In this document: positions 1 through 64,000 of the stretch, one piece after another | Layout: each line of letters begins with the position of its first letter | How positions within the stretch are numbered: position 1 is the first letter of the stretch | Source of the DNA: Candidatus Thiopontia autotrophica | GTDB lineage: Bacteria > Pseudomonadota > Gammaproteobacteria > GCF-002020875 | NCBI GenBank assembly: GCA_014384675.1 | Contig: JACNFK010000034.1 | Coordinates: 62,001 to 126,000 of the forward strand | Direction: 5' to 3' | Length of the DNA stretch: 64,000 nt | The notes under the pieces: model-generated | What the model was told of the DNA's origin: nothing | Database searches by the model: none | The model's input: the letters and a program-made list of their open reading frames with translations, nothing else | Made by a program: the position numbers and the translations under genes

Positions 1-707
1 GCCTTTCCAGCACGTAGATTGGCAAATAGAGCTCTAGCCATCCCTGCCGGACTGACCCCTATGTGATCATAAAAAGATCGATCCTCTACCGTAGTAAGGG
101 TGCGGACAAAGATATCTGGCACATCCTCCAGGCGAAGAAGAATCCTGTCCTCCCCATGAGATGGATAAAAACTGCCGATGGGCAGAGGATCCAGCCTGAC
201 AACCCCGACATCATCCCCCTCTATCAGATCAACTATTCTGGAGATTTTCCCCCGGTTGATAGAGACCCGAATCTGCCTGGACTTCTCTATCCCGTCCCAG
301 AAATGAAACCGTCTGCTATGGAGTGAAACGGTATCTTCTTGATGAAGATAACTGCCCTCATTGCGAGAAAGAGAGCCGGGTTTTTTTTGGTAACCCAACT
401 GATCAAGTGAATTAACCAGTTGATCAGCATCTATTGTCTTCCCGGCATAAAGCTCAAGTGGAGAGGCGTATACTCGTGCAGGCAGCTCCCACCGTTTGCC
501 TTCAAACTGATCACGAACCGTAAAATCCAGCCACAACGTATAGAGCAATAAAATTGGCAGCAAAACAATAGTGCCAAACTGGAACAATCTGCGTAACAGC
601 ATACGTAACCACCCACGTCTGGCGAGGTGGCGCTTATTGCCTTTTTGTGGCCCTCTTTTTTTTATCGTTTTCTTCTGATGACCAGATCTGTTTCTGGCAC
701 TGCTCAC
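1..707 (-). CDS. mrcB: Penicillin-binding protein 1B, N-terminal part (cut by window edge)
   Basis: Bifunctional peptidoglycan glycosyltransferase/transpeptidase of the inner membrane; only the first 235 residues lie in the window. The frame starts with a basic cytoplasmic tail, then one membrane segment (about residues 36-54, coordinates near 600-545), then the PBP1B-type UB2H/linker region ending in the motif VEDRSFYDHIG, which carries the catalytic Glu of the GT51 glycosyltransferase. I choose the GTG at 707, which overlaps the dedD stop (GTGA); an in-frame stop sits directly upstream. The ATG near 602 would cut off the basic tail. The frame is open without stops to base 1. Last gene of the dedD side of the cluster. 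Identity rests on recognisable family sequence, so is quite safe. Confidence 0.88.
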   Translation of the reverse strand, partial: MSSARNRSGHQKKTIKKRGPQKGNKRHLARRGWLRMLLRRLFQFGTIVLLPILLLYTLWLDFTVRDQFEGKRWELPARVYASPLELYAGKTIDADQLVNSLDQLGYQKKPGSLSRNEGSYLHQEDTVSLHSRRFHFWDGIEKSRQIRVSINRGKISRIVDLIEGDDVGVVRLDPLPIGSFYPSHGEDRILLRLEDVPDIFVRTLTTVEDRSFYDHIGVSPAGMARALFANLRAGK

Positions 708-1297
708 TTAAGGGAACGAACCATTGATTTAACCTGATCTACCTTGAATTCCCGATCAATTTTCTTACTCATCTCCTTAGCCTCTTTTTTTGAGGCCAGA
801 GACTCGGTAACAATACGCAGACTCTTTTTACCTTTTCTGGTTATCTCGCTCAGTCTTACCTTGTACCCCTTGGACTGCATCTTCTTCAGAAAACTCTCAG
901 CCCGCTTTCTGCTCTTTGCTCCATAACTTACCACCTGTACCTCATATCTCTTGCCACTCTCCTTGGCCTTACTCTCCGCTACCGGAGTACTCTTCCCTGG
1001 TTTACTCTCTGGCTTGGATTTTGGTTTAACCTCTGGCTTGGGTGTGGCCACTGGCCTGGAAACAGGTTTGGAGGCAGGCTTCGGCTTGGCAGGCCGCTTT
1101 GGAGTTGGCAAGAAATCATCATCACTAATCTCAATAACCGTCTTGGGAAGATTATCAGGCCATGGAGGGATATTGCTCTCCATCAGCTTCACCTCTTCAC
1201 GAGGATCATCCATCAGAAAAGGGACCAGAATAACAGCCAGTGAAACCAGAACAATTCCACCAATAATGCGTTGTTTTAATTCAACTTTCTGAAGCAC
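704..1297 (-). CDS. dedD: DedD-like SPOR-domain membrane protein
   Basis: 197 residues: a single membrane anchor close to the N-terminus (about residues 13-30), a Pro/Lys-rich linker (about 60-115) with many KP repeats, and a C-terminal SPOR domain (about 117-196) that in this family binds denuded septal peptidoglycan. Start is a GTG at 1297 preceded by a GAGGGG ribosome site six bases away. It follows folC, as dedD does in many gammaproteobacteria, and its stop overlaps the GTG of mrcB, so division-site peptidoglycan binding and peptidoglycan synthesis are translationally coupled here. The symbol is given from position and architecture. Confidence 0.85.
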   Translation of the reverse strand: MLQKVELKQRIIGGIVLVSLAVILVPFLMDDPREEVKLMESNIPPWPDNLPKTVIEISDDDFLPTPKRPAKPKPASKPVSRPVATPKPEVKPKSKPESKPGKSTPVAESKAKESGKRYEVQVVSYGAKSRKRAESFLKKMQSKGYKVRLSEITRKGKKSLRIVTESLASKKEAKEMSKKIDREFKVDQVKSMVRSLK

Positions 1298-1393
1298 AAT
1301 CGACCCCTCTCTCCAATATAAATAGTTACAAAAGCAATGATAACACTACCGTACTACAGCATAGACATCAAAAACAGAGGCCAAACTTCTTCC

Positions 1394-2650
1394 CTATTGG
1401 AGGTCAAGAACAGCCGCAACTGTATAAAATGACCCAAAAACAATAATTCGATCACCACTATCTGCCAATCCTATGGCAGATTCAAAAGCCAGCTGAACAG
1501 TCTCGAATGAGTCAACTCCTGAATCACCAACCGTGGATACTACCACCTTCTCGATCTCACTTGAGGATGCTCCTCGTGCCACATCCAGACCTGCAACCAT
1601 CCACTGGTCAATCTCTGGAGAGAGGGCCTCAATAACAACCTTCAACTCCTTGTCTTTCAGCATGGCAACCACTGCGATGGTTTTTCCATCCGTTGCGGTT
1701 GATGCCAGATTCTCGGCAACTGTTCTGGCCGCCTGTGGATTATGGGATACATCCACAATAACCTCTGGAGCATGCTGAATGGTTTGAAAACGCCCCATAA
1801 GGGCTGACTGTGATAGCCCCTCAGCAATCTTCTCCTCACCAATCTTATCCATCCATCCCAACTGCTCTATAACCTCCAGCACTGCTGCACTGTTCTGCAC
1901 CTGAATCTCTCCATACAAAGCTGGAAATGGCAAATGGTATATCTCTCGGTCACTTGATCCGCGCCATGACCACCCACTTTCATCCGTTACAAAGCAGAAA
2001 TCTCTCCCTATTTTAAACAACGGGACACCCACTGTTCTGGCGTAGTCAGAGACTGTTAAAGGTATATCAAAATCCCCGATTACAGCAGCTCGGCCACTTC
2101 GAAAAATTCCCGCCTTCTCTCTCCCGATCTCCTCCCGACTCTCGCCAAGCCACGACTGATGGTCAAGATCAACTGTAGTTAGTAGCGCTACATCTGCATC
2201 AATGATATTTACCGCATCCAGCCGACCACCCAATCCAACCTCCAGCACAATCAAATCCAGGGGCTGACGCCTAAAGATCTCCAGCGCCGCAAGTGTACCG
2301 AACTCAAAATAGGTAATGGATTCCTGCTGGCGCGCCTCATCAACAACCTCAAAAGAGTCACACAACAGATCATCAGTCACAATCTTGCCGTTGACTCTAA
2401 TCCGCTCGTTGTAACGCAAAAGATGTGGCGAGGTATAGACCCCAACCCTCAATCCTGCTGCAAGGGCGATGGATTCAAGAATAGCGATAGAGGAGCCCTT
2501 GCCATTGGTTCCAGCAACTGTAACAACCTTTGGTTCAGGGGAGAGTATATTCAGTCGCGTAGCAACTCGGCGAATACGCTCCAGACCTAACTCAATCTCC
2601 TCAGGGTGTAGCGTCTCCTGCCAGGAGAGCCACTCATCCAGAGTTCTCAA
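1394..2650 (-). CDS. folC: Folylpolyglutamate/dihydrofolate synthase
   Basis: Adds glycine-alpha-linked glutamate to dihydropteroate and further glutamates to folates in the cytoplasm. 418 residues, normal for the bifunctional enzyme. The Mur-ligase type P-loop GTNGKGS lies at residues 47-53, and the folate-binding/ATPase core continues through the [10 protein letters not shown] segment typical of FolC. The start ATG overlaps the accD stop by four bases (ATGA at 2647-2650), so the two are coupled, as in the usual accD-folC pair of gammaproteobacteria. Confidence 0.95.
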
Positions 2651-3513
2651 GCTGCCGATGAGTTCTGACTGTTTTCCATCATCATGGAGAGCAGGGAAGA
2701 GAGTTTCTCTCGCATCTCACGGCGGTCAATAATCATATCAACGGCACCATGCTCCACCAGAAATTCACTACGCTGAAAACCTTCCGGAAGCTTCTCACGA
2801 ACTGTCTGCTCAATCACCCGTGGACCGGCAAAACCGATCAGGGCCTTAGGCTCTGCAACATTGATATCCCCAAGCATGGCAAAACTGGCGGAGACTCCAC
2901 CCATGGTTGGATCGGTCAAAACAGATATGAATGGAAGACCACGGTCTGCCAGTCTGGTCAATGCAGCACTGGTCTTTGCCATCTGCATCAGAGAGAAGAG
3001 TGCCTCCTGCATACGGGCACCACCACTGGCACTAAAACAGACGAGAGGGACATTCTGTTCCAGGCTGGCATTTACCGCCCTTACAAAACGCTCCCCAACG
3101 ACAGAGCCCATTGATCCACCCATAAACTTGAACTCAAATGCAGCAGCTACCAGAGGAACATCCTCCACTCTGCCCTGCATCACAATAAGCGCATCCTTCT
3201 CGCCTGTACTTTTCTGTGCCTGGGCAATGCGATCCTTATACTTTTTGAGATCCTTAAAATTCAGGTGGTCTACTGGGGAGAGGTCCGCTGCAATCTCCTG
3301 CGTACTATCCTTATCAAAGAATAGCTCCAGACGACGGCGCGCACCTATTCGCATATGGTGGCTACATTTTGGGCAGACATCCTGGTTGCGCTCCAGTTCT
3401 GCGCGATAGAGTACAGCCTCACAGGATGGGCACTTGATCCATACCCCCTCAGGAACTGCCTTCTTGCCACCTTCCGTTCTGATTTTTGGAAGAATTTTTT
3501 CAAACCAGGTCAT
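2647..3513 (-). CDS. accD: Acetyl-CoA carboxylase carboxyltransferase subunit beta
   Basis: Transfers the carboxyl group from carboxybiotin to acetyl-CoA, first committed step of fatty-acid synthesis, with AccA. 288 residues. The N-terminal zinc ribbon is intact (C28, C31, C47, C50), followed by the crotonase-like carboxyltransferase fold with the [11 protein letters not shown] segment that forms the CoA/oxyanion site. It lies 16 bases downstream of trpA and overlaps folC, placing it inside one long minus-strand transcription unit. Confidence 0.96.
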
Positions 3514-3529
3514 ATTGCTATCCCTTACT

Positions 3530-4336
3530 CTAATTCTTGTCCAGTGCTACCCGCATCTCCGAGAGGATACCACCAATTGCCTCTGGAATCTGATCTGGAG
3601 TCTCACGCATTGACTCCATTTTTGAGACTAGCACACTTCCCACTACAACCGCATCTGCCACTGCACCAATTGCAGCCGCTGATTCTGCATCCCTTATTCC
3701 AAACCCAACCCCTACAGGAAGATCGGTCTGTTGGCGAATAGCATTAACCTTGTCTCCGACCTCTGATATATCTGGAGCCTGTGAACCAGTCACCCCTTTT
3801 ACGGAAACATAGTAGATAAAACCCCTGGCCGAATTGGCAATCATGCCAATCCTTTTCTCAGTACTGGTTGGAGCCAACAGGTAGATGGGGTCAAGACCAT
3901 GTGCCTCACAAATCTGCTCAAACTCTGCCCCCTCCTCCGGCGGCATATCAACCGTGAGCACACCATCAACACCAGATGCCTCCGCAGCTGTGGCAAATTG
4001 CTCCACACCCATATTCTCAATTGGGTTGAGGTATCCCATCAACACAACTGGCGTAGTCTGGTTGCTCTCTCTAAACTTTTTCACCATCTCAAGCACATGG
4101 TGAATACTGGTGTTCTCCTCCAGTGCGCGCTCACTAGAGCGCTGGATAGTTGGGCCATCTGCCATTGGGTCTGAGAATGGCACTCCCAGCTCAATAATGT
4201 CGGCACCCGCATCCACCATTGCACTCATCACTGGCACCGTAACTGAACGATCGGGATCACCTGCAGTCACAAACGGGATCAGCGCAGTACGTCCAGCTGC
4301 CTTGCACTGTTCAAAACAGGAGCTGATTCTGCTCAT
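3530..4336 (-). CDS. trpA: Tryptophan synthase alpha subunit
   Basis: Cleaves indole-3-glycerol phosphate to indole and glyceraldehyde-3-phosphate. 268 residues, full length TIM barrel. The catalytic pair is present at the classical positions, E49 and D60 (in [15 protein letters not shown]). Its ATG overlaps the trpB stop by four bases, consistent with equimolar alpha2-beta2 assembly. Here trpB-trpA sits between trpF and accD, where some relatives have trpF directly followed by accD. Confidence 0.97.
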
Positions 4337-5550
4337 ACCTCGACCCCCTCAATCTCTGCAACAGTATGAATATCCTTGTCCCCTCGCCCGGAGAGATTGA
4401 CGATAATAATCTGATCCTTGCTCATGGTTGGCGCCAGCTTGGTTACATAGGCCAGTGCATGGCTCGACTCCAGTGCCGGCAGGATACCCTCAATACGGGT
4501 CAGGTCATGGAACCCCTGCAGTGCCTCCTGATCATCAATTGCCACATACTCAGCCCTCCCCTGGTCCTTGAGCCAGGAGTGTTCCGGACCTACTCCAGGG
4601 TAATCGAGCCCAGCAGAGATTGAGTGGGTCTCGATAATCTGCCCATTCTCATCCTCGATGATATAGGTACGGTTGCCGTGCAGTACCCCCGGCTTTCCTG
4701 CATTGAGTGTTGCTGCATGCTTGTCTGTATCCAGCCCCAGACCAGCTGCCTCAACCCCATATATCTTGACTTGATCATCATCGAGGAATGGATGAAAGAG
4801 ACCGATCGCATTTGAGCCGCCGCCCACACAGGCTACCAGTGCATCTGGAAGTCTGCCTGCCTGCTGCTGAATCTGCTCTCTCGCCTCTCGACCAATAATA
4901 GTCTGAAAGTCACGCACCAGCATCGGGTAGGGGTGAGGGCCGGCAACGGTCCCAATGATGTAGAAGGTGTCGTCCACATTGGTGACCCAGTCCCGCATCG
5001 CCTCATTAAGGGCATCTTTCAGGGTTTTGGAGCCAGAACTTACGGGAACCACCTTGGCCCCCAACAATTTCATGCGGTAGACATTGAGCTTCTGGCGCTC
5101 CACATCCACCTCTCCCATATAGACCACGCACTCCAGACCCAGTCGTGCCGCCACTGTCGCTGTAGCAACCCCGTGCTGACCCGCACCAGTCTCCGCAATA
5201 ATTCTGCTCTTTCCCATGCGCTGAGCAAGCAGCGCCTGGCCAATGGTGTTGTTTACCTTGTGTGCTCCGGTATGGTTCAGATCCTCACGCTTGAGCCAGA
5301 TCTGTGCGCCACCAAGATGGTCACTCCAGCGTTGAGCATGGTAGAGCGGACTTGGACGACCCACATAGTGCTGCAGATCCTCATCCAGCTCACGCAGAAA
5401 CTCCTCATCCTCCATATAGCGCGCATACGCCTCGGTCAACTCCTCCAGTGGAGCCATCAGGGTCTCTGAGGCAAAAATCCCTCCATAGATCCCAAAATGC
5501 CCATGGCTATCCGGCTGATCTGTCCATCGATTACTCACATCCTGCTCCAT
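4333..5550 (-). CDS. trpB: Tryptophan synthase beta subunit
   Basis: PLP enzyme that condenses indole with L-serine. 405 residues. The PLP lysine is K98 in the HTGAHKVNN motif, and the phosphate-binding GGGSNAIG loop and C-terminal LSGRGDKD motif are present. It starts 12 bases after the trpF stop region and overlaps trpA. Nothing unusual in length or motifs. Confidence 0.97.
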
Positions 5551-5562
5551 TCATCTTGTTGT

Positions 5563-6186
5563 CTAGTCCTTGACTCGCCTCACATTATCTATAAAGCGAT
5601 ATACCTTGAGGTGATCCTTAACCCCTTTCTCTCGCTCTACACCACCACTTACATCTACAGCCCATGGCCGAACCTGCCTTATTGCCGACTCAACATTATC
5701 GGCATTGAGACCACCAGCAAGCACCAACGGCTTATCCATCCCGGATGGAATCCTCTCCCAATCAAAAGTCTCACCAGTTCCACCCGGCACTCCAGGCTGA
5801 TAGGCATCTACTAACAGGGCTCTGGCTGTTGCATATCTTGCGGCCTCTTGCTGCAGATCAACATCCTCTCGCATCCGAATCGCCTTCATATAGGGGCGAG
5901 AGAACGAGTCACAATAAGCCGGGGATTCATCACCATGAAACTGCAACAGATCCAGTGAAACCTTACTAAGAACCTCATTTACAAAACCTGCCTCTGCATC
6001 AACAAAGAGCCCTACTGTAGTCACAAAAGGTGGCAGGGCACCAATAATCTCAGCTGCCTGCTCCACAGTTACAGCCCTGGGACTTGGCTCATAGAAGACC
6101 AGACCAATCGCATCTGCACCACTCTCAGCCGCATAGATGGCATCCTCTTTAGAGGTTATTCCACAGATTTTCAAACGGGTTTGCAT
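5563..6186 (-). CDS. trpF: Phosphoribosylanthranilate isomerase
   Basis: Amadori rearrangement of phosphoribosylanthranilate to CdRP in tryptophan synthesis. 207 residues, TIM barrel; the KICGIT motif at the N-terminus contains the general base Cys (C8), and the LAGGL and VDVSGGVE phosphate-binding segments are near the C-terminus. Located 12 bases after truA in the same direction. Confidence 0.96.
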
Positions 6187-6198
6187 CGCGCAATATTA

Positions 6199-6963
6199 TC
6201 ACACTGAGGGGATATCAAAATGGTCAGGATACTCCACAGAGACCAGAGAGAGCCCCTCTGGCGGAGCTGTAATTCCACCCTGGGTTCGGTCTCTCAGATC
6301 CAGCACCTCTTTTGCCCACTGCGGCTCATTGAGTCCACTCCCGATAGAGATCAAGACCCCTGCAATATTCCGCACCATATGGTGGAGAAATGCATTGGCT
6401 CTAACCTCAATCCAGACCTCTTCCCCATGACGGGTCACATTCAGGCTGTGGATAGTACGTACAGGGCTATGGGCCTGACATGCCACCGCTCGATATGAGC
6501 TGAAGTCATGCTCCCCCATAAGGTGGTTCGCACCCTGTTGCATCATCTCCTCATCGAGAGGCCGATAGACCCAGGTACGCTCATCGGCAGATATGGCTGT
6601 ACGCACAGGGCGGTTAAATATAATGTAACGGTAGGAGCGGGAGAGTGCAGAAAACCGGGCATGAAAATCGTCCGAGACCGGCTTGATCCATGCAATACAG
6701 AGATCCCTTTCCAGGTTGGCATTGGCGCCATGCACCCATCCACGTTCACTGCGTTCAGAATCACTATCAAAGTGGATAATCTGCCCGGCCGCATGGACTC
6801 CTGCATCAGTACGTCCTGCAGTTGTTACCCTGACAAAGTGATCTGCAACCTTTGACAGAGCCTTCTCTACCTCCCCCTGGACTGTACGAACATCCGGTTG
6901 CTGCACTTCCCATCCATGAAAATTGGTTCCACTATACTCAACTCCAGCGGCATATCTGGTCAC
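6199..6963 (-). CDS. truA: tRNA pseudouridine(38-40) synthase
   Basis: Converts uridines 38-40 of the tRNA anticodon stem-loop to pseudouridine. 254 residues; the catalytic Asp is D53 in AGRTDAGVHA. It overlaps the end of the upstream fimV-like gene by four bases (6960-6963), the usual fimV-truA neighbourhood. Confidence 0.96.
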   Translation of the reverse strand: MTRYAAGVEYSGTNFHGWEVQQPDVRTVQGEVEKALSKVADHFVRVTTAGRTDAGVHAAGQIIHFDSDSERSERGWVHGANANLERDLCIAWIKPVSDDFHARFSALSRSYRYIIFNRPVRTAISADERTWVYRPLDEEMMQQGANHLMGEHDFSSYRAVACQAHSPVRTIHSLNVTRHGEEVWIEVRANAFLHHMVRNIAGVLISIGSGLNEPQWAKEVLDLRDRTQGGITAPPEGLSLVSVEYPDHFDIPSV

Positions 6964-7718
6964 TTGACATCCCCACTATCAGGTTTCTGAATTCTACCCT
7001 CAATCCGTTCAACCTCATGATAGAACTCCTTCCATATATCACCACTGTTGTCCTCATCATGGCTACTGCTACCGGTTAATCCTCTATCGCGAGTTGAAAA
7101 ATTGCCATCCTGATCTGTGATAGATACAGGATCAGCCGCCCTCCACCAACGTATAAATACCAATGCTATCAACCCACCCAACAGGATAAAGAGAGACCAT
7201 TTTGAGACAACAGGAAGACGCCCTGGTGAAAAAACCTGCTCTACATCGGTTAGCCATGACCCCTGGTCGTCTGCAACCCCTGGCCTGGAAACCATTACTT
7301 CACGTACTTCCAGTGCACGATTTCTATCATGCAACAGCCCCTTTATGTAAGTAGCACTTGAGTTTGGTGCCACAGGATCAAGAAATATAGTGAAGTCACG
7401 TTCAATCCCACCATCACCGGAGACAAGTTTTAGCTCAAGAATTGGCTGGTTTATTGGAGAGAGTGAAAGCAGAAGCAGTGCGCCCCTGTCGGTTATTCTC
7501 TCCACCTCATACTGTTGTACAGAGTCACCTTTCCCGGTTATGGAAAATTTCTTTATCTGTAATTCACCTGGTAGCAACTGGATCTCTGCAATCAAGGGAG
7601 AGCCCAGTGCAGAATAAATCTTTATAGATTCATCTGCCTCTGTTTTACCAACAGACAGAATAGAGAGAAGAGCAATCCAACTTATCGTCTGTAAAGATGC
7701 ACGTTGTAATTTCTGCAT
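6960..7718 (-). CDS. Short FimV-like membrane protein
   Basis: 252 residues from the ATG at 7718. A signal peptide (about residues 1-28) is followed by the periplasmic FimV N-terminal domain (IKIYSALGSPLIAEIQL and so on, about 30-125), a linker, one membrane segment near residues 168-186 (WSLFILLGGLIALVFI) and a short acidic cytoplasmic tail. Classical FimV proteins are several times longer, with a LysM domain and a TPR-containing cytoplasmic part; neither is visible here. Position between asd and truA is the classical fimV position, so I read it as a reduced FimV ortholog. FimV is known for pilus assembly and polar localisation; whether this short form retains either role cannot be told from sequence. 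Confidence 0.8.
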   Translation of the reverse strand: MQKLQRASLQTISWIALLSILSVGKTEADESIKIYSALGSPLIAEIQLLPGELQIKKFSITGKGDSVQQYEVERITDRGALLLLSLSPINQPILELKLVSGDGGIERDFTIFLDPVAPNSSATYIKGLLHDRNRALEVREVMVSRPGVADDQGSWLTDVEQVFSPGRLPVVSKWSLFILLGGLIALVFIRWWRAADPVSITDQDGNFSTRDRGLTGSSSHDEDNSGDIWKEFYHEVERIEGRIQKPDSGDVK

Positions 7719-7749
7719 CAATCGTTACCAAAACAGTATAGCGAACCTG

Positions 7750-8862
7750 CTACAGCTCTAATGCAATTCCCATCAGGCGACGCAGTGGTTCTGCAGCGCC
7801 CCATAACAGCTGATCTCCAACAGTAAATGCGGATATGTATTCTGGCCCCATGGTTAGCTTGCGTACTCGTCCGACAGGAACGCTCAAGGTTCCAGTTACC
7901 TTGGCCGGTGTCAGCTCAACCATGCTCAGGTCGCGGTCATTTGGGATCACCTTCACCCAGTCATTGGCCTGGGCCATGATCGATTCAATCTCTGATACCG
8001 GAATGTCTCTCTTCATCTTGATGGTCAGTGCCTGACTGTGGGAGCGCATTGCACCAATACGGACACAGAGTCCATCAATAGGTACTGGGTTATCACTGCG
8101 ACCCAGAATCTTGTTGGTCTCTGCCTCTGCCTTCCACTCCTCTCGACTCTGCCCACTTGGAAGCTGGGTATCAATCCATGGGATCAGGCTGCCAGCCAGT
8201 GGCACCCCAAAATTGTCTGTTGGATAACCATCACTATTCATATGTGAAGAGACGGTACGATCAATCTCAAGAATTGCACTGGCAGGATCATCAAGCAATC
8301 CACCGACACTATCCCTGATGCTTCCCATCTGGGAAATAAGTTCACGCATGTTGCGCGCACCCGCACCCGATGCAGCCTGATAGGTCATTGGTGAGATCCA
8401 CTCAACAAGATTCTCCTGCAAGAGTCCGCCAATTGCCATCAACATCAGACTGACTGTGCAGTTACCTCCTACAAATGTATTTTTCCCGTCACTCAGAGCG
8501 TTATCAATTACAGTGCGGTTGACTGGATCCAGCACCAGAGTGGCCTCATCATTCATTCTCAGAGATGAGGCTGCATCAATCCAGTAACCATTCCAGCCTG
8601 ACTCACGCAGTGGGCCGATCACCGCCTTGGTATAGCTGCCACCCTGACAGCTGATGATGGCATCCATCTCTACCAGATCGGAGACATCATTGGCATCCCT
8701 GAGTGATGGCACCTCCTTGCCTACATCAGGGCCTGGTTGCCCAAGCTGTGAGGTAGTGAAGAAAACCGGATCAATTTTTGCGAAATCACCCTCCTCACGC
8801 ATCCTCTGCATCAGAACCGAGCCAACCATGCCACGCCAACCGACAAAACCTACTTTCTTCAT
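7750..8862 (-). CDS. asd: Aspartate-semialdehyde dehydrogenase
   Basis: Reduces aspartyl phosphate to the semialdehyde for lysine/DAP, methionine and threonine synthesis. 370 residues from the ATG at 8862, which has an AGAAGG ribosome site. The Rossmann motif [10 protein letters not shown] begins at residue 8 and the catalytic cysteine is C135 in GGNCTVSL, matching the gram-negative class. The frame is open for another 34 codons upstream, but those codons run through an interspersed repeat (8884-8912) and are not part of the protein. Confidence 0.96.
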
Positions 8863-8883
8863 CTTAATCGAACCTTCTGTTTT

Positions 8884-8912
8884 CCGGATCCCCGCCTTCG
8901 CAAGGATGACGG
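8884..8912 (-). repeat. Interspersed palindromic repeat of the 'VIPAKAGIQ' type, copy 1
   Basis: Read on the minus strand this is a degenerate form of the widespread small palindromic element whose translation gives 'VIPAKAGIQ'-like peptides; here the frame upstream of asd reads VILAKAGIR. The core is a GC-rich hairpin. A second copy lies at 30696-30730 in the opposite orientation. Confidence 0.7.
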
Positions 8913-8935
8913 TTTTCTTTGAAAAAGCGCTATAA

Positions 8936-8949
8936 TCTAGAATTCTAGA
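8936..8949. repeat. Perfect 14-bp palindrome in the asd/bfd-like intergenic region
   Basis: TCTAGAATTCTAGA is its own reverse complement and directly abuts a TATAAT hexamer (8931-8936). It lies between divergent genes (asd on minus, the Bfd-like gene on plus) and could be an operator or just a short hairpin. No known regulator site is recognised. Confidence 0.5.
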
Positions 8950-9034
8950 ATTGCTGATCACCAACCACCTAAAAGAGCGATGATAGCCAAAAAAGGCTAT
9001 GATAATCCTTTCAGCAACATAGCACTACGAGAAA

Positions 9035-9280
9035 ATGGGCAACACCTCCATAACGGATCCTCTGGACAGGCTTCCACCAATTCTTAAAAAAGATCTGGAC
9101 CGCCATCTATGCACCTGCAACGAGGTGATAAAGATGGATGTAATCAATGCCATTGCAGATGGAGCCGTCTCCGTGGAGGCTATTAAGGAGCAGACCTACG
9201 CCACCGATGGAAATGGCTGTTGCAGACATCAGGTAGAACGTTTAATTGAGTTCATCTGCATACCGGAAACGGAGACATGA
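9035..9280 (+). CDS. Small Bfd-like [2Fe-2S] domain protein with shifted cysteines
   Basis: 81 residues. The N-terminal half has the CTCNEV motif (C26 and C28) and the second half GNGCCRHQVERL, the arrangement of BFD-like [2Fe-2S] domains that occur in bacterioferritin-associated ferredoxin and NirB-type reductases. In the family the last pair is usually CxxC; here the two cysteines are adjacent, with Asn where the first is expected. Cluster binding is therefore uncertain. It is the only plus-strand gene in a minus-strand amino-acid cluster, inserted between asd and leuB. Ribosome site is weak, so the start is tentative. Function not known. Confidence 0.65.
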   Translation: MGNTSITDPLDRLPPILKKDLDRHLCTCNEVIKMDVINAIADGAVSVEAIKEQTYATDGNGCCRHQVERLIEFICIPETET

Positions 9281-9302
9281 ATCGCCTCGAAAGTATCGAC
9301 AA

Positions 9303-10382
9303 TCATCCTCTCAGCGCAGCTACCACCGCATCACCCATAGCAGAACAGCTCACCTCCTGCATCCCTTCTGAGTGAATATCTCGGGTACGCAGACCACTAT
9401 TCAAAACCTTATCAACTGCCTGAGAAATTCTGTCAGCCATATCTGCCTCGTCCAGACTATAACGTAACATCATGGATACCGAGAGAATGGTTGCCAACGG
9501 GTTGGCCACATTCTGTCCAGCAATATCCGGAGCAGAGCCATGAATCGGCTCATACATGCCCTTACCATTGGCATCCAGTGAGGCAGATGGCAACATTCCA
9601 ATTGAGCCTGTCAACATCGCGGCACAGTCAGAGAGGATGTCACCAAACATATTTGTGGTAACCATTACATCAAACTGCTTGGGTGCACGCACCAGCTGCA
9701 TGGCTGCGTTGTCTACATACATATGGGAGAGCTCCACCTCTGGATAATCCCCAGCCACACGCTCCATCACCTCGCGCCACAACTCTGTAGACTCCAGCAC
9801 ATTGGCTTTATCGACAGAGGTGATACGCTTGTCACGCTTCATTGCGATCTCGAATGCGGAACGGCCAATACGCTCAATCTCATGCTCTGCATAGACCAGA
9901 GTATTAAACCCCTGACGCTCTCCACTATCCAAGGTACGGATACCGCGTGGCTGGCCAAAATAGATGCCTCCTGTAAGCTCGCGCACAATCATCAGATCCA
10001 GACCAGAGACAACATCCTCTCTTAGAGTAGATGCGCTTGCCAACTGTGGATATAGAATTGCCGGACGAAGGTTGGAGAAGAGATCCAGACCTGCCCTGAT
10101 TCCGAGCAACCCTTTCTCTGGACGCACCGCAATATCCAGTGACTCCCACTGATAACCACCTACAGCACCCAACAGAACTGCATCAGCCTCTCTGGCAATC
10201 TCCATAGTCTGATCCGGCAGAGGGGTTCCATGCACATCATATGCGGTACCACCGATCAATCCATCCTCGGTCTCGACTGACAACCCAAAATCACTCCGCA
10301 GAACATTCAGTACCTTGATTGCCTCTGCAACAATCTCCTGACCAATCCCGTCACCGGGCAACACTGCAACTTTCTTACTCAT
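9303..10382 (-). CDS. leuB: 3-isopropylmalate dehydrogenase
   Basis: NAD-dependent oxidative decarboxylation of 3-isopropylmalate in leucine synthesis. 359 residues from the ATG at 10382 (a TTG one codon upstream is in frame but not needed). LPGDGIG opens the cofactor fold, the divalent-metal aspartates lie in the [14 protein letters not shown] segment, and [15 protein letters not shown] is the NAD-specificity region. Third gene of leuC-leuD-leuB. Confidence 0.97.
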
Positions 10383-10443
10383 CAACTTGTACTCTTAAAA
10401 ACTGAAAATTAATAAACCAAAAATCATTATCTCGACAATCCAT

Positions 10444-11082
10444 CTACCTGAACAACCATGGAGCCTCAGAGCTGCGGCGTGCCTCATATACCCTGATGGA
10501 ATCCTCATGCTGTAGAGTCAGACCAATATCATCCAGCCCATTTAAAAGCCGATATTTGCGAAACTCATCAATCTCGAAGGAGAAGGAGCCACCTTCCGGA
10601 GTAGTTACCGTCTGTGCATCCAAATCAATCTGCAATTGATATCCGCTACCCTCTGCCTCCTCCTGAAAGAGCTGCTCAATCTCATCCTCACTAAGGGTGA
10701 TAGGCAACAGTCCATTCTTGAAGCTGTTATTAAAAAAGATATCAGCAAAACCGGGAGCTATAACCGCTCTGATACCGTAATCTGTCAATGCCCACACCGC
10801 ATGCTCCCGCGAGGAGCCACAACCAAAATTCTCACGTCCCAAGAGAATTGTTGCCCCCTTATACTTATCATTATTAAGTACAAAACCGGGGTTTGGGCGA
10901 CGGCTTGCGTTATCAATCGAGAGATCTCCCGGATCAAGATAACGCCAATCATCAAACAGGTTGGGTCCAAACCCGGTGCGCTTGACCGACTTCAAATACT
11001 GTTTGGGGATAATCGCATCAGTATCTACATTGGGACGATCCAACGGTACCACCAACCCCTGGTGCCTGGTAAATTTTTCCAT
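10444..11082 (-). CDS. leuD: 3-isopropylmalate dehydratase small subunit
   Basis: Swivelling-domain subunit of isopropylmalate isomerase, partner of LeuC. 212 residues; the substrate-recognition loop [14 protein letters not shown] is intact. Its ATG shares one base with the leuC stop (TAATG at 11080-11084), indicating coupled translation. Confidence 0.97.
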
Positions 11083-12500
11083 TACCGACTCTCCCTCAAC
11101 AACTCTCTAACATCTGTAAAGTGACCAGTCACTGCAGCCGCAGCGGCCATTGCCGGACTAACTAGATGGGTACGACTTCCCTGCCCCTGTCTTCCCTCAA
11201 AATTTCGGTTGGAGGTAGAGGCACAACGCTCACCAGGGTCAAGGCGATCCGCATTCATCGCCAGACACATGGAACAACCAGGCTCTCTCCACTCAAACCC
11301 GGCATCGATGAAAATCTTGTCCAGCCCCTCTGACTCCGCCTGCTTTTTGATCAAACCAGACCCGGGAACAATCAGCACCTGCTTAACATTGGGGGCAACT
11401 CTTCTGCCTGCAGCAACCAGCGCTGCCTCACGCAGATCCTCAATTCGCGAATTGGTACAGGAACCAACAAAAACCTTATCGACAGATATGGAGTCAATCG
11501 GAGTATCCGCATCCAATCCCATATAGGCCAGCGCCTTCTCCATACCACTCTTTTTTACACCATCTGTCTCATTTGCAGGGTTGGGAACACTATCCTCAAT
11601 TGATACCACCATCTCTGGTGATGTCCCCCAGGTAACCTGGGGTGCTATTTCTGCCCCATTCAACTCAACCACTGAATCAAACTGTGCGTCTATGTCACTG
11701 TGCAGATCCTGCCATGCCTCTACCGCCTGCGGCCATAACTCCTCATCAGGTGCATATGGTCTCCCTTTTACATACTCAATAGTTTTCTGATCAACTGCTA
11801 CCATCCCGGCACGGGCACCAGCCTCGATCGCCATATTACAGACTGTCATCCGTCCCTCAACAGAGAGTTCCTCAATTGCCTCGCCAGCAAATTCGATTGC
11901 ATATCCGGTACCACCAGCAGTGCCGATCTTGCCAATGATCGCCAATACAATATCCTTGCCAGTAATCCCAGGACCAACAGATCCATTGACCTTAACCAGC
12001 ATGTTTTTCGATTTTTTCTGCACCAGGCACTGGGTAGCCAACACATGCTCTACCTCGGATGTTCCGATACCAAAAGCAAGCGCACCAAGCGCACCATGAG
12101 TTGAGGTGTGTGAATCACCACAGACAATAGTCATCCCCGGAAGGGTTGCCCCCTGTTCAGGACCAATCACATGGACGATTCCCTGACGAATATCTCCCAT
12201 GGCAAATTCTGTAATCCCGAAATCGGATGTATTCTGTCCCAGGGTTTCTACCTGGGTACGTGCAACTGGATCGGTAATTCCCATCTCCAAATCCCTGGTA
12301 GGAACATTATGGTCAGGCACAGCCAGACTGGCGTCCACCCTCCACGGTTTACGGCCTGCCATGCGCAGCCCCTCAAAGGCCTGTGGAGATGTCACCTCAT
12401 GAAGCAGCTGTCTATCGATGTAGAGCAATGAACTTCCGTCCTCTTCCTCTCGAACAACATGTGCTTCCCAGAGTTTGTCGTATAGGGTCTTTCCGGCCAT
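11082..12500 (-). CDS. leuC: 3-isopropylmalate dehydratase large subunit
   Basis: Aconitase-family [4Fe-4S] subunit that interconverts 2- and 3-isopropylmalate. 472 residues. The cluster ligands are the Cys in VGSCTNSR and the CxxC pair in [11 protein letters not shown]. First gene of the leuCDB set, preceded by about 90 bases without a gene. Confidence 0.97.
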
Positions 12501-12590
12501 GGCTTCTGTTATCGGTCCCTGAATAAGTGGATAGCGTGAAAGCGGCCCATTTTACTCCCTGCTGTCCCCGCTGTAAAAGTGTTGATGTTG

Positions 12591-13739
12591 CTAGCGAATC
12601 CAGCGCCAGGTCACAACAAATGCAAGCGCTGTAAGTATGGTTGAGAACAGAAAGATCGATGATGAACCCATTGTCGTCCAGACCACACCGCCCAGCAGAC
12701 TACCAACCACACCACCAGCCCCAAAACTGATGCTGGAGTAGAGAGCCTGCCCCCTTCCCTGCAATTTTCCACGAAACAGATCATGCACCATGTGAATGGA
12801 GACCGCATGGATGATGCCGAAACTGGCGGCGTGGATACTCTGCGCCACAAACATCAAACCCAGACTTTCGGGGAAAAACGCGATCACAAGCCACCGAATA
12901 GCCCCCAGGAACAGACTGATCAATAACAGGTTACGCTCCCCGAAGCGAACCATCCAGCGCGACATCACCATAAAAACCGCCACCTCGACCCCAACCCCAA
13001 CCGCCCAGAGCAGACCGATCAGCCCCTTGTCATAACCAAATGACTCCATGTAGAGGGTATAGAAGGTGTAGTAGGTTCCATGTGCTGCCTGGTTGAGAAA
13101 GGCAACTGCCAGCAACGCCGCCACTACCGGGCGACGCAGTACATTTTTCAGAGATAGATGTCCATGGCCATGCTCTGGATCTGGAACTGTCGGAACGGAC
13201 AGACTACTAACCCAGATTCCCACCATCAGGATCATCAGCGCAACCGGCACCAGACTCACGCTATACCACTCAAGCATTGGTCCCAGTATCGCTACTGTAA
13301 CGATGAAACCAACCGACCCCCAAAGTCTGATCGAGGAATAACGCTCTACCTTCTCTCCAAGATGGTTCAGCGTCACCGCCTCGAACTGCGGTAGTGAGGC
13401 ATTCCAGAAAAAACTGAATAGGGCAATTACCAGTGCCAGCCACCAGTAGCCACTACCAATAAAGACCCCTGCGAAAGCAACAATTGATGCCAACGAAGCA
13501 AAACGGACTATTGATAGATGTTCTCCCCTTCTGTCAGCCCACCATCCCCAGATATTTGGTGCCACAATCTTGGTTGCTGCCAGAATTGCTGTCAGCTCTC
13601 CAATCTCACGAATAGAGAAACCAAGACTCTCCAGATATGGCCCCCAATAGGGGATCAAAACCCCCAGAGTGGCAAAATAGAACAGGTAAAAACTGGATAG
13701 TCTCTTGTATAGAGATCTATATGTAAGAGCAGTAGTCAC
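12591..13739 (-). CDS. MFS transporter related to the HcaT/PPP family
   Basis: 382 residues with about twelve hydrophobic segments. The N-terminal FATLGVLIPYWGPYLESLGF stretch and the WADRRG loop 2-3 motif resemble the 3-phenylpropionate/nucleoside-permease-like branch of the major facilitator superfamily. Substrate cannot be inferred. It starts 17 bases after aroC in the same direction, so probably shares its transcript. Confidence 0.82.
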   Translation of the reverse strand: MTTALTYRSLYKRLSSFYLFYFATLGVLIPYWGPYLESLGFSIREIGELTAILAATKIVAPNIWGWWADRRGEHLSIVRFASLASIVAFAGVFIGSGYWWLALVIALFSFFWNASLPQFEAVTLNHLGEKVERYSSIRLWGSVGFIVTVAILGPMLEWYSVSLVPVALMILMVGIWVSSLSVPTVPDPEHGHGHLSLKNVLRRPVVAALLAVAFLNQAAHGTYYTFYTLYMESFGYDKGLIGLLWAVGVGVEVAVFMVMSRWMVRFGERNLLLISLFLGAIRWLVIAFFPESLGLMFVAQSIHAASFGIIHAVSIHMVHDLFRGKLQGRGQALYSSISFGAGGVVGSLLGGVVWTTMGSSSIFLFSTILTALAFVVTWRWIR

Positions 13740-13755
13740 ACGATACCCGAGAATC

Positions 13756-14844
13756 TCAGATTACAGGCGTATCTGAATGTGCAGCTCCATTCTGGCTTCG
13801 CTGACGCAGTGCATGGTCAAGCAAAACAATCGCTAGCATTGCCTCGGCAATTGGGGTCGCACGAATCCCTACACACGGATCATGTCTGCCCTCTGTTACT
13901 ATCTCAACAGGATCTCCAGCATTATTGATGGTATCTGCCGGAATCCGCAGACTGGAGGTCGGCTTGAGCGCCATAGAGACCAGAATATCCTGACCGGATG
14001 AAATCCCACCCAAAATTCCACCTGCATTATTACTCTTGAACCCATCTGGTGTCATCTCATCACGGTGCTCTGTACCCTTCTGCTCAACAGAGTCAAATCC
14101 TGCACCGATCTCAACCCCCTTTACTGCATTAATACTCATCATTGCATGGGCGATATCAGCATCGAGGCGATCAAATACAGGCTCCCCCCAACCGGGAGGC
14201 ATACCGGCAGCAACCACATTGATGCGGGCACCAATAGAGTTTCCCTCTCTGCGCAACTCATCCATATAGGCCTCCATTTCGGCAACCTTGCTGCTGTCTG
14301 GAGAGAAAAAAGGATTCTGATGAACCTGATCCCAATCCAGATCCTCAACCTTTATGGGGCCAATCTGGGATAGATAGCCATGAATCTCGACCCCAAACTG
14401 GGCCTTTAGAACAGCCTTTGCAACCCCCCCTGCAGCAACCCGCATTGCAGTCTCTCGGGCAGATGATCTGCCTCCGCCACGATAGTCACGAAAACCACCA
14501 TATTTCTGATTATAGGTATAGTCCGCATGGCCAGGACGAAAGCGGTCGGCGATACCGGAGTAATCCTTCGAGCGTTGATCCTCATTGCGAATCAGTAATC
14601 CGATAGGGGTTCCCGTGGTTTTTCCCTCAAACACCCCAGAGAGTATCTCTACCTTGTCAGACTCCTTGCGTTGAGTAGTATGACGAGATGTTCCAGGCTT
14701 TCTCAGGTCAAGATCTTTTTGCAGTTCAGCCTCTGAAATCTCGACCCCCGGAGGACAGCCATCCACAATACAACCCAGTGCTGCACCATGGCTCTCACCA
14801 AACGTAGTGACAGTAAAAAGTTTTCCAAGCGAATTTCCAGACAT
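13756..14844 (-). CDS. aroC: Chorismate synthase
   Basis: Flavin-dependent conversion of EPSP to chorismate. 362 residues from [10 protein letters not shown] at 14844, the usual family start. Signature segments [16 protein letters not shown] and [11 protein letters not shown] are present. An open frame continues 15 codons further but has no family similarity. A near-consensus minus-strand TATAAT lies at 14852-14857, only seven bases before the ATG, leaving no room for a ribosome site if that is the promoter used. Confidence 0.95.
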
Positions 14845-14850
14845 GTTCTG

Positions 14851-14898
14851 AATTATACATGGTTCGTAACCATGCGCCCCGTGGTTCATGTGTATAAT
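14851..14898. promoter_or_regulatory. Divergent, symmetric promoter region of aroC and the Sel1 gene
   Basis: An imperfect inverted repeat places a TATAAT on the minus strand (14852-14857) and another on the plus strand (14893-14898), each close to the start of its gene. Between them is a smaller palindrome around GGTTCGTAACC (14861-14871). No clear -35 hexamers. Promoter use is inferred. Confidence 0.5.
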
Positions 14899-14904
14899 TT
14901 CCCC

Positions 14905-15603
14905 ATGAAAAAATCACGCCCATCAACTTATATCTCAACCCTGCTATTTGGTATCACTCTCTGTGTATCCCTACCATCCAGTGCTGACTTGATTTCGGCA
15001 AAACGGGCCATTAGTGATGGCAATGGAGAGCTAGCCATAATGGAGTTAAGCCGCCTGGCAGGGATGGGGAACAGTGAGGCCCAGTACGAACTGGGCAAAC
15101 TGTACGCACAAGGAAAACTTGTTCCCGAGGATGCCAACCGTGCCATGCTGGCTCTTACCCTTGCTGTTGAAAATGGTTTCCGCATGGCAGAGTCGCTACG
15201 CAGTGCGCAACAGAAAAAAATCAATCTTATGCAATTGGCTGCTCTACAGGAACAACTCGGCACCCTGTTTCAAGAGGGTGGGCCAGTCGCAATCGACCCA
15301 AATCGTGCAACCGCATGGCTTGAAAACCGGACCCTGAACCCGGTGCCATTCACCAATGAAGAGCGCGGAGAGGTGGCCCGCAAGATAGGCAAAATATATG
15401 AAGAGAAGATCTTCAGCTTTACAGCCGCACATACCTGGTACACCCTGGCCGAGGCCTTTGGAACCGAGAGAGCACAAAAAGATCGCAAAAGAATGGAGCT
15501 ATTTCTGCAAGAGAAGAGTGTTTCTCAATCCAGAATTGATGCTATTGAAAAATACAAAAGCTATCTCAAAAACCACAAGAGGATGGTGGATGGAAAACTT
15601 TAG
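14905..15603 (+). CDS. Exported Sel1-repeat protein
   Basis: 232 residues from the ATG at 14905. A signal peptide (about residues 1-27) precedes Sel1-like helical repeats: [15 protein letters not shown] and the following [18 protein letters not shown] are the clearest, with a second region around [14 protein letters not shown]. Such repeats mediate protein contacts in the periplasm. A long in-frame extension upstream overlaps aroC and is discarded. The 3' end converges on the helicase gene. Specific role unknown. Confidence 0.8.
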
Positions 15604-15616
15604 AAGTACTCTATTC

Positions 15617-18600
15617 TCACGCAACCACCCTTACTACCTGATGCATGGGAAAATATAGAACCAGCTTCTGCGGACGATCCTCCATCTGCTGTAGCACCTT
15701 GCCATAACGTTGTAGCTGTGGGGTATAACGAGCCACCTCCTCATCAAGAAAACCATCCAGATTACCGCCACTATGGCTACTGGTCTTCCAGTCCACAATC
15801 CAGCGAACTCCATCCTCATCAACAAAGGTACGATCGATAGTAATATTGAATCGCTCATCTCCAATCCTGGCTGACAGACTCCATTCACTCTTTGCTTCTG
15901 CGTGGTCAGAGAGCAGATAGCAGCCCTTATCATCCTCCAGCACAAGTCGTAGTGCCTCCATCACCTTGTCTGCCGCCTCAACCATGGTCTCTGATGCCAC
16001 CCCGAGCTGCCTTAGCTGGTTTTCAGCTCTCTTGCGAACGGAGCGCAGCTTGTCAGAATCACGCCAGCTCTCGACACCAGCATCTGCAATCCACTGCAAA
16101 ATCGCATGCACCACTGTGCCAACATGTACAGCACTGGCTGCCGCCCACTGATAGACAACCCGTTCACTCTCAAATGTCTGTTGACCTGCGGATGGGGTGG
16201 CAGCTGGAGGGTGAGGTTGCTCCCATATAGTGGAGATACGTTGTGGCCTTGCACTGCCTTGTATAACCATCTTTCTGTTTTTTGCTGACTCCAGATCAAC
16301 AACCCCCGAATCAAACAGCTGCTCATATTTGCTCTTCACAACTGGCCATAGCTGCTCAAGCAGGGAGCCAGATTGGGGACGACCAAGCTCCCCCTCAGAA
16401 TCTATTTTGCTGGCACCCAGCAGGTGCAGCTTGCGTCTGGCACGGGTAGTTGCCACATAGAGCAGGCGTGATAATTCATTACGTTCGCGCGACTGCTCCA
16501 CCTTGCGAACATATCGTCCCAATCTATCCTCATCACTACCCTGCTCCGCTGGACGCACCGGAGAGAGCAACAGCTGCATGCTCTCTGCAGAATTCTCACC
16601 AACTCCAGGGATCTCCAACCAGTGCAATAGCTTCTGCTGATCTCCTCTGGGTTTTCTGCCAAGCCCGGGAAGGATCACCGTATCAAACTCCAGCCCCTTG
16701 GACTTATGGATGGTCATCACCTCTACCCGACTATCTGGATCTGCCCCGGAACGAACTGTCTGCCTGTTCAACTGCTCTCGAAGGTAGTCGAAGTCAGTTA
16801 GTTCACCGCCCTCACTCATTCGTCCAAGCAGATCAAAAAACGATGCAGACTCTCTCTCTGCCTGACCAGCAACCCCCATCTGCTCATGGATGGCTGCACC
16901 TCCCAACAATACCCATGCACGCTCCACCCATAAATCGACTACCGCTTCGCCACGCTCGGCAAAAACAGATTCGAGCATGTTTCGTAACCACCTAACTCTC
17001 TCTGCACCAATTGCTGAGAGCTGCTCCAGACGGGAGTCATCAAACAGTAACGACCAGATTGTTCGATCTGCTGCCCCTGCTGTCAGAGAGAGTAGATCCT
17101 GTAGTGAGATCCCACTCCATGGCGCCCTCAATATGGCCAGCCACGCCTCCCTGTCTGCCTGATGAAAGAGGGCACGGGTTAGAGCCAGGAGGTCACGTAC
17201 TACCGGCCGATCTCCCAGGGACTCAATCTCAACCGCATTGTAGGCTACCCCCGCACTATATAGCTGCCAGGTAATCTGGTTAAGATGGCTACGAGAGCGA
17301 ACCAGAATGGCGATCTTGTCCCCGCTCTCCTGCAGCAGTGGAATCTCCTCCCTGACCAACTCCACCACCTTTGACGCCTCAGCCTCATAATCTGCCAGCA
17401 GTGACGGATGAACTACTACTGATCTCTCAGCAGGTTGGGGCCTTGTAGAGATCGATTCAGAGTAGTGAATAGCCCCACTAAAACGGTCCGAGTGGGCAGG
17501 AAATATTGTGCTAAAGCTCTGGTTAATCCATCTCACCACCCCCTCCTCAGAGCGGAAATTTGCCAACAGTTTTTTATACTCAAGCTGTAGTCCGCCAACC
17601 CCATCTTTGATCGCCTTGATAAAGAGCCCCACCTCGGCATGGCGAAAACGGTAGATTGACTGCATGGGGTCACCCACCAGAAAGAGGGTACGATCCTTAT
17701 CCTCATTTGACCACTCTGCAGTCAGACGGCTCAACAGATCAAACTGACCATGAGATGTATCCTGAAACTCATCAACCAGAATATGGTGTATCTGATAGTC
17801 CAGGCGCAGTGCCAGATTGGTGGGCTCAGCCTCACTGCCAAGGGCCTGGAGGGCACGCCGTGCAATCTCGTTATGGTCAACTACACCCTTCTCTTCAAAC
17901 CACCCCATCAACTCAATCTGAGCTATCAACAACACCTGAAACAGTGAGGTGATAGTCTCCCACTGTGAATCCTCATAACGTACTGGTGGCAGCAGTGGAA
18001 TCTGCTGAATTGCCACAGCTGCCTCATGATCTGATTCAACTGTCTGCAGCAGGGAGAGCATAAGCTGCTTTAACTTGCCCCCTGCAGCTCCAGGGGGGAA
18101 GCCGTTATTCTTGTTCCAGCTATTTTTCGATACCCTGAACTTCTCACCACCCTTGAGAAAGAGCGACGCAATCCCCTGCCACTGGGGCAGAGAGAAGGCA
18201 TCTGCCTCTGGCAACCTATCCATGGCAGCACAGGCAGAGACAGGCTGATTGTTGGCACCACTATTCACAACCTCCGCAGCAGAGGCGGCAAGAGTGACTA
18301 GCTGGTCAACCCCGCTCTCCCCCAAAACTCTCAACAACCCATTCCTGGCGTTCTGTAGTGACTGCTCAACCGCCGTACAGAGTGTCTGCTCCAGTGAGTC
18401 ACGATCAACCACACCACCCACCCCCGCGGCCACATGCGGCAGCCACTGATCACGATGTCCCAACATATCTGTCAACATGCGCTCAAGCTGGCCTACATCA
18501 TTATCCAGCCATGCCAAAAGCTGAGCTACTGCAGCCCTATCCTTTTTCTCAAGATGCTGAATTGTTCGTCTGGCTGCTCCGGAAAATGCCTCTTCTGCAT

Positions 18601-19042
18601 CATCGCTGATTCCTGGAACCCCCCCAAATGCCGCCATTACCGGCATCTGTCGAACCAGCTTTGCATTAAGACTGTCCATGGTGCGGATCTCCAGACGCCC
18701 AGGATTAGTCAACAGCTTCCACCCTCTCTCGCTGTCCCTCTTCAGCACCTCGCTGGCCAACCGCCATGTCACTGCCTTGTGTGGTTCAGCTGGAGATCTC
18801 CTGGAGGCCGCCATCATCAATGAATCAAGCAGTCGTGTACGCATCTCTCCTGCAGCCTTGCGGGTAAAGGTGATCGCGAGGATCTCCTCCGGCTCTTTAA
18901 CGCCAGCCAATAGAGAGAGAAAACGCTGAATCAGCAACTCGGTCTTTCCCGATCCGGCAGGAGCCTGAACTATTGCAGACAACTCAGGGTTTAGCACCTC
19001 CTCACGAACAGTCCTCTCCTCCTCCATCTCTATCGACTGCAT
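15617..19042 (-). CDS. UvrD-type helicase/nuclease, AddA-like
   Basis: 1141 residues from the ATG at 19042, which shares a base with the stop of the upstream partner (TGATG). An SF1A helicase core: Walker A APAGSGKTELL near residue 27, motif II VDEFQDTSHGQ, motif VI region LLYVATTRARRKLHLLG; a C-terminal PD-(D/E)XK nuclease domain with RWIVDWKTSSH near the end. Together with the AddB-like gene next door it forms the AddAB-like double-strand-break end-resection complex, the alternative to RecBCD. The genes are coupled, nuclease subunit first. Confidence 0.9.
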   Translation of the reverse strand: MQSIEMEEERTVREEVLNPELSAIVQAPAGSGKTELLIQRFLSLLAGVKEPEEILAITFTRKAAGEMRTRLLDSLMMAASRRSPAEPHKAVTWRLASEVLKRDSERGWKLLTNPGRLEIRTMDSLNAKLVRQMPVMAAFGGVPGISDDAEEAFSGAARRTIQHLEKKDRAAVAQLLAWLDNDVGQLERMLTDMLGHRDQWLPHVAAGVGGVVDRDSLEQTLCTAVEQSLQNARNGLLRVLGESGVDQLVTLAASAAEVVNSGANNQPVSACAAMDRLPEADAFSLPQWQGIASLFLKGGEKFRVSKNSWNKNNGFPPGAAGGKLKQLMLSLLQTVESDHEAAVAIQQIPLLPPVRYEDSQWETITSLFQVLLIAQIELMGWFEEKGVVDHNEIARRALQALGSEAEPTNLALRLDYQIHHILVDEFQDTSHGQFDLLSRLTAEWSNEDKDRTLFLVGDPMQSIYRFRHAEVGLFIKAIKDGVGGLQLEYKKLLANFRSEEGVVRWINQSFSTIFPAHSDRFSGAIHYSESISTRPQPAERSVVVHPSLLADYEAEASKVVELVREEIPLLQESGDKIAILVRSRSHLNQITWQLYSAGVAYNAVEIESLGDRPVVRDLLALTRALFHQADREAWLAILRAPWSGISLQDLLSLTAGAADRTIWSLLFDDSRLEQLSAIGAERVRWLRNMLESVFAERGEAVVDLWVERAWVLLGGAAIHEQMGVAGQAERESASFFDLLGRMSEGGELTDFDYLREQLNRQTVRSGADPDSRVEVMTIHKSKGLEFDTVILPGLGRKPRGDQQKLLHWLEIPGVGENSAESMQLLLSPVRPAEQGSDEDRLGRYVRKVEQSRERNELSRLLYVATTRARRKLHLLGASKIDSEGELGRPQSGSLLEQLWPVVKSKYEQLFDSGVVDLESAKNRKMVIQGSARPQRISTIWEQPHPPAATPSAGQQTFESERVVYQWAAASAVHVGTVVHAILQWIADAGVESWRDSDKLRSVRKRAENQLRQLGVASETMVEAADKVMEALRLVLEDDKGCYLLSDHAEAKSEWSLSARIGDERFNITIDRTFVDEDGVRWIVDWKTSSHSGGNLDGFLDEEVARYTPQLQRYGKVLQQMEDRPQKLVLYFPMHQVVRVVA

Positions 19043-21699
19043 CACTTCTCTGCTACCTCATACTCAACCCGACAGAGAGACTCCAGTCCACAGTACTGAC
19101 AACTGTTTTTTCCCTTTAGTGGATCAACCGTCGCAACTCCCTCTCTAAACTCAACAGCCAAATCTGTTACGACAGCACGCCACTGACCAATCTGCTCTCC
19201 CCACCCCCCACTGACAACTACTTTTCGTCTTCCTCCCCTGCCCTTTCCATCAGCCCCCTTAAGCAGACTCTCATCTTCCTGCTCCCCCTTATAGGCGACC
19301 TCACCAACCTGAACCTGACCAAAGAGCACCGCAGCGACATCATCAAGCAGGGTGGTATAGAGCGGCAACTGCGGCTCTTCCGGACGCTCCCCCTGCCAAC
19401 TTGCGCTACTAACCTTGCCACTTTTGTAATCAATCAACACCCTGCGTCCATCCTCCAGCCTGTCCACTCTGTCCATCTTCACCGAGATGGTTATCCCATC
19501 CAGTGCAATCGTATGCAACTGCTCCATCTCCTCAATCCTGAACTCGGCTACACGCCCTCGATCCAGCTGTAGAAAACGCATCGCGAGCCGGCTCAATCTG
19601 GCAGCTTCATTGGCTGCAAAATCATCACCCATGCGATCCTTTCTGGAGTGCCTGAACTTCTCAACTGTCTCTTCTGCCACTGCCGCAACCAGTGATCTCA
19701 ATACCTGCTCATCAATCTGCTTCAACTTTATGGACGAGAGCCCCAGTTGTTGCCAACATCTTTCGAGCAGATTGTGGACCAGGGTACCCCGTTCTCGCGG
19801 ATCAAGTCCAAGCTGCTCTCGCTCCACACTCTCTGCCTGCAGGCGATGGCGGACAAATGCCCTGAAGGGACATTGTGACTGGTTTGCAAGAATTGAACTT
19901 CCACCACGAACCCTTGATCCATACTGCAGAGAGAGTGCACCCTCATCAATCTCTTCCAGTGAAATGTTGTCACTATCCAGCCACCACTTTTCAACTGTAG
20001 TTTTTAGACCAAGAGATTGATAATCCATAAATGGAACATCACCAACCATGGATGTCGCCCGCAGACTCTCCTCACCACCCTCACCCTCACTGCTCTCGGC
20101 AAAACTGAAGAAGACCTTGTCTGCTGCAACAGAGAAACCGGCAACCATCTCTTCTGCTATTTTCAGATTATTGCCGCAAGCTGCCATTGGCACCTGGCCA
20201 CGCTGCCACTCCAGGGAGAGAAAAGGCGAAAGCTCTCTTCTGGCTGGCCAGCTCCGATCATCCATCCCCATCACCCATAGTGCGTCATAACCTACTCCCC
20301 GTGCCTCCTCTGGAGTCACAATCTCAACAGCTGCATCAACCGCCTGGTCATACTGAATATCCATTCTGGCAAGAATCTGCCTGAACTCCAAAATAGCTGC
20401 AGAGAATGAGATGACTCCAGTAAAGTCTCCAATCGAGGAGAATCGATCCAGTCCGTCTCGCCAGCTGTTATAGGCAGCGAGAGCAATATCACTCTTCTCA
20501 CCATTTTCGGCCCACTCGAAAAATGCGAGGACACGACTAAAGTTGCCTGCCCACTCGGTCGTGGTTAATCTGGCCTCACTCAACCACAACCCCTCAAGCG
20601 CCCTCAGGGCCCCAAGAAAACGTGTGGCATATATGCCGCCATCTACACTCTCCTGCTCAAAAAGGCGAATCAGCGTAGCCAGAGATACCTCTGGATTACG
20701 CCAGTGGCGCAATCTCAGCTCAAGTATCGACCTCACCTCAATCTCTGCACCCTGCAGAAGCCAGGGTGAGCGCAACAGAGATGCCGCCTCCTGCAGAGGC
20801 AGGCCTCTACCTGCCAACTCCATGAGCTGCATTGCCGTATTTATACGCGGATCCTGTAATAGAGATGGTCCAGATGAAAATCTATAGGGCAGAAGATTGT
20901 TCGACAGAGACCGAACCCTGGTCTCAGGCATCAGAATGAAGCCAAACAGCCTCTCAAGACGATTCCGCCTCCCATACAACCCTGGAACCACAACAGCAAC
21001 CTTGTGGCCCGGATTATCCTGCAGATAATCTCGCAACCAGTATGCAACCGCCACCTCCTCCTCACTCTCACTGGGCAACGAACTCTTAACCACTACACTG
21101 CTTATAGATACTCCGCCCTCCTCTCTTACCTCACAGCCAAGCTCGTTCAACTGTTCAATAATTTGTCTCTCGGATCTGCTGAATTGTGATGCCCCATAGA
21201 TTGAGACAGTCTCTGGCAATATCTCCATGCCCCCATCAAACAGCAGCTCTCTTAACCACTCTGCAATACGTGCATGCTCCAACAAATCATGGCGTTCACA
21301 ATACTCCTTAAACTGTAACTGCCAGCGCCGGAAAAGCTCCTGCTCGTCAACATGTGAATCTATGGGGAGCCCAGCGCCTCTCTCTCTCCAGCGGTTAAAT
21401 ATCTGGTTAGCCACTATCGCATGCTCAACCAGATCCCCCTTACGCAGAAACGACTCCTCCCCCAACAGCTCATGCGGAATTGTCTGGCGCCAAACCACCC
21501 GTTCCTGCTCGGCAGATAACAGATGTGGAAGATCAGCCCCTCTCTGTAGTTGCCGATCCCACTGCTCTCTTATCCAGGCCGACACAGACAGGATAGCTGG
21601 GGTTTCCCATACAGCGACTCCTCTCTGCAACTGGTCATCGCCCCACCGATCCCGGAGATATCGAGCCTGTCTGGCAGTTGCAGTTAACGTAAGATTCAT
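19042..21699 (-). CDS. AddB-like PD-(D/E)XK nuclease subunit with Fe-S cysteines
   Basis: 885 residues. N-terminal region resembles an inactive helicase fold (no Walker A seen), the C-terminal third is a RecB-type nuclease: GTLVHNLLERCW (His motif) and RVLIDYKSGKV (catalytic D and K). Four cysteines that could bind a [4Fe-4S] cluster bracket the nuclease as in AddB: one in SQCPFRAFV and three in CQYCGLESLC at the C-terminus (CxxCx5C). Partner of the downstream helicase in recombinational repair. Assignment is by domain architecture and neighbour. Confidence 0.87.
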   Translation of the reverse strand: MNLTLTATARQARYLRDRWGDDQLQRGVAVWETPAILSVSAWIREQWDRQLQRGADLPHLLSAEQERVVWRQTIPHELLGEESFLRKGDLVEHAIVANQIFNRWRERGAGLPIDSHVDEQELFRRWQLQFKEYCERHDLLEHARIAEWLRELLFDGGMEILPETVSIYGASQFSRSERQIIEQLNELGCEVREEGGVSISSVVVKSSLPSESEEEVAVAYWLRDYLQDNPGHKVAVVVPGLYGRRNRLERLFGFILMPETRVRSLSNNLLPYRFSSGPSLLQDPRINTAMQLMELAGRGLPLQEAASLLRSPWLLQGAEIEVRSILELRLRHWRNPEVSLATLIRLFEQESVDGGIYATRFLGALRALEGLWLSEARLTTTEWAGNFSRVLAFFEWAENGEKSDIALAAYNSWRDGLDRFSSIGDFTGVISFSAAILEFRQILARMDIQYDQAVDAAVEIVTPEEARGVGYDALWVMGMDDRSWPARRELSPFLSLEWQRGQVPMAACGNNLKIAEEMVAGFSVAADKVFFSFAESSEGEGGEESLRATSMVGDVPFMDYQSLGLKTTVEKWWLDSDNISLEEIDEGALSLQYGSRVRGGSSILANQSQCPFRAFVRHRLQAESVEREQLGLDPRERGTLVHNLLERCWQQLGLSSIKLKQIDEQVLRSLVAAVAEETVEKFRHSRKDRMGDDFAANEAARLSRLAMRFLQLDRGRVAEFRIEEMEQLHTIALDGITISVKMDRVDRLEDGRRVLIDYKSGKVSSASWQGERPEEPQLPLYTTLLDDVAAVLFGQVQVGEVAYKGEQEDESLLKGADGKGRGGRRKVVVSGGWGEQIGQWRAVVTDLAVEFREGVATVDPLKGKNSCQYCGLESLCRVEYEVAEK

Positions 21700-21795
21700 C
21701 CAACAGACCTTATCACCATGGAAAAAATGGATCGACAGTAAATGACGAATCAGTCCATAATTAAGCCTCCTCTAATACAACGGAATACAACTCTT

Positions 21796-22890
21796 ATGAG
21801 CACCAACCCAGATGACAAAGGACAGATTCGTGAAATCCGCATAAACCCGATTGTCCCTAGTGAATCCGTACTGGTGGCAACCGCCCGCAGTATGCGTCCT
21901 GTAACAGAGGAGGAACAGGCCCCGCGAGATACCCGCAGCCATGTAGAGAGCTGTCCATTCTGCAGTGGAAATGAGGAGAGAACTCCTCCTGCAATAGCCA
22001 CATACCCCAATGAGGATGAATGGGAGATTCGTGTCGTGGAAAATCTGTTTCCAGTACTCGGAAAGGCCAGTGATGAGACTCAGGCAAACCTTAATTTTGG
22101 CCTCCAATCTGCCATCGAGGGGTACGGTCACCATGAGGTGATGATTGACCACAACAACCATGGGGCAGTAGTCAACGATATGAGTGAAGAGCATCTAACC
22201 ATGCTCTTTACCGCCTATCAGGATCGAATGCGTGAGCTCTATGAGAGCAATCGAATCCGTTTTGTGCTGGTTTTCAAAAACTACGGCCCAGCTGCCGGCG
22301 CCAGTATTCGCCACACCCACAGCCAGATTATTGCAATGCCGGTGGTGCCACAGAATGTCCATGATGAGGTGATAAACAGTGCCGCTCACTACCAAAAATA
22401 TCATCAATGCATATTCTGCACCCTGATTGATGAGGCCCTTACCTTCGAGACCACAATATATGACCGTCACTCAGGCGAGGTTCGCAGAAAAATAAATGTA
22501 GGGCAGTATGTAGTCGACAGATCAGACCACTTTATTGCCATCAAGCCATTTGCCAGCCGCTTCGAGTGGGAAGTCCATATTCTGCCACTGGTTCATCAAA
22601 GCGATTACCTGAACACCTCCGCAGAAGAGCTGGCAGACTTTGCAAAAATTGTAAAACGGACCATGCAGCGACTGGATGCAGTTCTGGGCGGGGTACAGTA
22701 CAACTACTTCCTCCACTCCATTCCTCACAATGAAGATTGTGAGAGCTGTCACGCAAGCTTCCACTGGCATCTTGAGATCGTTCCCCGCACCAGTATCCCT
22801 ACCGGATTTGAGTTGGGGTCAGGACTCTTTGTAAACACCATTAGTCCCGAGCAGGCTGCCGAGCAGCTACGTAACACAGTAGTGGAGTAA
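21796..22890 (+). CDS. GalT-family nucleotidyltransferase
   Basis: 364 residues from the ATG at 21796 (an in-frame ATG at 21742 is possible; neither has a strong ribosome site). Two histidine-triad folds: a Zn-type CPFC motif (C53, C56), the active-site loop H173-T-H175-S-Q177, and a second CIFC pair (C205, C208). The Gln after the second His is typical of UMP/AMP-transferring GalT enzymes rather than HIT hydrolases. Canonical role is galactose-1-phosphate uridylyltransferase, but no galE or galK is nearby, and in thiotrophs GalT relatives have been described as adenylylsulfate:phosphate adenylyltransferases. Substrate is therefore open. Confidence 0.82.
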   Translation: MSTNPDDKGQIREIRINPIVPSESVLVATARSMRPVTEEEQAPRDTRSHVESCPFCSGNEERTPPAIATYPNEDEWEIRVVENLFPVLGKASDETQANLNFGLQSAIEGYGHHEVMIDHNNHGAVVNDMSEEHLTMLFTAYQDRMRELYESNRIRFVLVFKNYGPAAGASIRHTHSQIIAMPVVPQNVHDEVINSAAHYQKYHQCIFCTLIDEALTFETTIYDRHSGEVRRKINVGQYVVDRSDHFIAIKPFASRFEWEVHILPLVHQSDYLNTSAEELADFAKIVKRTMQRLDAVLGGVQYNYFLHSIPHNEDCESCHASFHWHLEIVPRTSIPTGFELGSGLFVNTISPEQAAEQLRNTVVE

Positions 22891-22979
22891 GGAGCCCACA
22901 AAGGAGCCTGCGGAGATTGCAAATCTTGTCTGATTCAAAGAGAATTACGCCCCTCTAATATAGGCCTGAAAATAACAAA

Positions 22980-23393
22980 ATGACTACAACAACCAAGATG
23001 AGTGATGAAGAGTGCCGTTTTTGCAATGCCAGCCCCACCCGACGTATCTTGATCGAAGGAAAATACGGTTTTGCAGCACTGGATCGCCCCCCCGTCAATG
23101 ATGGCCATTTTCTGGTTATACCCTACCGCCACTTTCCAGATTACTTTGAGATAGGTGATGAGGAGCGTGAAGATCTATGGTCACTCGTAGCTCAGGGGAA
23201 AAAAATAGTTGACGAAAAGTACAATCCAGATGGCTACAATATCGGCATCAATGTAGGCGAGTCTGCTGGCCAATCAGTCCCTCACCTTCATATCCACGTT
23301 ATTCCACGCTATAAAGGTGATGTAGAAAATCCCAAGGGCGGGGTTCGCGGAGTTGTCCCTAAACGAAAACTATATACCCTTCAACCCGATTAA
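22980..23393 (+). CDS. HIT family hydrolase
   Basis: 137 residues with the histidine triad HLHIHVIPR near residue 103 and an upstream CRFC zinc-type pair (C12, C15). Proteins of this family hydrolyse dinucleoside polyphosphates or nucleoside phosphoramidates; some also act on adenylylsulfate. It follows the GalT-like gene in the same direction, 90 bases apart. A second ATG at 22998 is an alternative start. Confidence 0.9.
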   Translation: MTTTTKMSDEECRFCNASPTRRILIEGKYGFAALDRPPVNDGHFLVIPYRHFPDYFEIGDEEREDLWSLVAQGKKIVDEKYNPDGYNIGINVGESAGQSVPHLHIHVIPRYKGDVENPKGGVRGVVPKRKLYTLQPD

Positions 23394-23394
23394 C

Positions 23395-23423
23395 TAAGTC
23401 ACTTCGTGACCCAATCAGATCTC
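23395..23423. repeat. REP-like palindromic repeat, copy A
   Basis: 29 bases identical to 43181-43209. The centre GTCAC-TTC-GTGAC is a hairpin. It begins just after the HIT gene stop, upstream of the terminator. Confidence 0.75.
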
Positions 23424-23434
23424 AAGACAAAAAA

Positions 23435-23466
23435 AGCCCAGCTCACTGAGCTGGGCTCTTTTATTT
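23435..23466. terminator. Strong intrinsic terminator after the HIT gene
   Basis: A perfect stem with 10 bp arms (AGCCCAGCTC pairing with GAGCTGGGCT, 3-base loop) is flanked by an A run on the left and a T-rich run on the right, so it can end the plus-strand HIT transcript and the minus-strand 52-residue gene. Confidence 0.9.
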
Positions 23467-23483
23467 GTACTCTGTAAACGGTG

Positions 23484-23642
23484 TTACGGAGTTTTTGGAG
23501 TCTCGTATGGGACCTCTGTCTGGAATGACTCCCAGATGGTCTCATAACCAACAAAGCCCTGCTCGGTTGGCTCTTTCTGGCGGGTTGTCAGGAAACGGCT
23601 ATGCCCCGTAGGGACAGTTGGTTTTGTTTTTTCTTCGCTCAT
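23484..23642 (-). CDS. 52-residue hypothetical protein
   Basis: A short minus-strand frame starting with ATG at 23642 behind an excellent ribosome site (AAGAGGTGAT, correct spacing) and ending TAA just before the bidirectional terminator. The product is hydrophilic, Thr/Pro/Glu-rich (MSEEKTKPTVPTGHSRF at the start, TPKTP at the end), with aromatic residues in the middle (GFVGYETIWESF); no Cys, no signal, no membrane segment. I do not recognise it. The combination of ribosome site, stop and terminator argues that it is a real gene. It lies 130 bases downstream of the FKBP gene on the same strand. Confidence 0.7.
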   Translation of the reverse strand: MSEEKTKPTVPTGHSRFLTTRQKEPTEQGFVGYETIWESFQTEVPYETPKTP

Positions 23643-23776
23643 AAATCACCTCTTGTCTAAAAAACACAGGATGGCCACCACAAGGGATTGCAGCTTCAAA
23701 CCATCTTGAATTGTTATAAAAAAAATCCTCTATCATTAAACTGGCACAACTTATAACACCTTAAGGTACCGTTCTG

Positions 23777-24286
23777 TTACTCGGTCAATTCTACCATATT
23801 CTCAATTTCTGGCTCAGGCTCAATCGGGCCACCCAGTTCGATCTCCTCCTCTGTCGCATCACGCACAGTGAGAATCTCGAGCTTAAAGAGAAGATCCCGG
23901 CCACAAAGTGGATTATTGCCATCAATGGTCACACTCTTCTCATCAACCCGGGTCACCAGAAAGTTTTTTGTCTCCCCTTTATCATTCTCCATGATAATGG
24001 TGGTGCCAACCTCACGGTAATCTTCCGGCACATTCTCCAGATGATCGGTAATCACCAGGGACTCATCACGTTCACCATAGAGCAAGTCACCTTCAATTGG
24101 CACCTCAATGACCTCACCACTAGAGCGCCCCTCCAATGCCTCCATAATGGGGCCAGAGAGAATCTCGTTGCGTCCATGAACATAACCGACGGGAAATTCC
24201 ACAGCAGTCAATTCTGCACCGCTCTTCTGATCCAAAACCTGGTAGGTCAGTTCAACCAGCTTATTTTCCTGAACAGTCTCACTCAT
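23777..24286 (-). CDS. FKBP-type peptidyl-prolyl isomerase, SlyD-like
   Basis: 169 residues: FKBP catalytic halves (about 8-70 and 125-150) interrupted by the insert-in-flap chaperone domain, as in SlyD. Conserved segments include the FPVGY-HGRNEI start of the flap and GNNPLCGRDLLFKLEIL. The C-terminal tail is acidic (EEIELGGPIEPEPEIEN) and has no His-rich metal-binding extension. It follows a small hypothetical gene by 15 bases and may act in folding or metal insertion; the nearby apr operon is the only functional hint. Confidence 0.88.
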   Translation of the reverse strand: MSETVQENKLVELTYQVLDQKSGAELTAVEFPVGYVHGRNEILSGPIMEALEGRSSGEVIEVPIEGDLLYGERDESLVITDHLENVPEDYREVGTTIIMENDKGETKNFLVTRVDEKSVTIDGNNPLCGRDLLFKLEILTVRDATEEEIELGGPIEPEPEIENMVELTE

Positions 24287-24300
24287 AACGTTCTACACCA

Positions 24301-24651
24301 CTAGAAAATGGAGGCGCTAAAGATTTTTACATCATCCTTTTCGTAACCCAGCACCATTCTACCGAGCCACTCTCCATCCTTCTCGGTGCTTCGCACCCGG
24401 AACAGAACAGTGACATGTTCGCCACGACGGATCATCCCCAGGTAGTCTGACTCCTCTGAGAGGTTTCTTGCCAGTTGACTCTTGGCAAACTGCTTTCCAA
24501 CCTCTATCTCATTGAGACCCTGCAAGAGCTCATAAGAGAAGTGGCGGGTAAACATGCCGTACTCACCTTCATTGGAATACTTAATCAAGTCATGCCACAT
24601 GGGAAGGCCAGCTTCCAGAATCTCCTCGTCACTATTGTCGATAATATTCAT
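24301..24651 (-). CDS. 116-residue hypothetical protein
   Basis: A soluble protein with no signal peptide or membrane segment and no cysteine. The second half (HVTVLFRVRSTEKDGEWLGRMVLGYE) looks like a small beta-sheet domain. I do not recognise a family. It is in an apparent two-gene unit with the SlyD-like gene and lies downstream of aprA across a large inverted repeat, so it is probably transcribed separately from apr. Confidence 0.7.
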   Translation of the reverse strand: MNIIDNSDEEILEAGLPMWHDLIKYSNEGEYGMFTRHFSYELLQGLNEIEVGKQFAKSQLARNLSEESDYLGMIRRGEHVTVLFRVRSTEKDGEWLGRMVLGYEKDDVKIFSASIF

Positions 24652-24698
24652 TCAAAAATCCTGAATTTCCCACTTTATAATCAAACTATCCTCGAACA

Positions 24699-24762
24699 GG
24701 TCCAATAAAAAAGATCAACAGACGAACATTTACACATTCGAATGTTGATCCTTTATTGAACC
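24699..24762. repeat. Large imperfect inverted repeat downstream of aprA
   Basis: Left arm 24699-24720 and right arm 24743-24762 pair over about 20 bases (GGTCCAATAAA and GATCAACA pair with TGTTGATC and TTTATTGAACC) around a 22-base loop. AT-rich, with a T-rich stretch on the minus strand at the base, so it may serve as terminator or 3' stabiliser of the sat-aprMBA mRNA. Confidence 0.65.
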
Positions 24763-24780
24763 GATCCAACAAGGATCAGA

Positions 24781-26685
24781 CTAGCTCTCTCCAGACTTTA
24801 TATCTGCAAGAGCCTTATCCTCGATATCTCCAACCAGGTGATACAGTGGAGCTTTCTCCATAGTATATGCACCAGTCTTCGGATCACGACGAGATACTGT
24901 CAGAACATGCCAGTTCTTGTCATCTACCTTCATGGCATCACCACGGTAGTAGTAACCAGGCCAGCGTGTCTCCTTACGGAACAGGGTGTGCTGCATAACA
25001 GACTCAGAGGCAAGCATACGATGCTTCAGCTCCCAGGCACGTAGCAACTCGTGGATATCCTCTGCAGCAATCTTCTCAAGATCCTCTTCCAGGATCTTCA
25101 TCTTCTTCAGACCAATGTTCAACAGCTTATCATTGGTCATGTAGTTAACAGATGCACCACCAGCGTACTCATCCATCATCTTCTGCAGACGATCAAGACC
25201 CTGGCGTGGGTTGATGTAGTTAGGGTTAACTGAACCAGCAACGATATCGTTACGATAAACCTTATAGTGCTCCATTGGCTTATAGATATCTTCCTTGCGG
25301 TCACTGATCTGCTTCTCGGAAACTACGATTCCATCAGCCTTGCCATCATCGATGTACTTACAGGCAGCCTTGGCAGCCAGACGACCCTCTGTGAATGAGC
25401 CAGAAGAGAATGCATGTGGAGTACCACCAACAGCATCACCAGCACCAAACAGACCTTCAACTGTGGTCATACGGTTGTAGCCCCAGAAGTACTCATCAGG
25501 AGATACATCCTCAGGACCAGAACACCATGCACCACAACCGGTAGCATGTGAACCCATAACGTATGGCTCGGAGGTTGTCAGCTCAGGATTCTCATACTTT
25601 GGATTGACGTCAGTCGCAGCCCAAAGTACAGCCTGACCAACAGTCATGCCGAGGAAGTTGTGCCAACCGATCTCCTCAAGATGCGGATCCTGGAATGAGT
25701 GCATGGTTACCATGTGAATTGGGCCACGTCCTGCATTGATCTCATTGATCAGTGCATGGTTACGCAGACAGGTTGGAATAGGACGATGAGTTGCGTGTGA
25801 CGCTTCTGGATCCAGATACTCCTTGCCTACCATCTTCTGCAGATCAGGGAACCACTTGGACTCATACTCTTCACCATTACAGTTCTGAGTGTAAGTCTTA
25901 AGATGCAGGAAGTATGCACCAACAGGACCATAACCATCCTTGAATCGAGCAAGTACGATACGGTTTTCCATCTGAGTCATCTTGGCACCAGCCTGAATCA
26001 TCAGACCATAAGCAGAACCAGAAGACCAAGGTGCGTACCATACACGACCAGCACCCTCACCAACAGAACGTGGCTTAAAGATATTGGATGCACCACCAGC
26101 ACCAACGACTACAGTCTTGGACTTGAATACGTGATAGTTACCAGTACGTACGTTGAAACCAACAGCACCAGCAACACGATTCTCTTTACTCTCATCCATC
26201 AGCAGATGGGTAACACAGATACGGTTGAACACCTTGTCGGCAGACTTCTTGGCAGCCTCAGCCACAAGTGGCTTGTAGGACTCACCATGAATCATGATCT
26301 GCCAGCGTCCTTCACGCAGATAGGCGCCAGTCTTCGGGTCACGCATGATTGGCATGCCCCACTCCTCAAACTGATGTACTGCAGAGTCAACATGACGTGC
26401 CATATCAAAGGCAAGGTCCTCACGAACCATGCCCATCAGGTCGATACGGGCATAACGAACATGATCTTCCGGATTATTCTCACCGAAACGGGTTCCCATA
26501 TAGCAGTTAATTGCATAGAGACCCTGTGCAACTGCACCAGAACGGTTAATGTTTGCCTTCTCGGCAACAACAATCTTCTTGTCCTGGCCCCAGAAGCGTG
26601 CCTCCCATGCTGCACCAGTTCCACCGAGACCTGCACCAGCAACCAGGACATCGATATTATCTTCTACGATAGTTTTATAAGCCAT
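24781..26685 (-). CDS. aprA: Adenylylsulfate reductase alpha subunit
   Basis: FAD subunit of the APS reductase, which in sulfur oxidisers runs in reverse: sulfite plus AMP to adenylylsulfate. 634 residues. FAD-binding AGAGLGGTGAAWEA near residue 16, capping and C-terminal helical domains of the fumarate-reductase family, and the active-site region GRWQIMIHGESYKP. The ATG shares a base with the aprB stop. Last gene of sat-aprM-aprB-aprA. Confidence 0.97.
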   Translation of the reverse strand: MAYKTIVEDNIDVLVAGAGLGGTGAAWEARFWGQDKKIVVAEKANINRSGAVAQGLYAINCYMGTRFGENNPEDHVRYARIDLMGMVREDLAFDMARHVDSAVHQFEEWGMPIMRDPKTGAYLREGRWQIMIHGESYKPLVAEAAKKSADKVFNRICVTHLLMDESKENRVAGAVGFNVRTGNYHVFKSKTVVVGAGGASNIFKPRSVGEGAGRVWYAPWSSGSAYGLMIQAGAKMTQMENRIVLARFKDGYGPVGAYFLHLKTYTQNCNGEEYESKWFPDLQKMVGKEYLDPEASHATHRPIPTCLRNHALINEINAGRGPIHMVTMHSFQDPHLEEIGWHNFLGMTVGQAVLWAATDVNPKYENPELTTSEPYVMGSHATGCGAWCSGPEDVSPDEYFWGYNRMTTVEGLFGAGDAVGGTPHAFSSGSFTEGRLAAKAACKYIDDGKADGIVVSEKQISDRKEDIYKPMEHYKVYRNDIVAGSVNPNYINPRQGLDRLQKMMDEYAGGASVNYMTNDKLLNIGLKKMKILEEDLEKIAAEDIHELLRAWELKHRMLASESVMQHTLFRKETRWPGYYYRGDAMKVDDKNWHVLTVSRRDPKTGAYTMEKAPLYHLVGDIEDKALADIKSGES

Positions 26686-27170
26686 TAGTAGTACACCCCT
26701 TCTTTCATTTCCAGACCATTGGACTCGAGGGTGTGTAAACTACCTTCATCGAGACGAATATATTTTGGTTCATTATATAGGCGCTGGTTGTCATCACGCT
26801 GCTCCTGACTTGGTGCAGGAACATCAGCCAGCTGAGGAATTGTCTCACGCCATGGCTTGGTCGTAATTGGTGCCAACAGATTCAGATCCATCTCTCCACT
26901 ACGTGATTTAATGCGCCAGGCGATAACGCCCTTCTCCTCATCACGGTCCACACGTACCGAGTGACCCAGAGGGGCAAAGTCGGCATAACCACGGACATCG
27001 ATTGCATGGTGAGGACAGGCCTTCACGCATGAGTAGCACTCCCAACACATGTTGGGCTCAATGTTATAGGCACGACGATATTTATCATCGATGTGCATAA
27101 TGTCGGATGGGCAGATATCAACACAGTGACCGCAACCATCACAACGAGTCATATATACAAAAGTAGGCAT
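26685..27170 (-). CDS. aprB: Adenylylsulfate reductase beta subunit
   Basis: Ferredoxin-type subunit with two [4Fe-4S] clusters: CDGCGHCVDICPSDI (residues 9-23) and CWECYSCVKACPHHA (about 42-56). 161 residues including the C-terminal tail that wraps round AprA. Passes electrons from AprA towards the membrane protein AprM encoded just upstream. Confidence 0.97.
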   Translation of the reverse strand: MPTFVYMTRCDGCGHCVDICPSDIMHIDDKYRRAYNIEPNMCWECYSCVKACPHHAIDVRGYADFAPLGHSVRVDRDEEKGVIAWRIKSRSGEMDLNLLAPITTKPWRETIPQLADVPAPSQEQRDDNQRLYNEPKYIRLDEGSLHTLESNGLEMKEGVYY

Positions 27171-27204
27171 AATCTTTCCTTTTTGTCTAGATTAATCTTA
27201 TAAA

Positions 27205-28026
27205 TCAGTAATGCTTTGGCTCTTCATTCTTGATGCCAAGCCCCATATAGCCAGGGTTCTTACCCATATACTCAGGGATATCAGGGAATCTTGCGTGTAG
27301 TTCAGCAGATGCCAGATCAGGTATCTCGGGCAGATTCTCATTAGAACCATCAGCATGAACTGTACGCTTGTTATAAGCTGCAGCAGGCTTGAAGAACATA
27401 TGAGAGAACTTGGACCAGTAAACCCCACCGAATAGTGAAGCTGTAGAGAGGATCACCAGGATAAACCAGACTCCGGTGCCGCCACCAGTTAAAGACCAGA
27501 CCAGAGCTGTAGTTGATGTAGCCATCAGTGAGAGGCTGAACATATCTCTTCTAATCTCGATATTTGTCCATGTATTACCCTCGGCAGCAACATCTACCTT
27601 GAATACAAACCAGAACCACCAGCTACCTACAAACAGACTGATAGCGCCCAGGTGCCAGAACAGATTCAATGTTGAATCGGCAGCATTATCACCAAAAATC
27701 ATCATTGCAGTAGCTACATTGAATGAGATAAAACCATACATAGTCAGCAGATGTACAAGTCTGCGAGTCTGGTTACAGAACTCTCCAGAGAGTGCTACAT
27801 CGGTAACAATGGTCTTGACCAGAATAGAGGCTGCAGGAGCAGTTTTTGTGGCATTCTGCTTCTCTTTTGCAGCTTTCTCGAAGAAGTATTGAGCACTCTT
27901 CTTATGCATCATGTCCAGCACAGTCATAACAATAACGAGCGCAACCATCACCATTACATACGTCTGCATTGACGCATATGTGATGCCTGCATCCACTAGT
28001 GACTGGATAGGGGTATTACTTAACAT
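27205..28026 (-). CDS. aprM: AprM, membrane anchor for APS reductase
   Basis: 273 residues with about five to six hydrophobic segments and HKKSAQYF and RRLVHLLTMYGF loops; similar to the NarI/heme-b-like AprM found directly upstream of aprBA in many gammaproteobacterial sulfur oxidisers, where it replaces QmoABC as the quinone link. A soluble tail of about 55 residues follows the last segment. Located between sat and aprB, as expected. No qmo genes are in the window. Confidence 0.9.
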   Translation of the reverse strand: MLSNTPIQSLVDAGITYASMQTYVMVMVALVIVMTVLDMMHKKSAQYFFEKAAKEKQNATKTAPAASILVKTIVTDVALSGEFCNQTRRLVHLLTMYGFISFNVATAMMIFGDNAADSTLNLFWHLGAISLFVGSWWFWFVFKVDVAAEGNTWTNIEIRRDMFSLSLMATSTTALVWSLTGGGTGVWFILVILSTASLFGGVYWSKFSHMFFKPAAAYNKRTVHADGSNENLPEIPDLASAELHARFPDIPEYMGKNPGYMGLGIKNEEPKHY

Positions 28027-28085
28027 AGTATTTTCCTTTTAAAATTCAACAACAAAAATAAACATTAACAACCATCAAAAACAAC

Positions 28086-29303
28086 TTACTGGGCAGAGTG
28101 CCCCTTCATCTCAATCTTCACATTCTCATCATCACTAAGAGTTGCGTAGTAGTCCTGAAGCACCTTGGCAACCTCTGGACGGCTGAAGGTAGCAGGTAGA
28201 GCCTCACCTTCGGACAACATCTTGCGCACCTTGGTGCCAGACAACAGAATACGATCATCCTTGCCATGAGGACAGGTCTTCATTGATGCCATGCCGTCAC
28301 AGGCATTACACCAGAAGGTCCAGTCGATCTTCAGTGGCTTGGTCTCCAGAGCATTCTCTGGAATCTCGTCAAAGATGGACTGCGCATCAAATGGGCCATA
28401 ATAATCACCGACACCAGCGTGATCACGACCAACAATCAGATGAGAACAGCCATAGTTCTGACGGAAAACAGCATGTAGCAGCGCCTCACGAGGACCGGCA
28501 AAACGCATATCCAGTGGATAGCCTGCCTGAACCACACTGTTTGGAACAAAATAGTTATCAATAAGAGTCTGAATCGCCTCAGAGCGAACCTCTGCAGGAA
28601 TATCACCCTTCTTCAGCTTACCGAGTGTAGAGTGAACCAGCACACCATCCAGAGTCTCTACTGCAATCTTTGCAAGATACTCATGGGAACGGTGCATCGG
28701 GTTACGGGTCTGGAATGCAGCAATGGTATTCCACCCCTTTGACTCGAACAGGGCACGGGTCTGCTCAGGTGTCATGAACTGATCACCATAAGTCTCGGGG
28801 AAACCGCCCAGAGAGAGCACCTTGATTGGACCGGCAAGATTAACCTCACCCTGATCCATCACCATCTGTACACCTGGATGCTCCAGATCAGTAGTCTTGT
28901 AAACCGACATGCACTCATGCTCTTTATCGATACCGTACTTCTCGGTAACTGTCATGGTTGCAACAACATCTCCACTCTCACCATCAACCAGCGCAACATC
29001 AGAACCCTCATGGGTAGTATCTGCTGTGGCACTATCAGTAGATAGAGTTACCGGAATAGGCCAGAACAGGCCGCTCTCCATAGTGTATGAATCACAAACA
29101 CCCTTCCAATCGGCATGGTTCATAAAACCATCCAGTGGAGTAAATCCACCGATACCCATCATATAGATATCACCAGCCTCACGCGAGGTAATAGTGATTT
29201 TTGGAAGTGTCTCTGCACGCGCCTTCTCATCCTCAAGGGCTGTGCCCTCAAGCAATAGTGATTTCAACTCACCGCCACCATGTGGTCTGACTAGATTTGA
29301 CAT
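28086..29303 (-). CDS. sat: ATP sulfurylase (dissimilatory type)
   Basis: In the oxidative direction makes ATP and sulfate from adenylylsulfate and pyrophosphate. 405 residues from ATG 29303, which has an AAGGA ribosome site; five upstream codons in frame are not needed. Signature motifs: [12 protein letters not shown] (HxxH), [17 protein letters not shown], and a C-terminal Zn-type cluster [16 protein letters not shown] seen in the homo-oligomeric Sat of sulfur oxidisers. First gene of the sat-aprMBA unit. Confidence 0.96.
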
Positions 29304-29582
29304 CGTTATCCTTTCCATTTGAATTTTCGACCGTGCAACTCTACTGTTTCCGCTACACCGTTCAAGCAGGTAAATCTTCTTTTGATATAAGCTTCACTTA
29401 TTGGTTAAAGATAATTTTATGATAGGCTGATATTAGAGCTGAAAAACAGCGCCAAAAAAAACTGCTGTTTTTATTTTAGCTGTTAAATATCATCTAGTTA
29501 CAATAAGCAACCTGACACATCAACCAACCTCTGCTACACTCCGTTTAACCAACTTTTTTACTCAACTATAGCACCCATATTG

Positions 29583-29996
29583 ATGACAAAATCTTTCCCA
29601 TGCCCTTTTGCCAAGGCCATTTTGAATGGACATTCCCGCTGTAAATTCAGTGAAACATTCCATATTTCAGAGCGCCACGGAGTACAGTGCACCCAGCCCT
29701 CAACCCAACAACTCTGCGCACAACTATCTTCTCAGCTCCACCACCAGAGCCACTTCGCCCTTGGAGTAACCAGAATACCAAAACAGATTACCAGCAATAT
29801 GGAGTTAAGAATTCAGTGCGGAGGGCTAAATGGTCTGCAACAGTGCACATCCAGGGAGGATGAAACTACAGATATAGCAACACTGATAGAGATGGCAACC
29901 GAAATGTTTGGTGCTATAGATAAAATGCCATACCAACAGATAATACAATCAATAAGTCAATGGGCCCCCAAAAGAAGAGGACGCCAACTGCCATGA
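29583..29996 (+). CDS. Cys-containing conserved hypothetical protein
   Basis: 137 residues from the ATG at 29583. Six cysteines in a regular pattern in the first two thirds (CPFAKAIL, SRCKFSE, VQCTQ, LCAQL, IQCGG, QQCTS), no signal peptide and no membrane segment. The pattern 'CPF...C...ERxGVxC...C' looks conserved in proteins of purple and colourless sulfur bacteria as far as I recall, but it has no name. Convergent with iscU, 12 bases apart. Possible metal or Fe-S binding; this is inference from the cysteines and the neighbour. Confidence 0.7.
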   Translation: MTKSFPCPFAKAILNGHSRCKFSETFHISERHGVQCTQPSTQQLCAQLSSQLHHQSHFALGVTRIPKQITSNMELRIQCGGLNGLQQCTSREDETTDIATLIEMATEMFGAIDKMPYQQIIQSISQWAPKRRGRQLP

Positions 29997-30008
29997 ACCT
30001 CCAGGAAG

Positions 30009-30395
30009 TTACCCCTTATCCTGCTTGGACTGATAATCCTCAACTGCAGCCTTGATTGCATCCTCAGCCAGCACAGAACAGTGCACCTTTACCGGCGGCA
30101 GCGCCAACTCCTCGGCAATATCTGAATTCTTGATCTGCTGGGCCTCATCCAGAGTCTTGCCCTTGACCCACTCAGTCACCAGTGAACTGGAGGCAATTGC
30201 AGAACCACAGCCATAAGTCTTGAATTTTGCATCCTCTATCACACCATCCTGGTTTACCTGAATCTGCAACTTCATCACATCGCCACAGGCCGGTGCACCC
30301 ACCATACCGGTACCGACATCATCTGCATCCTTATTCATCACCCCAACATTTCTTGGGTTTTCGTAATGGTCCATCACCTTATCACTGTAAGCCAT
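30009..30395 (-). CDS. iscU: Iron-sulfur cluster scaffold IscU
   Basis: 128 residues with all functional positions of IscU: C37 and D39 (in ACGDVMKL), C63 (YGCGSA), H105 and C106 (KVHCSVLAEDA), and the LPPVK segment (99-103) recognised by the HscA chaperone. Scaffold on which [2Fe-2S] clusters are built. It has a CAGGAG ribosome site. No iscS, iscA, hscBA or fdx is beside it, so this is either a second copy or a relocated isc gene. Confidence 0.95.
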   Translation of the reverse strand: MAYSDKVMDHYENPRNVGVMNKDADDVGTGMVGAPACGDVMKLQIQVNQDGVIEDAKFKTYGCGSAIASSSLVTEWVKGKTLDEAQQIKNSDIAEELALPPVKVHCSVLAEDAIKAAVEDYQSKQDKG

Positions 30396-30524
30396 CTAAC
30401 TGCTCCTGGAAAACTGCCCAAATAAATACTTGACCTTTTTACTATACTATAGGCCAATCAAGCTTGCATTAAATATCAGTGACGCATTATATTCCAATTA
30501 ATGGTATCTGATTAGAAGATCGAT

Positions 30525-30618
30525 AAAAAAACGCCAGACATCATCCTGATGTCCGGCGTTACTAACTCCTCCTCTCCCTCCTCGAAGTCCATCTCGAGGG
30601 ACACTCCTCCAAGTGGGT
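30525..30618 (-). ncRNA. Candidate CsrA/RsmA-sequestering small RNA (RsmY/RsmZ/CsrB type)
   Basis: Minus-strand RNA of about 94 nt, predicted from a promoter (TTGACA, 17 bp, TAGAGT) to an intrinsic terminator with seven U. It contains nine GGA motifs. Three hairpins can be drawn by eye: 30615-30602 (4 bp, loop UGGAGG), 30599-30580 (6 bp CCUCGA/UCGAGG, loop GAUGGACU) and 30559-30531 (13 bp terminator stem, loop GGA). GGA exposed in each loop plus GGA repeats in the linker is the hallmark of RNAs that titrate CsrA/RsmA. No credible reading frame. Lies in the gap between iscU and the ArsR gene. The exact 5' end is inferred. Confidence 0.72.
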
Positions 30619-30624
30619 CGAAGA

Positions 30625-30653
30625 ACTCTACACAGCGTGTAACCCATTGTCAA
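30625..30653 (-). promoter_or_regulatory. Sigma-70-type promoter of the small RNA with a GacA-like half-site upstream
   Basis: TTGACA at 30653-30648 and TAGAGT at 30630-30625, 17 bp apart, on the minus strand. A TGTAAG hexamer at 30695-30690 is identical to one half of the GacA/UvrY box found upstream of rsmX/Y/Z genes, centred about 70 bp before the predicted start as in those genes, but the second half (ATTTTG) does not match. Confidence 0.7.
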
Positions 30654-30695
30654 ACAAGATAACGCTCCAATTATGACCAAAATATCTTGCTTACA

Positions 30696-30730
30696 CCGTC
30701 ACCCCCGCGCAAGCGGGGTGGAGGATCCAG
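30696..30730 (+). repeat. Interspersed palindromic repeat of the 'VIPAKAGIQ' type, copy 2
   Basis: CCGTCACCCCCGCGCAAGCG and the following bases to GGATCCAG form a GC-rich hairpin related to 8884-8912 but in opposite orientation. It lies upstream of the small-RNA promoter and of the ArsR gene. Confidence 0.75.
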
Positions 30731-30833
30731 AAAACAGGCAGGAACGGGCACAGAAAATACCCATATCTAGGAATATAAACCGCACTACAGTTGTGACATC
30801 ATTGCCACTCAATAATTTCATGTAGGAGGAGTT

Positions 30834-31172
30834 ATGGAGGTAACAGCAGGTGAACTGCTTGAGGATCGCACCTCAGCAAAGACCGTATCCAGGGTGATGG
30901 CAGCGATGGCACACCCAATCAGAATGAAAATTCTCTGTCTGTTGATTGATAACGAGATGAATGTGAACGAGATACTTGCCGAGGTTGGCAGCTCTCAATC
31001 AAACATCTCGCAACATCTTGATGCCCTGAAAGGTGCCAATCTTGTGCAGGTAAGGCGCAGTCAACAACACAGCTACTACTCCCTTACCCATAACGAGACA
31101 TCCAGAATAATCTTGCTGGTCCGGGATCTATTCTGCCCCGGACACGCCAGGCTATTGCGTAGCAGATCGTAG
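30834..31172 (+). CDS. ArsR-family repressor with persulfide-sensor cysteine spacing
   Basis: 112 residues, winged helix-turn-helix (SSQSNISQHLDALKGANLVQVRR is the recognition region, written here in parts: SSQSNISQHLDAL then KGANLVQVRR). Two cysteines only, C35 (in MKILCLL) and C101 (in DLFCPGH), 66 residues apart. SqrR and BigR, which sense persulfides through a Cys41/Cys107 or Cys42/Cys108 pair, have the same spacing. It has a strong ribosome site (GTAGGAGGAG) and its own terminator. Inference: a reactive-sulfur-responsive regulator; the controlled genes are not known, soxYZ being the nearest candidates. Confidence 0.85.
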   Translation: MEVTAGELLEDRTSAKTVSRVMAAMAHPIRMKILCLLIDNEMNVNEILAEVGSSQSNISQHLDALKGANLVQVRRSQQHSYYSLTHNETSRIILLVRDLFCPGHARLLRSRS

Positions 31173-31242
31173 CTATAACCCTTTATGACTCCTGGTTTAC
31201 GATAGTTCTCCCTTAACCAGAGAGGGTTTTACAGCGACATGG

Positions 31243-31276
31243 CCGGCATCCACTCAATGTGTATGCCGGTTTTTTT
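31243..31276 (+). terminator. Intrinsic terminator after the ArsR-type gene
   Basis: CCGGCAT and ATGCCGG (7 bp stem, 13-base loop) followed by seven T on the plus strand. Confidence 0.8.
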
Positions 31277-31289
31277 GTTCAGCGTCAGC

Positions 31290-31811
31290 TTACCGCATAA
31301 ACGGCATCATCAGTTTTTCAGGCTTGGTGAACTTATTGATGTCGTAGGCCATACGTCCCATGTTCTGGTCCATTGTTGCCATCGAACCCTGCATATAACC
31401 AATATCCCCACTCATATCTACAATACTGTTCGACATCAGAGCGATATTCTCGGACATCCCCTCAATCTTGCCGGACATGGAGTTGATGTTAACGTTGAGC
31501 TGATGCATATCCTTGCTCATGTTGCCGATATTTCCGGTCATCGACTGCATACCCTGACGTACCAGAGCAAAATCAGCAGACATCACCGCCTGCCCCTGCT
31601 CCATACTCTTTGCCATGGTAGCCATGCGGACACGCATCTCTCGCATATCAGTTGACATACTGTTTACATCGCTCCCCATCTGCAAAACAGCACTCGTCAT
31701 TCGGTGCATGTTCCACCCCATGCTCGCCATAAACAGTGCCATTCCCGCACCCGCGAAAACCATCACCGTTGTGGCTGTAACCCCTGGTCTCTTATCCACT
31801 ACCTGCCACAC
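31290..31811 (-). CDS. Methionine-rich membrane-anchored coiled-coil protein
   Basis: 173 residues with 31 methionines (about 18 percent). One membrane segment near the N-terminus (about residues 13-33, VTATTVMVFAGAGMALFM) and then a long predicted coiled coil in which SM, DM and NM recur at roughly heptad spacing (NSMSTDMREM, NMSKDMHQLN, DMSGDIGYMQ). Start is a GTG; the GGAGG ribosome site is very close to it, so the GTG four codons later (31799) is an alternative. I do not recognise the family. It is downstream of soxYZ but separated by a terminator. Met-rich exported stretches can bind Cu(I) or resist oxidation; both are guesses. Confidence 0.75.
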   Translation of the reverse strand: MWQVVDKRPGVTATTVMVFAGAGMALFMASMGWNMHRMTSAVLQMGSDVNSMSTDMREMRVRMATMAKSMEQGQAVMSADFALVRQGMQSMTGNIGNMSKDMHQLNVNINSMSGKIEGMSENIALMSNSIVDMSGDIGYMQGSMATMDQNMGRMAYDINKFTKPEKLMMPFMR

Positions 31812-31880
31812 CCTCCTCTGTTCACAACAATAGTTGCCGGTATTCTAGCATTATCTAAATTACAATAATGCAAAACCCAT

Positions 31881-31918
31881 AAAAAAACACCGATACCGTC
31901 GAAGAGCGGTATCGGTGC
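31881..31918 (-). terminator. Terminator of the soxYZ unit
   Basis: CACCGATACC and GGTATCGGTG arms (10 bp) with a 10-base loop, followed on the minus strand by seven T. Lies about 54 bases after soxZ. Confidence 0.9.
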
Positions 31919-31971
31919 TATCTTCCCACATTTCTCCACCCAAAAAGGAGAGAGAGGAGAGGTCTGATCCC

Positions 31972-32286
31972 TTACTTTGAGGCCTTGGTACCTGTACCGG
32001 TAGCGCCCTTGTTATCGGTCCAGGTTACGGTGATCTTGTCACCCTTCTCACCTGCAACCTTGATACGAAGGTATGGGTTTTTTGAGACTGTAGTGTTGAT
32101 ATCGGCGTTCATGAATGCAACGCCATTCTTCTCTGCAACCACGGTCTGGATAAAGTGTTCAGGAATAACATTTCCTGTCTTCTTGTCCTTTCTAAGTCCA
32201 GTCTCCATGGGGTGGGTCAATAGACATTTGACATCAATTACACCCTTCTTTGATTTAGCTCTCAGCTTTACTGCTTTCTTTGCCAT
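31972..32286 (-). CDS. soxZ: Sulfur carrier complex subunit SoxZ
   Basis: 104 residues, immunoglobulin-like sandwich without signal peptide; exported as a complex with SoxY by the SoxY Tat signal. Contains the family features THPMETGLRKD and the NPYLRIKV beta strands. It follows soxY by 38 bases. With SoxY it carries thiosulfate-derived sulfur in the periplasm. Confidence 0.95.
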   Translation of the reverse strand: MAKKAVKLRAKSKKGVIDVKCLLTHPMETGLRKDKKTGNVIPEHFIQTVVAEKNGVAFMNADINTTVSKNPYLRIKVAGEKGDKITVTWTDNKGATGTGTKASK

Positions 32287-32324
32287 TTTCTTATCCTCGT
32301 TATATATGTTCTAGGGGTGAATTA

Positions 32325-32765
32325 CTAACCGCATCCACCAGCAGTTACCTTGACCTGGGTCTTATTGCTGATTGTTCCTGATGCAGTCTTGACAACACCA
32401 TAAACATCACCAGTCTTACCCATCTTGATTCTGGTAGAGACAAATGGAACTGCCCCCTCTCCCAGGTGATAGACGCCAGCAATCGGGCGGCCATTGGCTG
32501 CCGCAACAATACTGATACTCTCGATAATACCGTCAACTCCAGTAGCATTAACCTCGACCGGCACCACGGCACCATTCTCGGCAACCTCAGGGGCCTTGAT
32601 CTTTACAGTATTGCTGGGTGTTCCTGTATCACCAGCATCGCTTGACTCCATTGCAGCCTTTGGCCATGCTGCCAATACTGTGCGAGGTGTCAGAAGCCCT
32701 GCACCCAGAGCAGCAGCAACTGCACTGCCTGCCAGGGTTCCCTTCATAAACAATCTTCTTTTCAT
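32325..32765 (-). CDS. soxY: Sulfur carrier protein SoxY
   Basis: 146 residues. Tat signal (KRRLFMKGTLAGSA) and the mature domain ending in the swinging arm with the carrier Cys: the C-terminus is TAGGCG, one Gly shorter than the usual GGCGG end. The carrier cysteine is next to last. No soxXA, soxB or soxCD in the window; a soxYZ pair apart from the rest is common in organisms that store sulfur globules. Confidence 0.95.
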   Translation of the reverse strand: MKRRLFMKGTLAGSAVAAALGAGLLTPRTVLAAWPKAAMESSDAGDTGTPSNTVKIKAPEVAENGAVVPVEVNATGVDGIIESISIVAAANGRPIAGVYHLGEGAVPFVSTRIKMGKTGDVYGVVKTASGTISNKTQVKVTAGGCG

Positions 32766-32894
32766 GGATTTCTCCTCCTTTTTATAAAAAATATCAACCT
32801 TATTATTCTGCTGCCATTCATAACCAGACCGTGCAACATGAACGTCAGACTTTAAACAAAATCACCATAATTGTCTACAGATTACTTGAATAAG

Positions 32895-33380
32895 TCACTC
32901 GCTCAATACCTCAATGGCAGCCATGATAGACTCATCAATCTCTCCATTTACAAAATCACGCACCCCAAGCCCTATTATCCGCTGCTGAATCTCCACCCCC
33001 TTACGGTCAAGAAACAGCAGGGTCGGGGTCAGCCATACCCCATAACTACTGCCCACGCCTGCCGAGGTCATCTTCTCTCCTGAAAAACCCACTATTTTCT
33101 CGGTGTCACCAAGATGAATCTTTCGGATCAGTACCAGGCCGTCATATTCACTGTTTCTAAGTAACGGAACCAGGTGGTCAGACTCCATTACCACACAGTA
33201 TGGACAGTCATCAGCCGAAAACATAAGGATCATCGGGATACGGCTATCACCTGCCAACCCGCCATCACTCTGTAGATTTGAGCTGAATGGCACAGAGAAG
33301 ATGTAGGTGTCACGCCCGGGGGTCTCACCAAAGAGAGATGGCGCAACCAACAGAAGAGATAAAAGCAGGGCTCCTTGCAT
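32895..33380 (-). CDS. Thioredoxin-like protein, SoxS/SoxW type
   Basis: 161 residues, exported (signal peptide about 1-18), single thioredoxin domain with CPYC (in SADDCPYCVVMES) and the cis-Pro loop WLTPTLLFLD. Such proteins near sox genes keep the SoxY carrier cysteine reduced. It precedes soxY on the same strand with a gap of about 130 bases. Whether it corresponds to SoxS or SoxW is not settled. Confidence 0.85.
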   Translation of the reverse strand: MQGALLLSLLLVAPSLFGETPGRDTYIFSVPFSSNLQSDGGLAGDSRIPMILMFSADDCPYCVVMESDHLVPLLRNSEYDGLVLIRKIHLGDTEKIVGFSGEKMTSAGVGSSYGVWLTPTLLFLDRKGVEIQQRIIGLGVRDFVNGEIDESIMAAIEVLSE

Positions 33381-33414
33381 AAAAAAACCCCAACCTCACA
33401 ACATGAAGCCGGGG
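33381..33414 (-). terminator. Probable terminator between the low-complexity gene and the thioredoxin-like gene
   Basis: On the minus strand a hairpin with GGGG/CCCC base and an inner CTTCA/TGAGG helix is followed by seven T, directly in front of the thioredoxin-like ATG. The low-complexity gene would thus be a separate, highly defined transcript. Confidence 0.65.
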
Positions 33415-33437
33415 CCCTGTTTTCAGCTAACCGGGAT

Positions 33438-33743
33438 CTAGCGTGGTGGGTACGCAGGAGTACTGTCACCCCTGGCATCACCACTACCGTGAAGACGCGC
33501 ATTCTCGGCAGCATCAGCATCGGCCTCCATGCTGGAAGCGCCCTTGCCAGATGCGTTAATGGACATGCTGAAGTTACCCTCGGCATCACCAGAACCCTTG
33601 CCCGCACCACGTGCCTTGCCATCCATTGCACCATCAGCAGAACCTGTACCAGCACCAGACTGGTTATCGTCTCCACTCATAAATGCAAATGCACTAGAGG
33701 CAGCAAACGCCATAGCGACGAACCCGACAATTAGTTTTTTCAT
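33438..33743 (-). CDS. Exported Gly/Ala/Ser-rich protein, possibly sulfur-globule related
   Basis: 101 residues. Signal peptide (about 1-20, MKKLIVGFVAMAFAASSAFA), then a low-complexity mature part very rich in G, A, S and D with a central NFSMSINASGKG and a proline/tyrosine end (TPAYPPR). No cysteine. The order signal, Gly-rich part, F-x-M-x-x-NxSGxG and Pro/Tyr tail recalls sulfur-globule envelope proteins but lacks their length and Tyr content, so the link is tentative. Ribosome site AAGGAG. Divergent from the histidine kinase and ended by its own terminator. Confidence 0.7.
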   Translation of the reverse strand: MKKLIVGFVAMAFAASSAFAFMSGDDNQSGAGTGSADGAMDGKARGAGKGSGDAEGNFSMSINASGKGASSMEADADAAENARLHGSGDARGDSTPAYPPR

Positions 33744-33896
33744 GACTATCTCCTTTGATTAAAAGCTAATTTTTATTGGCTGAACCTTAGTCAGCCCTGT
33801 GACTATAGCAAACAATTGATTAAATTATCAATAGCTAGCTTGAGTGATAACTTTCTCCCCTTCACATCTCCACTGTTACTCGGTACAGTCTCATCC

Positions 33897-35396
33897 ATGC
33901 ACTCAAAACCCCGCTTCTCACTCCTTAAGCAGACAGGGATAATCATTGGCCTAATCAGTCTACTGGCGGTAATCGGAATCGGCAGCTCAGCATTTATTAC
34001 CCAGACCATCCAGGGTGCGGCAACCACCATCAACACCTCCGGCGCCCTGCGCATGCTCTCCTACAAGATTGCAACCCAGATGATGCGGGATCAGCGCAAG
34101 GACAACCCCACCTCGACCAAAATACGTGGCCTGATCCGTCGTTTTGACTCAAAACTTAACAGCCCATCCCTACAGCAATCGATCCCACAGCCGCGACCTC
34201 TTCCAAAAGGGGGCGGATATGAGACCCCACTGCACGCCCTATACAGATCGGTGCGGTGGCAGTGGGATGAGGATATCAAACCACTACTGCTGAGCTATGC
34301 GGCACTGCTTGACATAAAACCGAAGCAGGTCACCATCGAGCCAACCAAAGCGAAAATACATGACTCATACCAGCAGACCTATCTCTCCAAAATTGATGAG
34401 TTTGTTTTTGATATCAATAACATGGTAAGCCTGATAGAGGAGCAGACCGAGGATAGAATTCAGCTGTTGCGCAACATAGAATTTATATCACTGCCATTAC
34501 TGCTACTCACCATTCTGGCTGCCCCCATCCTGCTCTACTACAGAATTCTTGTCCCCCTCAAGGATCTACTGCAGATATCTGAACAGGTGCGCAGACGTGA
34601 CTTCTCCAGACAGTCAAAATACATACGTAACGACGAGCTGGGTGAGCTCGCCAAGGCCTTCAATATGATGAACTCTGACCTCTCCGCCACCTATACCGAG
34701 CTGGAGGAGAAGATTACGGAGAAGACCCAGTCACTAATCGATGAATCCAACCGGATCACCCTTATGGAGGAGCGCAACACCATTGCACAGGAGCTCCATG
34801 ACTCCCTCGCCCAATCCATCTTCTACCTTAATATCCAGATCGGCCGTATAAATGCACTGATCAAACAGGGCGCGTCTCATGACCATCTCAGCCCCATAAT
34901 TAATGAGCTGCGTGATACCAACGGCCTGATGGACAGACAACTGCGGGAACTGATATCCACCTTCAGAATCAAAACCAACCAGGAGGGAATTGAGGCCTCG
35001 GTTGATAAAATTATTGAAAAACAGAGGGGACGGAGCACAACAGAGCTGGAGTTTAACAACCAGATTCCAGAATTCTCTTTCTCCCATAACGAGGAGACAT
35101 GTCTAATCCAGATTATTCAGGAGGCCGTTGCAAACATCATCAAACATGCTGGTGCAAAACATGGATCCATTCTACTGAAAGAGGACAAAGAGAGCGGTGA
35201 GATCATGCTTACAGTCCGTGATGACGGAGTTGGAATCACGGAAAACCCACACAGAACCAACCACTTTGGGCTAAACAACATGGAGGAGCGTGCCCTCAAC
35301 ATCAATGGCAGCCTTACCATCCAGGCTCACCCTCATGGCGGCACCGAGGTTCGACTAAGCTTCACCCCATCCCTGCCACAACAGAGCAAACTGTAA
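33897..35396 (+). CDS. NarX/NarQ-like nitrate/nitrite sensor histidine kinase
   Basis: 499 residues from ATG 33897 (the frame opens earlier at 33816; the shorter start puts the first membrane segment at residues 14-36). Periplasmic sensor with a P-box-like INTSGALRMLSYKIA directly after TM1, where NarX binds nitrate; TM2 (FISLPLLLLTILAAPILL), HAMP, then the HisKA_3 dimerisation box ELHDSLAQSIFYLN and an HATPase domain (VANIIKHAGAK, DDGVGI, FGLNNM). Pairs with the response regulator 67 bases downstream. Confidence 0.9.
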   Translation: MHSKPRFSLLKQTGIIIGLISLLAVIGIGSSAFITQTIQGAATTINTSGALRMLSYKIATQMMRDQRKDNPTSTKIRGLIRRFDSKLNSPSLQQSIPQPRPLPKGGGYETPLHALYRSVRWQWDEDIKPLLLSYAALLDIKPKQVTIEPTKAKIHDSYQQTYLSKIDEFVFDINNMVSLIEEQTEDRIQLLRNIEFISLPLLLLTILAAPILLYYRILVPLKDLLQISEQVRRRDFSRQSKYIRNDELGELAKAFNMMNSDLSATYTELEEKITEKTQSLIDESNRITLMEERNTIAQELHDSLAQSIFYLNIQIGRINALIKQGASHDHLSPIINELRDTNGLMDRQLRELISTFRIKTNQEGIEASVDKIIEKQRGRSTTELEFNNQIPEFSFSHNEETCLIQIIQEAVANIIKHAGAKHGSILLKEDKESGEIMLTVRDDGVGITENPHRTNHFGLNNMEERALNINGSLTIQAHPHGGTEVRLSFTPSLPQQSKL

Positions 35397-35463
35397 CCTG
35401 TCAACAAGATGTGACATACTCAGAACCAATACTATAAAAAGAGAACCAACCAAAGAGAAGACC

Positions 35464-36108
35464 ATGAGCGAATCAGACAAAATCTCCCTGTTACTTATAG
35501 ATGACCACCCCCTTATACGCAAAGGGATTATCCAACTCCTGGAGCTACATGATGGAATCGAACTGGCAGGTGAGGCTGATGGTGGTGCCGAAGGAATAAA
35601 GCTTATCAAGGAGCGTCAGCCAGACATGGTACTGCTGGATCTCAACATGAGCAATATGGACGGACTCACCACACTGAAAAAGATCAAAAAACAGTGGCCG
35701 GAGATAATGGTTGTCATCCTCACGGTATCCGACAACCCGCAAAACATCATTCAGGCCTTCCGCAACAATGCAGATGGCTATCTGCTGAAAAACACAGATC
35801 CGGAGATGATTGTAGAGCACCTTATCCAGGTGATGAACGGAGTAACCATAGTCAGCCCCGAGGTATCGAAGATACTGGCCCAGGCAAAACCTGACAAAAA
35901 CAACAGGCTCGACATCAACCTTACTCGTCGCGAGAGAGAGGTGCTTACACTAATCGCCGATGGCCTCTCAAATCAGGATGTAGGAGATCGCCTCGGTATC
36001 TCGGTCTGGACCGCCAAGGTACATGCAAAGCATATCCTCAAAAAACTTGGCCTCAACACCCGTAACGAGCTGATTGTCTGGGGCATAAAAGAGGGGTTCT
36101 CAAGCTAG
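35464..36108 (+). CDS. NarL/NarP-like response regulator
   Basis: 214 residues: receiver domain with DD (13-14) and phosphoacceptor D59 (LLDLNMSNMDG), and a LuxR-type helix-turn-helix at the C-terminus (LTRREREVLTLIADGLSNQDV). Partner of the NarX-like kinase; expected to switch nitrate-responsive genes such as the neighbouring octaheme cytochrome and nap genes. Confidence 0.92.
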   Translation: MSESDKISLLLIDDHPLIRKGIIQLLELHDGIELAGEADGGAEGIKLIKERQPDMVLLDLNMSNMDGLTTLKKIKKQWPEIMVVILTVSDNPQNIIQAFRNNADGYLLKNTDPEMIVEHLIQVMNGVTIVSPEVSKILAQAKPDKNNRLDINLTRREREVLTLIADGLSNQDVGDRLGISVWTAKVHAKHILKKLGLNTRNELIVWGIKEGFSS

Positions 36109-36161
36109 CCCAAGCTTCCTTAGACGGATTCCCGTACAGTCAAGCCATAACGATTACAGAT

Positions 36162-36199
36162 AAAAAAAACCTCCACCCCGTAAAGGGTGGAGGTTTTTT
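36162..36199. terminator. Bidirectional terminator between narL-like gene and octaheme cytochrome gene
   Basis: 11 bp stem (AACCTCCACCC with GGGTGGAGGTT, 6-base loop) with A-run on one side and T-run on the other, between convergent genes. Confidence 0.92.
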
Positions 36200-36230
36200 C
36201 CGTTCTAAGAACGAGACTTAAGCGTACTGC

Positions 36231-37652
36231 TTAGTGCTCTAGTCTCTTAGCACGTTGCGCCTTGAATGCAGCCTGGCGTGCTTTACGCTTAGCGGCATCT
36301 TCTGGGCTCATCTTGCCAAGGAACCACTTGTGCTCTGTTGAATTCAGAACAGCATCTAGCTCAGCCTTCAGGTGGTGTGCAGCCTTCTGGTCTGCAGCAT
36401 CACCGTGCTCACCCTGCTCGATCAGCTCCCTCAGCTCAGGTACCATCTCGGTGTAGAAGTTCTTACCAAGATCGTAAGTACCTTCCCAGTGAGTGATATC
36501 TGGACCCTGCATGGAAGCAGCCATACGGGCACGACGTCCCTCATGGTGCCACAGCTCGAACCATACGAAGTCAAGCTTATGAGAGAACTTAGGTCCTTTC
36601 ATCAGAGGCTTGGCCGCCTTCATCAGACGCTTACCAGGTATGCCATACTTGCGGTTATAGAGATTGATCAACCCTTCATACTGAATATAGAAGTTATCAA
36701 CCCAACCCTCTTCATGACAGGATAGACATACGGTATACATCTTGTCGCGACGATCTTCCCAGTTCTTCATACGCTTGGATACAGGAGGACGGTTGGTCCA
36801 GCTGATACGGTCGCCCACATCGTGAGTAATAGGCTCTTTACGAGTCGCACTCATATGACAAGTGGCACAGGTCGGTGCTACATAGTAGTCCTCACCCACA
36901 ACCCACTTGGAGCCGTCCATGTTCATCTTCTCGCGGTTAGCACGATAGGCGATACCATGCTTGGACTCGTTGAAGATTTCCATCTGAGGATGGTCTGGAC
37001 CCATATGACACTTACCGCAGTTCTCAGGCTGACGCGCCTGCGCTGCAGAGAACTGGTGACGTGAGTGACACGCCGCACAGGTACCCTTGGAGCCATCAGG
37101 GTTGATTCGGCCAATACCGGTGTTAGGCCATGTGGCCGCATCCAGTGAACCATCTTCAAGAACCTTGACCTGAGAACCATGACACTGCCAGCAACCATTT
37201 ACTGCCGCTGCAGAGACACCACCAGGGAAGCCTTCAGTGATCATACCGCTATCACCTTCAACCACCTCTGCGAGAAGGTTATCGAGTGACCCCATAATAT
37301 CACCTGCTGTCGCATGGTGAGATTTAGCCATCTCTCGTGCCTCATTCTCATGACAGTTAGCACAGTCGGCTGGAGAAACGATAATAGAGATATGTTTCTT
37401 AACCTTCTTCTCGTCATGGATGAATGCATCAACGTCACTAGAATCTGCCGCGTGACACTCGTAACAACCTACGTTGGCACCGTAGTGCTTACTTGCACCC
37501 CACATCTGAACCAGACCTGGGTTATTCTTCTTATGGCACGCTACACACTCTTTGGTCTCATCCGACATAACATTCGGAATCTCACTGACTGCAGCATTCA
37601 CTGTAGTCACACCAAGCAGGAGCAGGGCACCGGTTAGTACTCTTAGGAACAT
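36231..37652 (-). CDS. Octaheme cytochrome c, hydroxylamine-oxidoreductase-like
   Basis: 473 residues with a signal peptide (about 1-20) and eight CxxCH heme sites at residues 36, 63, 97, 154, 192, 212, 262 and 309. Heme 4 (CWQCHGS) corresponds to the catalytic heme of the HAO family. Reductive members of this family in nitrate-ammonifying Campylobacterota take nitrite to hydroxylamine or ammonium; oxidative members need a tyrosine from the C-terminal part cross-linked to heme 4, and the corresponding stretch here reads GPDITHWEGTYDLG (383-396), which may lack it. No membrane-anchored partner adjoins. Next to a nitrate sensor pair and napHF, with an FNR box and long leader upstream, it probably acts in nitrite or NO/hydroxylamine metabolism in the periplasm. 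Confidence 0.88.
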   Translation of the reverse strand: MFLRVLTGALLLLGVTTVNAAVSEIPNVMSDETKECVACHKKNNPGLVQMWGASKHYGANVGCYECHAADSSDVDAFIHDEKKVKKHISIIVSPADCANCHENEAREMAKSHHATAGDIMGSLDNLLAEVVEGDSGMITEGFPGGVSAAAVNGCWQCHGSQVKVLEDGSLDAATWPNTGIGRINPDGSKGTCAACHSRHQFSAAQARQPENCGKCHMGPDHPQMEIFNESKHGIAYRANREKMNMDGSKWVVGEDYYVAPTCATCHMSATRKEPITHDVGDRISWTNRPPVSKRMKNWEDRRDKMYTVCLSCHEEGWVDNFYIQYEGLINLYNRKYGIPGKRLMKAAKPLMKGPKFSHKLDFVWFELWHHEGRRARMAASMQGPDITHWEGTYDLGKNFYTEMVPELRELIEQGEHGDAADQKAAHHLKAELDAVLNSTEHKWFLGKMSPEDAAKRKARQAAFKAQRAKRLEH

Positions 37653-37795
37653 ATAATGTTTCCTCCCATTTTATTGTTGAACATAGATATCTATATACTC
37701 GTTCCGGGGGGAGGGTCTTGGTATTACTCTTCGAAGCGACTCCTCCTCTCAACGCGAGTAACGGCGATGGTAACTCTACCGGGGAGGGGTATTCA
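37653..37795 (-). other. Long structured leader of the octaheme cytochrome gene
   Basis: If the -10-like TATATAAC near 37806-37799 is used, the transcript has a leader of about 140 nt. It can form a GTTACTC/GAGTAAT stem (about 37776-37727) that encloses GGAGGAG, and has pyrimidine-rich CCCTCCCCCCGG opposite GGGGAGG-type sequence. A GGGAGGAAAC ribosome site follows. No known riboswitch class recognised. Confidence 0.45.
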
Positions 37796-37855
37796 AGTGT
37801 TATATAGAAAAAAATAACAACTAATTTGATGCAGGACAAATCACCAGGTCATTTA

Positions 37856-37869
37856 TTGATTTTAGTCAA
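37856..37869 (-). promoter_or_regulatory. FNR/ANR box upstream of the octaheme cytochrome gene
   Basis: TTGATTTTAGTCAA matches the TTGAT-N4-ATCAA consensus at nine of ten positions. It lies just after the napH stop and about 70 bp before a TATATAAC -10-like element, a spacing acceptable for class I activation. Confidence 0.7.
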
Positions 37870-37873
37870 TTTA

Positions 37874-38761
37874 TCACCTCATGTTGTCGCCGAAACGGCC
37901 ACCGAAACGGAAAACGTCAGGGCCACAGACATCCACACAGCGTCCACAATTTGTACATTGCGAGTAGTTAACTATATTAGAGGTGCCATCCTCTCCTTTA
38001 AGCGGTATACGGAGCACCTGGGGCTCGGGGCACACTGCGAAACAGTCCATACAGTCATTGCATGCCTCACGATCTGCCGCTCTCACCCGTACCAGACTTA
38101 ACTTTCCAAGCAGACTATAGAATGCGCCCATGGGACAGATATGCCCACACCAGCCGTTGCGACTCCAGAGGAGGTCATAGAGAAATATCCCGCCCACAGC
38201 AACCCAGCCAATACCAAACCCGTAGAGTATGCTGCGCTGTAACAGGGTTACAGGGTTGACCAGCTCCCAGAGCAGAGTACCGCTAAGCAGTGACATAACC
38301 ATAACCATCCCGAGCACCCAGAAGCGAATATTGGGTGAGAGCTCACACCTCTTTTTAAGTCCCAGTTTACGTCTCAACCAGGCTGCCGCATCGGTAACCA
38401 TATTCATCGGGCAGACCCATGAACAGTAGACCCGACCACCAACTGCCAGATAGAAGAGCACCACAATCAGCGCCCCGACCAGTGCTGTGGTCTCAAAGGC
38501 GTGGCCGGCAAACAGCGTCTGCAGGTAGACAAATGGATCTGTCAGGGGGACTGTATCCAGCACCAGACTGGAGACCAGGTTACCCTTGATTATACGAACC
38601 GGCTCTCCCCACTCATCCAGGGCGTTCAGAGTTGTTGCTGACCCAACCAGAAACAGGGCAATAATGGAGAGCTGGGAGATTCGTCTCATTACCAGCCACT
38701 TGTGAGAACGGATCCACCCCTTCTCCTCAACTGCTGCCTTGCCTATAGAATCACGTGCCAT
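37874..38761 (-). CDS. napH: NapH, membrane quinol dehydrogenase subunit
   Basis: 295 residues with four membrane segments, two periplasm-facing/cytoplasmic CxxxCP motifs typical of NapH (CSWVCPMN, CGHICPMG) and two C-terminal [4Fe-4S] ferredoxin sites (CNDCMDCFAVC, CTNCGRCVDVC). With NapG it passes electrons from the quinol pool towards NapAB. It overlaps napF by 11 bases. Its usual partner napG is 13 kb away with napA. Confidence 0.93.
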   Translation of the reverse strand: MARDSIGKAAVEEKGWIRSHKWLVMRRISQLSIIALFLVGSATTLNALDEWGEPVRIIKGNLVSSLVLDTVPLTDPFVYLQTLFAGHAFETTALVGALIVVLFYLAVGGRVYCSWVCPMNMVTDAAAWLRRKLGLKKRCELSPNIRFWVLGMVMVMSLLSGTLLWELVNPVTLLQRSILYGFGIGWVAVGGIFLYDLLWSRNGWCGHICPMGAFYSLLGKLSLVRVRAADREACNDCMDCFAVCPEPQVLRIPLKGEDGTSNIVNYSQCTNCGRCVDVCGPDVFRFGGRFGDNMR

Positions 38762-39341
38762 TACGGTTTTCTCCTCTGCTCTCTTCTGTTACAGGTTGCC
38801 TGTGGTGTAACGTTAACGCATCAACCGGGCAGGGGGCAATACATGCACCACATCCAGTGCATCTCTCCATATCCATCTCCATCTGTACCTTTCCCCCAAT
38901 GCGTGGACGGAAACGAAAAACCCGCTGCAGACACTGATCCCCGCAGATCTGGCAGACCACCCCCTTCTGGGCAATACAGGTGTGACTAACCCGAACCTCC
39001 AGCCCCCACGGCTCCCCATGATCCTCATCCGAGGCAAACTGTAGCGCCTTCGGCTCACAACAGGTCACACACTCCTCACAGAAGGTGCACTCTCCCCGCT
39101 TGAACTCCACAATCGGGAATCTGCTCCCACCCTCGACCAGGATTTTCTCTGGGCAGGCCTCTACACACTTTCCACAGCGGCTACAGATCTCGGTAAACTC
39201 AAACTCATCCAGTGCCCAGGGTGGACGGATGGGACGTTTTCTTCCACTCACATCACCACGCAGAAACTGGGTACGACTCACCCCACGGCCACCCTGCCCC
39301 TGTTTTTTTTTATCATCTCTGTTTTTTAAAAACTTAAACAT
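38751..39341 (-). CDS. napF: NapF ferredoxin-type protein
   Basis: 196 residues from ATG 39341 (a start seven codons earlier is possible). Cytoplasmic, four cysteine groups: CSRCGKCVEACP, CTFCEECVTCC, CQICGDQC and CTGCGACIAPCP. NapF assists cluster assembly of NapA before Tat export. First gene of a napF-napH pair. Confidence 0.9.
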   Translation of the reverse strand: MFKFLKNRDDKKKQGQGGRGVSRTQFLRGDVSGRKRPIRPPWALDEFEFTEICSRCGKCVEACPEKILVEGGSRFPIVEFKRGECTFCEECVTCCEPKALQFASDEDHGEPWGLEVRVSHTCIAQKGVVCQICGDQCLQRVFRFRPRIGGKVQMEMDMERCTGCGACIAPCPVDALTLHHRQPVTEESRGENRNGT

Positions 39342-39414
39342 TAAAACCGTCCCGTCCCTCACAAGTTATCCTAACCGTACTAAAGAGCCACCTGATTAAC
39401 CCCAAATCTCGTCA

Positions 39415-40017
39415 CTATCCAACAACATCAAGTGCCCGTGCCCGAAACCCAACCCCACACTCCTGTGCCAGTTGTTGACACGCCTCTATATCAACCCCCT
39501 CCAATCCATCTATAGCAGTTGCGGTCACCAATGGAATCTTCCCACTTGCTCTCCGCAGAAAATCCAGCATTGCCTCAAAGGCGCCCCCCAGCTGGGGCTG
39601 GCAGTGCCGATTATAGACCTCTCTGTTCTGTCCATTCATTGAGACCGAGAGCTCATCAATAACCCCCACCATCTCCGGTATCACATTGCGTTTATGGACC
39701 AGACTGGCCAGCCCATCTGTATTGATTCTGGTCTGCCCACCATGCTGCTTTATCCACCCGGCAACCTCAAGCAGAAGCCTGAGCCGCAGTGTCGGCTCCC
39801 CAAAACCGCAGAATACCACCTGACTGTAGCGTGATGGATCACCAATCGCCCCTATCACCTCCTCAACCTCCGGACGGTGGTCGACTGTAAGATCAAACTC
39901 GTGAACCTTCATCACCCCCTGGGTCTTGGGACAGAAGTCACAAACCAGGGTGCAACGGTCGGTAATACTGAGATAGAGGCTATCTTTTATCTGGTAGGCA
40001 ATTGTCTGACTTCTCAC
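39415..40017 (-). CDS. Short radical SAM protein, TatD-linked type
   Basis: 200 residues. Radical SAM motif CTLVCDFCPK (CxxxCxxC, residues 22-29) followed by the GFGEPTLR glycine motif. Size and sequence resemble the small radical SAM proteins found next to or fused with TatD; no tatD lies here. Substrate unknown. Stands alone, 73 bases downstream side of napF. Confidence 0.8.
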   Translation of the reverse strand: MRSQTIAYQIKDSLYLSITDRCTLVCDFCPKTQGVMKVHEFDLTVDHRPEVEEVIGAIGDPSRYSQVVFCGFGEPTLRLRLLLEVAGWIKQHGGQTRINTDGLASLVHKRNVIPEMVGVIDELSVSMNGQNREVYNRHCQPQLGGAFEAMLDFLRRASGKIPLVTATAIDGLEGVDIEACQQLAQECGVGFRARALDVVG

Positions 40018-40084
40018 TATGCTATTCTCTCACCACTTACCAACTGCAAACAAGATATGAATCCTTGCTAAAGTGATCACAATA

Positions 40085-40642
40085 ATGAAAAAAATTGCCC
40101 TGCCATTAATCCTGGCGCAAGGATTAATACTGCTGTTCATGCCTCTATTAAGTCAGGCTAGCCCCACCCTGCTCGATGCTGCCAATCAGGGCGAGATCAG
40201 ACAGGTCAAAAAACTGCTGCAGGCGGCAGCCCCCCTCTACCCCCTGACTCGCTCTGGAGAGACCCCGCTACACCGGGCCGCATATCATGGGTACAGAGAG
40301 ATAGTCTCTCTGTTACTGAACGCAGGTAGCGAGGTTGATATCACCTCCAGACCAGGGGAGACTGCACTCCACAAGGCAGCACAGAGCGGCCATCTGGATG
40401 TGATTCAGAAACTTCTGGATGCCGGTGCCGATATCAACCGACGCAGTGAATATGGCATTACCCCACTACAGAAGGCGGTCGCCAATGGTCAGATAGATGC
40501 AGTAAAACTGCTGTTGGGATGGGGTGCCGACCCCGCACTGCAGGATGATCTTGGAATCACTCCACTACAGTACGCCGAGATGGGGGGCGAGAGTGAAATT
40601 GCAGAACTACTGGAATCTTACTTTACCTCTACCCAACGTTAG
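40085..40642 (+). CDS. Exported ankyrin-repeat protein
   Basis: 185 residues from ATG 40085. Signal peptide (about 1-25), then five ankyrin repeats starting with SPTLLDAANQGEIRQVKKLL and repeating the GETPLHRAAYHG, GETALHKAAQSG and GITPLQKAVANG consensus about every 33 residues. Periplasmic protein-interaction scaffold; in some bacteria such proteins protect periplasmic catalase or redox enzymes. No partner evident. Confidence 0.87.
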   Translation: MKKIALPLILAQGLILLFMPLLSQASPTLLDAANQGEIRQVKKLLQAAAPLYPLTRSGETPLHRAAYHGYREIVSLLLNAGSEVDITSRPGETALHKAAQSGHLDVIQKLLDAGADINRRSEYGITPLQKAVANGQIDAVKLLLGWGADPALQDDLGITPLQYAEMGGESEIAELLESYFTSTQR

Positions 40643-40706
40643 GTATAGACTCCCCGATCCACATAAAAAGTTATCCAAAGACAATTTCTCAACAAGGAGG
40701 AGAATC

Positions 40707-41300
40707 GTGAAAAAAGTTTATTCAGTTATGGCATCAACTGCCATCGCACTAACCCTGGCACTCTCACAGAGCCAGGCAGCTTCTGCCGACAACAGCATGG
40801 TCGATGCCGGACTAGACGAGGCAAAACAGCTCTATAGCAAGGCTCTGCCGATGAATATGGACTCTCTGAAAAGGGCCGAACTGCTTGGGCAGGCTGTAGA
40901 TATCCTGACCGGGGTTATCGAAAACGATCCAAAATCTCTGGAGGCACACCGCAAACTAATGGGGGTCTACCTGCTACAACAGGATTACTCCAACGGTATC
41001 CGTACCCTGCAGAATGCAATCACCCTCGCTCCCGAGGATCCTAAGCTCTTTATCTCCCTGGCATTTATGTATGAACACTCTGGTGCCCTGGAGTATGCAG
41101 ACGAGATGCTGAATCAGGCGCTTTCTCTGAAACCTGGAGATAAAGTCACAAAAATGGTCAGAGATTATAAGGTTGCCATCAGAAAGAAGATTGAGGCGGC
41201 AAAAGATAATAACAATATGGAGCAGCTTCATGGCGGAGAGAACCCCATGGACGCACAACATGGGCAGCTTAAACCTGGAGCAGATACCTCCGCCCACTAA
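40707..41300 (+). CDS. Exported TPR protein
   Basis: 197 residues from the GTG at 40707, chosen because an AAGGAGGAG ribosome site precedes it and the signal peptide (KKVYSVMASTAIALTLA) begins there; the frame upstream is open but overlaps the ankyrin gene. TPR motifs from about residue 55 to 140 (EAHRKLMGVYLLQQDYSNGI, then LFISLAFMYEHSGALEYADE). His- and Asp-rich tail. Immediately followed by moaA. Confidence 0.82.
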   Translation: MKKVYSVMASTAIALTLALSQSQAASADNSMVDAGLDEAKQLYSKALPMNMDSLKRAELLGQAVDILTGVIENDPKSLEAHRKLMGVYLLQQDYSNGIRTLQNAITLAPEDPKLFISLAFMYEHSGALEYADEMLNQALSLKPGDKVTKMVRDYKVAIRKKIEAAKDNNNMEQLHGGENPMDAQHGQLKPGADTSAH

Positions 41301-41303
41301 ACC

Positions 41304-42293
41304 ATGAAAGCAGAACTCACAGACCCATTTGGCAGAAGAGTCGATTACCTCCGTCTCTCGGTAACCGACCGCTGTGACCTGCGTTGCGTCTACTGTATGC
41401 CACAGGGGTTTGATGACTATGAGGCACCCGCTGACTGGCTCACCTTTGACGAGATTGAACGGGTAGTCAGGATATTTGGCGAGCTGGGAGTCAGCCGGAT
41501 ACGGATGACTGGTGGGGAACCCCTGGTTCGCAAGGGCATTGTCGAGCTCAGTAGACGGCTTTCGTCGCTACGCGAAATTGATGATCTCTCCATGAGTACC
41601 AACTGTGTAAGCATGGAGAAATTTGCCCAGCCGCTTAAAGATGCCGGTATCAGCCGTATCAATGTCAGCCTTGACAGCCTCAACCCGAAAAAATTCCAGG
41701 AGATTACCGGCGGGGGCAAACTGAGCAAAGTAATTGCTGGTCTGTTAGCCTCCAAGGCGGCTGGCTTTACCCCCATCAAGATAAATGCGGTTGCGATGAA
41801 AGGGGTAAATGATGATGAGCTCGGTGATATGGTTGAGTTCTGTCTCAAACATGACTTTACCCTCCGTTTTATCGAGACCATGCCTATTGGTGATACCGGA
41901 TGTCGTGCCAAGGACTCTCACTACCTTGATCTCGAGGTGATCCGCGAGGAGCTGGAACAGCGCTTTGATCTGGTCCCAAGCGTTATGCCGGGAGCGGGGC
42001 CAGCCCGTTATTTCAGGATTAAAGATACGGATATGCACTTTGGTTTCATCACCCCGATCTCTCAACATTTCTGCGAGACCTGCAACAGACTGCGCCTCTC
42101 TACCGATGGCACTCTCTATATGTGTCTGGGACAGGATGATAAGTATGAGTTACGACCACTGCTACGAGGTGGTGCCAGCGATGATGAGATCAAGGATGCA
42201 ATCCACGAGGCGCTGACCCTAAAACCGGAACGCCACGAGTTCAACGAGGGCAAGGGGCAGACTGTTCGTTTCATGAATATGACAGGCGGATAG
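41304..42293 (+). CDS. moaA: GTP 3',8-cyclase
   Basis: First step of molybdopterin synthesis. 329 residues. N-terminal radical SAM cluster CDLRCVYCMP (residues 24-31), TGGEPLVRKG, and the C-terminal cluster CETCNRLRLSTDGTLYMCL. The C-terminus ends in TGG, as the GG tail of MoaA. Provides Moco for NapA (bis-MGD). Three bases after the TPR gene, so co-transcribed. Confidence 0.96.
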   Translation: MKAELTDPFGRRVDYLRLSVTDRCDLRCVYCMPQGFDDYEAPADWLTFDEIERVVRIFGELGVSRIRMTGGEPLVRKGIVELSRRLSSLREIDDLSMSTNCVSMEKFAQPLKDAGISRINVSLDSLNPKKFQEITGGGKLSKVIAGLLASKAAGFTPIKINAVAMKGVNDDELGDMVEFCLKHDFTLRFIETMPIGDTGCRAKDSHYLDLEVIREELEQRFDLVPSVMPGAGPARYFRIKDTDMHFGFITPISQHFCETCNRLRLSTDGTLYMCLGQDDKYELRPLLRGGASDDEIKDAIHEALTLKPERHEFNEGKGQTVRFMNMTGG

Positions 42294-42307
42294 GGACCCT
42301 AAACCAC

Positions 42308-43096
42308 CTACGACACAAACATTCTAATCGATAGAAACAGTAGAAAGAGTGCAAACAGCTGCTTTAGCCTCTCTGCCGGCAGTCGATGTGCCAACCTTGC
42401 ACCAACTGGAGCAGCAAAGGCACTCATAACGATAATCCCAAAAAATGCGGGCCAGTAGATAAAGCCGCTGCTCCATATTGGTAGCCCGTCAACCCCCAAC
42501 CCAGACCAGATAAATCCGACTCCGCCAGCCACCGCAATAGGCAATCCAACTGCTGCCGAGGTTCCCACGGCCTGATGTATCTTCACCCGATGCCATACCA
42601 ACCAGGGTACAGTCATGGTTCCGCCACCAATTCCCACCAGCGCCGAAATCGCACCAATTACAACTCCTGCCAGGCCATTCAATATTCTCCCGGGGATCTC
42701 TCCATGGACTCTTGGTCCAAGATTGAACCCCATCTGAATCGCCACCAGAAGCTCAAACAGGGCAAAAAATATACGCAGAGAGTCACTGTTAACCTGTTTT
42801 GCAAACTGTGCTCCGAACCATCCACCCAGAACTATCCCTGGAACCAATAACCAGAACAGATCCCAGCGCACTGCCCCTCTCCTGTCGTGGGCAGAGACTG
42901 AGGAGATAGAGGTGATGACAATGGTTGCCAATGAGGTGCCGATGGCCAGATGCATCAACCATGGAGATGAACCCAGCTGCTGCTGAAAGATCCATAACAG
43001 AAACGGCACAATAACCAGGCCACCGCCTACTCCGAGGAGGCCGGCCAAGAGACCTGCAAAAGCACCAACCAGGAGATAGAGAGCTATTGATTCCAT
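42308..43096 (-). CDS. TauE/SafE-family permease
   Basis: 262 residues with eight hydrophobic segments; the GLLGVGGGLVIVPFLL repeat near the start and GAISALVGIGGGTMTVPWL in the middle are the two family motifs. Members export sulfite, sulfoacetate or related anions or take up organosulfonates; sulfite export would suit the sulfur-oxidising context but is not proven. Convergent with moaA. Confidence 0.88.
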   Translation of the reverse strand: MESIALYLLVGAFAGLLAGLLGVGGGLVIVPFLLWIFQQQLGSSPWLMHLAIGTSLATIVITSISSVSAHDRRGAVRWDLFWLLVPGIVLGGWFGAQFAKQVNSDSLRIFFALFELLVAIQMGFNLGPRVHGEIPGRILNGLAGVVIGAISALVGIGGGTMTVPWLVWHRVKIHQAVGTSAAVGLPIAVAGGVGFIWSGLGVDGLPIWSSGFIYWPAFFGIIVMSAFAAPVGARLAHRLPAERLKQLFALFLLFLSIRMFVS

Positions 43097-43175
43097 CGTC
43101 AGAGATTATCAAACTACGGAACGGTTTGGATAGAACTCAGTATGTTGCTCTCCCGAGAGAGCCGTTAAGAAAGCT

Positions 43176-43209
43176 CTGATTAAGTCACTTCGTGACCCAA
43201 TCAGATCTC
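43176..43209. repeat. REP-like palindromic repeat, copy B
   Basis: CTGATT, GTCAC-TTC-GTGAC and AATCAG form a nested hairpin; 43181-43209 is identical to 23395-23423. It lies directly before the IS110 remnant, and IS110-family elements often use REP-type repeats as targets. Confidence 0.75.
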
Positions 43210-43226
43210 CCTTACAAATTATTCTA

Positions 43227-43497
43227 TGGGGGAAGGGTTATGGTTCAGTATGTTACAACAACACCTGTTGAGCCCTTCCCCCAAACCCCCATTCCATTAC
43301 GCTTTTTCAGATGGAATGGACACCGCCCTCCCTTAATCGGCATCAAAGTGCCATAGTTGGGTTGTTACACATCAACTAAATAGAGAGGACGGTATCCATG
43401 AAAGAGATTAACGTAATAGGTTTGGATTTGGCAAAAGATGTTTTCCAGGTACACGGCATTGATAGTGATGGAGAAGTTGTGACTCGCGTCAAGTGGA
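43227..43497 (+). mobile_element. IS110-family remnant: left non-coding end and transposase N-terminus
   Basis: From ATG 43398 the frame reads MKEINVIGLDLAKDVFQVHG and about 12 more residues of the DEDD transposase N-terminus (the D of GLDLAKD is catalytic), then diverges and stops at 43577. Upstream are two hairpins: arms 43227-43237/43273-43283 (TGGGGGAAGGG) and 43290-43298/43311-43319 (CCATTCCAT). In IS110 elements this non-coding left end encodes the bridge RNA, so these hairpins may be its remains. The rest of the transposase is missing here. Confidence 0.78.
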
Positions 43498-43521
43498 TAG
43501 CCCGTTTGCTGTTAAAAGAGA

Positions 43522-44724
43522 TTAAACCTGAATTCCCCCCCTCTTGTGCGCTAACCCCTCACTCCGCCGACTATTAACCACTACAATCTTAGCACGGGAT
43601 AACGCATTAAAATCGGTTGCTGAAGCTGCAGTATAGGCCCCCATCTGATGCCCTACCACCAGGTCTCCCAGCTCCATCTTCGGTAGCTCAATCGCCTGCT
43701 CTACCACATCGATACTGTCACAGGTAGGGCCCGCCAATACACTTTCACGATGCGGCCCTTCACGGAACACCTCGACCGGATAGTCGGCATGGTCAAACAA
43801 TTTGCCACTCCAGGAGCCGTAGACCCCATCATCCAGGTAGTACCAGGGGCGGCCATCACGCTCACTCTTGCCCACCACCGAGGTGATGACGGAGACTGCC
43901 GGGGCCACCAGATAACGGCCCGGCTCGGCAACCTTGCGTACACGCTGTGGCAACTTGTCGAGTGCCTGACGAATCGGCGCACAGAAATCCTCGATCTCCG
44001 GTACAGCATGCCGGTACTCCACCGGGAACCCGCCGCCCATATCGAGCAGGTTGATCTCGTTAAATCCCATTGCCCACGCCCGCTCCATCAGTGCATGGGT
44101 GGTCTCAATGGCTGCCACATGGCTATCGGGCTGCCCCGATTGAGAGCCAACATGGAAAGAGAAACCCTTGATGCGAATCCCCTTGCGGCGCGCCAACTGC
44201 AACAACTCCACTGCCTCCTCCGGGGAGCAACCAAATTTGCTGGAGAGGTCGACCACCGCACTCTTACCCTGGAAACGTATACGGATCAGCAGACCGACCC
44301 GGTTGTGGTAGCGCCGGAACTTCCTCAGCTCCTCTCTGTTGTCGACCACAAAGGTGGTAGTGCCGTAGCGTAGCGCAGCACGGATCTCACTATCCTTCTT
44401 GATGGGGTGGGTATGGATGGTGGCACGAGGAGATAGTCCACTCTGGCGCGCCAGTGCCACCTCACCACTGCTGGCGATATCGAGACCAACCCCTTCGGAG
44501 ACCAGTGCAGCGATCACCTCAGCGCGAGGCAGCGCCTTGATCGCATAGAACAACTCTACTCCAGGCAGTGCAGCGGATAGCTGACGAACCTGTCGACGCA
44601 GTTGGGCCTCATCCACCACAAACAGTGGAGAACCATACCGGGTAACCAGCTGACGATACTGCGCCTCCTGCTCTGAAGCGGGCAGACTGCTCCAAGGATA
44701 GAGCGGTACGATATTATCGTTCAT
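43522..44724 (-). CDS. Ornithine decarboxylase, PLP fold III (alanine-racemase-like)
   Basis: 400 residues from ATG 44724, with GAGGAG ribosome site overlapping the speE stop region; a longer frame upstream is inside speE and discarded. PLP lysine K63 in FYAIKALP, HVGSQSG, the DMGGGFPVE phosphate loop and the active-site GPTCDSIDVV. Makes putrescine for SpeE; lysine is a possible second substrate. The last 15 or so residues (NSRRSEGLAHKRGGIQV) run into the IS110 junction and may not be original. GC content is clearly above that of the surroundings. Confidence 0.88.
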   Translation of the reverse strand: MNDNIVPLYPWSSLPASEQEAQYRQLVTRYGSPLFVVDEAQLRRQVRQLSAALPGVELFYAIKALPRAEVIAALVSEGVGLDIASSGEVALARQSGLSPRATIHTHPIKKDSEIRAALRYGTTTFVVDNREELRKFRRYHNRVGLLIRIRFQGKSAVVDLSSKFGCSPEEAVELLQLARRKGIRIKGFSFHVGSQSGQPDSHVAAIETTHALMERAWAMGFNEINLLDMGGGFPVEYRHAVPEIEDFCAPIRQALDKLPQRVRKVAEPGRYLVAPAVSVITSVVGKSERDGRPWYYLDDGVYGSWSGKLFDHADYPVEVFREGPHRESVLAGPTCDSIDVVEQAIELPKMELGDLVVGHQMGAYTAASATDFNALSRAKIVVVNSRRSEGLAHKRGGIQV

Positions 44725-44728
44725 CAAA

Positions 44729-45601
44729 TCACTCCTCATCCAGTGCCTCAGCAATCGCTTTCTGCAGATACTGCGGCAGAGCAAACGCAGCCTGATGGAT
44801 CGCAGGATTGTAGTAGCGGGTCTCGATCCCCGCCTGTTCAAAGCGGGTCTGCAGTGTAGTCAGATCCACACTGCGCAGTGCCGTGTTATCGGTGGCCCAG
44901 GCAAAGGTCATGATCCCCCCCACATAGGTCGGCACTGCCGCACTGTAGAAAGTGCTGTCGGCAAATAGTGATCGCAGACGACGTGCCGTATCCTGCACCT
45001 CATCCAGCTGCATGAAGGCGACCCCGTTCTGGGTCACCAGAATACCGCCTGGGGCCAGACGTGCCTTACAGGCACTGTAGAAGTCCTGGGTAAAGAGGCT
45101 CTCTCCCGGTCCAATCGGATCGGTGGAGTCGGAGATGATCACATCAAACTGCCGATCACTGTTGCTGGCGTAGTTCATCCCATCATCGATCACCAGCTCA
45201 AAGCGTGGGTCATCAAAAGCCCCGGCGGAGTGGTTCGGCAGGTGCTCAATACTCATCTCAACCACAGCACGGTCAATCTCCACCTGGGTAATCTGCTCAA
45301 TGCTCTGATGACGACACACCTCCCGCAATATCCCCCCATCACCACCACCGATGATCAGTACTCGTTTGGCATTGCCGTGTGCCAGCAGCGGCACATGGGC
45401 CAGCATCTCATGGTAGATGAACTCATCCGCCTCGGTGGTCTGCACCACCCCATCGAGCACCATCACCCGTCCGAAACGGGGGTTGTGGAAAATCTTCAAC
45501 TGCTGCTGGCCAGTGCCGTGCTCAAAATAGACCTCACCCACCTCAAAGCCTTGCCAGTAGCTGTCGTAGAGGGTCTCTTCAAAGGTGTGTTGATTGCTCA
45601 T
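44729..45601 (-). CDS. speE: Spermidine synthase
   Basis: Transfers aminopropyl from decarboxylated SAM to putrescine. 290 residues from ATG 45601, which overlaps the speD stop by four bases. Motifs [11 protein letters not shown], the catalytic [15 protein letters not shown] and the [11 protein letters not shown] region. Middle gene of speD-speE-ornithine decarboxylase. GC-rich: the line 45001-45060 has 38 G/C of 60. Confidence 0.95.
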
Positions 45602-46098
45602 TGGCCGCAAGCCCCGCGCAGATGCTCATGGATATTGATATGGGTCGGGTTGAAGGTGCGTTTGAACACCTCGATCGACAACTCCGGGCGGGCGTCTCCA
45701 CACATAAAGACATCGAAGGCTGCATACCCCTTCTCTGGCCAGGTATGGACGCTGATATGGGACTCTGCCAGAACGGCCACTCCGGAGATCCCACCACTGG
45801 GGGTGAAGTGATGGAGATGGATATGGAGCAGTGTGGCTCCACATAGATCAACCGCCTCTCGCAAGGTCTGCTCCATCAGGTTCAAATCATCCAGATTCGA
45901 GGCCTTCCACAGATCCAGAATCAGGTGAGTGCCGGCAAAGGTGATGCCGTTGCGGGTAATAAAATGGTCGAGCAGATGCTCAGTCTCACCCTGCTGATTG
46001 TGGGTGGGCCAGATGGCGGAATTGATCTCCTCTCCGGTTGCAGGGAAAAGATCGGTGCTTTTAAGGTCATACTGACCAATAGAAACGGCTGTCTCCAT
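45598..46098 (-). CDS. speD: S-adenosylmethionine decarboxylase proenzyme
   Basis: 166 residues. Self-cleaving pyruvoyl enzyme; the cleavage Ser is S113 in [13 protein letters not shown], and the later C(GDARPE) region supplies the proton donor Cys. Gives decarboxylated SAM for SpeE. First gene of the polyamine operon, preceded by a near-consensus promoter. Confidence 0.94.
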
Positions 46099-46215
46099 TG
46101 TGCAAGCTCCTCCAAAACAAAGTGCAAATTGTTACTGATGCGAAGCACTTCACAGAGAGGGCAACGCACGGCCTAGAAAAACATAAAACCTTCTATCAAG
46201 TCGAAAGGGGGCGCG

Positions 46216-46244
46216 ATTTTCAGTCCAAAATGGATTCTTGTCAA
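46216..46244 (-). promoter_or_regulatory. Promoter of the speD operon
   Basis: Minus strand TTGACA (46244-46239), 17 bp, GAAAAT (46221-46216), about 110 bases before speD. Upstream, three GTCTA repeats (46280-46320) and a GACAGTCTATTGTC palindrome may bind a regulator. Confidence 0.65.
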
Positions 46245-46362
46245 CACTTTTTTACAGCCATTTTCCGGAAACTCAAAACCGACGATAGACAGTCTATTGT
46301 CTAGTGACAGAGTCTAAACAAGATCCACTTTTGAACCGATTCACAACATAGCAACCAAATTT

Positions 46363-46540
46363 TCATGGATACGCACTCGACAGTCGTATCCGTTGAAACT
46401 CAATCCTGACCAAGGATCGCCATGCCCACTCTAGGGAGCCATAGAGAAAATATCGTAGCCAAAGGGTGCTGATTACCATCTGCATCAAACCAAACAGAAG
46501 CGCAATCAACAGCAGCTCATAACGCTGAAAGCTGCCATGG
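46363..46540 (-). pseudogene. C-terminal remnant of a DUF418/YeiB-type membrane protein
   Basis: The last 55 residues or so of this frame (ELLLIALLFGLMQMVIST, then LWLRYFLYGSLEWAWRSL) match the C-terminal end of DUF418 (YeiB) proteins, with the characteristic GPLEW-like GSLEW. The N-terminal 300 residues expected are missing: the frame runs into IS110 sequence on the other strand. Confidence 0.7.
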
Positions 46541-46860
46541 CAACTGCTACAGACGCTTCCCGGAGTAGACCGCTGGTCAGCAACGGCTATATTGATCGAG
46601 ATCGGCACCGACATGTCCCAGTTTGGGAATATTCAGCAGTTCGCTTCATGGGCAGGCCTCTGTCCCGGTAATAACGAAAGTGCCGGAAAAAGAAAAAGCG
46701 GAAAAACGCGCAAAGGGAATCGATCCCTTCGACACTCTTTATGTGAGGTGGCCAATGCCGCCAGTAGAACCACGAGTCAGTTCAAAGTCAAATATCAAGG
46801 ACTTGTCATACGCAGAGGCCATAAACGGACCATTATCTCGCTGGATGAAGAAGTTATGGG
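46529..46860 (+). pseudogene. IS110-family transposase C-terminal remnant
   Basis: The frame after an in-frame stop at 46526 reads LPGVDRWSATAILIEIG, then SWAGLCPGNNESAGKRKSGK and RKGNRSLRHSLCEVANAASR, the conserved transposase_20 domain with the catalytic serine region of IS110/IS116/IS902. After KRTIIS (about 46843) it diverges from the family. No N-terminal part precedes it. Same orientation as the N-terminal piece at 43398. Confidence 0.85.
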
Positions 46861-47047
46861 AATTTGGCTATTTGCCTCAACTGGCTCAGCCTCAGACAAC
46901 GTAAACTGCATCAAACTGCGGCAGGGTAAAGTCCGCCTTCAGATTAATCTGAGGGCAGGGATACCTATGTTTTTGTGGGGGTAATTATTTTCACAGTAAA
47001 GATTTAGGGAACCTCTGAATTGTCCCCAAGTAACCTGCCCCGCTCTC

Positions 47048-47296
47048 TCAATTCCCGGCACCGCGCATACTGCGGAAAGCCAACTTTTCAAAATGGTCGG
47101 CAATCTTGCGTACGCAGACCACACACCCCTCCTTCCCCATCAGCAGCTCTGAAAACCTCTTTTTGATGCGATTGCCATATTTGTCAGAGATCTCTACCTG
47201 CTGTTCATCAGGCAAAATCTGCGCATCCAGCCTGAACTCTCTGAGTATCTCTCCAAGCTCGGTAAATCTATTCATATCATATCTTGCTGCTACCAT
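47048..47296 (-). CDS. 82-residue hypothetical protein upstream of nap
   Basis: Good GAGGAGGG ribosome site before ATG 47296. Soluble, charged; a CVVC pair (residues 58-61) and a possible beta-rich N-terminal half. No family recognised. Divergent from napA across a 443-base regulatory region. Confidence 0.65.
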   Translation of the reverse strand: MVAARYDMNRFTELGEILREFRLDAQILPDEQQVEISDKYGNRIKKRFSELLMGKEGCVVCVRKIADHFEKLAFRSMRGAGN

Positions 47297-47521
47297 TTCT
47301 TAACCCTCCTCAACTACGCTTTTACATTACAGAGACCAAAAAACCCCCATAACGAGTTATCTCCACTGACTAAAAGTATCAGACAAACAAAAACTGTCAA
47401 CTATCTTAAATCTTAAATGATATTGTTGAATAGGCTGACAGCTACGTAACAGCTACACTTAGATAAATTATTAATAGAGTATGGTGGAGTACAAATGCAG
47501 GGACAGCTATGGTTGAACCAA

Positions 47522-47584
47522 TTGATGTAGATCAATTAACAAACCATGATACTTGTTGACGTAGCTATTGTTTTTTGAGATAAA
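47522..47584 (+). promoter_or_regulatory. FNR-dependent promoter of napAB
   Basis: A perfect FNR box TTGATGTAGATCAA (47522-47535), then TTGACG (47556-47561), 17 bp, GATAAA (47579-47584). The predicted start near 47591 puts the box at about -62, the class I position. The resulting leader of about 150 nt holds a stem AACCGTA (from 47646) with TACGGTT (to about 47696) enclosing GGGGAGGGGAC and CTCTCCC. Confidence 0.75.
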
Positions 47585-47739
47585 CACCTTTCACATGTTT
47601 TTATGTGGATATAACCAACTATAGTAGTAGGTTATATCTAGGAAAAACCGTACCTGGGGAGGGGACGGTGAACAAACTCTCCCTAAAGATACGGTTCTAT
47701 AATTTAGAATTAAAACGTAAATAGTGAGGAGAAGTATCT

Positions 47740-50286
47740 ATGGGAATCTCTAGAAGAGAGTTTATCAAATCCAATGCTGTGGCCGCGGCGGCTACTGCTG
47801 TTGGTATTAGCGGTATCCCCGTTGTAACCCAGGCAAAAGATGGCTACGATTCTGACGGTATCCGCTGGGACAAGGCCCCATGTCGCTTCTGCGGCACTGG
47901 CTGTAGTATTCTGGTTGGTACCAAAAACGGCAAGCTGGTAGCTACGCAGGGTGACCCGGACGCACCAGTCAACAGAGGGTTGAACTGTATCAAGGGGTAC
48001 TTCCTCTCCAAGATCATGTACGGCAGAGACCGTCTAACCACCCCTCTGTTGCGCCAGACTGATGGCAAGTACGACAAGAATGGTGAGTTTACCCCAGTGA
48101 GCTGGGATGATGCATTCGACATCATGGCCAAGAAGTGGAAAACGGCGATGGCCAATGACCACGCTCGTGGTGATGGCAAATCCACTGTTGGAATGTTTGG
48201 TTCGGGTCAGTGGACTGTTCTTGAGGGTTATGCTGCATCCAAACTTTACAAGGCTGGTTTCCGTTCAAACAATATTGACCCTAACGCACGCCACTGTATG
48301 GCATCTGCGGTAGGTGCATTCATGCGTACCTTCGGCTCCGATGAGCCCATGGGCTGCTATGATGATTTTGAGCATGGTGAGAACTTTGTACTCTGGGGCT
48401 CCAATATGTCGGAGATGCACCCCATCCTCTGGTCGCGTATCACTGATACACGCCTGACCAAGAAAAACTCATCGGTACATGTTCTCTCTACCTATACCCA
48501 CCGTAGCTGTGACCTTGCAGACAATGTACTGATCTTCGAGCCACAAACTGACCTGGTGATTGGTAACTATATTGCAAACCACATTATCCAGAGTGGCGCT
48601 GTAGACCATAATTTTGTAAAGAAACATACAAATATACGTCTCGCCAATACCGATATCGGTTATGGGCTGCGCCCAAATGATCCTCGTGAGAAGAGTGCAA
48701 AAAACAGCTCTCCACGCAAGGCTCAGGTTGGCTCCAAGCCAATGACCTTTGATGAGTACAAGGCATTTGTTGCCGAGTACACCCTGGAGAAGGCCGTCGA
48801 GATGTCTGGTGTCCCTGCAGAGAACCTGAAGGCACTGGCTGATCTCTATGCTGACCCAAGCAAGAAGATCGTCTCTCTCTGGACCATGGGAACCAACCAG
48901 CATGTACGTGGTGTCTGGATGAACCACCTGATGTATAACCTGCATCTGCTGACCGGCAAGATCTCCGAGCCTGGCAATGGGCCATTCTCTCTGACTGGAC
49001 AGCCTTCTGCCTGTGGTACCGCACGTGAGGTTGGAACCTTCGCCCACCGTCTGCCTGCAGACCTGGTGGTGATGAAGAAACCACACCGTGACTTTACCGA
49101 GAAGACCTGGAAGATTCCTGCAGGAACTATCCCTGGCAAACCTGGATACCATGCGGTACTACAAAATCGCAAACTCAAGGATGGCAAGCTGAATGCCTAC
49201 TGGGTAATGTGTAACAACAACGTTCAGGCGGCACCAAATCTTAATGATGAGACCATGCCTGGGTATCGTAATCCAAAGAACTTTATTGTCACCTCGGATC
49301 CATACCCAACTATTACCGCAATGGCATCTGACCTGATCCTTCCTACTGCAATGTGGATTGAGAAGGAGGGTGTATATGGTAATGCAGAGCGTCGCTCTCA
49401 GGCGTGGCGTCAGCAGGTTCCACCTGTAGAGGGTGCCAAGTCAGATCTCTGGCAGTTGATGGAGTTCTCCAAGCACTTCACTACCGAAGAGGCGTGGGGA
49501 GAGGCGCACGTTGCGGCCAACCCAGAGTTCAAGGGCAAGACCCTGTTTGATGTGCTCTATGGTAATGGACAGGTCAACAAGTATGGCCTGGAGGATCTGG
49601 AGAGAGGGTTTGATAACGAAGAGGCGTTCCACTTCGGTTTCTACCCACAGAAGGGGCTCTATGAAGAGTATCGCCTGTTTGGTCTAAATGGCCCAAAGAA
49701 GGGGCATGAGCTTGGTGAATATACCCAGTATCACAAGACGCGCGGCATGCGCTGGCCGGTAATCGATGGCAAGGAGACCCTTTGGCGCTATCGTGAAGGG
49801 TTTGACCCACTGGTTAGAAAGTCAAACCCAACGGTTGCCAAGGGTGATGTCTACTTCTATGGAAAACCGGATGGCAAGGCCAACATCTTCTGTTGCCCTT
49901 ACGAGCCACCTGCGGAGTCTCCGGATGCAGAGTTCCCACTGTGGATGACTACTGGTCGTGTACTCGAGCACTGGCACTCTGGCTCAATGACTCAGCGTGT
50001 TCCTGAGCTCTACCGTGCAGTACCTGATGCATTGATCTATATGCATCCAAAGGATGCCAAGGCGGCAGGACTACATGATGGTGCAGCAGCAATGGTTACA
50101 TCCCGTCGCGGCAGCATGAAAGCGCGCGTCTCCACTCGAGGACGTAACAAGATGCCAGAGGGGCTGATATTTGTTCCATGGTTTGATGCGCGTCGTCTGG
50201 TAAACAAGCTGGTTCTTGATGCAACCGACCCTCTCTCCAAAGAGACGGACTTTAAGAAGACCGCTGTTAAAGTGACTAAGGCCTAA
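47740..50286 (+). CDS. napA: Periplasmic nitrate reductase catalytic subunit
   Basis: 848 residues. Tat signal SRREFIKSN, [4Fe-4S] ligands C48, C51, C55 and C83 (CRFCGTGC...NCIKG), and the Mo-ligating Cys C186 in NARHCMAS. Binds bis-MGD and reduces nitrate to nitrite in the periplasm. Sequence follows NapA along its whole length, including the C-terminal [21 protein letters not shown] ribosome site. Followed after 13 bases by napB. Confidence 0.98.
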
Positions 50287-50299
50287 GGAGGAGATACCA

Positions 50300-50743
50300 A
50301 TGAAAAAGCGTAATATCATGATGTTTGTATTGGGTGCTTCTCTGGCTGCACTGCTAGGTGGAAGTTCTGTTGTTGTGGCTGGCGATGTCACCTCCCTGCG
50401 TGGAGGCAGTGATATCAATGCCGATTCGGCAATTCCTACCAGGAAAAACCGCTTTAAGGATGCTGATCCTTTTGCACGAACCTGGAAAGAGCAGCCCCCG
50501 GTAATGCCTCACAAAGACTATTCAATCTCTGTAAAAGAGAACGAGTGTATGGATTGTCATAGTGATGCGAACTACAAAGAGGAGGAGGCCACCAAGATTG
50601 GCCGTAGCCACTATGTAGATCGTGCCGGCAACACTCTTAACCACCTCTCTGGAGCAAGATTCTTCTGTAATCAGTGTCATGCCCCTCAATACCGGGTGGA
50701 TCCGCTGGTTGTAAATGAATTCTCAACCAGTGCAAGACGCTAA
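50300..50743 (+). CDS. napB: Diheme cytochrome subunit of periplasmic nitrate reductase
   Basis: 147 residues with a signal peptide (about 1-27), two heme sites CMDCH (83-87) and CNQCH (123-127), and candidate distal His ligands H71 and H104. Electron donor to NapA. AAGGAGG ribosome site. A terminator follows. Confidence 0.96.
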   Translation: MKKRNIMMFVLGASLAALLGGSSVVVAGDVTSLRGGSDINADSAIPTRKNRFKDADPFARTWKEQPPVMPHKDYSISVKENECMDCHSDANYKEEEATKIGRSHYVDRAGNTLNHLSGARFFCNQCHAPQYRVDPLVVNEFSTSARR

Positions 50744-50774
50744 TGGCTAGAGAGTAGCTATTGAGTAGAAATAG

Positions 50775-50809
50775 CCGCTTGGATCTTGCATGATCCAAGC
50801 GGTTTTTTT
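50775..50809 (+). terminator. Intrinsic terminator between napB and napD
   Basis: CCGCTTGGATC and GATCCAAGCGG (11 bp) with a 6-base loop and seven T. It separates napAB from napDG; a TATAAT at 50820-50825 may start the second unit. Confidence 0.92.
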
Positions 50810-50868
50810 ATGCTGACGGTATAATCAGGATAAACTAAACATATAAAACAAGGGAAAGGAGGCAGATA

Positions 50869-51132
50869 GTGGAAGATACAGTTATACAAATTTCGGGAGT
50901 TGCAATCAGACTCAGACCAGAGATGATGGAGTCGGTTAAATCACAACTCAACGCCATTGATGGTCTGGAGATTCATGCCGAGGATGCTGCAGGAAAACTT
51001 GCCATCACTCTGGAGGGGCGTGACGCCAATACCATGACAGATAGCATCACCGAAATTGAGTCAATTGATGGTGTTATTATTGTTAACCCTGTATATATTC
51101 ACGATGAGACGGAGATTGCAGAGGCCTCTTAA
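50869..51132 (+). CDS. napD: NapD, chaperone for NapA maturation
   Basis: 87 residues starting at GTG 50869 behind AAAGGAGG. Small ferredoxin-like fold: an N-terminal VIQISGVAIRLRPE strand, the middle KLAITLEG strand and the GVIIVNPVYIHDE end, as in NapD, which binds the NapA Tat signal and blocks premature export. Confidence 0.85.
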   Translation: MEDTVIQISGVAIRLRPEMMESVKSQLNAIDGLEIHAEDAAGKLAITLEGRDANTMTDSITEIESIDGVIIVNPVYIHDETEIAEAS

Positions 51133-51149
51133 CCGAACCTGAGCCAGCC

Positions 51150-52007
51150 ATGAGCAAGAAGAAGGTAGACCGCAGGCAGTTCCTCACCGACAGTGGAAAG
51201 ATGGTTGGTGGGCTCTCTGTTGCTGGTGCTACGATTGGCCTGTTCGGCAAGCAGGCGAGCTCAATGCCGGCCTATGCGCTGCGTCCACCTGGTGCACTTC
51301 CCGAGAATGAGTTTCTGGGCTCCTGTATCCGCTGTGGTCTCTGTGTTCAGGATTGTCCCTATGAGATCCTCCATCTGGCAGAGCTACAGGAAGAGGTGGC
51401 TCTAGGTACTCCATACTTTATCGCTCGCGACAAGCCGTGCGAGATGTGCGAGGAGATCTACTGCATCCAGAATTGTCCTACCGGGGCACTGGATAGAGGC
51501 CTGGCTGATATCAATACCTCGCGCATGGGGGTTGCAGTTCTGGTTGATCAAGAGACCTGTCTGAACCTGCTGGGGCTGCGTTGCGATATCTGTTACCGAG
51601 TCTGTCCGGTTCTTGATGAGGCGATATCACTGGAACGCTTTCACAATGCCCGCACCAAGCGTCACACAATCTTCGTGCCGACTGTACACTCCGATGCCTG
51701 CACCGGTTGTGGCAAGTGTGAATATGCATGTCCTCTACCTGTTGCAGCAATCAAGGTGCTGCCGGAAAATATAGCCAAGGGACAACTTGGCGAGCATTAT
51801 CGTTTAGGCTGGAGAGAGAAGGAGCAGGCCGGAGAGTCTCTGGTGACCCCGGACATAGAGCATCAATACAACCTGCCTGAGGGATTCCAATATGACCTCG
51901 AGGGCGAGGGGTTGATTGCACCTGAGGAGGGACCAAACCTTCTTGATCTTAATATTCCGGGAATGCCAAAATTCTCGATTCCCGCCCCCAAAACAACCAA
52001 AAAATAG
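51150..52007 (+). CDS. napG: NapG periplasmic ferredoxin subunit
   Basis: 285 residues. Tat-type signal DRRQFLTDSGK and four [4Fe-4S] sites: CIRCGLCVQDCP, CEMCEEIYCIQNCP, CDICYRVCP and CTGCGKCEYACP. Couples NapH to NapAB or another acceptor. Starts 18 bases after napD; napH is at 37.9 kb. Confidence 0.93.
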   Translation: MSKKKVDRRQFLTDSGKMVGGLSVAGATIGLFGKQASSMPAYALRPPGALPENEFLGSCIRCGLCVQDCPYEILHLAELQEEVALGTPYFIARDKPCEMCEEIYCIQNCPTGALDRGLADINTSRMGVAVLVDQETCLNLLGLRCDICYRVCPVLDEAISLERFHNARTKRHTIFVPTVHSDACTGCGKCEYACPLPVAAIKVLPENIAKGQLGEHYRLGWREKEQAGESLVTPDIEHQYNLPEGFQYDLEGEGLIAPEEGPNLLDLNIPGMPKFSIPAPKTTKK

Positions 52008-52018
52008 GTTACTGAACC

Positions 52019-52360
52019 ATGAAAACTGTTATTGCGATAATCTGTTCGCTATTTGTCTACCAATCTGCCTATGCCAATGATGCGTCCATATCGGATCGGG
52101 TCACTGCGCTGGAGAATCGTATCAGTGAGCTGGAGGATCAGCTCAGGGATAGTATCGGTAAAAATCGCTGGAAGGATGATGTTCTGTGGCAACGGGTCAA
52201 AAAGGATATGACATCCCGCTCAATAAAGAGCCTGCTGGGCAAGCCCGGGCGAATTGAGGAGTCGATCTTCACCACCTGGTACTACCATCCAACCTCCAAG
52301 CTATATGCTTTTGTCTGGTTTGATGAGGACAAGGTTCTGGGGTGGAAGGGGCCTGAGTAA
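52019..52360 (+). CDS. Small exported coiled-coil protein with SmpA/OmlA-like end
   Basis: 113 residues: signal peptide (1-19), a short coiled coil (SDRVTALENRISELEDQL, about 25-43) and a C-terminal part (SIKSLLGKPGRIEESIFTTW) like the SmpA/OmlA fold. Twelve bases after napG, so possibly part of its transcript. Role unknown. Confidence 0.75.
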   Translation: MKTVIAIICSLFVYQSAYANDASISDRVTALENRISELEDQLRDSIGKNRWKDDVLWQRVKKDMTSRSIKSLLGKPGRIEESIFTTWYYHPTSKLYAFVWFDEDKVLGWKGPE

Positions 52361-52363
52361 GTT

Positions 52364-53728
52364 TTACCCAATCCAGATGGTTTTGGCGTTCACAAACTCA
52401 TGCATTCCAAGTTTGGATAACTCTCGTCCGTAACCGGAATTTTTGATTCCTCCAAAGGGGAGACGCGGATCACTTTTGACGATCCCGTTTACAAAGGTGG
52501 CACCTGATTGAATCTTGCGGGCCACGCGCTCACCACGCTCCAGATCTTCGGTCCAGACGCTCCCTCCAAGCCCAAATGGGCTGTCGTTGGCAATACGGAC
52601 TGCATCGGTCTCATCTGTGGCACGAATCACAATCGCCACCGGCCCGAAGAACTCTTCACTGTAAGCCGCCATTCCAGGTTTTACATGGTCGAGAATTGAG
52701 GGGGCATAACCGGCATGGGTTATATCTGATGGGCTACATCCGGTCAACGGCTCCGCCCCCGCCTCGATACTTCTCTGTACCTGCTGATCAAGCTCATCAC
52801 GCAGATCTGTTCTCGCCATTGGTGCCAGTGTGGTGGCTGGATCCATTGGGTCGCCCAACTGCAACTCCTCCACGGCCTGTTTGAACCGAGAGACAAACTG
52901 GTCGGCAACAGCCTCAACCACAATAAACCGTTTGGCTGCAATACAGCTCTGTCCACTATTAAGGTAACGAGAGGCTACTGCTACCTTTACCGCCGCATCC
53001 AGATCACAATCCTCCAACACAATGAATGCATCGGACCCCCCAAGCTCGAGCACGCTCTTTTTGAGGCTTGCCCCTGCTGTTGCAGCTACCTGTCGCCCCG
53101 CCGGCTCACTCCCTGTAAGGGTGACAGCGTGAACACGATCATCCTCGATGATTTTTGCCACCTGGGAGGCACGAATCATCAATGAGGTGAATACCCCCTG
53201 TGGCGCACCGGCCTCTCTGAACACCTCCTCAATGGCATGTGCAGAGCCGGGTACGTTGGATGCGTGCTTGAGCAGACCGGTATTACCGGCAACCAGTGCG
53301 GGGGCGGCAAAACGGAAAACCTGCCAGAGCGGGAAATTCCAGGGCATTACTGCCAATACCGTCCCCAATGGCTGGTGCGCAACCAGGCTTTTGCCAGCAT
53401 CGCTTGCGATGATCTCATCCGCCAGAAAACCTGGCCCTTCATCTGCATAGTAGTCACATACCCAGGCACACTTCTCTACCTCAGCCTCGGACTCAGTTAT
53501 CAGCTTGCCCATCTCTTTGGTTAGCATCTCTGCAAGTTCTCGCTTGCGCCTGCGCAACAGCTCTCCAGCCTTGCGCACAATGGCACAACGTTGCTCCAGG
53601 GGGGTGGACTGCCAGACTGGTGCTGCGGATGCGGCCTGAGCCAGTGCAGACTCTATCTGCTGTTCATCCCAATTCGGGATCTGCTCAATCACCTCGCCGC
53701 TGTATGGATTGATGGATTCAAAACTCAT
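52364..53728 (-). CDS. NAD(P)-dependent succinate-semialdehyde dehydrogenase family
   Basis: 454 residues of the aldehyde dehydrogenase superfamily: [20 protein letters not shown] (with general-base Glu) and the catalytic Cys in [12 protein letters not shown]. Closest to the short SSADH (Sad/GabD-like) group that lacks an N-terminal extension. Oxidises a small semialdehyde; exact substrate not certain. It overlaps the Feo-associated gene by 11 bases. Confidence 0.88.
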
Positions 53729-53942
53729 TGCTACCCCCTCTCTTAGTCGTTTTCTGTCTATTGGTCAGTGAGACATTCTGCCCTGACGGGCAATCTTTTC
53801 CCTGAGAACAGCCTTGACAGGATGATGATGAGCCATCTCTGCCCAGACCGAGGGCACGTCTTGAATATCGCCACAAGTAGCGCAGGGCAAAGATCAGGAT
53901 TACCCCCAGCACCATGATCTCTATTGTGGTCAACTCACTCAT
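53718..53942 (-). CDS. FeoB-associated Cys-rich membrane protein
   Basis: 74 residues from ATG 53942 (overlapping feoB stop). One membrane segment near the N-terminus (TIEIMVLGVILIFALRYLW) and a CQGCSQGKDC cluster, the pattern of the small proteins encoded after feoB in many bacteria. Its role in Fe2+ uptake is not established; it takes the place of FeoC. A longer open frame upstream is inside feoB. Confidence 0.85.
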   Translation of the reverse strand: MSELTTIEIMVLGVILIFALRYLWRYSRRALGLGRDGSSSSCQGCSQGKDCPSGQNVSLTNRQKTTKRGGSNEF

Positions 53943-56080
53943 AAAAAGTACCCCGCAACCCTTACCACAACCCATGCCAGAACCCATGCGATACCTAATC
54001 CCAGTCCAATGGAGAACGTGGTCCAGCCAACTGACTGGGTCTCTCTTTTTATAACCGCAATGGTTGCAAGGCATGGCATATAGAGGAGGGTAAAGACCAT
54101 AAACGCAAGTGCCACCTCCGGAGCCATGCTCCCAGCCATCGCCTCACGCAGACTCATACTCTCCTCATCCACCTCATCACCTGTGTTGTAGAGGACTCCA
54201 AATGTAGAGACCACGATCTCCTTGGCCACAAATCCGGTCAGGAGGGCGATACTCCCCTTCCAGTCAAACCCCAGGGGCTCAAATATGGGCTGGATTGTTC
54301 TCCCAATCTGCCCCAGATAGCGCCTCTCCTGCTCCTCAGCCGCCTGCCTGTTTGCAAGCTCGGAAAGTGCCTGCTCTCTTGCCTGCCCCGCATCCATCTG
54401 CTGCTCTATACGGTGCTGCTCTGCGCCATAGTCCACGCTCAACTCAACGTTTTGAGGAAAGGCCTGCAGGAACCAGATAATGATAGAGCCCACCAGAATG
54501 ATACCGCTCACCTTTTTTAGAAACTCTACCGCCTTCTCCCACATGTGGATCACAACCGAGCGGGCTGCCGGCAGGCGATATGGTGGCAGCTCCATTACAA
54601 ACGGATCAGAGAGGCCTTGAAACATGGTCTTTTTCATCATCCAGGCGGCACCCATGGCTACCAGAATGCCCGCCAGGTAGAGCGCAAAGACTACTGTGCC
54701 TGCATACTCTGCAAAGAAGATTCCGGCCAACAGTACATAGACCGGCAGACGGGCCGAGCAGCTCATAAAAGGGTTGATGAGGATGGTGAGCAGCCTGTCC
54801 CTGGGGTTCTCGATGGTACGGGTCGCCATAATAGCCGGCACGTTACAACCAAACCCCATAAGCAGGGGGATAAAGGCTTTGCCATGGAGACCGATACCGT
54901 GCATAAAGCGGTCCATCAGAAAGGCGGCTCGTGCCATATATCCGGTATTCTCAAAGAATGAGATAAACAGGAATAACAGCACAATATTGGGGAGGAAGAT
55001 GATGATGCCACCAACCCCGCCAATAATTCCATCCACCAGCAGATTGCGGATCAACCCCTCCGGCATTAGCTCTGTGGTTGTATCAGAGAGCCAGCCCACT
55101 CCGGAATCAATCCAGTCCATCGGGTATTGGCCAACGGTAAACGTGGTCTGAAACATCAGCCACATAAAGAAGAGAAATAGTGGCAGCCCCAGTGCTCGAT
55201 TCAGCAGCACCTGGTCAATCCTGCGGGTCATGTTTTGGGCACGTACCGGTTTTGACTGCTGCATGGTCTCCTGCACCAGACCGTGAATAAATCCGTAACG
55301 GCCATCAGCCAACAGGGTTGGGGAGTCTTCGCCATGACTATCTTCAAGTTCTGTCTGCTCGCTCTTTGCTGCTGCAATCAGGTCTGCATGGTCATGCTCC
55401 TGTGCCAGCACATCGGAGTCCCCCTCCAGAAGCTTGAGTGCCAGCCAGCGAGAGCGCTCCTCCTCAATCTGTCCGGGGTGGAGTTTTGCGATATGTTCCT
55501 GGGTACGCTCAATCGCCTCTTCCACATGAGAGTCGTATGGAACCCTGATCTGACGAGAGCTGAACCCATCTTCTGCAATAGCTACTATCGCATCCAGCAG
55601 CTTCTCCTTGCCCTCGCCTGTACGTCCAACAGTCTCTACTGTTGGTGCCCCGAGAAGCTGAGAGAAGGTGGCTGTATCGATCTCCATCCCCTTGGCCCTA
55701 ACCTCATCAATCATATTTAGATTGATAATACGGGGCAGGTCCATCTCGATCAGCTGGGTGGTGAGAAACAGGTTCCTCTCCAGATTTCCGGCATCTACAA
55801 CATCAACCACCAGATCAGGTGACTCATTAAGGATATACTCACGAGCCACCTTCTCCTCTACTGTTTTTGAGGAGAGTGAGTAGGTTCCGGGTAGATCGAT
55901 AACATTTATGGTCCACCCCTTGTGGTGTACAGTTCCCTCTTTACGGGTAACTGTTACCCCGCTGAAGTTTCCCACCCGTTGACGCGCGCCCGTCAGGTGG
56001 TTAAAGATTGTGGTCTTTCCACAGTTGGGATTTCCTGCAAGGGCTACATTGATGATCTTGTCTGTCTGACCCATGGTCAT
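53939..56080 (-). CDS. feoB: Ferrous iron transporter FeoB
   Basis: 713 residues: N-terminal G domain (GNPNCGKTTIF, DLPGTYSL, NMIDE), helical GDI region, then the membrane part with the Gate motifs (MGFGCNVPAIMATRT, CSARLPVY, and GFVAKEIVVSTFG). Imports Fe2+. Overlaps both feoA (ATGA) and the Cys-rich gene (ATGA). Confidence 0.96.
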   Translation of the reverse strand: MTMGQTDKIINVALAGNPNCGKTTIFNHLTGARQRVGNFSGVTVTRKEGTVHHKGWTINVIDLPGTYSLSSKTVEEKVAREYILNESPDLVVDVVDAGNLERNLFLTTQLIEMDLPRIINLNMIDEVRAKGMEIDTATFSQLLGAPTVETVGRTGEGKEKLLDAIVAIAEDGFSSRQIRVPYDSHVEEAIERTQEHIAKLHPGQIEEERSRWLALKLLEGDSDVLAQEHDHADLIAAAKSEQTELEDSHGEDSPTLLADGRYGFIHGLVQETMQQSKPVRAQNMTRRIDQVLLNRALGLPLFLFFMWLMFQTTFTVGQYPMDWIDSGVGWLSDTTTELMPEGLIRNLLVDGIIGGVGGIIIFLPNIVLLFLFISFFENTGYMARAAFLMDRFMHGIGLHGKAFIPLLMGFGCNVPAIMATRTIENPRDRLLTILINPFMSCSARLPVYVLLAGIFFAEYAGTVVFALYLAGILVAMGAAWMMKKTMFQGLSDPFVMELPPYRLPAARSVVIHMWEKAVEFLKKVSGIILVGSIIIWFLQAFPQNVELSVDYGAEQHRIEQQMDAGQAREQALSELANRQAAEEQERRYLGQIGRTIQPIFEPLGFDWKGSIALLTGFVAKEIVVSTFGVLYNTGDEVDEESMSLREAMAGSMAPEVALAFMVFTLLYMPCLATIAVIKRETQSVGWTTFSIGLGLGIAWVLAWVVVRVAGYFL

Positions 56081-56316
56081 AACCCCTTATCAATATTGAC
56101 AAGGATCTGATCTGCCTCTGCATTACGCAGACTTACCTGATATCCACGAATTGTATAGGAGCGTGGATCCCCAAACGGGGCGGTGGAATCAACCCCAATC
56201 GTGGAGCCTTTTAGAAAACCCATCTCTGTCAGACGTTGGCGGAGGCGGTTTTCTCCATTAATGCCAATAATGGTGCCCTCCTCTCCAGGCTTTAGTGATG
56301 CCAGTGTTGCTTCCAT
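56077..56316 (-). CDS. feoA: FeoA, SH3-like partner of FeoB
   Basis: 79 residues: SH3-like fold with the GENRLRQRLTEMGFLKGS motif. Needed for full FeoB activity. First gene of feoA-feoB-(Cys-rich) operon. Confidence 0.94.
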   Translation of the reverse strand: MEATLASLKPGEEGTIIGINGENRLRQRLTEMGFLKGSTIGVDSTAPFGDPRSYTIRGYQVSLRNAEADQILVNIDKGL

Positions 56317-56341
56317 GATGGTCCGGGTTTATTGATGTGTT

Positions 56342-56356
56342 TGAGAATTATTACTA
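56342..56356 (-). promoter_or_regulatory. Candidate Fur box before feoA
   Basis: TAGTAAT-A-ATTCTCA on the minus strand matches 11 of 14 positions of the 7-1-7 Fur consensus and lies 26 bases before feoA. Confidence 0.45.
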
Positions 56357-56417
56357 TTTGCAAATAATATCACAAAAAGTATGGCAATACAAAAAGTGGA
56401 TGCCTCTCCGGCACCGA

Positions 56418-56879
56418 TCAGGCAGTCCGGTATCCCAGCCTCTCCTCGAGATCAACCTCACGAATACAGGATTCACAATAGGCAAAGATATCCGACTCTT
56501 CCGATTGCAGACAGTCGTGGATGGTATCCAGATTTTCCAGCACCTCCGCACGAAACTGCTCCCGATCAATCTCGGAACCATCTTTCATCCACCACCTTCT
56601 GATCAGAGATACAAAGACAGAGATTACACGCTGAATGTCACCCATCGACTCAAGTATCTGGCTCTTGCGACCAGCAACACAGTTCTGGTCGATAATCATC
56701 TGCGAGAACACTCTGTCCTCCAGGGTGAAATGTGCGAAAAGGAGTTTGGAGAACTCCTCAAGTTGCTGGATTATTTCAACTGGATCAAATCCAGACTCAC
56801 TGTTTAGCTGTGCAACAAACTGATCAATCTGCCCGTTGATCTGTTGGTGTTGCAGTTCCAGTTCCTCATATATCCCCAT
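56418..56879 (-). CDS. Hemerythrin-like protein
   Basis: 153 residues, all helical. HQQINGQID near the start, LLFAHFTLEDRVF in the second helix and TIHDCLQSEESDIFAYCE near the end resemble the H, HxxxE and HxxxD motifs of hemerythrin-like (HHE) domains with a di-iron site, but His spacing is not fully canonical. May handle O2, NO or iron; next to feo. Medium assignment. Confidence 0.6.
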   Translation of the reverse strand: MGIYEELELQHQQINGQIDQFVAQLNSESGFDPVEIIQQLEEFSKLLFAHFTLEDRVFSQMIIDQNCVAGRKSQILESMGDIQRVISVFVSLIRRWWMKDGSEIDREQFRAEVLENLDTIHDCLQSEESDIFAYCESCIREVDLEERLGYRTA

Positions 56880-57048
56880 ACCATCTTATAAAGCAATTTT
56901 TGTACCACTTCTGGCATCAGTATGAAAAATTGGTATCTTACTGATTTATATATATTAAATAGTTTTATGACAACCCTGATGACTCGATATGGTTAACCTA
57001 TATCATTCAATTTTTTAACCTTTACATTGAATGCATTGAACGTTTCGT

Positions 57049-57627
57049 TCAACCAAGCTCTTTTCGGAAACGGTCCAGAGTTGAGCGATATGCTTCGGCA
57101 TCACCAAAATCGCTATAACGCCAATACCGTGGATGAGGATGCTGAACTCTTCTGGCATGTTTTATGGGGCACCAGTACTGTTCTGTACGACTTGCCACCT
57201 CGCTAATATATGATGCCAACCCATTGGCATAACTACAGTAGTAGCAATTTATCTTCTCTATGGCATTCAGGTATGCAAGATGTCCACGATCCATCAACCA
57301 GTAGTCACGGCGTCTAACCCGGCCCATACCCCAGAGGGTAAAACAGATCCATTGATAGATGGTGACCGAGATATCAACAATCAACAGAGGGAGTGCCAGC
57401 CCGTAGATAACAGGAACCGAGAGCAGTGTTCTTAATTTTGCCCTGCGGATAAACTGAAACAGCCCAACCTTTAGCTGACGCTGCGACTCTGTCATCTCGC
57501 GCTCGAAGTGAATTCTCTTCTCTTCAAGCCTGTACCTGAATTCGGTCTGCTTCTCTTCCAGATCACGCTCCAGCTCCTGCTCCAGGTCTACAACCTTGTC
57601 CATCAGCTGAATAATCTTGTCATGCAT
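57049..57627 (-). CDS. Conserved membrane protein with coiled-coil N-terminus
   Basis: 192 residues: charged coiled coil (about 8-55, EQELERDLEEKQTEF and following), two membrane segments (about 66-105) and a conserved C-terminal part with RGHLAYLNAIEKINCYYCSY and EQYWCPIKHARR. This C-terminal part is shared by many unnamed proteobacterial proteins. Cys residues (YYC, WCP) could bind metal. Function unknown. 18 bases upstream of amrS on the same strand. Confidence 0.78.
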   Translation of the reverse strand: MHDKIIQLMDKVVDLEQELERDLEEKQTEFRYRLEEKRIHFEREMTESQRQLKVGLFQFIRRAKLRTLLSVPVIYGLALPLLIVDISVTIYQWICFTLWGMGRVRRRDYWLMDRGHLAYLNAIEKINCYYCSYANGLASYISEVASRTEQYWCPIKHARRVQHPHPRYWRYSDFGDAEAYRSTLDRFRKELG

Positions 57628-57645
57628 TACTATCTCCTCTCCACT

Positions 57646-58752
57646 CTATCTGAAATTTGCCATCTGTACGGGAAGGCGCCTGCTGCCCCAGCTACCGGCT
57701 TCTCCTTCAAAACCTCCGGCACAACGTGTTCTACATTTTTTACCCCTGCCACTCTCGGTAAGGTTCCACTCTGAAAGCTCATACCAATCCCTGCCAATCA
57801 AGAGCTCGCCACAGTGGTGACAGTATGTGCTCTCTCCAGCCTTGTCATGCACGTTGCCGGTATAGGCGTGGTAGATACCATTCCTTTTGGCGATATCACG
57901 TGCATGAGTCAATGTCTCTTGCGGGGTAGAGGGTATATCTATCATCTTGTAGTCGGGGTGGAAGGCAGTAAAGTGGATCGGAACCTCTGGCCCCAGATTG
58001 TCGACAATCCACTTTGTCATCGCATCCAGCTCTTCAGCAGAGTCATTCTGTCCCGGAATCAGCAGTGTTGTCAGCTCAAACCAGACTGTGGTCTTCTCCT
58101 TGAGATAGAGCAGGGTATCCAGTACCGGTTGCAGTGATCCACTGCAGAGCTTGTGGTAAAAATCATCAGAAAACCCCTTGAGGTCGATATTCGCTGCATC
58201 CATCTCCTGGAAGAACTCCTCCCTGGCTGCACCGTGAATGTATCCCGCAGTAACTGCAACCGAGCGCACCCCTTTTTTCCTGCAGGCCATGGCCACATCT
58301 ACCGCATACTCCATAAAGATAACCGGATCATTGTAGGTATAGGCAACACTCTTGCATCCCAACTCGCTGGCAGCTCTTGCGATCATCTCTGGTGAGGCAA
58401 AGTCCTGTAGCCTGTCCATCTTTCGTGCTTTGCTCATATCCCAATTTTGACAAAACTTACAGGTCAGGTTGCAACCTGCAGTACCAAAAGAGAGTATTGC
58501 GCTGCCCGGCAGAAAGTGGTTGAGCGGTTTCTTCTCTATCGGATCAATCACAAAACCACTGGAACGGCCATAGGTTGTCAGAACTACAGCTCCGCCCTTT
58601 GCCATCCTTACAAAACAGAGTCCACGCTGACCATCCCTCAACTTGCACTCTCGCGGACAGAGATCACACTGCACTCTGCCATCACTCAACTGATGCCAGT
58701 ATGTTGTTGGATAGTCATCTATTGCTACTTCGCTTATCTTCTTGTCACTCAT
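57646..58752 (-). CDS. amrS: AmmeMemoRadiSam system radical SAM enzyme
   Basis: 368 residues from ATG 58752. Pyruvate-formate-lyase-activase-like: N-terminal CDLCPRECKLRDGQRGLC zinc-type site, then radical SAM CNLTCKFCQNWD, then a C-terminal CHHCGE pair. Forms a triad with the divergent amrB and amrA. Substrate unknown in this system. Confidence 0.93.
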   Translation of the reverse strand: MSDKKISEVAIDDYPTTYWHQLSDGRVQCDLCPRECKLRDGQRGLCFVRMAKGGAVVLTTYGRSSGFVIDPIEKKPLNHFLPGSAILSFGTAGCNLTCKFCQNWDMSKARKMDRLQDFASPEMIARAASELGCKSVAYTYNDPVIFMEYAVDVAMACRKKGVRSVAVTAGYIHGAAREEFFQEMDAANIDLKGFSDDFYHKLCSGSLQPVLDTLLYLKEKTTVWFELTTLLIPGQNDSAEELDAMTKWIVDNLGPEVPIHFTAFHPDYKMIDIPSTPQETLTHARDIAKRNGIYHAYTGNVHDKAGESTYCHHCGELLIGRDWYELSEWNLTESGRGKKCRTRCAGGFEGEAGSWGSRRLPVQMANFR

Positions 58753-58842
58753 CAAGTTTGCCGTTTTCAGATTTTCAACTACTATTAGTCACTGCGAACA
58801 CATTGATATAGTGACTATAGACGAGGAGAGGAGTATCTACCA

Positions 58843-59634
58843 GTGATCAGAGAACCTGCTGTTGCCGGCACCTTCTATCCTGCAGACCCTGTGGAGTTGA
58901 GCCACATGGTGAGAGGGTTTATTGATGCTGGACAATCATCAACCACTATTCCGAAGGCAATTATCGCCCCTCATGCCGGTTACATATACTCCGGGCCTGT
59001 TGCCGGATCTGCCTATCGTGCATTAAGCCCTCTTAAGGGGGTAGTGGAGAGGGTTGTCCTTCTTGGCCCCTCCCACCACCTTGCCTTTAACGGGCTGGCT
59101 GCATCGGGTGCAGATTTTTATGCCTCACCACTTGGATTGGTTCCGCTGGACAGAGACGCCCTGCAACAGGTGATTGAGTTGCCACAGGTTAAGATGATTG
59201 ACGAGGCGCACCAACCGGAACACAGCCTGGAGGTACATATACCCTTTCTACAGGAGGTTCTTGGTGATTTTTCACTACTCCCTCTGGTGGTTGGCAACGC
59301 CAGCCCAACAGATGTTGCCGAGGTGTTGGAGGCCCTCTGGGGAGGCCCAGAAACAGTGATTATAATCAGCTCCGATCTTAGCCACTATCAGCCCTATGAG
59401 ATTGCCCAGCAGCTGGACAGCAAGACCTCACAAGCCATTGAGGATCTTGATGACAGTGCAATCAACCACGATGACGCCTGTGGACGGATGCCAATTAACG
59501 GATTACTTTATCTGGCAAGGAAGAGAGGCCTTCAGGGTGCAGCCATTGATCTGAGAAACTCGGGAGATACTGCTGGTGACAAGAGTCGTGTGGTTGGATA
59601 CGGTGCATATCTTTTTTCGGCACAGTCGACATGA
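58843..59634 (+). CDS. amrB: AmmeMemoRadiSam system protein B (MEMO1 family)
   Basis: 263 residues starting at GTG 58843 with a GAGGAG site. MEMO-like dioxygenase fold with the conserved His of APHAGYIYSG (about 48), GPSHH and EHSLEVHIPFL and the SSDLSHY stretch. Divergent from amrS, overlaps amrA. Confidence 0.93.
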   Translation: MIREPAVAGTFYPADPVELSHMVRGFIDAGQSSTTIPKAIIAPHAGYIYSGPVAGSAYRALSPLKGVVERVVLLGPSHHLAFNGLAASGADFYASPLGLVPLDRDALQQVIELPQVKMIDEAHQPEHSLEVHIPFLQEVLGDFSLLPLVVGNASPTDVAEVLEALWGGPETVIIISSDLSHYQPYEIAQQLDSKTSQAIEDLDDSAINHDDACGRMPINGLLYLARKRGLQGAAIDLRNSGDTAGDKSRVVGYGAYLFSAQST

Positions 59635-60191
59635 ACCAAACCTCTAAAGAGAACCGCAGGATCATGCTGGAGCTTGCCCACTCCTCAATCCAGTATGGAG
59701 TTGACCATGGAAGAGTCTCAACTGTTAAGCTGGAAGAGCTACCACCCCAACTACAGGAGTTGGGAGCATGTTTTGTGACTCTGGAGATAGAGAGCCAGCT
59801 ACGCGGCTGCATAGGGTCACTCGAGGCATATCAACCTTTGGCTGAGGATCTGGTTAAAAACAGTTTTGCCGCAGCATTCCAGGATCCACGTTTTCCACCT
59901 CTGGGAGCCGAGGAGTTTATCAGGACAGCCATAAAGATATCTCTGCTCACTCCCGCCTCCCCAATAAACTTCAAATCCGAAGATGACCTGATCAGACAGA
60001 TCAGACCCGGTATAGATGGACTTATTCTCTCTGATAGAGGGTATCGCGGTACCTTTCTCCCTTCCGTCTGGGAACAGTTGCCCTCTCCTGAACTTTTTGT
60101 CCAGCACCTAAAACAGAAGGCTGGACTGCCAGCCAATTACTGGACCGATACTATTAAGGTCGAACGTTATCAGACCGAGTTAATTACTTAA
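59631..60191 (+). CDS. amrA: AmmeMemoRadiSam system protein A (AMMECR1 family)
   Basis: 186 residues. AMMECR1 domain: GACFVTLEIESQLRGCIGS and the LPSVWEQLP strands with a conserved Cys in LRGCIGSL. Overlaps amrB by four bases (ATGA). Confidence 0.93.
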   Translation: MNQTSKENRRIMLELAHSSIQYGVDHGRVSTVKLEELPPQLQELGACFVTLEIESQLRGCIGSLEAYQPLAEDLVKNSFAAAFQDPRFPPLGAEEFIRTAIKISLLTPASPINFKSEDDLIRQIRPGIDGLILSDRGYRGTFLPSVWEQLPSPELFVQHLKQKAGLPANYWTDTIKVERYQTELIT

Positions 60192-60254
60192 AAAGCTTAA
60201 AGAGATAATTCCCGTCTGCGCGCGGGTAACTAATTCAGGCTTCTTGATGAAAAG

Positions 60255-60283
60255 TTGACACAGCACCCCTTCAACTTGATAAT
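60255..60283 (+). promoter_or_regulatory. Strong promoter of the nine-heme cytochrome gene
   Basis: TTGACA (60255-60260), 17 bp, GATAAT (60278-60283). About 30 bases before the start codon, with GAGGAGGGG between. Confidence 0.78.
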
Positions 60284-60313
60284 CACCCACTTAACTATTC
60301 CGAGGAGGGGAAT

Positions 60314-62314
60314 GTGTCAAATTTATCAACTCGTATTCAACGTATCTCTCTGGCAATTCTGCTGGGGCTATTCACTATCACCACCCACGCTTCTGTATCA
60401 GATGGCTCATCTGCCCAGACATCCAACAAGGCGGAGAGCCAAAAGGTTGCCAAGAAGCTTATTCCCAATAAAAAGTGTAACAAGTGTCACGCTGATGAGG
60501 ATGAGAAGACGTATATTCTGGGTGAAGATGAGGAGGGACCAGAGGTATTCATCTATGTTGATCCTGATAAATTTGAGGGCAGTGTTCATGGAAAACAGAA
60601 CTGTGTAGGCTGCCATACCAATATCACCCTGAAAAAAGGTGAGCATGAGGAGGAGCTGCCAATAACAGTGGGCTGTATTCAGTGCCACACCGAGACTATG
60701 GAAGAGCAGGAGAATGAGGCTGATCCAAAGTACAAACGACTAAATGTGGTACTGGAGCAGATTGATAGTTACATGCACTCTGTTCACGCCCAACCAAATA
60801 TTGCCGATCAATCCAGGACAAATGCCACCTGTCACGACTGCCACGATGCCCATAACATTGGTACCCTTGGCAGTGAGGCACGTGCCGACCACCGCCTAAA
60901 TAATCCAGAGGTGTGCGGCCGATGTCATGAGGAGCAGAAAGATGCTTACATGACCTCCATTCACGGCAAGGAGGTGGTGGAAAACCGGAACAGTGATGCA
61001 GCTGTATGCTCCGACTGTCATACCACCCACAACATAGAATCACCTGACAAGGACTCCATGAAGCTGGCAATTACCCAGAACTGCGGTAGCTGTCACGAGG
61101 AGTCACTGAACACATATGTCTCCTCCTACCACGGACAGGTCAACCGACTTGGTTACACCAATACTGCAAAATGTTTTGACTGCCATGGCAGCCATGCATT
61201 GAAAGAGGTTGATGACCCAACCTCAATGGTTCATCTCGACAACCGCCTGGAGACCTGTAACAAGTGTCATGAGGATGCTCCTGATGGATTCCTGGGCTTC
61301 TATGCTCACGGTAATGCGGATGACTACGAGCGTTATCCTGATATCTATATCGTCACCAAATTCATGAACTGGCTCATTATTGGTGTATTCCTCTTCTTCT
61401 GGACCCATGTGATTCTCTGGTTCTACCGAGAGTACAGTGACCGCAGAAAGGGCAAGGGGTATAAGCCGCCACCTCAAGCACTGATTGCTGCCAAGGGACA
61501 GGTCTACTTCCGTCGCTTCACTCTGCCGTGGCGAATCATCCATCTACTATTTGCTCTTAGTACGATGACTCTGGCACTGACCGGATCCACACTGCTATTC
61601 TCACATACAGATTGGGCCCCAGTCGTTATAAGTATGCTGGGAGGGCCAGAGGTTGAGGCTATCATCCACCGTACCGCAGCAGTCACCTGGCTGTCGGTAT
61701 TTATGGCCCACTTCACTTTTGTTGTCTATAACATCTTCAGTAATCGCAAGTCGTTCCGCTGGTTTGGGCCTACTTCCATGATTCCAAACTGGCAGGATTT
61801 GCGTGACGTTACTGCAATGTTCCGCTGGTTCTTCGGCATGGCAGAGAGGCCTAACTTCGATCGCTGGTCCTACTGGCAGAAATTTGATTACTGGGCTCCG
61901 TTCTGGGGTGCTGCCATCATCGGGTTTAGCGGCATAATGCTCTTTGCACCAAAACTGACCGCAATCATTCTGCCCGGATATGTCTTCAATATAGCTACCA
62001 TTATCCATGCTGAAGAGGCGCTACTGGCAACCATCTTCCTGTTCACAGTGCACTTCTTCAACGTCCACTTCCGTCCAGACAAGTTCCCAATGAGTACCAC
62101 CATCTTTACCGGACTGGTGCCACTTGATGAGTACAAACATGAACACAAGCTGGAGTACGAACGCCTTAAGGCAAGCGGCGAACTGGAAAAACATCTTGTG
62201 AAACGTATGCCCAAGGGTATACAGGCAGGTTCCAACCTGCTTGGAGCGATCCTGATATTCTTCGGTCTAACTCTGTTGACCCTGGTAATTATTGGTTATC
62301 TCAGCATGCACTAG
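60314..62314 (+). CDS. Nine-heme cytochrome c fused to a membrane cytochrome b
   Basis: 666 residues from GTG 60314. A signal peptide (about 8-27), then nine CxxCH sites at residues 55, 97, 121, 173, 201, 232, 257, 287 and 315. From about 350 come five or so membrane segments of a formate-dehydrogenase-gamma/thiosulfate-reductase-type cytochrome b with His residues in TM2 and TM4-5 (LPWRIIHLLFAL, ATIIHAEEALLAT, TVHFFNVHFRPDKF) and a cytoplasmic KHEHKLEYER tail. A fused quinol-oxidising or quinone-reducing multiheme complex; could feed NapAB or the octaheme cytochrome, or accept electrons from sulfur oxidation. Monocistronic with strong promoter and terminator. Confidence 0.87.
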   Translation: MSNLSTRIQRISLAILLGLFTITTHASVSDGSSAQTSNKAESQKVAKKLIPNKKCNKCHADEDEKTYILGEDEEGPEVFIYVDPDKFEGSVHGKQNCVGCHTNITLKKGEHEEELPITVGCIQCHTETMEEQENEADPKYKRLNVVLEQIDSYMHSVHAQPNIADQSRTNATCHDCHDAHNIGTLGSEARADHRLNNPEVCGRCHEEQKDAYMTSIHGKEVVENRNSDAAVCSDCHTTHNIESPDKDSMKLAITQNCGSCHEESLNTYVSSYHGQVNRLGYTNTAKCFDCHGSHALKEVDDPTSMVHLDNRLETCNKCHEDAPDGFLGFYAHGNADDYERYPDIYIVTKFMNWLIIGVFLFFWTHVILWFYREYSDRRKGKGYKPPPQALIAAKGQVYFRRFTLPWRIIHLLFALSTMTLALTGSTLLFSHTDWAPVVISMLGGPEVEAIIHRTAAVTWLSVFMAHFTFVVYNIFSNRKSFRWFGPTSMIPNWQDLRDVTAMFRWFFGMAERPNFDRWSYWQKFDYWAPFWGAAIIGFSGIMLFAPKLTAIILPGYVFNIATIIHAEEALLATIFLFTVHFFNVHFRPDKFPMSTTIFTGLVPLDEYKHEHKLEYERLKASGELEKHLVKRMPKGIQAGSNLLGAILIFFGLTLLTLVIIGYLSMH

Positions 62315-62332
62315 AGGTAACTGGCAGACAGC

Positions 62333-62368
62333 AAAAAACCTCTCACCCATCCAGGTGAGAGGTTTTTT
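62333..62368. terminator. Bidirectional terminator after the nine-heme cytochrome gene
   Basis: CCTCTCACC/GGTGAGAGG stem extended by A6/T6; loop of 6 bases. Serves both the plus cytochrome gene and the minus hypothetical gene. Confidence 0.92.
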
Positions 62369-62383
62369 CTTTTTGGTTACTGT

Positions 62384-62815
62384 CTACTGAACCCTGCAGA
62401 TAAGAGCAGAGACAAACATGGAGTCTGGACGTGAATATGGATCCATCCATCCATAATTCTTGCTATGGGTGGCACGACCAGTCTGCACATTCATGTTGAA
62501 GGTATGGACCGGATCCTTGCAGGTCAACACCGGGCTGTTGTTCCTGAATCCGCAGGTATATTTATCAGCAAATCCCAACATTTTCGGCAGCACCAGCTGA
62601 TCACCCTTCTGCTCAATGATGTACTGCATCATAAAGAAGCTGGCATCCCGATAGGTGTCGGTATCACTATTCCAACGAACCCCGGCACTGGCTACATCAA
62701 CACAGTGCCACTTCTGGCTCTGCTCTGCATCCTCTGCGACATCTGCAGCAACTGCCATTGTTGATAAAATTACTGCGGAAATTGCAACTGCTTTTGTTAT
62801 GTGTGCTGTTTTCAT
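62384..62815 (-). CDS. Exported hypothetical protein with four cysteines
   Basis: 143 residues; signal peptide (about 1-23), then a soluble domain with four Cys (WHCVD, KYTCGF, LTCKD, ALICRVQ) that could form two disulfides. No family recognised. Its ATG overlaps the stop of the sulfur-globule-like gene, so the two are coupled. Confidence 0.72.
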   Translation of the reverse strand: MKTAHITKAVAISAVILSTMAVAADVAEDAEQSQKWHCVDVASAGVRWNSDTDTYRDASFFMMQYIIEQKGDQLVLPKMLGFADKYTCGFRNNSPVLTCKDPVHTFNMNVQTGRATHSKNYGWMDPYSRPDSMFVSALICRVQ

Positions 62816-63282
62816 CTGTTACTCCCCTCTTTTGGGTTGTCCGTTACTGGTGCCGCAGGTGCTGGGGGCCTCTTTTGCACTCTGGGAGCTCGTGGCCAAC
62901 CATACTGTGGTGGCGGCATATAACGTGGCGCATATCCTCTGGGGGCATACGGCTGCGTATATGGGTTGGGATAACCCCAGTATGCTGGAGGTGGGGTCTT
63001 GCGAAAACCCCAGGACGGGCCTGAATTGCGTGAACCACTCCCCCAAGAGAACCCGGAACCTGTCCCGGTACTACCGGTATCAAATGAGTTATCTGGGGTC
63101 TCCCAATTCATTTTGGAGCCTCCCATATCGAGATCACTGCCCTTGTCAAAATCCATACCCTCGTTGAAGCTGTCACCAAAATCAAACCCGAATGGGGACG
63201 CGGCTCCTGTATAGAGAATAATTACCCCCGCAAACACGGTGGAGAGTGATTTTTTTACCGCTGATTGAATAGAACTGTTCAT
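62812..63282 (-). CDS. Exported Gly/Tyr/Pro-rich protein, sulfur-globule-like
   Basis: 156 residues from ATG 63282 (nine codons of open frame upstream). Signal peptide (about 1-28), then FGFDFGDSFNEGMDFDKGSD, Gly/Ser/Thr repeats, and a Tyr/Pro-rich tail (GYPNPYTQPYAPRGYAP). This order is seen in sulfur-globule envelope proteins of purple sulfur bacteria and thiotrophic symbionts. No Cys. Identification is by composition only. Confidence 0.65.
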   Translation of the reverse strand: MNSSIQSAVKKSLSTVFAGVIILYTGAASPFGFDFGDSFNEGMDFDKGSDLDMGGSKMNWETPDNSFDTGSTGTGSGFSWGSGSRNSGPSWGFRKTPPPAYWGYPNPYTQPYAPRGYAPRYMPPPQYGWPRAPRVQKRPPAPAAPVTDNPKEGSNR

Positions 63283-63413
63283 TTTCTTGTGCCTCATGAT
63301 TGTCTGCAACTTGTGTAACCTCTATTAGTTACCACTAACTATCCGCAATAAATCCCCATGAGACAAGTAATTACTTGGATGAATTTGACTGAAATCAAGC
63401 CATCAAACAAACA

Positions 63414-64000
63414 TTACCAATAAAAATAAGCTGTTAAAGACAACACAAACACCCCGACCAGGTTGATTACGAAGCCTATTCTGGCCATCTCTCTAATCTT
63501 TATTACCCCGCTCGACATGACAATGGCATTGGGAGGAGTTGCGATTGGCAGCATAAAGGCGTAACTGGCAGCAATGGTTGCCACCATTAGCACAATCTGT
63601 TCGTTAAGGGCTGTCTGCTGAGAAAATGTATGAAATATAGGCAATACAATCGAAATAAGGGCTGTATTGCTGGTTATCTCTGTTGAGAAACTTACAAAGA
63701 GCGCGATCACAAATATAAGCGCCCAGAATGGAAGTGCCTCCATCCCCAACAGATAACCGGTGATCTCATTCACAATACCGGAGTACATAAAGGCGTTAGC
63801 GATGGAGAAACCGGCACCAAAGAGGAAGATAATCTCAAGCGGCACCTTTTTGATGTCACTCCATTGAAGAAACCCAATCCCGGGGGCAAACATCAGCACC
63901 CCAAAGCCCAACAACAACATCTTTTCATTCAACCCCAGACCACTATGAAACGGCTCAATTGGTGAGTTTATAATCAGCAACACAATGAGAGCATAAAGAG
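63414..64000 (-). CDS. DASS/SLC13-family anion transporter, C-terminal part (cut by window edge)
   Basis: At least 195 residues, open to the window end. Family signature STEITSNTALISIVLPI and the C-terminal AFMLPIATPPNAIVMSSG define the second substrate/sodium-binding half of sodium-coupled dicarboxylate or sulfate transporters. The N-terminal half lies outside. Substrate cannot be told. Confidence 0.88.
   Translation of the reverse strand, partial: LYALIVLLIINSPIEPFHSGLGLNEKMLLLGFGVLMFAPGIGFLQWSDIKKVPLEIIFLFGAGFSIANAFMYSGIVNEITGYLLGMEALPFWALIFVIALFVSFSTEITSNTALISIVLPIFHTFSQQTALNEQIVLMVATIAASYAFMLPIATPPNAIVMSSGVIKIREMARIGFVINLVGVFVLSLTAYFYW

Follow-up and report, generated by a model that had tools for sequence, protein, structure and literature searches.

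A GGA-rich predicted small RNA upstream of iscU in Candidatus Thiopontia autotrophica, a candidate CsrA sponge without a recognisable GacA switch

Introduction

A GGA-rich stretch lies between a promoter-like site and an intrinsic terminator on the minus strand of the window, by which we mean the whole 64-kb stretch of DNA analysed here. The locus raises the question of whether this stretch specifies a small RNA (sRNA) that titrates CsrA in the manner of RsmY, RsmZ and CsrB, as an earlier note had proposed from the letters alone, and whether a Gac-type switch controls it. We examined the anatomy and folding of the unit, its surroundings, its occurrence in the genus, and the presence of the protein partners that such an RNA would require. 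The window genome is referred to as G000 and its five genus mates as G001 to G005.

Results

A predicted transcription unit with its own promoter and terminator

The minus-strand promoter and the following terminator were both located by sequence where the earlier note had claimed them, and they delimit a unit of about 95 nt with the following parts:

30625..30653, minus strand: sigma-70-type promoter TTGACA-17-TAGAGT (sequence reading and 20-kb promoter scan)
30523..30618, minus strand: predicted sRNA of about 95 nt with nine GGA (both transcript ends predicted)
30602..30615, minus strand: possible hairpin 1, CACUUGGAGGAGUG, with GGA in the loop (minor structure, pair probability about 0.2)
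30581..30598, minus strand: hairpin 2, CUCGAG-AUGGAC-UUCGAG, with an ANGGAN hexaloop (folding and G005 counterpart)
30566..30580, minus strand: GGA-rich purine linker GAGGGAGAGGAGGAG (sequence and unpairedness)
30524..30560, minus strand: intrinsic terminator with a 14-bp stem and a GGA loop, followed by a T tract (terminator scan)

The -35 element TTGACA (30653-30648) and the -10 element TAGAGT (30630-30625) are separated by a 17-nt spacer, and the promoter scored 10/12, with only two such matches within the surrounding 20 kb. Promoter-like matches as a class were not above chance in these 20 kb (18 observed vs 25 in shuffles). The terminator stem, with 14 pairs, is the longest among the terminator-like hairpins of the same 20 kb, and its loop region reads CAGGAUG (30548-30542, minus strand). 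By sequence, the unit thus has a promoter and an intrinsic terminator of its own, like the RsmX/Y/Z and CsrB/C sponges. What stands out is the combination of promoter, terminator and GGA motifs on the same strand, not the promoter alone.

GGA content and folding

The nine GGA motifs that the earlier note placed between promoter and terminator were all found within about 95 nt, but two of them fall within the terminator, one of these being buried in the stem. Scanning of either strand of the window indicated that this is the only non-coding peak of nine GGA in 64 kb, the other stretch with nine (19406-19557) lying within a long ORF (19042-21699). The 64 nt preceding the terminator carry seven GGA, a number reached in none of 20,000 shuffles, so the GGA richness is not explained by composition alone, and the unit resembles the known sponges in having several GGA above expectation. 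The count of ANGGA is, on the other hand, low (the window RNA has two, the G005 counterpart described below one), which counts against a sponge.

The minimum free energy (MFE) of the RNA was -41.3 kcal/mol, 3.5 standard deviations better than shuffles (z = -3.5), with the terminator contributing much of this value. The three hairpins with GGA loops described earlier can all form, but the MFE fold prefers other pairing for two of them, hairpins 1 and 2, each with a pair probability of about 0.2. In ensemble folding the GGA of AUGGAC had a mean unpaired probability of 0.93 and that of the terminator loop 1.0; both are exposed in either fold, and four further GGA were at least half unpaired. Presentation of GGA in loops or single strands is thus provided by AUGGAC and CAGGAUG, with the local hairpins 1 and 2 as minor structures.

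The GGAGGAG sequence could alternatively be a ribosome site for a short coding gene of 26 codons starting from the ATG at 30592, which lies 13 nt after GGAGG in a frame that, read by eye, stays open throughout. This frame crosses the terminator stem, however, and in the G005 counterpart a stop follows the fourth codon (ATG GAT GTT GAG TAG), which makes a coding function hardly probable. Another ORF across the element (30498-30680, 60 aa, TTG start) was rejected, as nothing beyond the open frame supports it.

The iscU neighbourhood

The predicted sRNA lies between iscU and a divergent regulator gene:

30009..30395, minus strand: iscU, the iron-sulfur scaffold gene, downstream neighbour
30425..30452, minus strand: promoter-proximal motif of iscU, conserved in 6/6 genus genomes
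30834..31172, plus strand: ArsR/SmtB-family regulator, divergent upstream neighbour, without a close ortholog in the genus

Since iscU is on the same strand and starts about 130 nt past the end of the terminator, a transcript beginning at about 30618 might serve as a leader or attenuator, with terminator read-through controlling iscU. This explanation is very unlikely: the promoter-proximal motif, which may resemble an IscR site, is kept in all six genomes, arguing that iscU is transcribed as a unit of its own and does not need the sRNA as its leader, and G005 carries its probable homolog not upstream of iscU but between a ppiD-like and an HU-type gene.

In the window, the ArsR gene, a gene for a DUF1664-like coiled protein, soxZ, soxY and others (30834-33743) lie between iscU and narX. 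In G004, narX directly adjoins iscU, and soxYZ lies beyond narXL at a distance of about 6 kb from iscU, indicating that the segment between iscU and narX has been rearranged; the sequence upstream of iscU also leads into the narX start in G001 and G003.

A probable homolog at another locus in G005

A DNA search of 56 genomes returned a single match outside the window genome, in G005, covering the terminator (87% over 38 nt, E 2.5e-5). This match is the end of another GGA-rich promoter-to-terminator unit, with a TTGACT-17-TACTAT promoter. The unit lies between the ppiD-like and the HU-type gene and faces the latter (both names were assigned from reading the protein sequences); the locus is not conserved. 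When aligned, both units have a common order of hairpin, GGA linker and terminator. The hairpin reads CUCGAG-AUGGAC-UUCGAG in the window and CUCAAU-AUGGAU-GUUGAG in G005, with AUGGA invariant and two compensatory pair changes; the terminators differ by two further compensatory pair changes around an identical CAGGAUG loop. These counts of compensatory changes were equalled by 29 of 500 shuffles, and with two sequences the covariation is suggestive, not proof. Taken from sequence and predicted structure, the G005 unit is a probable homolog of the window sRNA.

Among the genus mates a recognisable counterpart was thus found in one of five, and none in G001, G002, G003 or G004. A covariance model built from both copies gave no convincing match in these four genomes, the weak ones being rejected as tRNA or other unrelated stretches, and no copy in 35 other loci, mostly iscU neighbourhoods. 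Likewise, no copy lay downstream of ppiD in the remaining genomes, nor, in G004, upstream of iscU or in the sox/nar neighbourhood.

These results bear on another alternative, a non-functional purine-rich spacer that by chance is flanked by a promoter-like site on one side and a terminator on the other. It would fit the chance-level frequency of promoter-like matches and the lack of the element in most genus mates. We consider it unlikely, given that the best-scoring promoter, the longest-stem terminator and the unique non-coding GGA peak are combined on one strand, and that G005 has a structured counterpart.

A CUCC-rich sRNA in the iscU-upstream position of three genus mates

In G002, G003 and G005 the position upstream of iscU is occupied by a CUCCUCC-rich sRNA instead:

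L089:1330-1388, plus strand: CUCCUCC-rich sRNA upstream of iscU, genus mate
L088:1997-2054, minus strand: CUCCUCC-rich sRNA upstream of iscU, genus mate
L087:1974-2032, minus strand: CUCCUCC-rich sRNA upstream of iscU, genus mate

These RNAs form an NmsR-like double hairpin and scored 35.7-42.4 bits against RF02278, below its gathering score of 50; promoter and terminator were confirmed in G005. NmsR/RF02278-type families have been described from Betaproteobacteria, and the genus studied here looks gammaproteobacterial by its nearest IscU relatives.

Because CUCCUCC is complementary to the GGAGGAG linker, the window RNA might act by base pairing or as an RNA sponge, with its AG/GGA-rich linker binding CU-rich anti-Shine-Dalgarno RNAs (NmsR/RF02278-like) in place of CsrA. 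However, the CUCCUCC sRNA was not found by pattern in the window genome, with up to 3 mismatches allowed (nor by pattern in G001 and G004), and what G005 retains is the hairpin with AUGGA and the terminator loop CAGGAUG, whereas the linker differs. Such a base-pairing role therefore appears quite improbable.

A canonical CsrA

The search for csrA suggested by the earlier note found the gene in a single copy (G000:C32:4530-4682, 90 bits). Its product has 64 aa with the VHREEIYQRI stretch intact, and the closest solved structures, 1vpz and 1y00 (P. aeruginosa RsmA and E. coli CsrA, respectively), match it closely over the whole core. Judged by these features, the window genome encodes a normal, canonical CsrA.

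The gene is also present in G002, G003 and G004, all lacking a recognisable sRNA copy, so the co-occurrence of sRNA and csrA is weak. In G001 only 54 nt separate the end of lysC from tRNA-Ser (G001:C85:21937-22533; L156, L158), between which the mates have csrA; the gene thus appears to be deleted there, and the absence of both csrA and a recognisable sRNA copy from G001 counts in favour of a sponge. We did not see csrA in the G005 assembly, where the tRNA-Ser that follows it occupies bases 1-90 of contig C18, i.e. the contig end, so it probably lies in an assembly gap.

No GacA-grade regulator and no GacA box

The Gac-type switch proposed in the earlier note was not borne out. In a profile search, the best UvrY/SirA/GacA score in the window genome was 130.8 bits, where the cut-off is 280, and thus little above the 116.6 bits of the NarL encoded in the window; no regulator in the six genus genomes exceeded the cut-off (maximum 158.7 bits), and no GacA box was found near the promoter within 3 mismatches. 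These searches thus gave no sign that GacA/UvrY activates the sRNA via a GacA box. Control of sulfur or nitrate metabolism by the sRNA, drawn from the neighbourhood only, is not supported.

The TGTAAG half-site is indeed present at 30695-30690, but its second half is absent. It belongs to a repeated stretch:

30672..30706, minus strand: repeated stretch containing TGTAAG, with a second copy at G000:C11:6166-6199 upstream of rne (identified from reading the neighbouring sequence, not by family search)

As part of this stretch and without a partner half, TGTAAG was rejected as a GacA half-site. The segment 30672-30720 consists of a GC-rich palindrome CCCCGCTTGCGCGGGG plus GTAAGCAAGATATTTTGGTCATA, partly recurring upstream of rne (L004), and is probably a dispersed repeat.

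Elsewhere in the genome (G000:C26, L112:1-2825) we noticed a hybrid kinase with the BarA-like domain order HAMP-HisKA-HATPase-REC-Hpt, the gene of which overlaps that of a LuxR-type response regulator; the best GacA-like scorer (130.8 bits) follows the kinase. Both fall far short of the equivalog cut-offs, so the pair was rejected as GacS/GacA proper and stands as a candidate only, although it is conceivable as a functional analogue.

Discussion

With its promoter, GGA array, possible hairpin and terminator, a csrA gene in the genome and a probable homolog in G005, the sRNA is in our reading, held with moderate confidence, a lineage-restricted and GacA-independent RNA that would titrate CsrA. 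A free-standing RNA of about 95 nt would be started by its own promoter and ended by its own terminator, and would expose several GGA sites: those in the loops of the AUGGAC hairpin and of the terminator (CAGGAUG), and those of the purine linker. It would bind several CsrA dimers, by which CsrA-bound mRNAs would be freed. The activating signal would be something other than GacA of the known kind; because a GacA switch was not found in the genome, we probably deal with an ordinary-looking sponge under different control.

A wider interpretation, which we put forward only tentatively, is that of a genus-specific, GacA-free family of CsrA sponges that moves between loci and took the iscU slot held by an NmsR-like anti-Shine-Dalgarno sRNA in sister genomes. 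If the reading as a sponge is true, a small genome of a sulfur-oxidiser has a CsrA sponge without a GacA regulator. Every species with a validated sponge had Gac orthologs (PMC5568370), and the sRNA would thus be a test case for switching by non-Gac means. The sRNA would further indicate that RNAs of this kind can diverge and relocate faster than Rfam models or synteny are able to follow, even among members of one genus.

Compared with RsmX/RsmY/RsmZ and CsrB/CsrC, the window sRNA is alike in being a short free-standing unit with its own promoter and terminator, many GGA, some of them in possible hairpin loops, and csrA in the genome; this unit anatomy, the GGA array and csrA uphold the RsmY/RsmZ/CsrB-like design first noted. 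It differs in the lack of a GacA-grade regulator, a GacA box and an Rfam match: the Rfam search prompted by the earlier note gave no relevant match in the 64-kb window at the gathering threshold, and none to the RsmX/Y/Z or CsrB/C families at E up to 10. Our best reading is hence that the RNA may work like RsmY/Z/CsrB; membership of that family is not claimed, since neither homology nor GacA control was found. Its terminator loop shares CAGGAUG with CsrB, whose CsrA sites were first recognised from a repeat of the form CAGGA(U/A/C)G, and the ligand favoured by CsrA in SELEX presents GGA in hairpin loops of six nucleotides (PMC7652899).

The sRNA passes the pre-filter for RsmA sponges of the InvenireSRNA paper, i.e. 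two or more ANGGA, poly-U within 60 nt and a terminator (PMC5568370), the terminator being judged by our own scan and not by the program of that paper. It also resembles those predictions in being a sponge candidate without a Gac system, as they include species with RsmA but without Gac orthologs; Table 2 of that paper holds no sulfur-oxidising gammaproteobacterium of this kind (PMC5568370). With NmsR and the toxic sRNAs of Betaproteobacteria (RF02278, RF02877) the link is a relative in the iscU-upstream slot of three mates, but those are CU-rich anti-Shine-Dalgarno RNAs whereas the window sRNA is GGA-rich. RsmU of Xanthomonas is likewise a genus-restricted RNA that sequesters RsmA/CsrA outside the known sponge families; it is, however, processed from an mRNA 3' UTR, whereas the window sRNA has its own promoter (PMC7694677).
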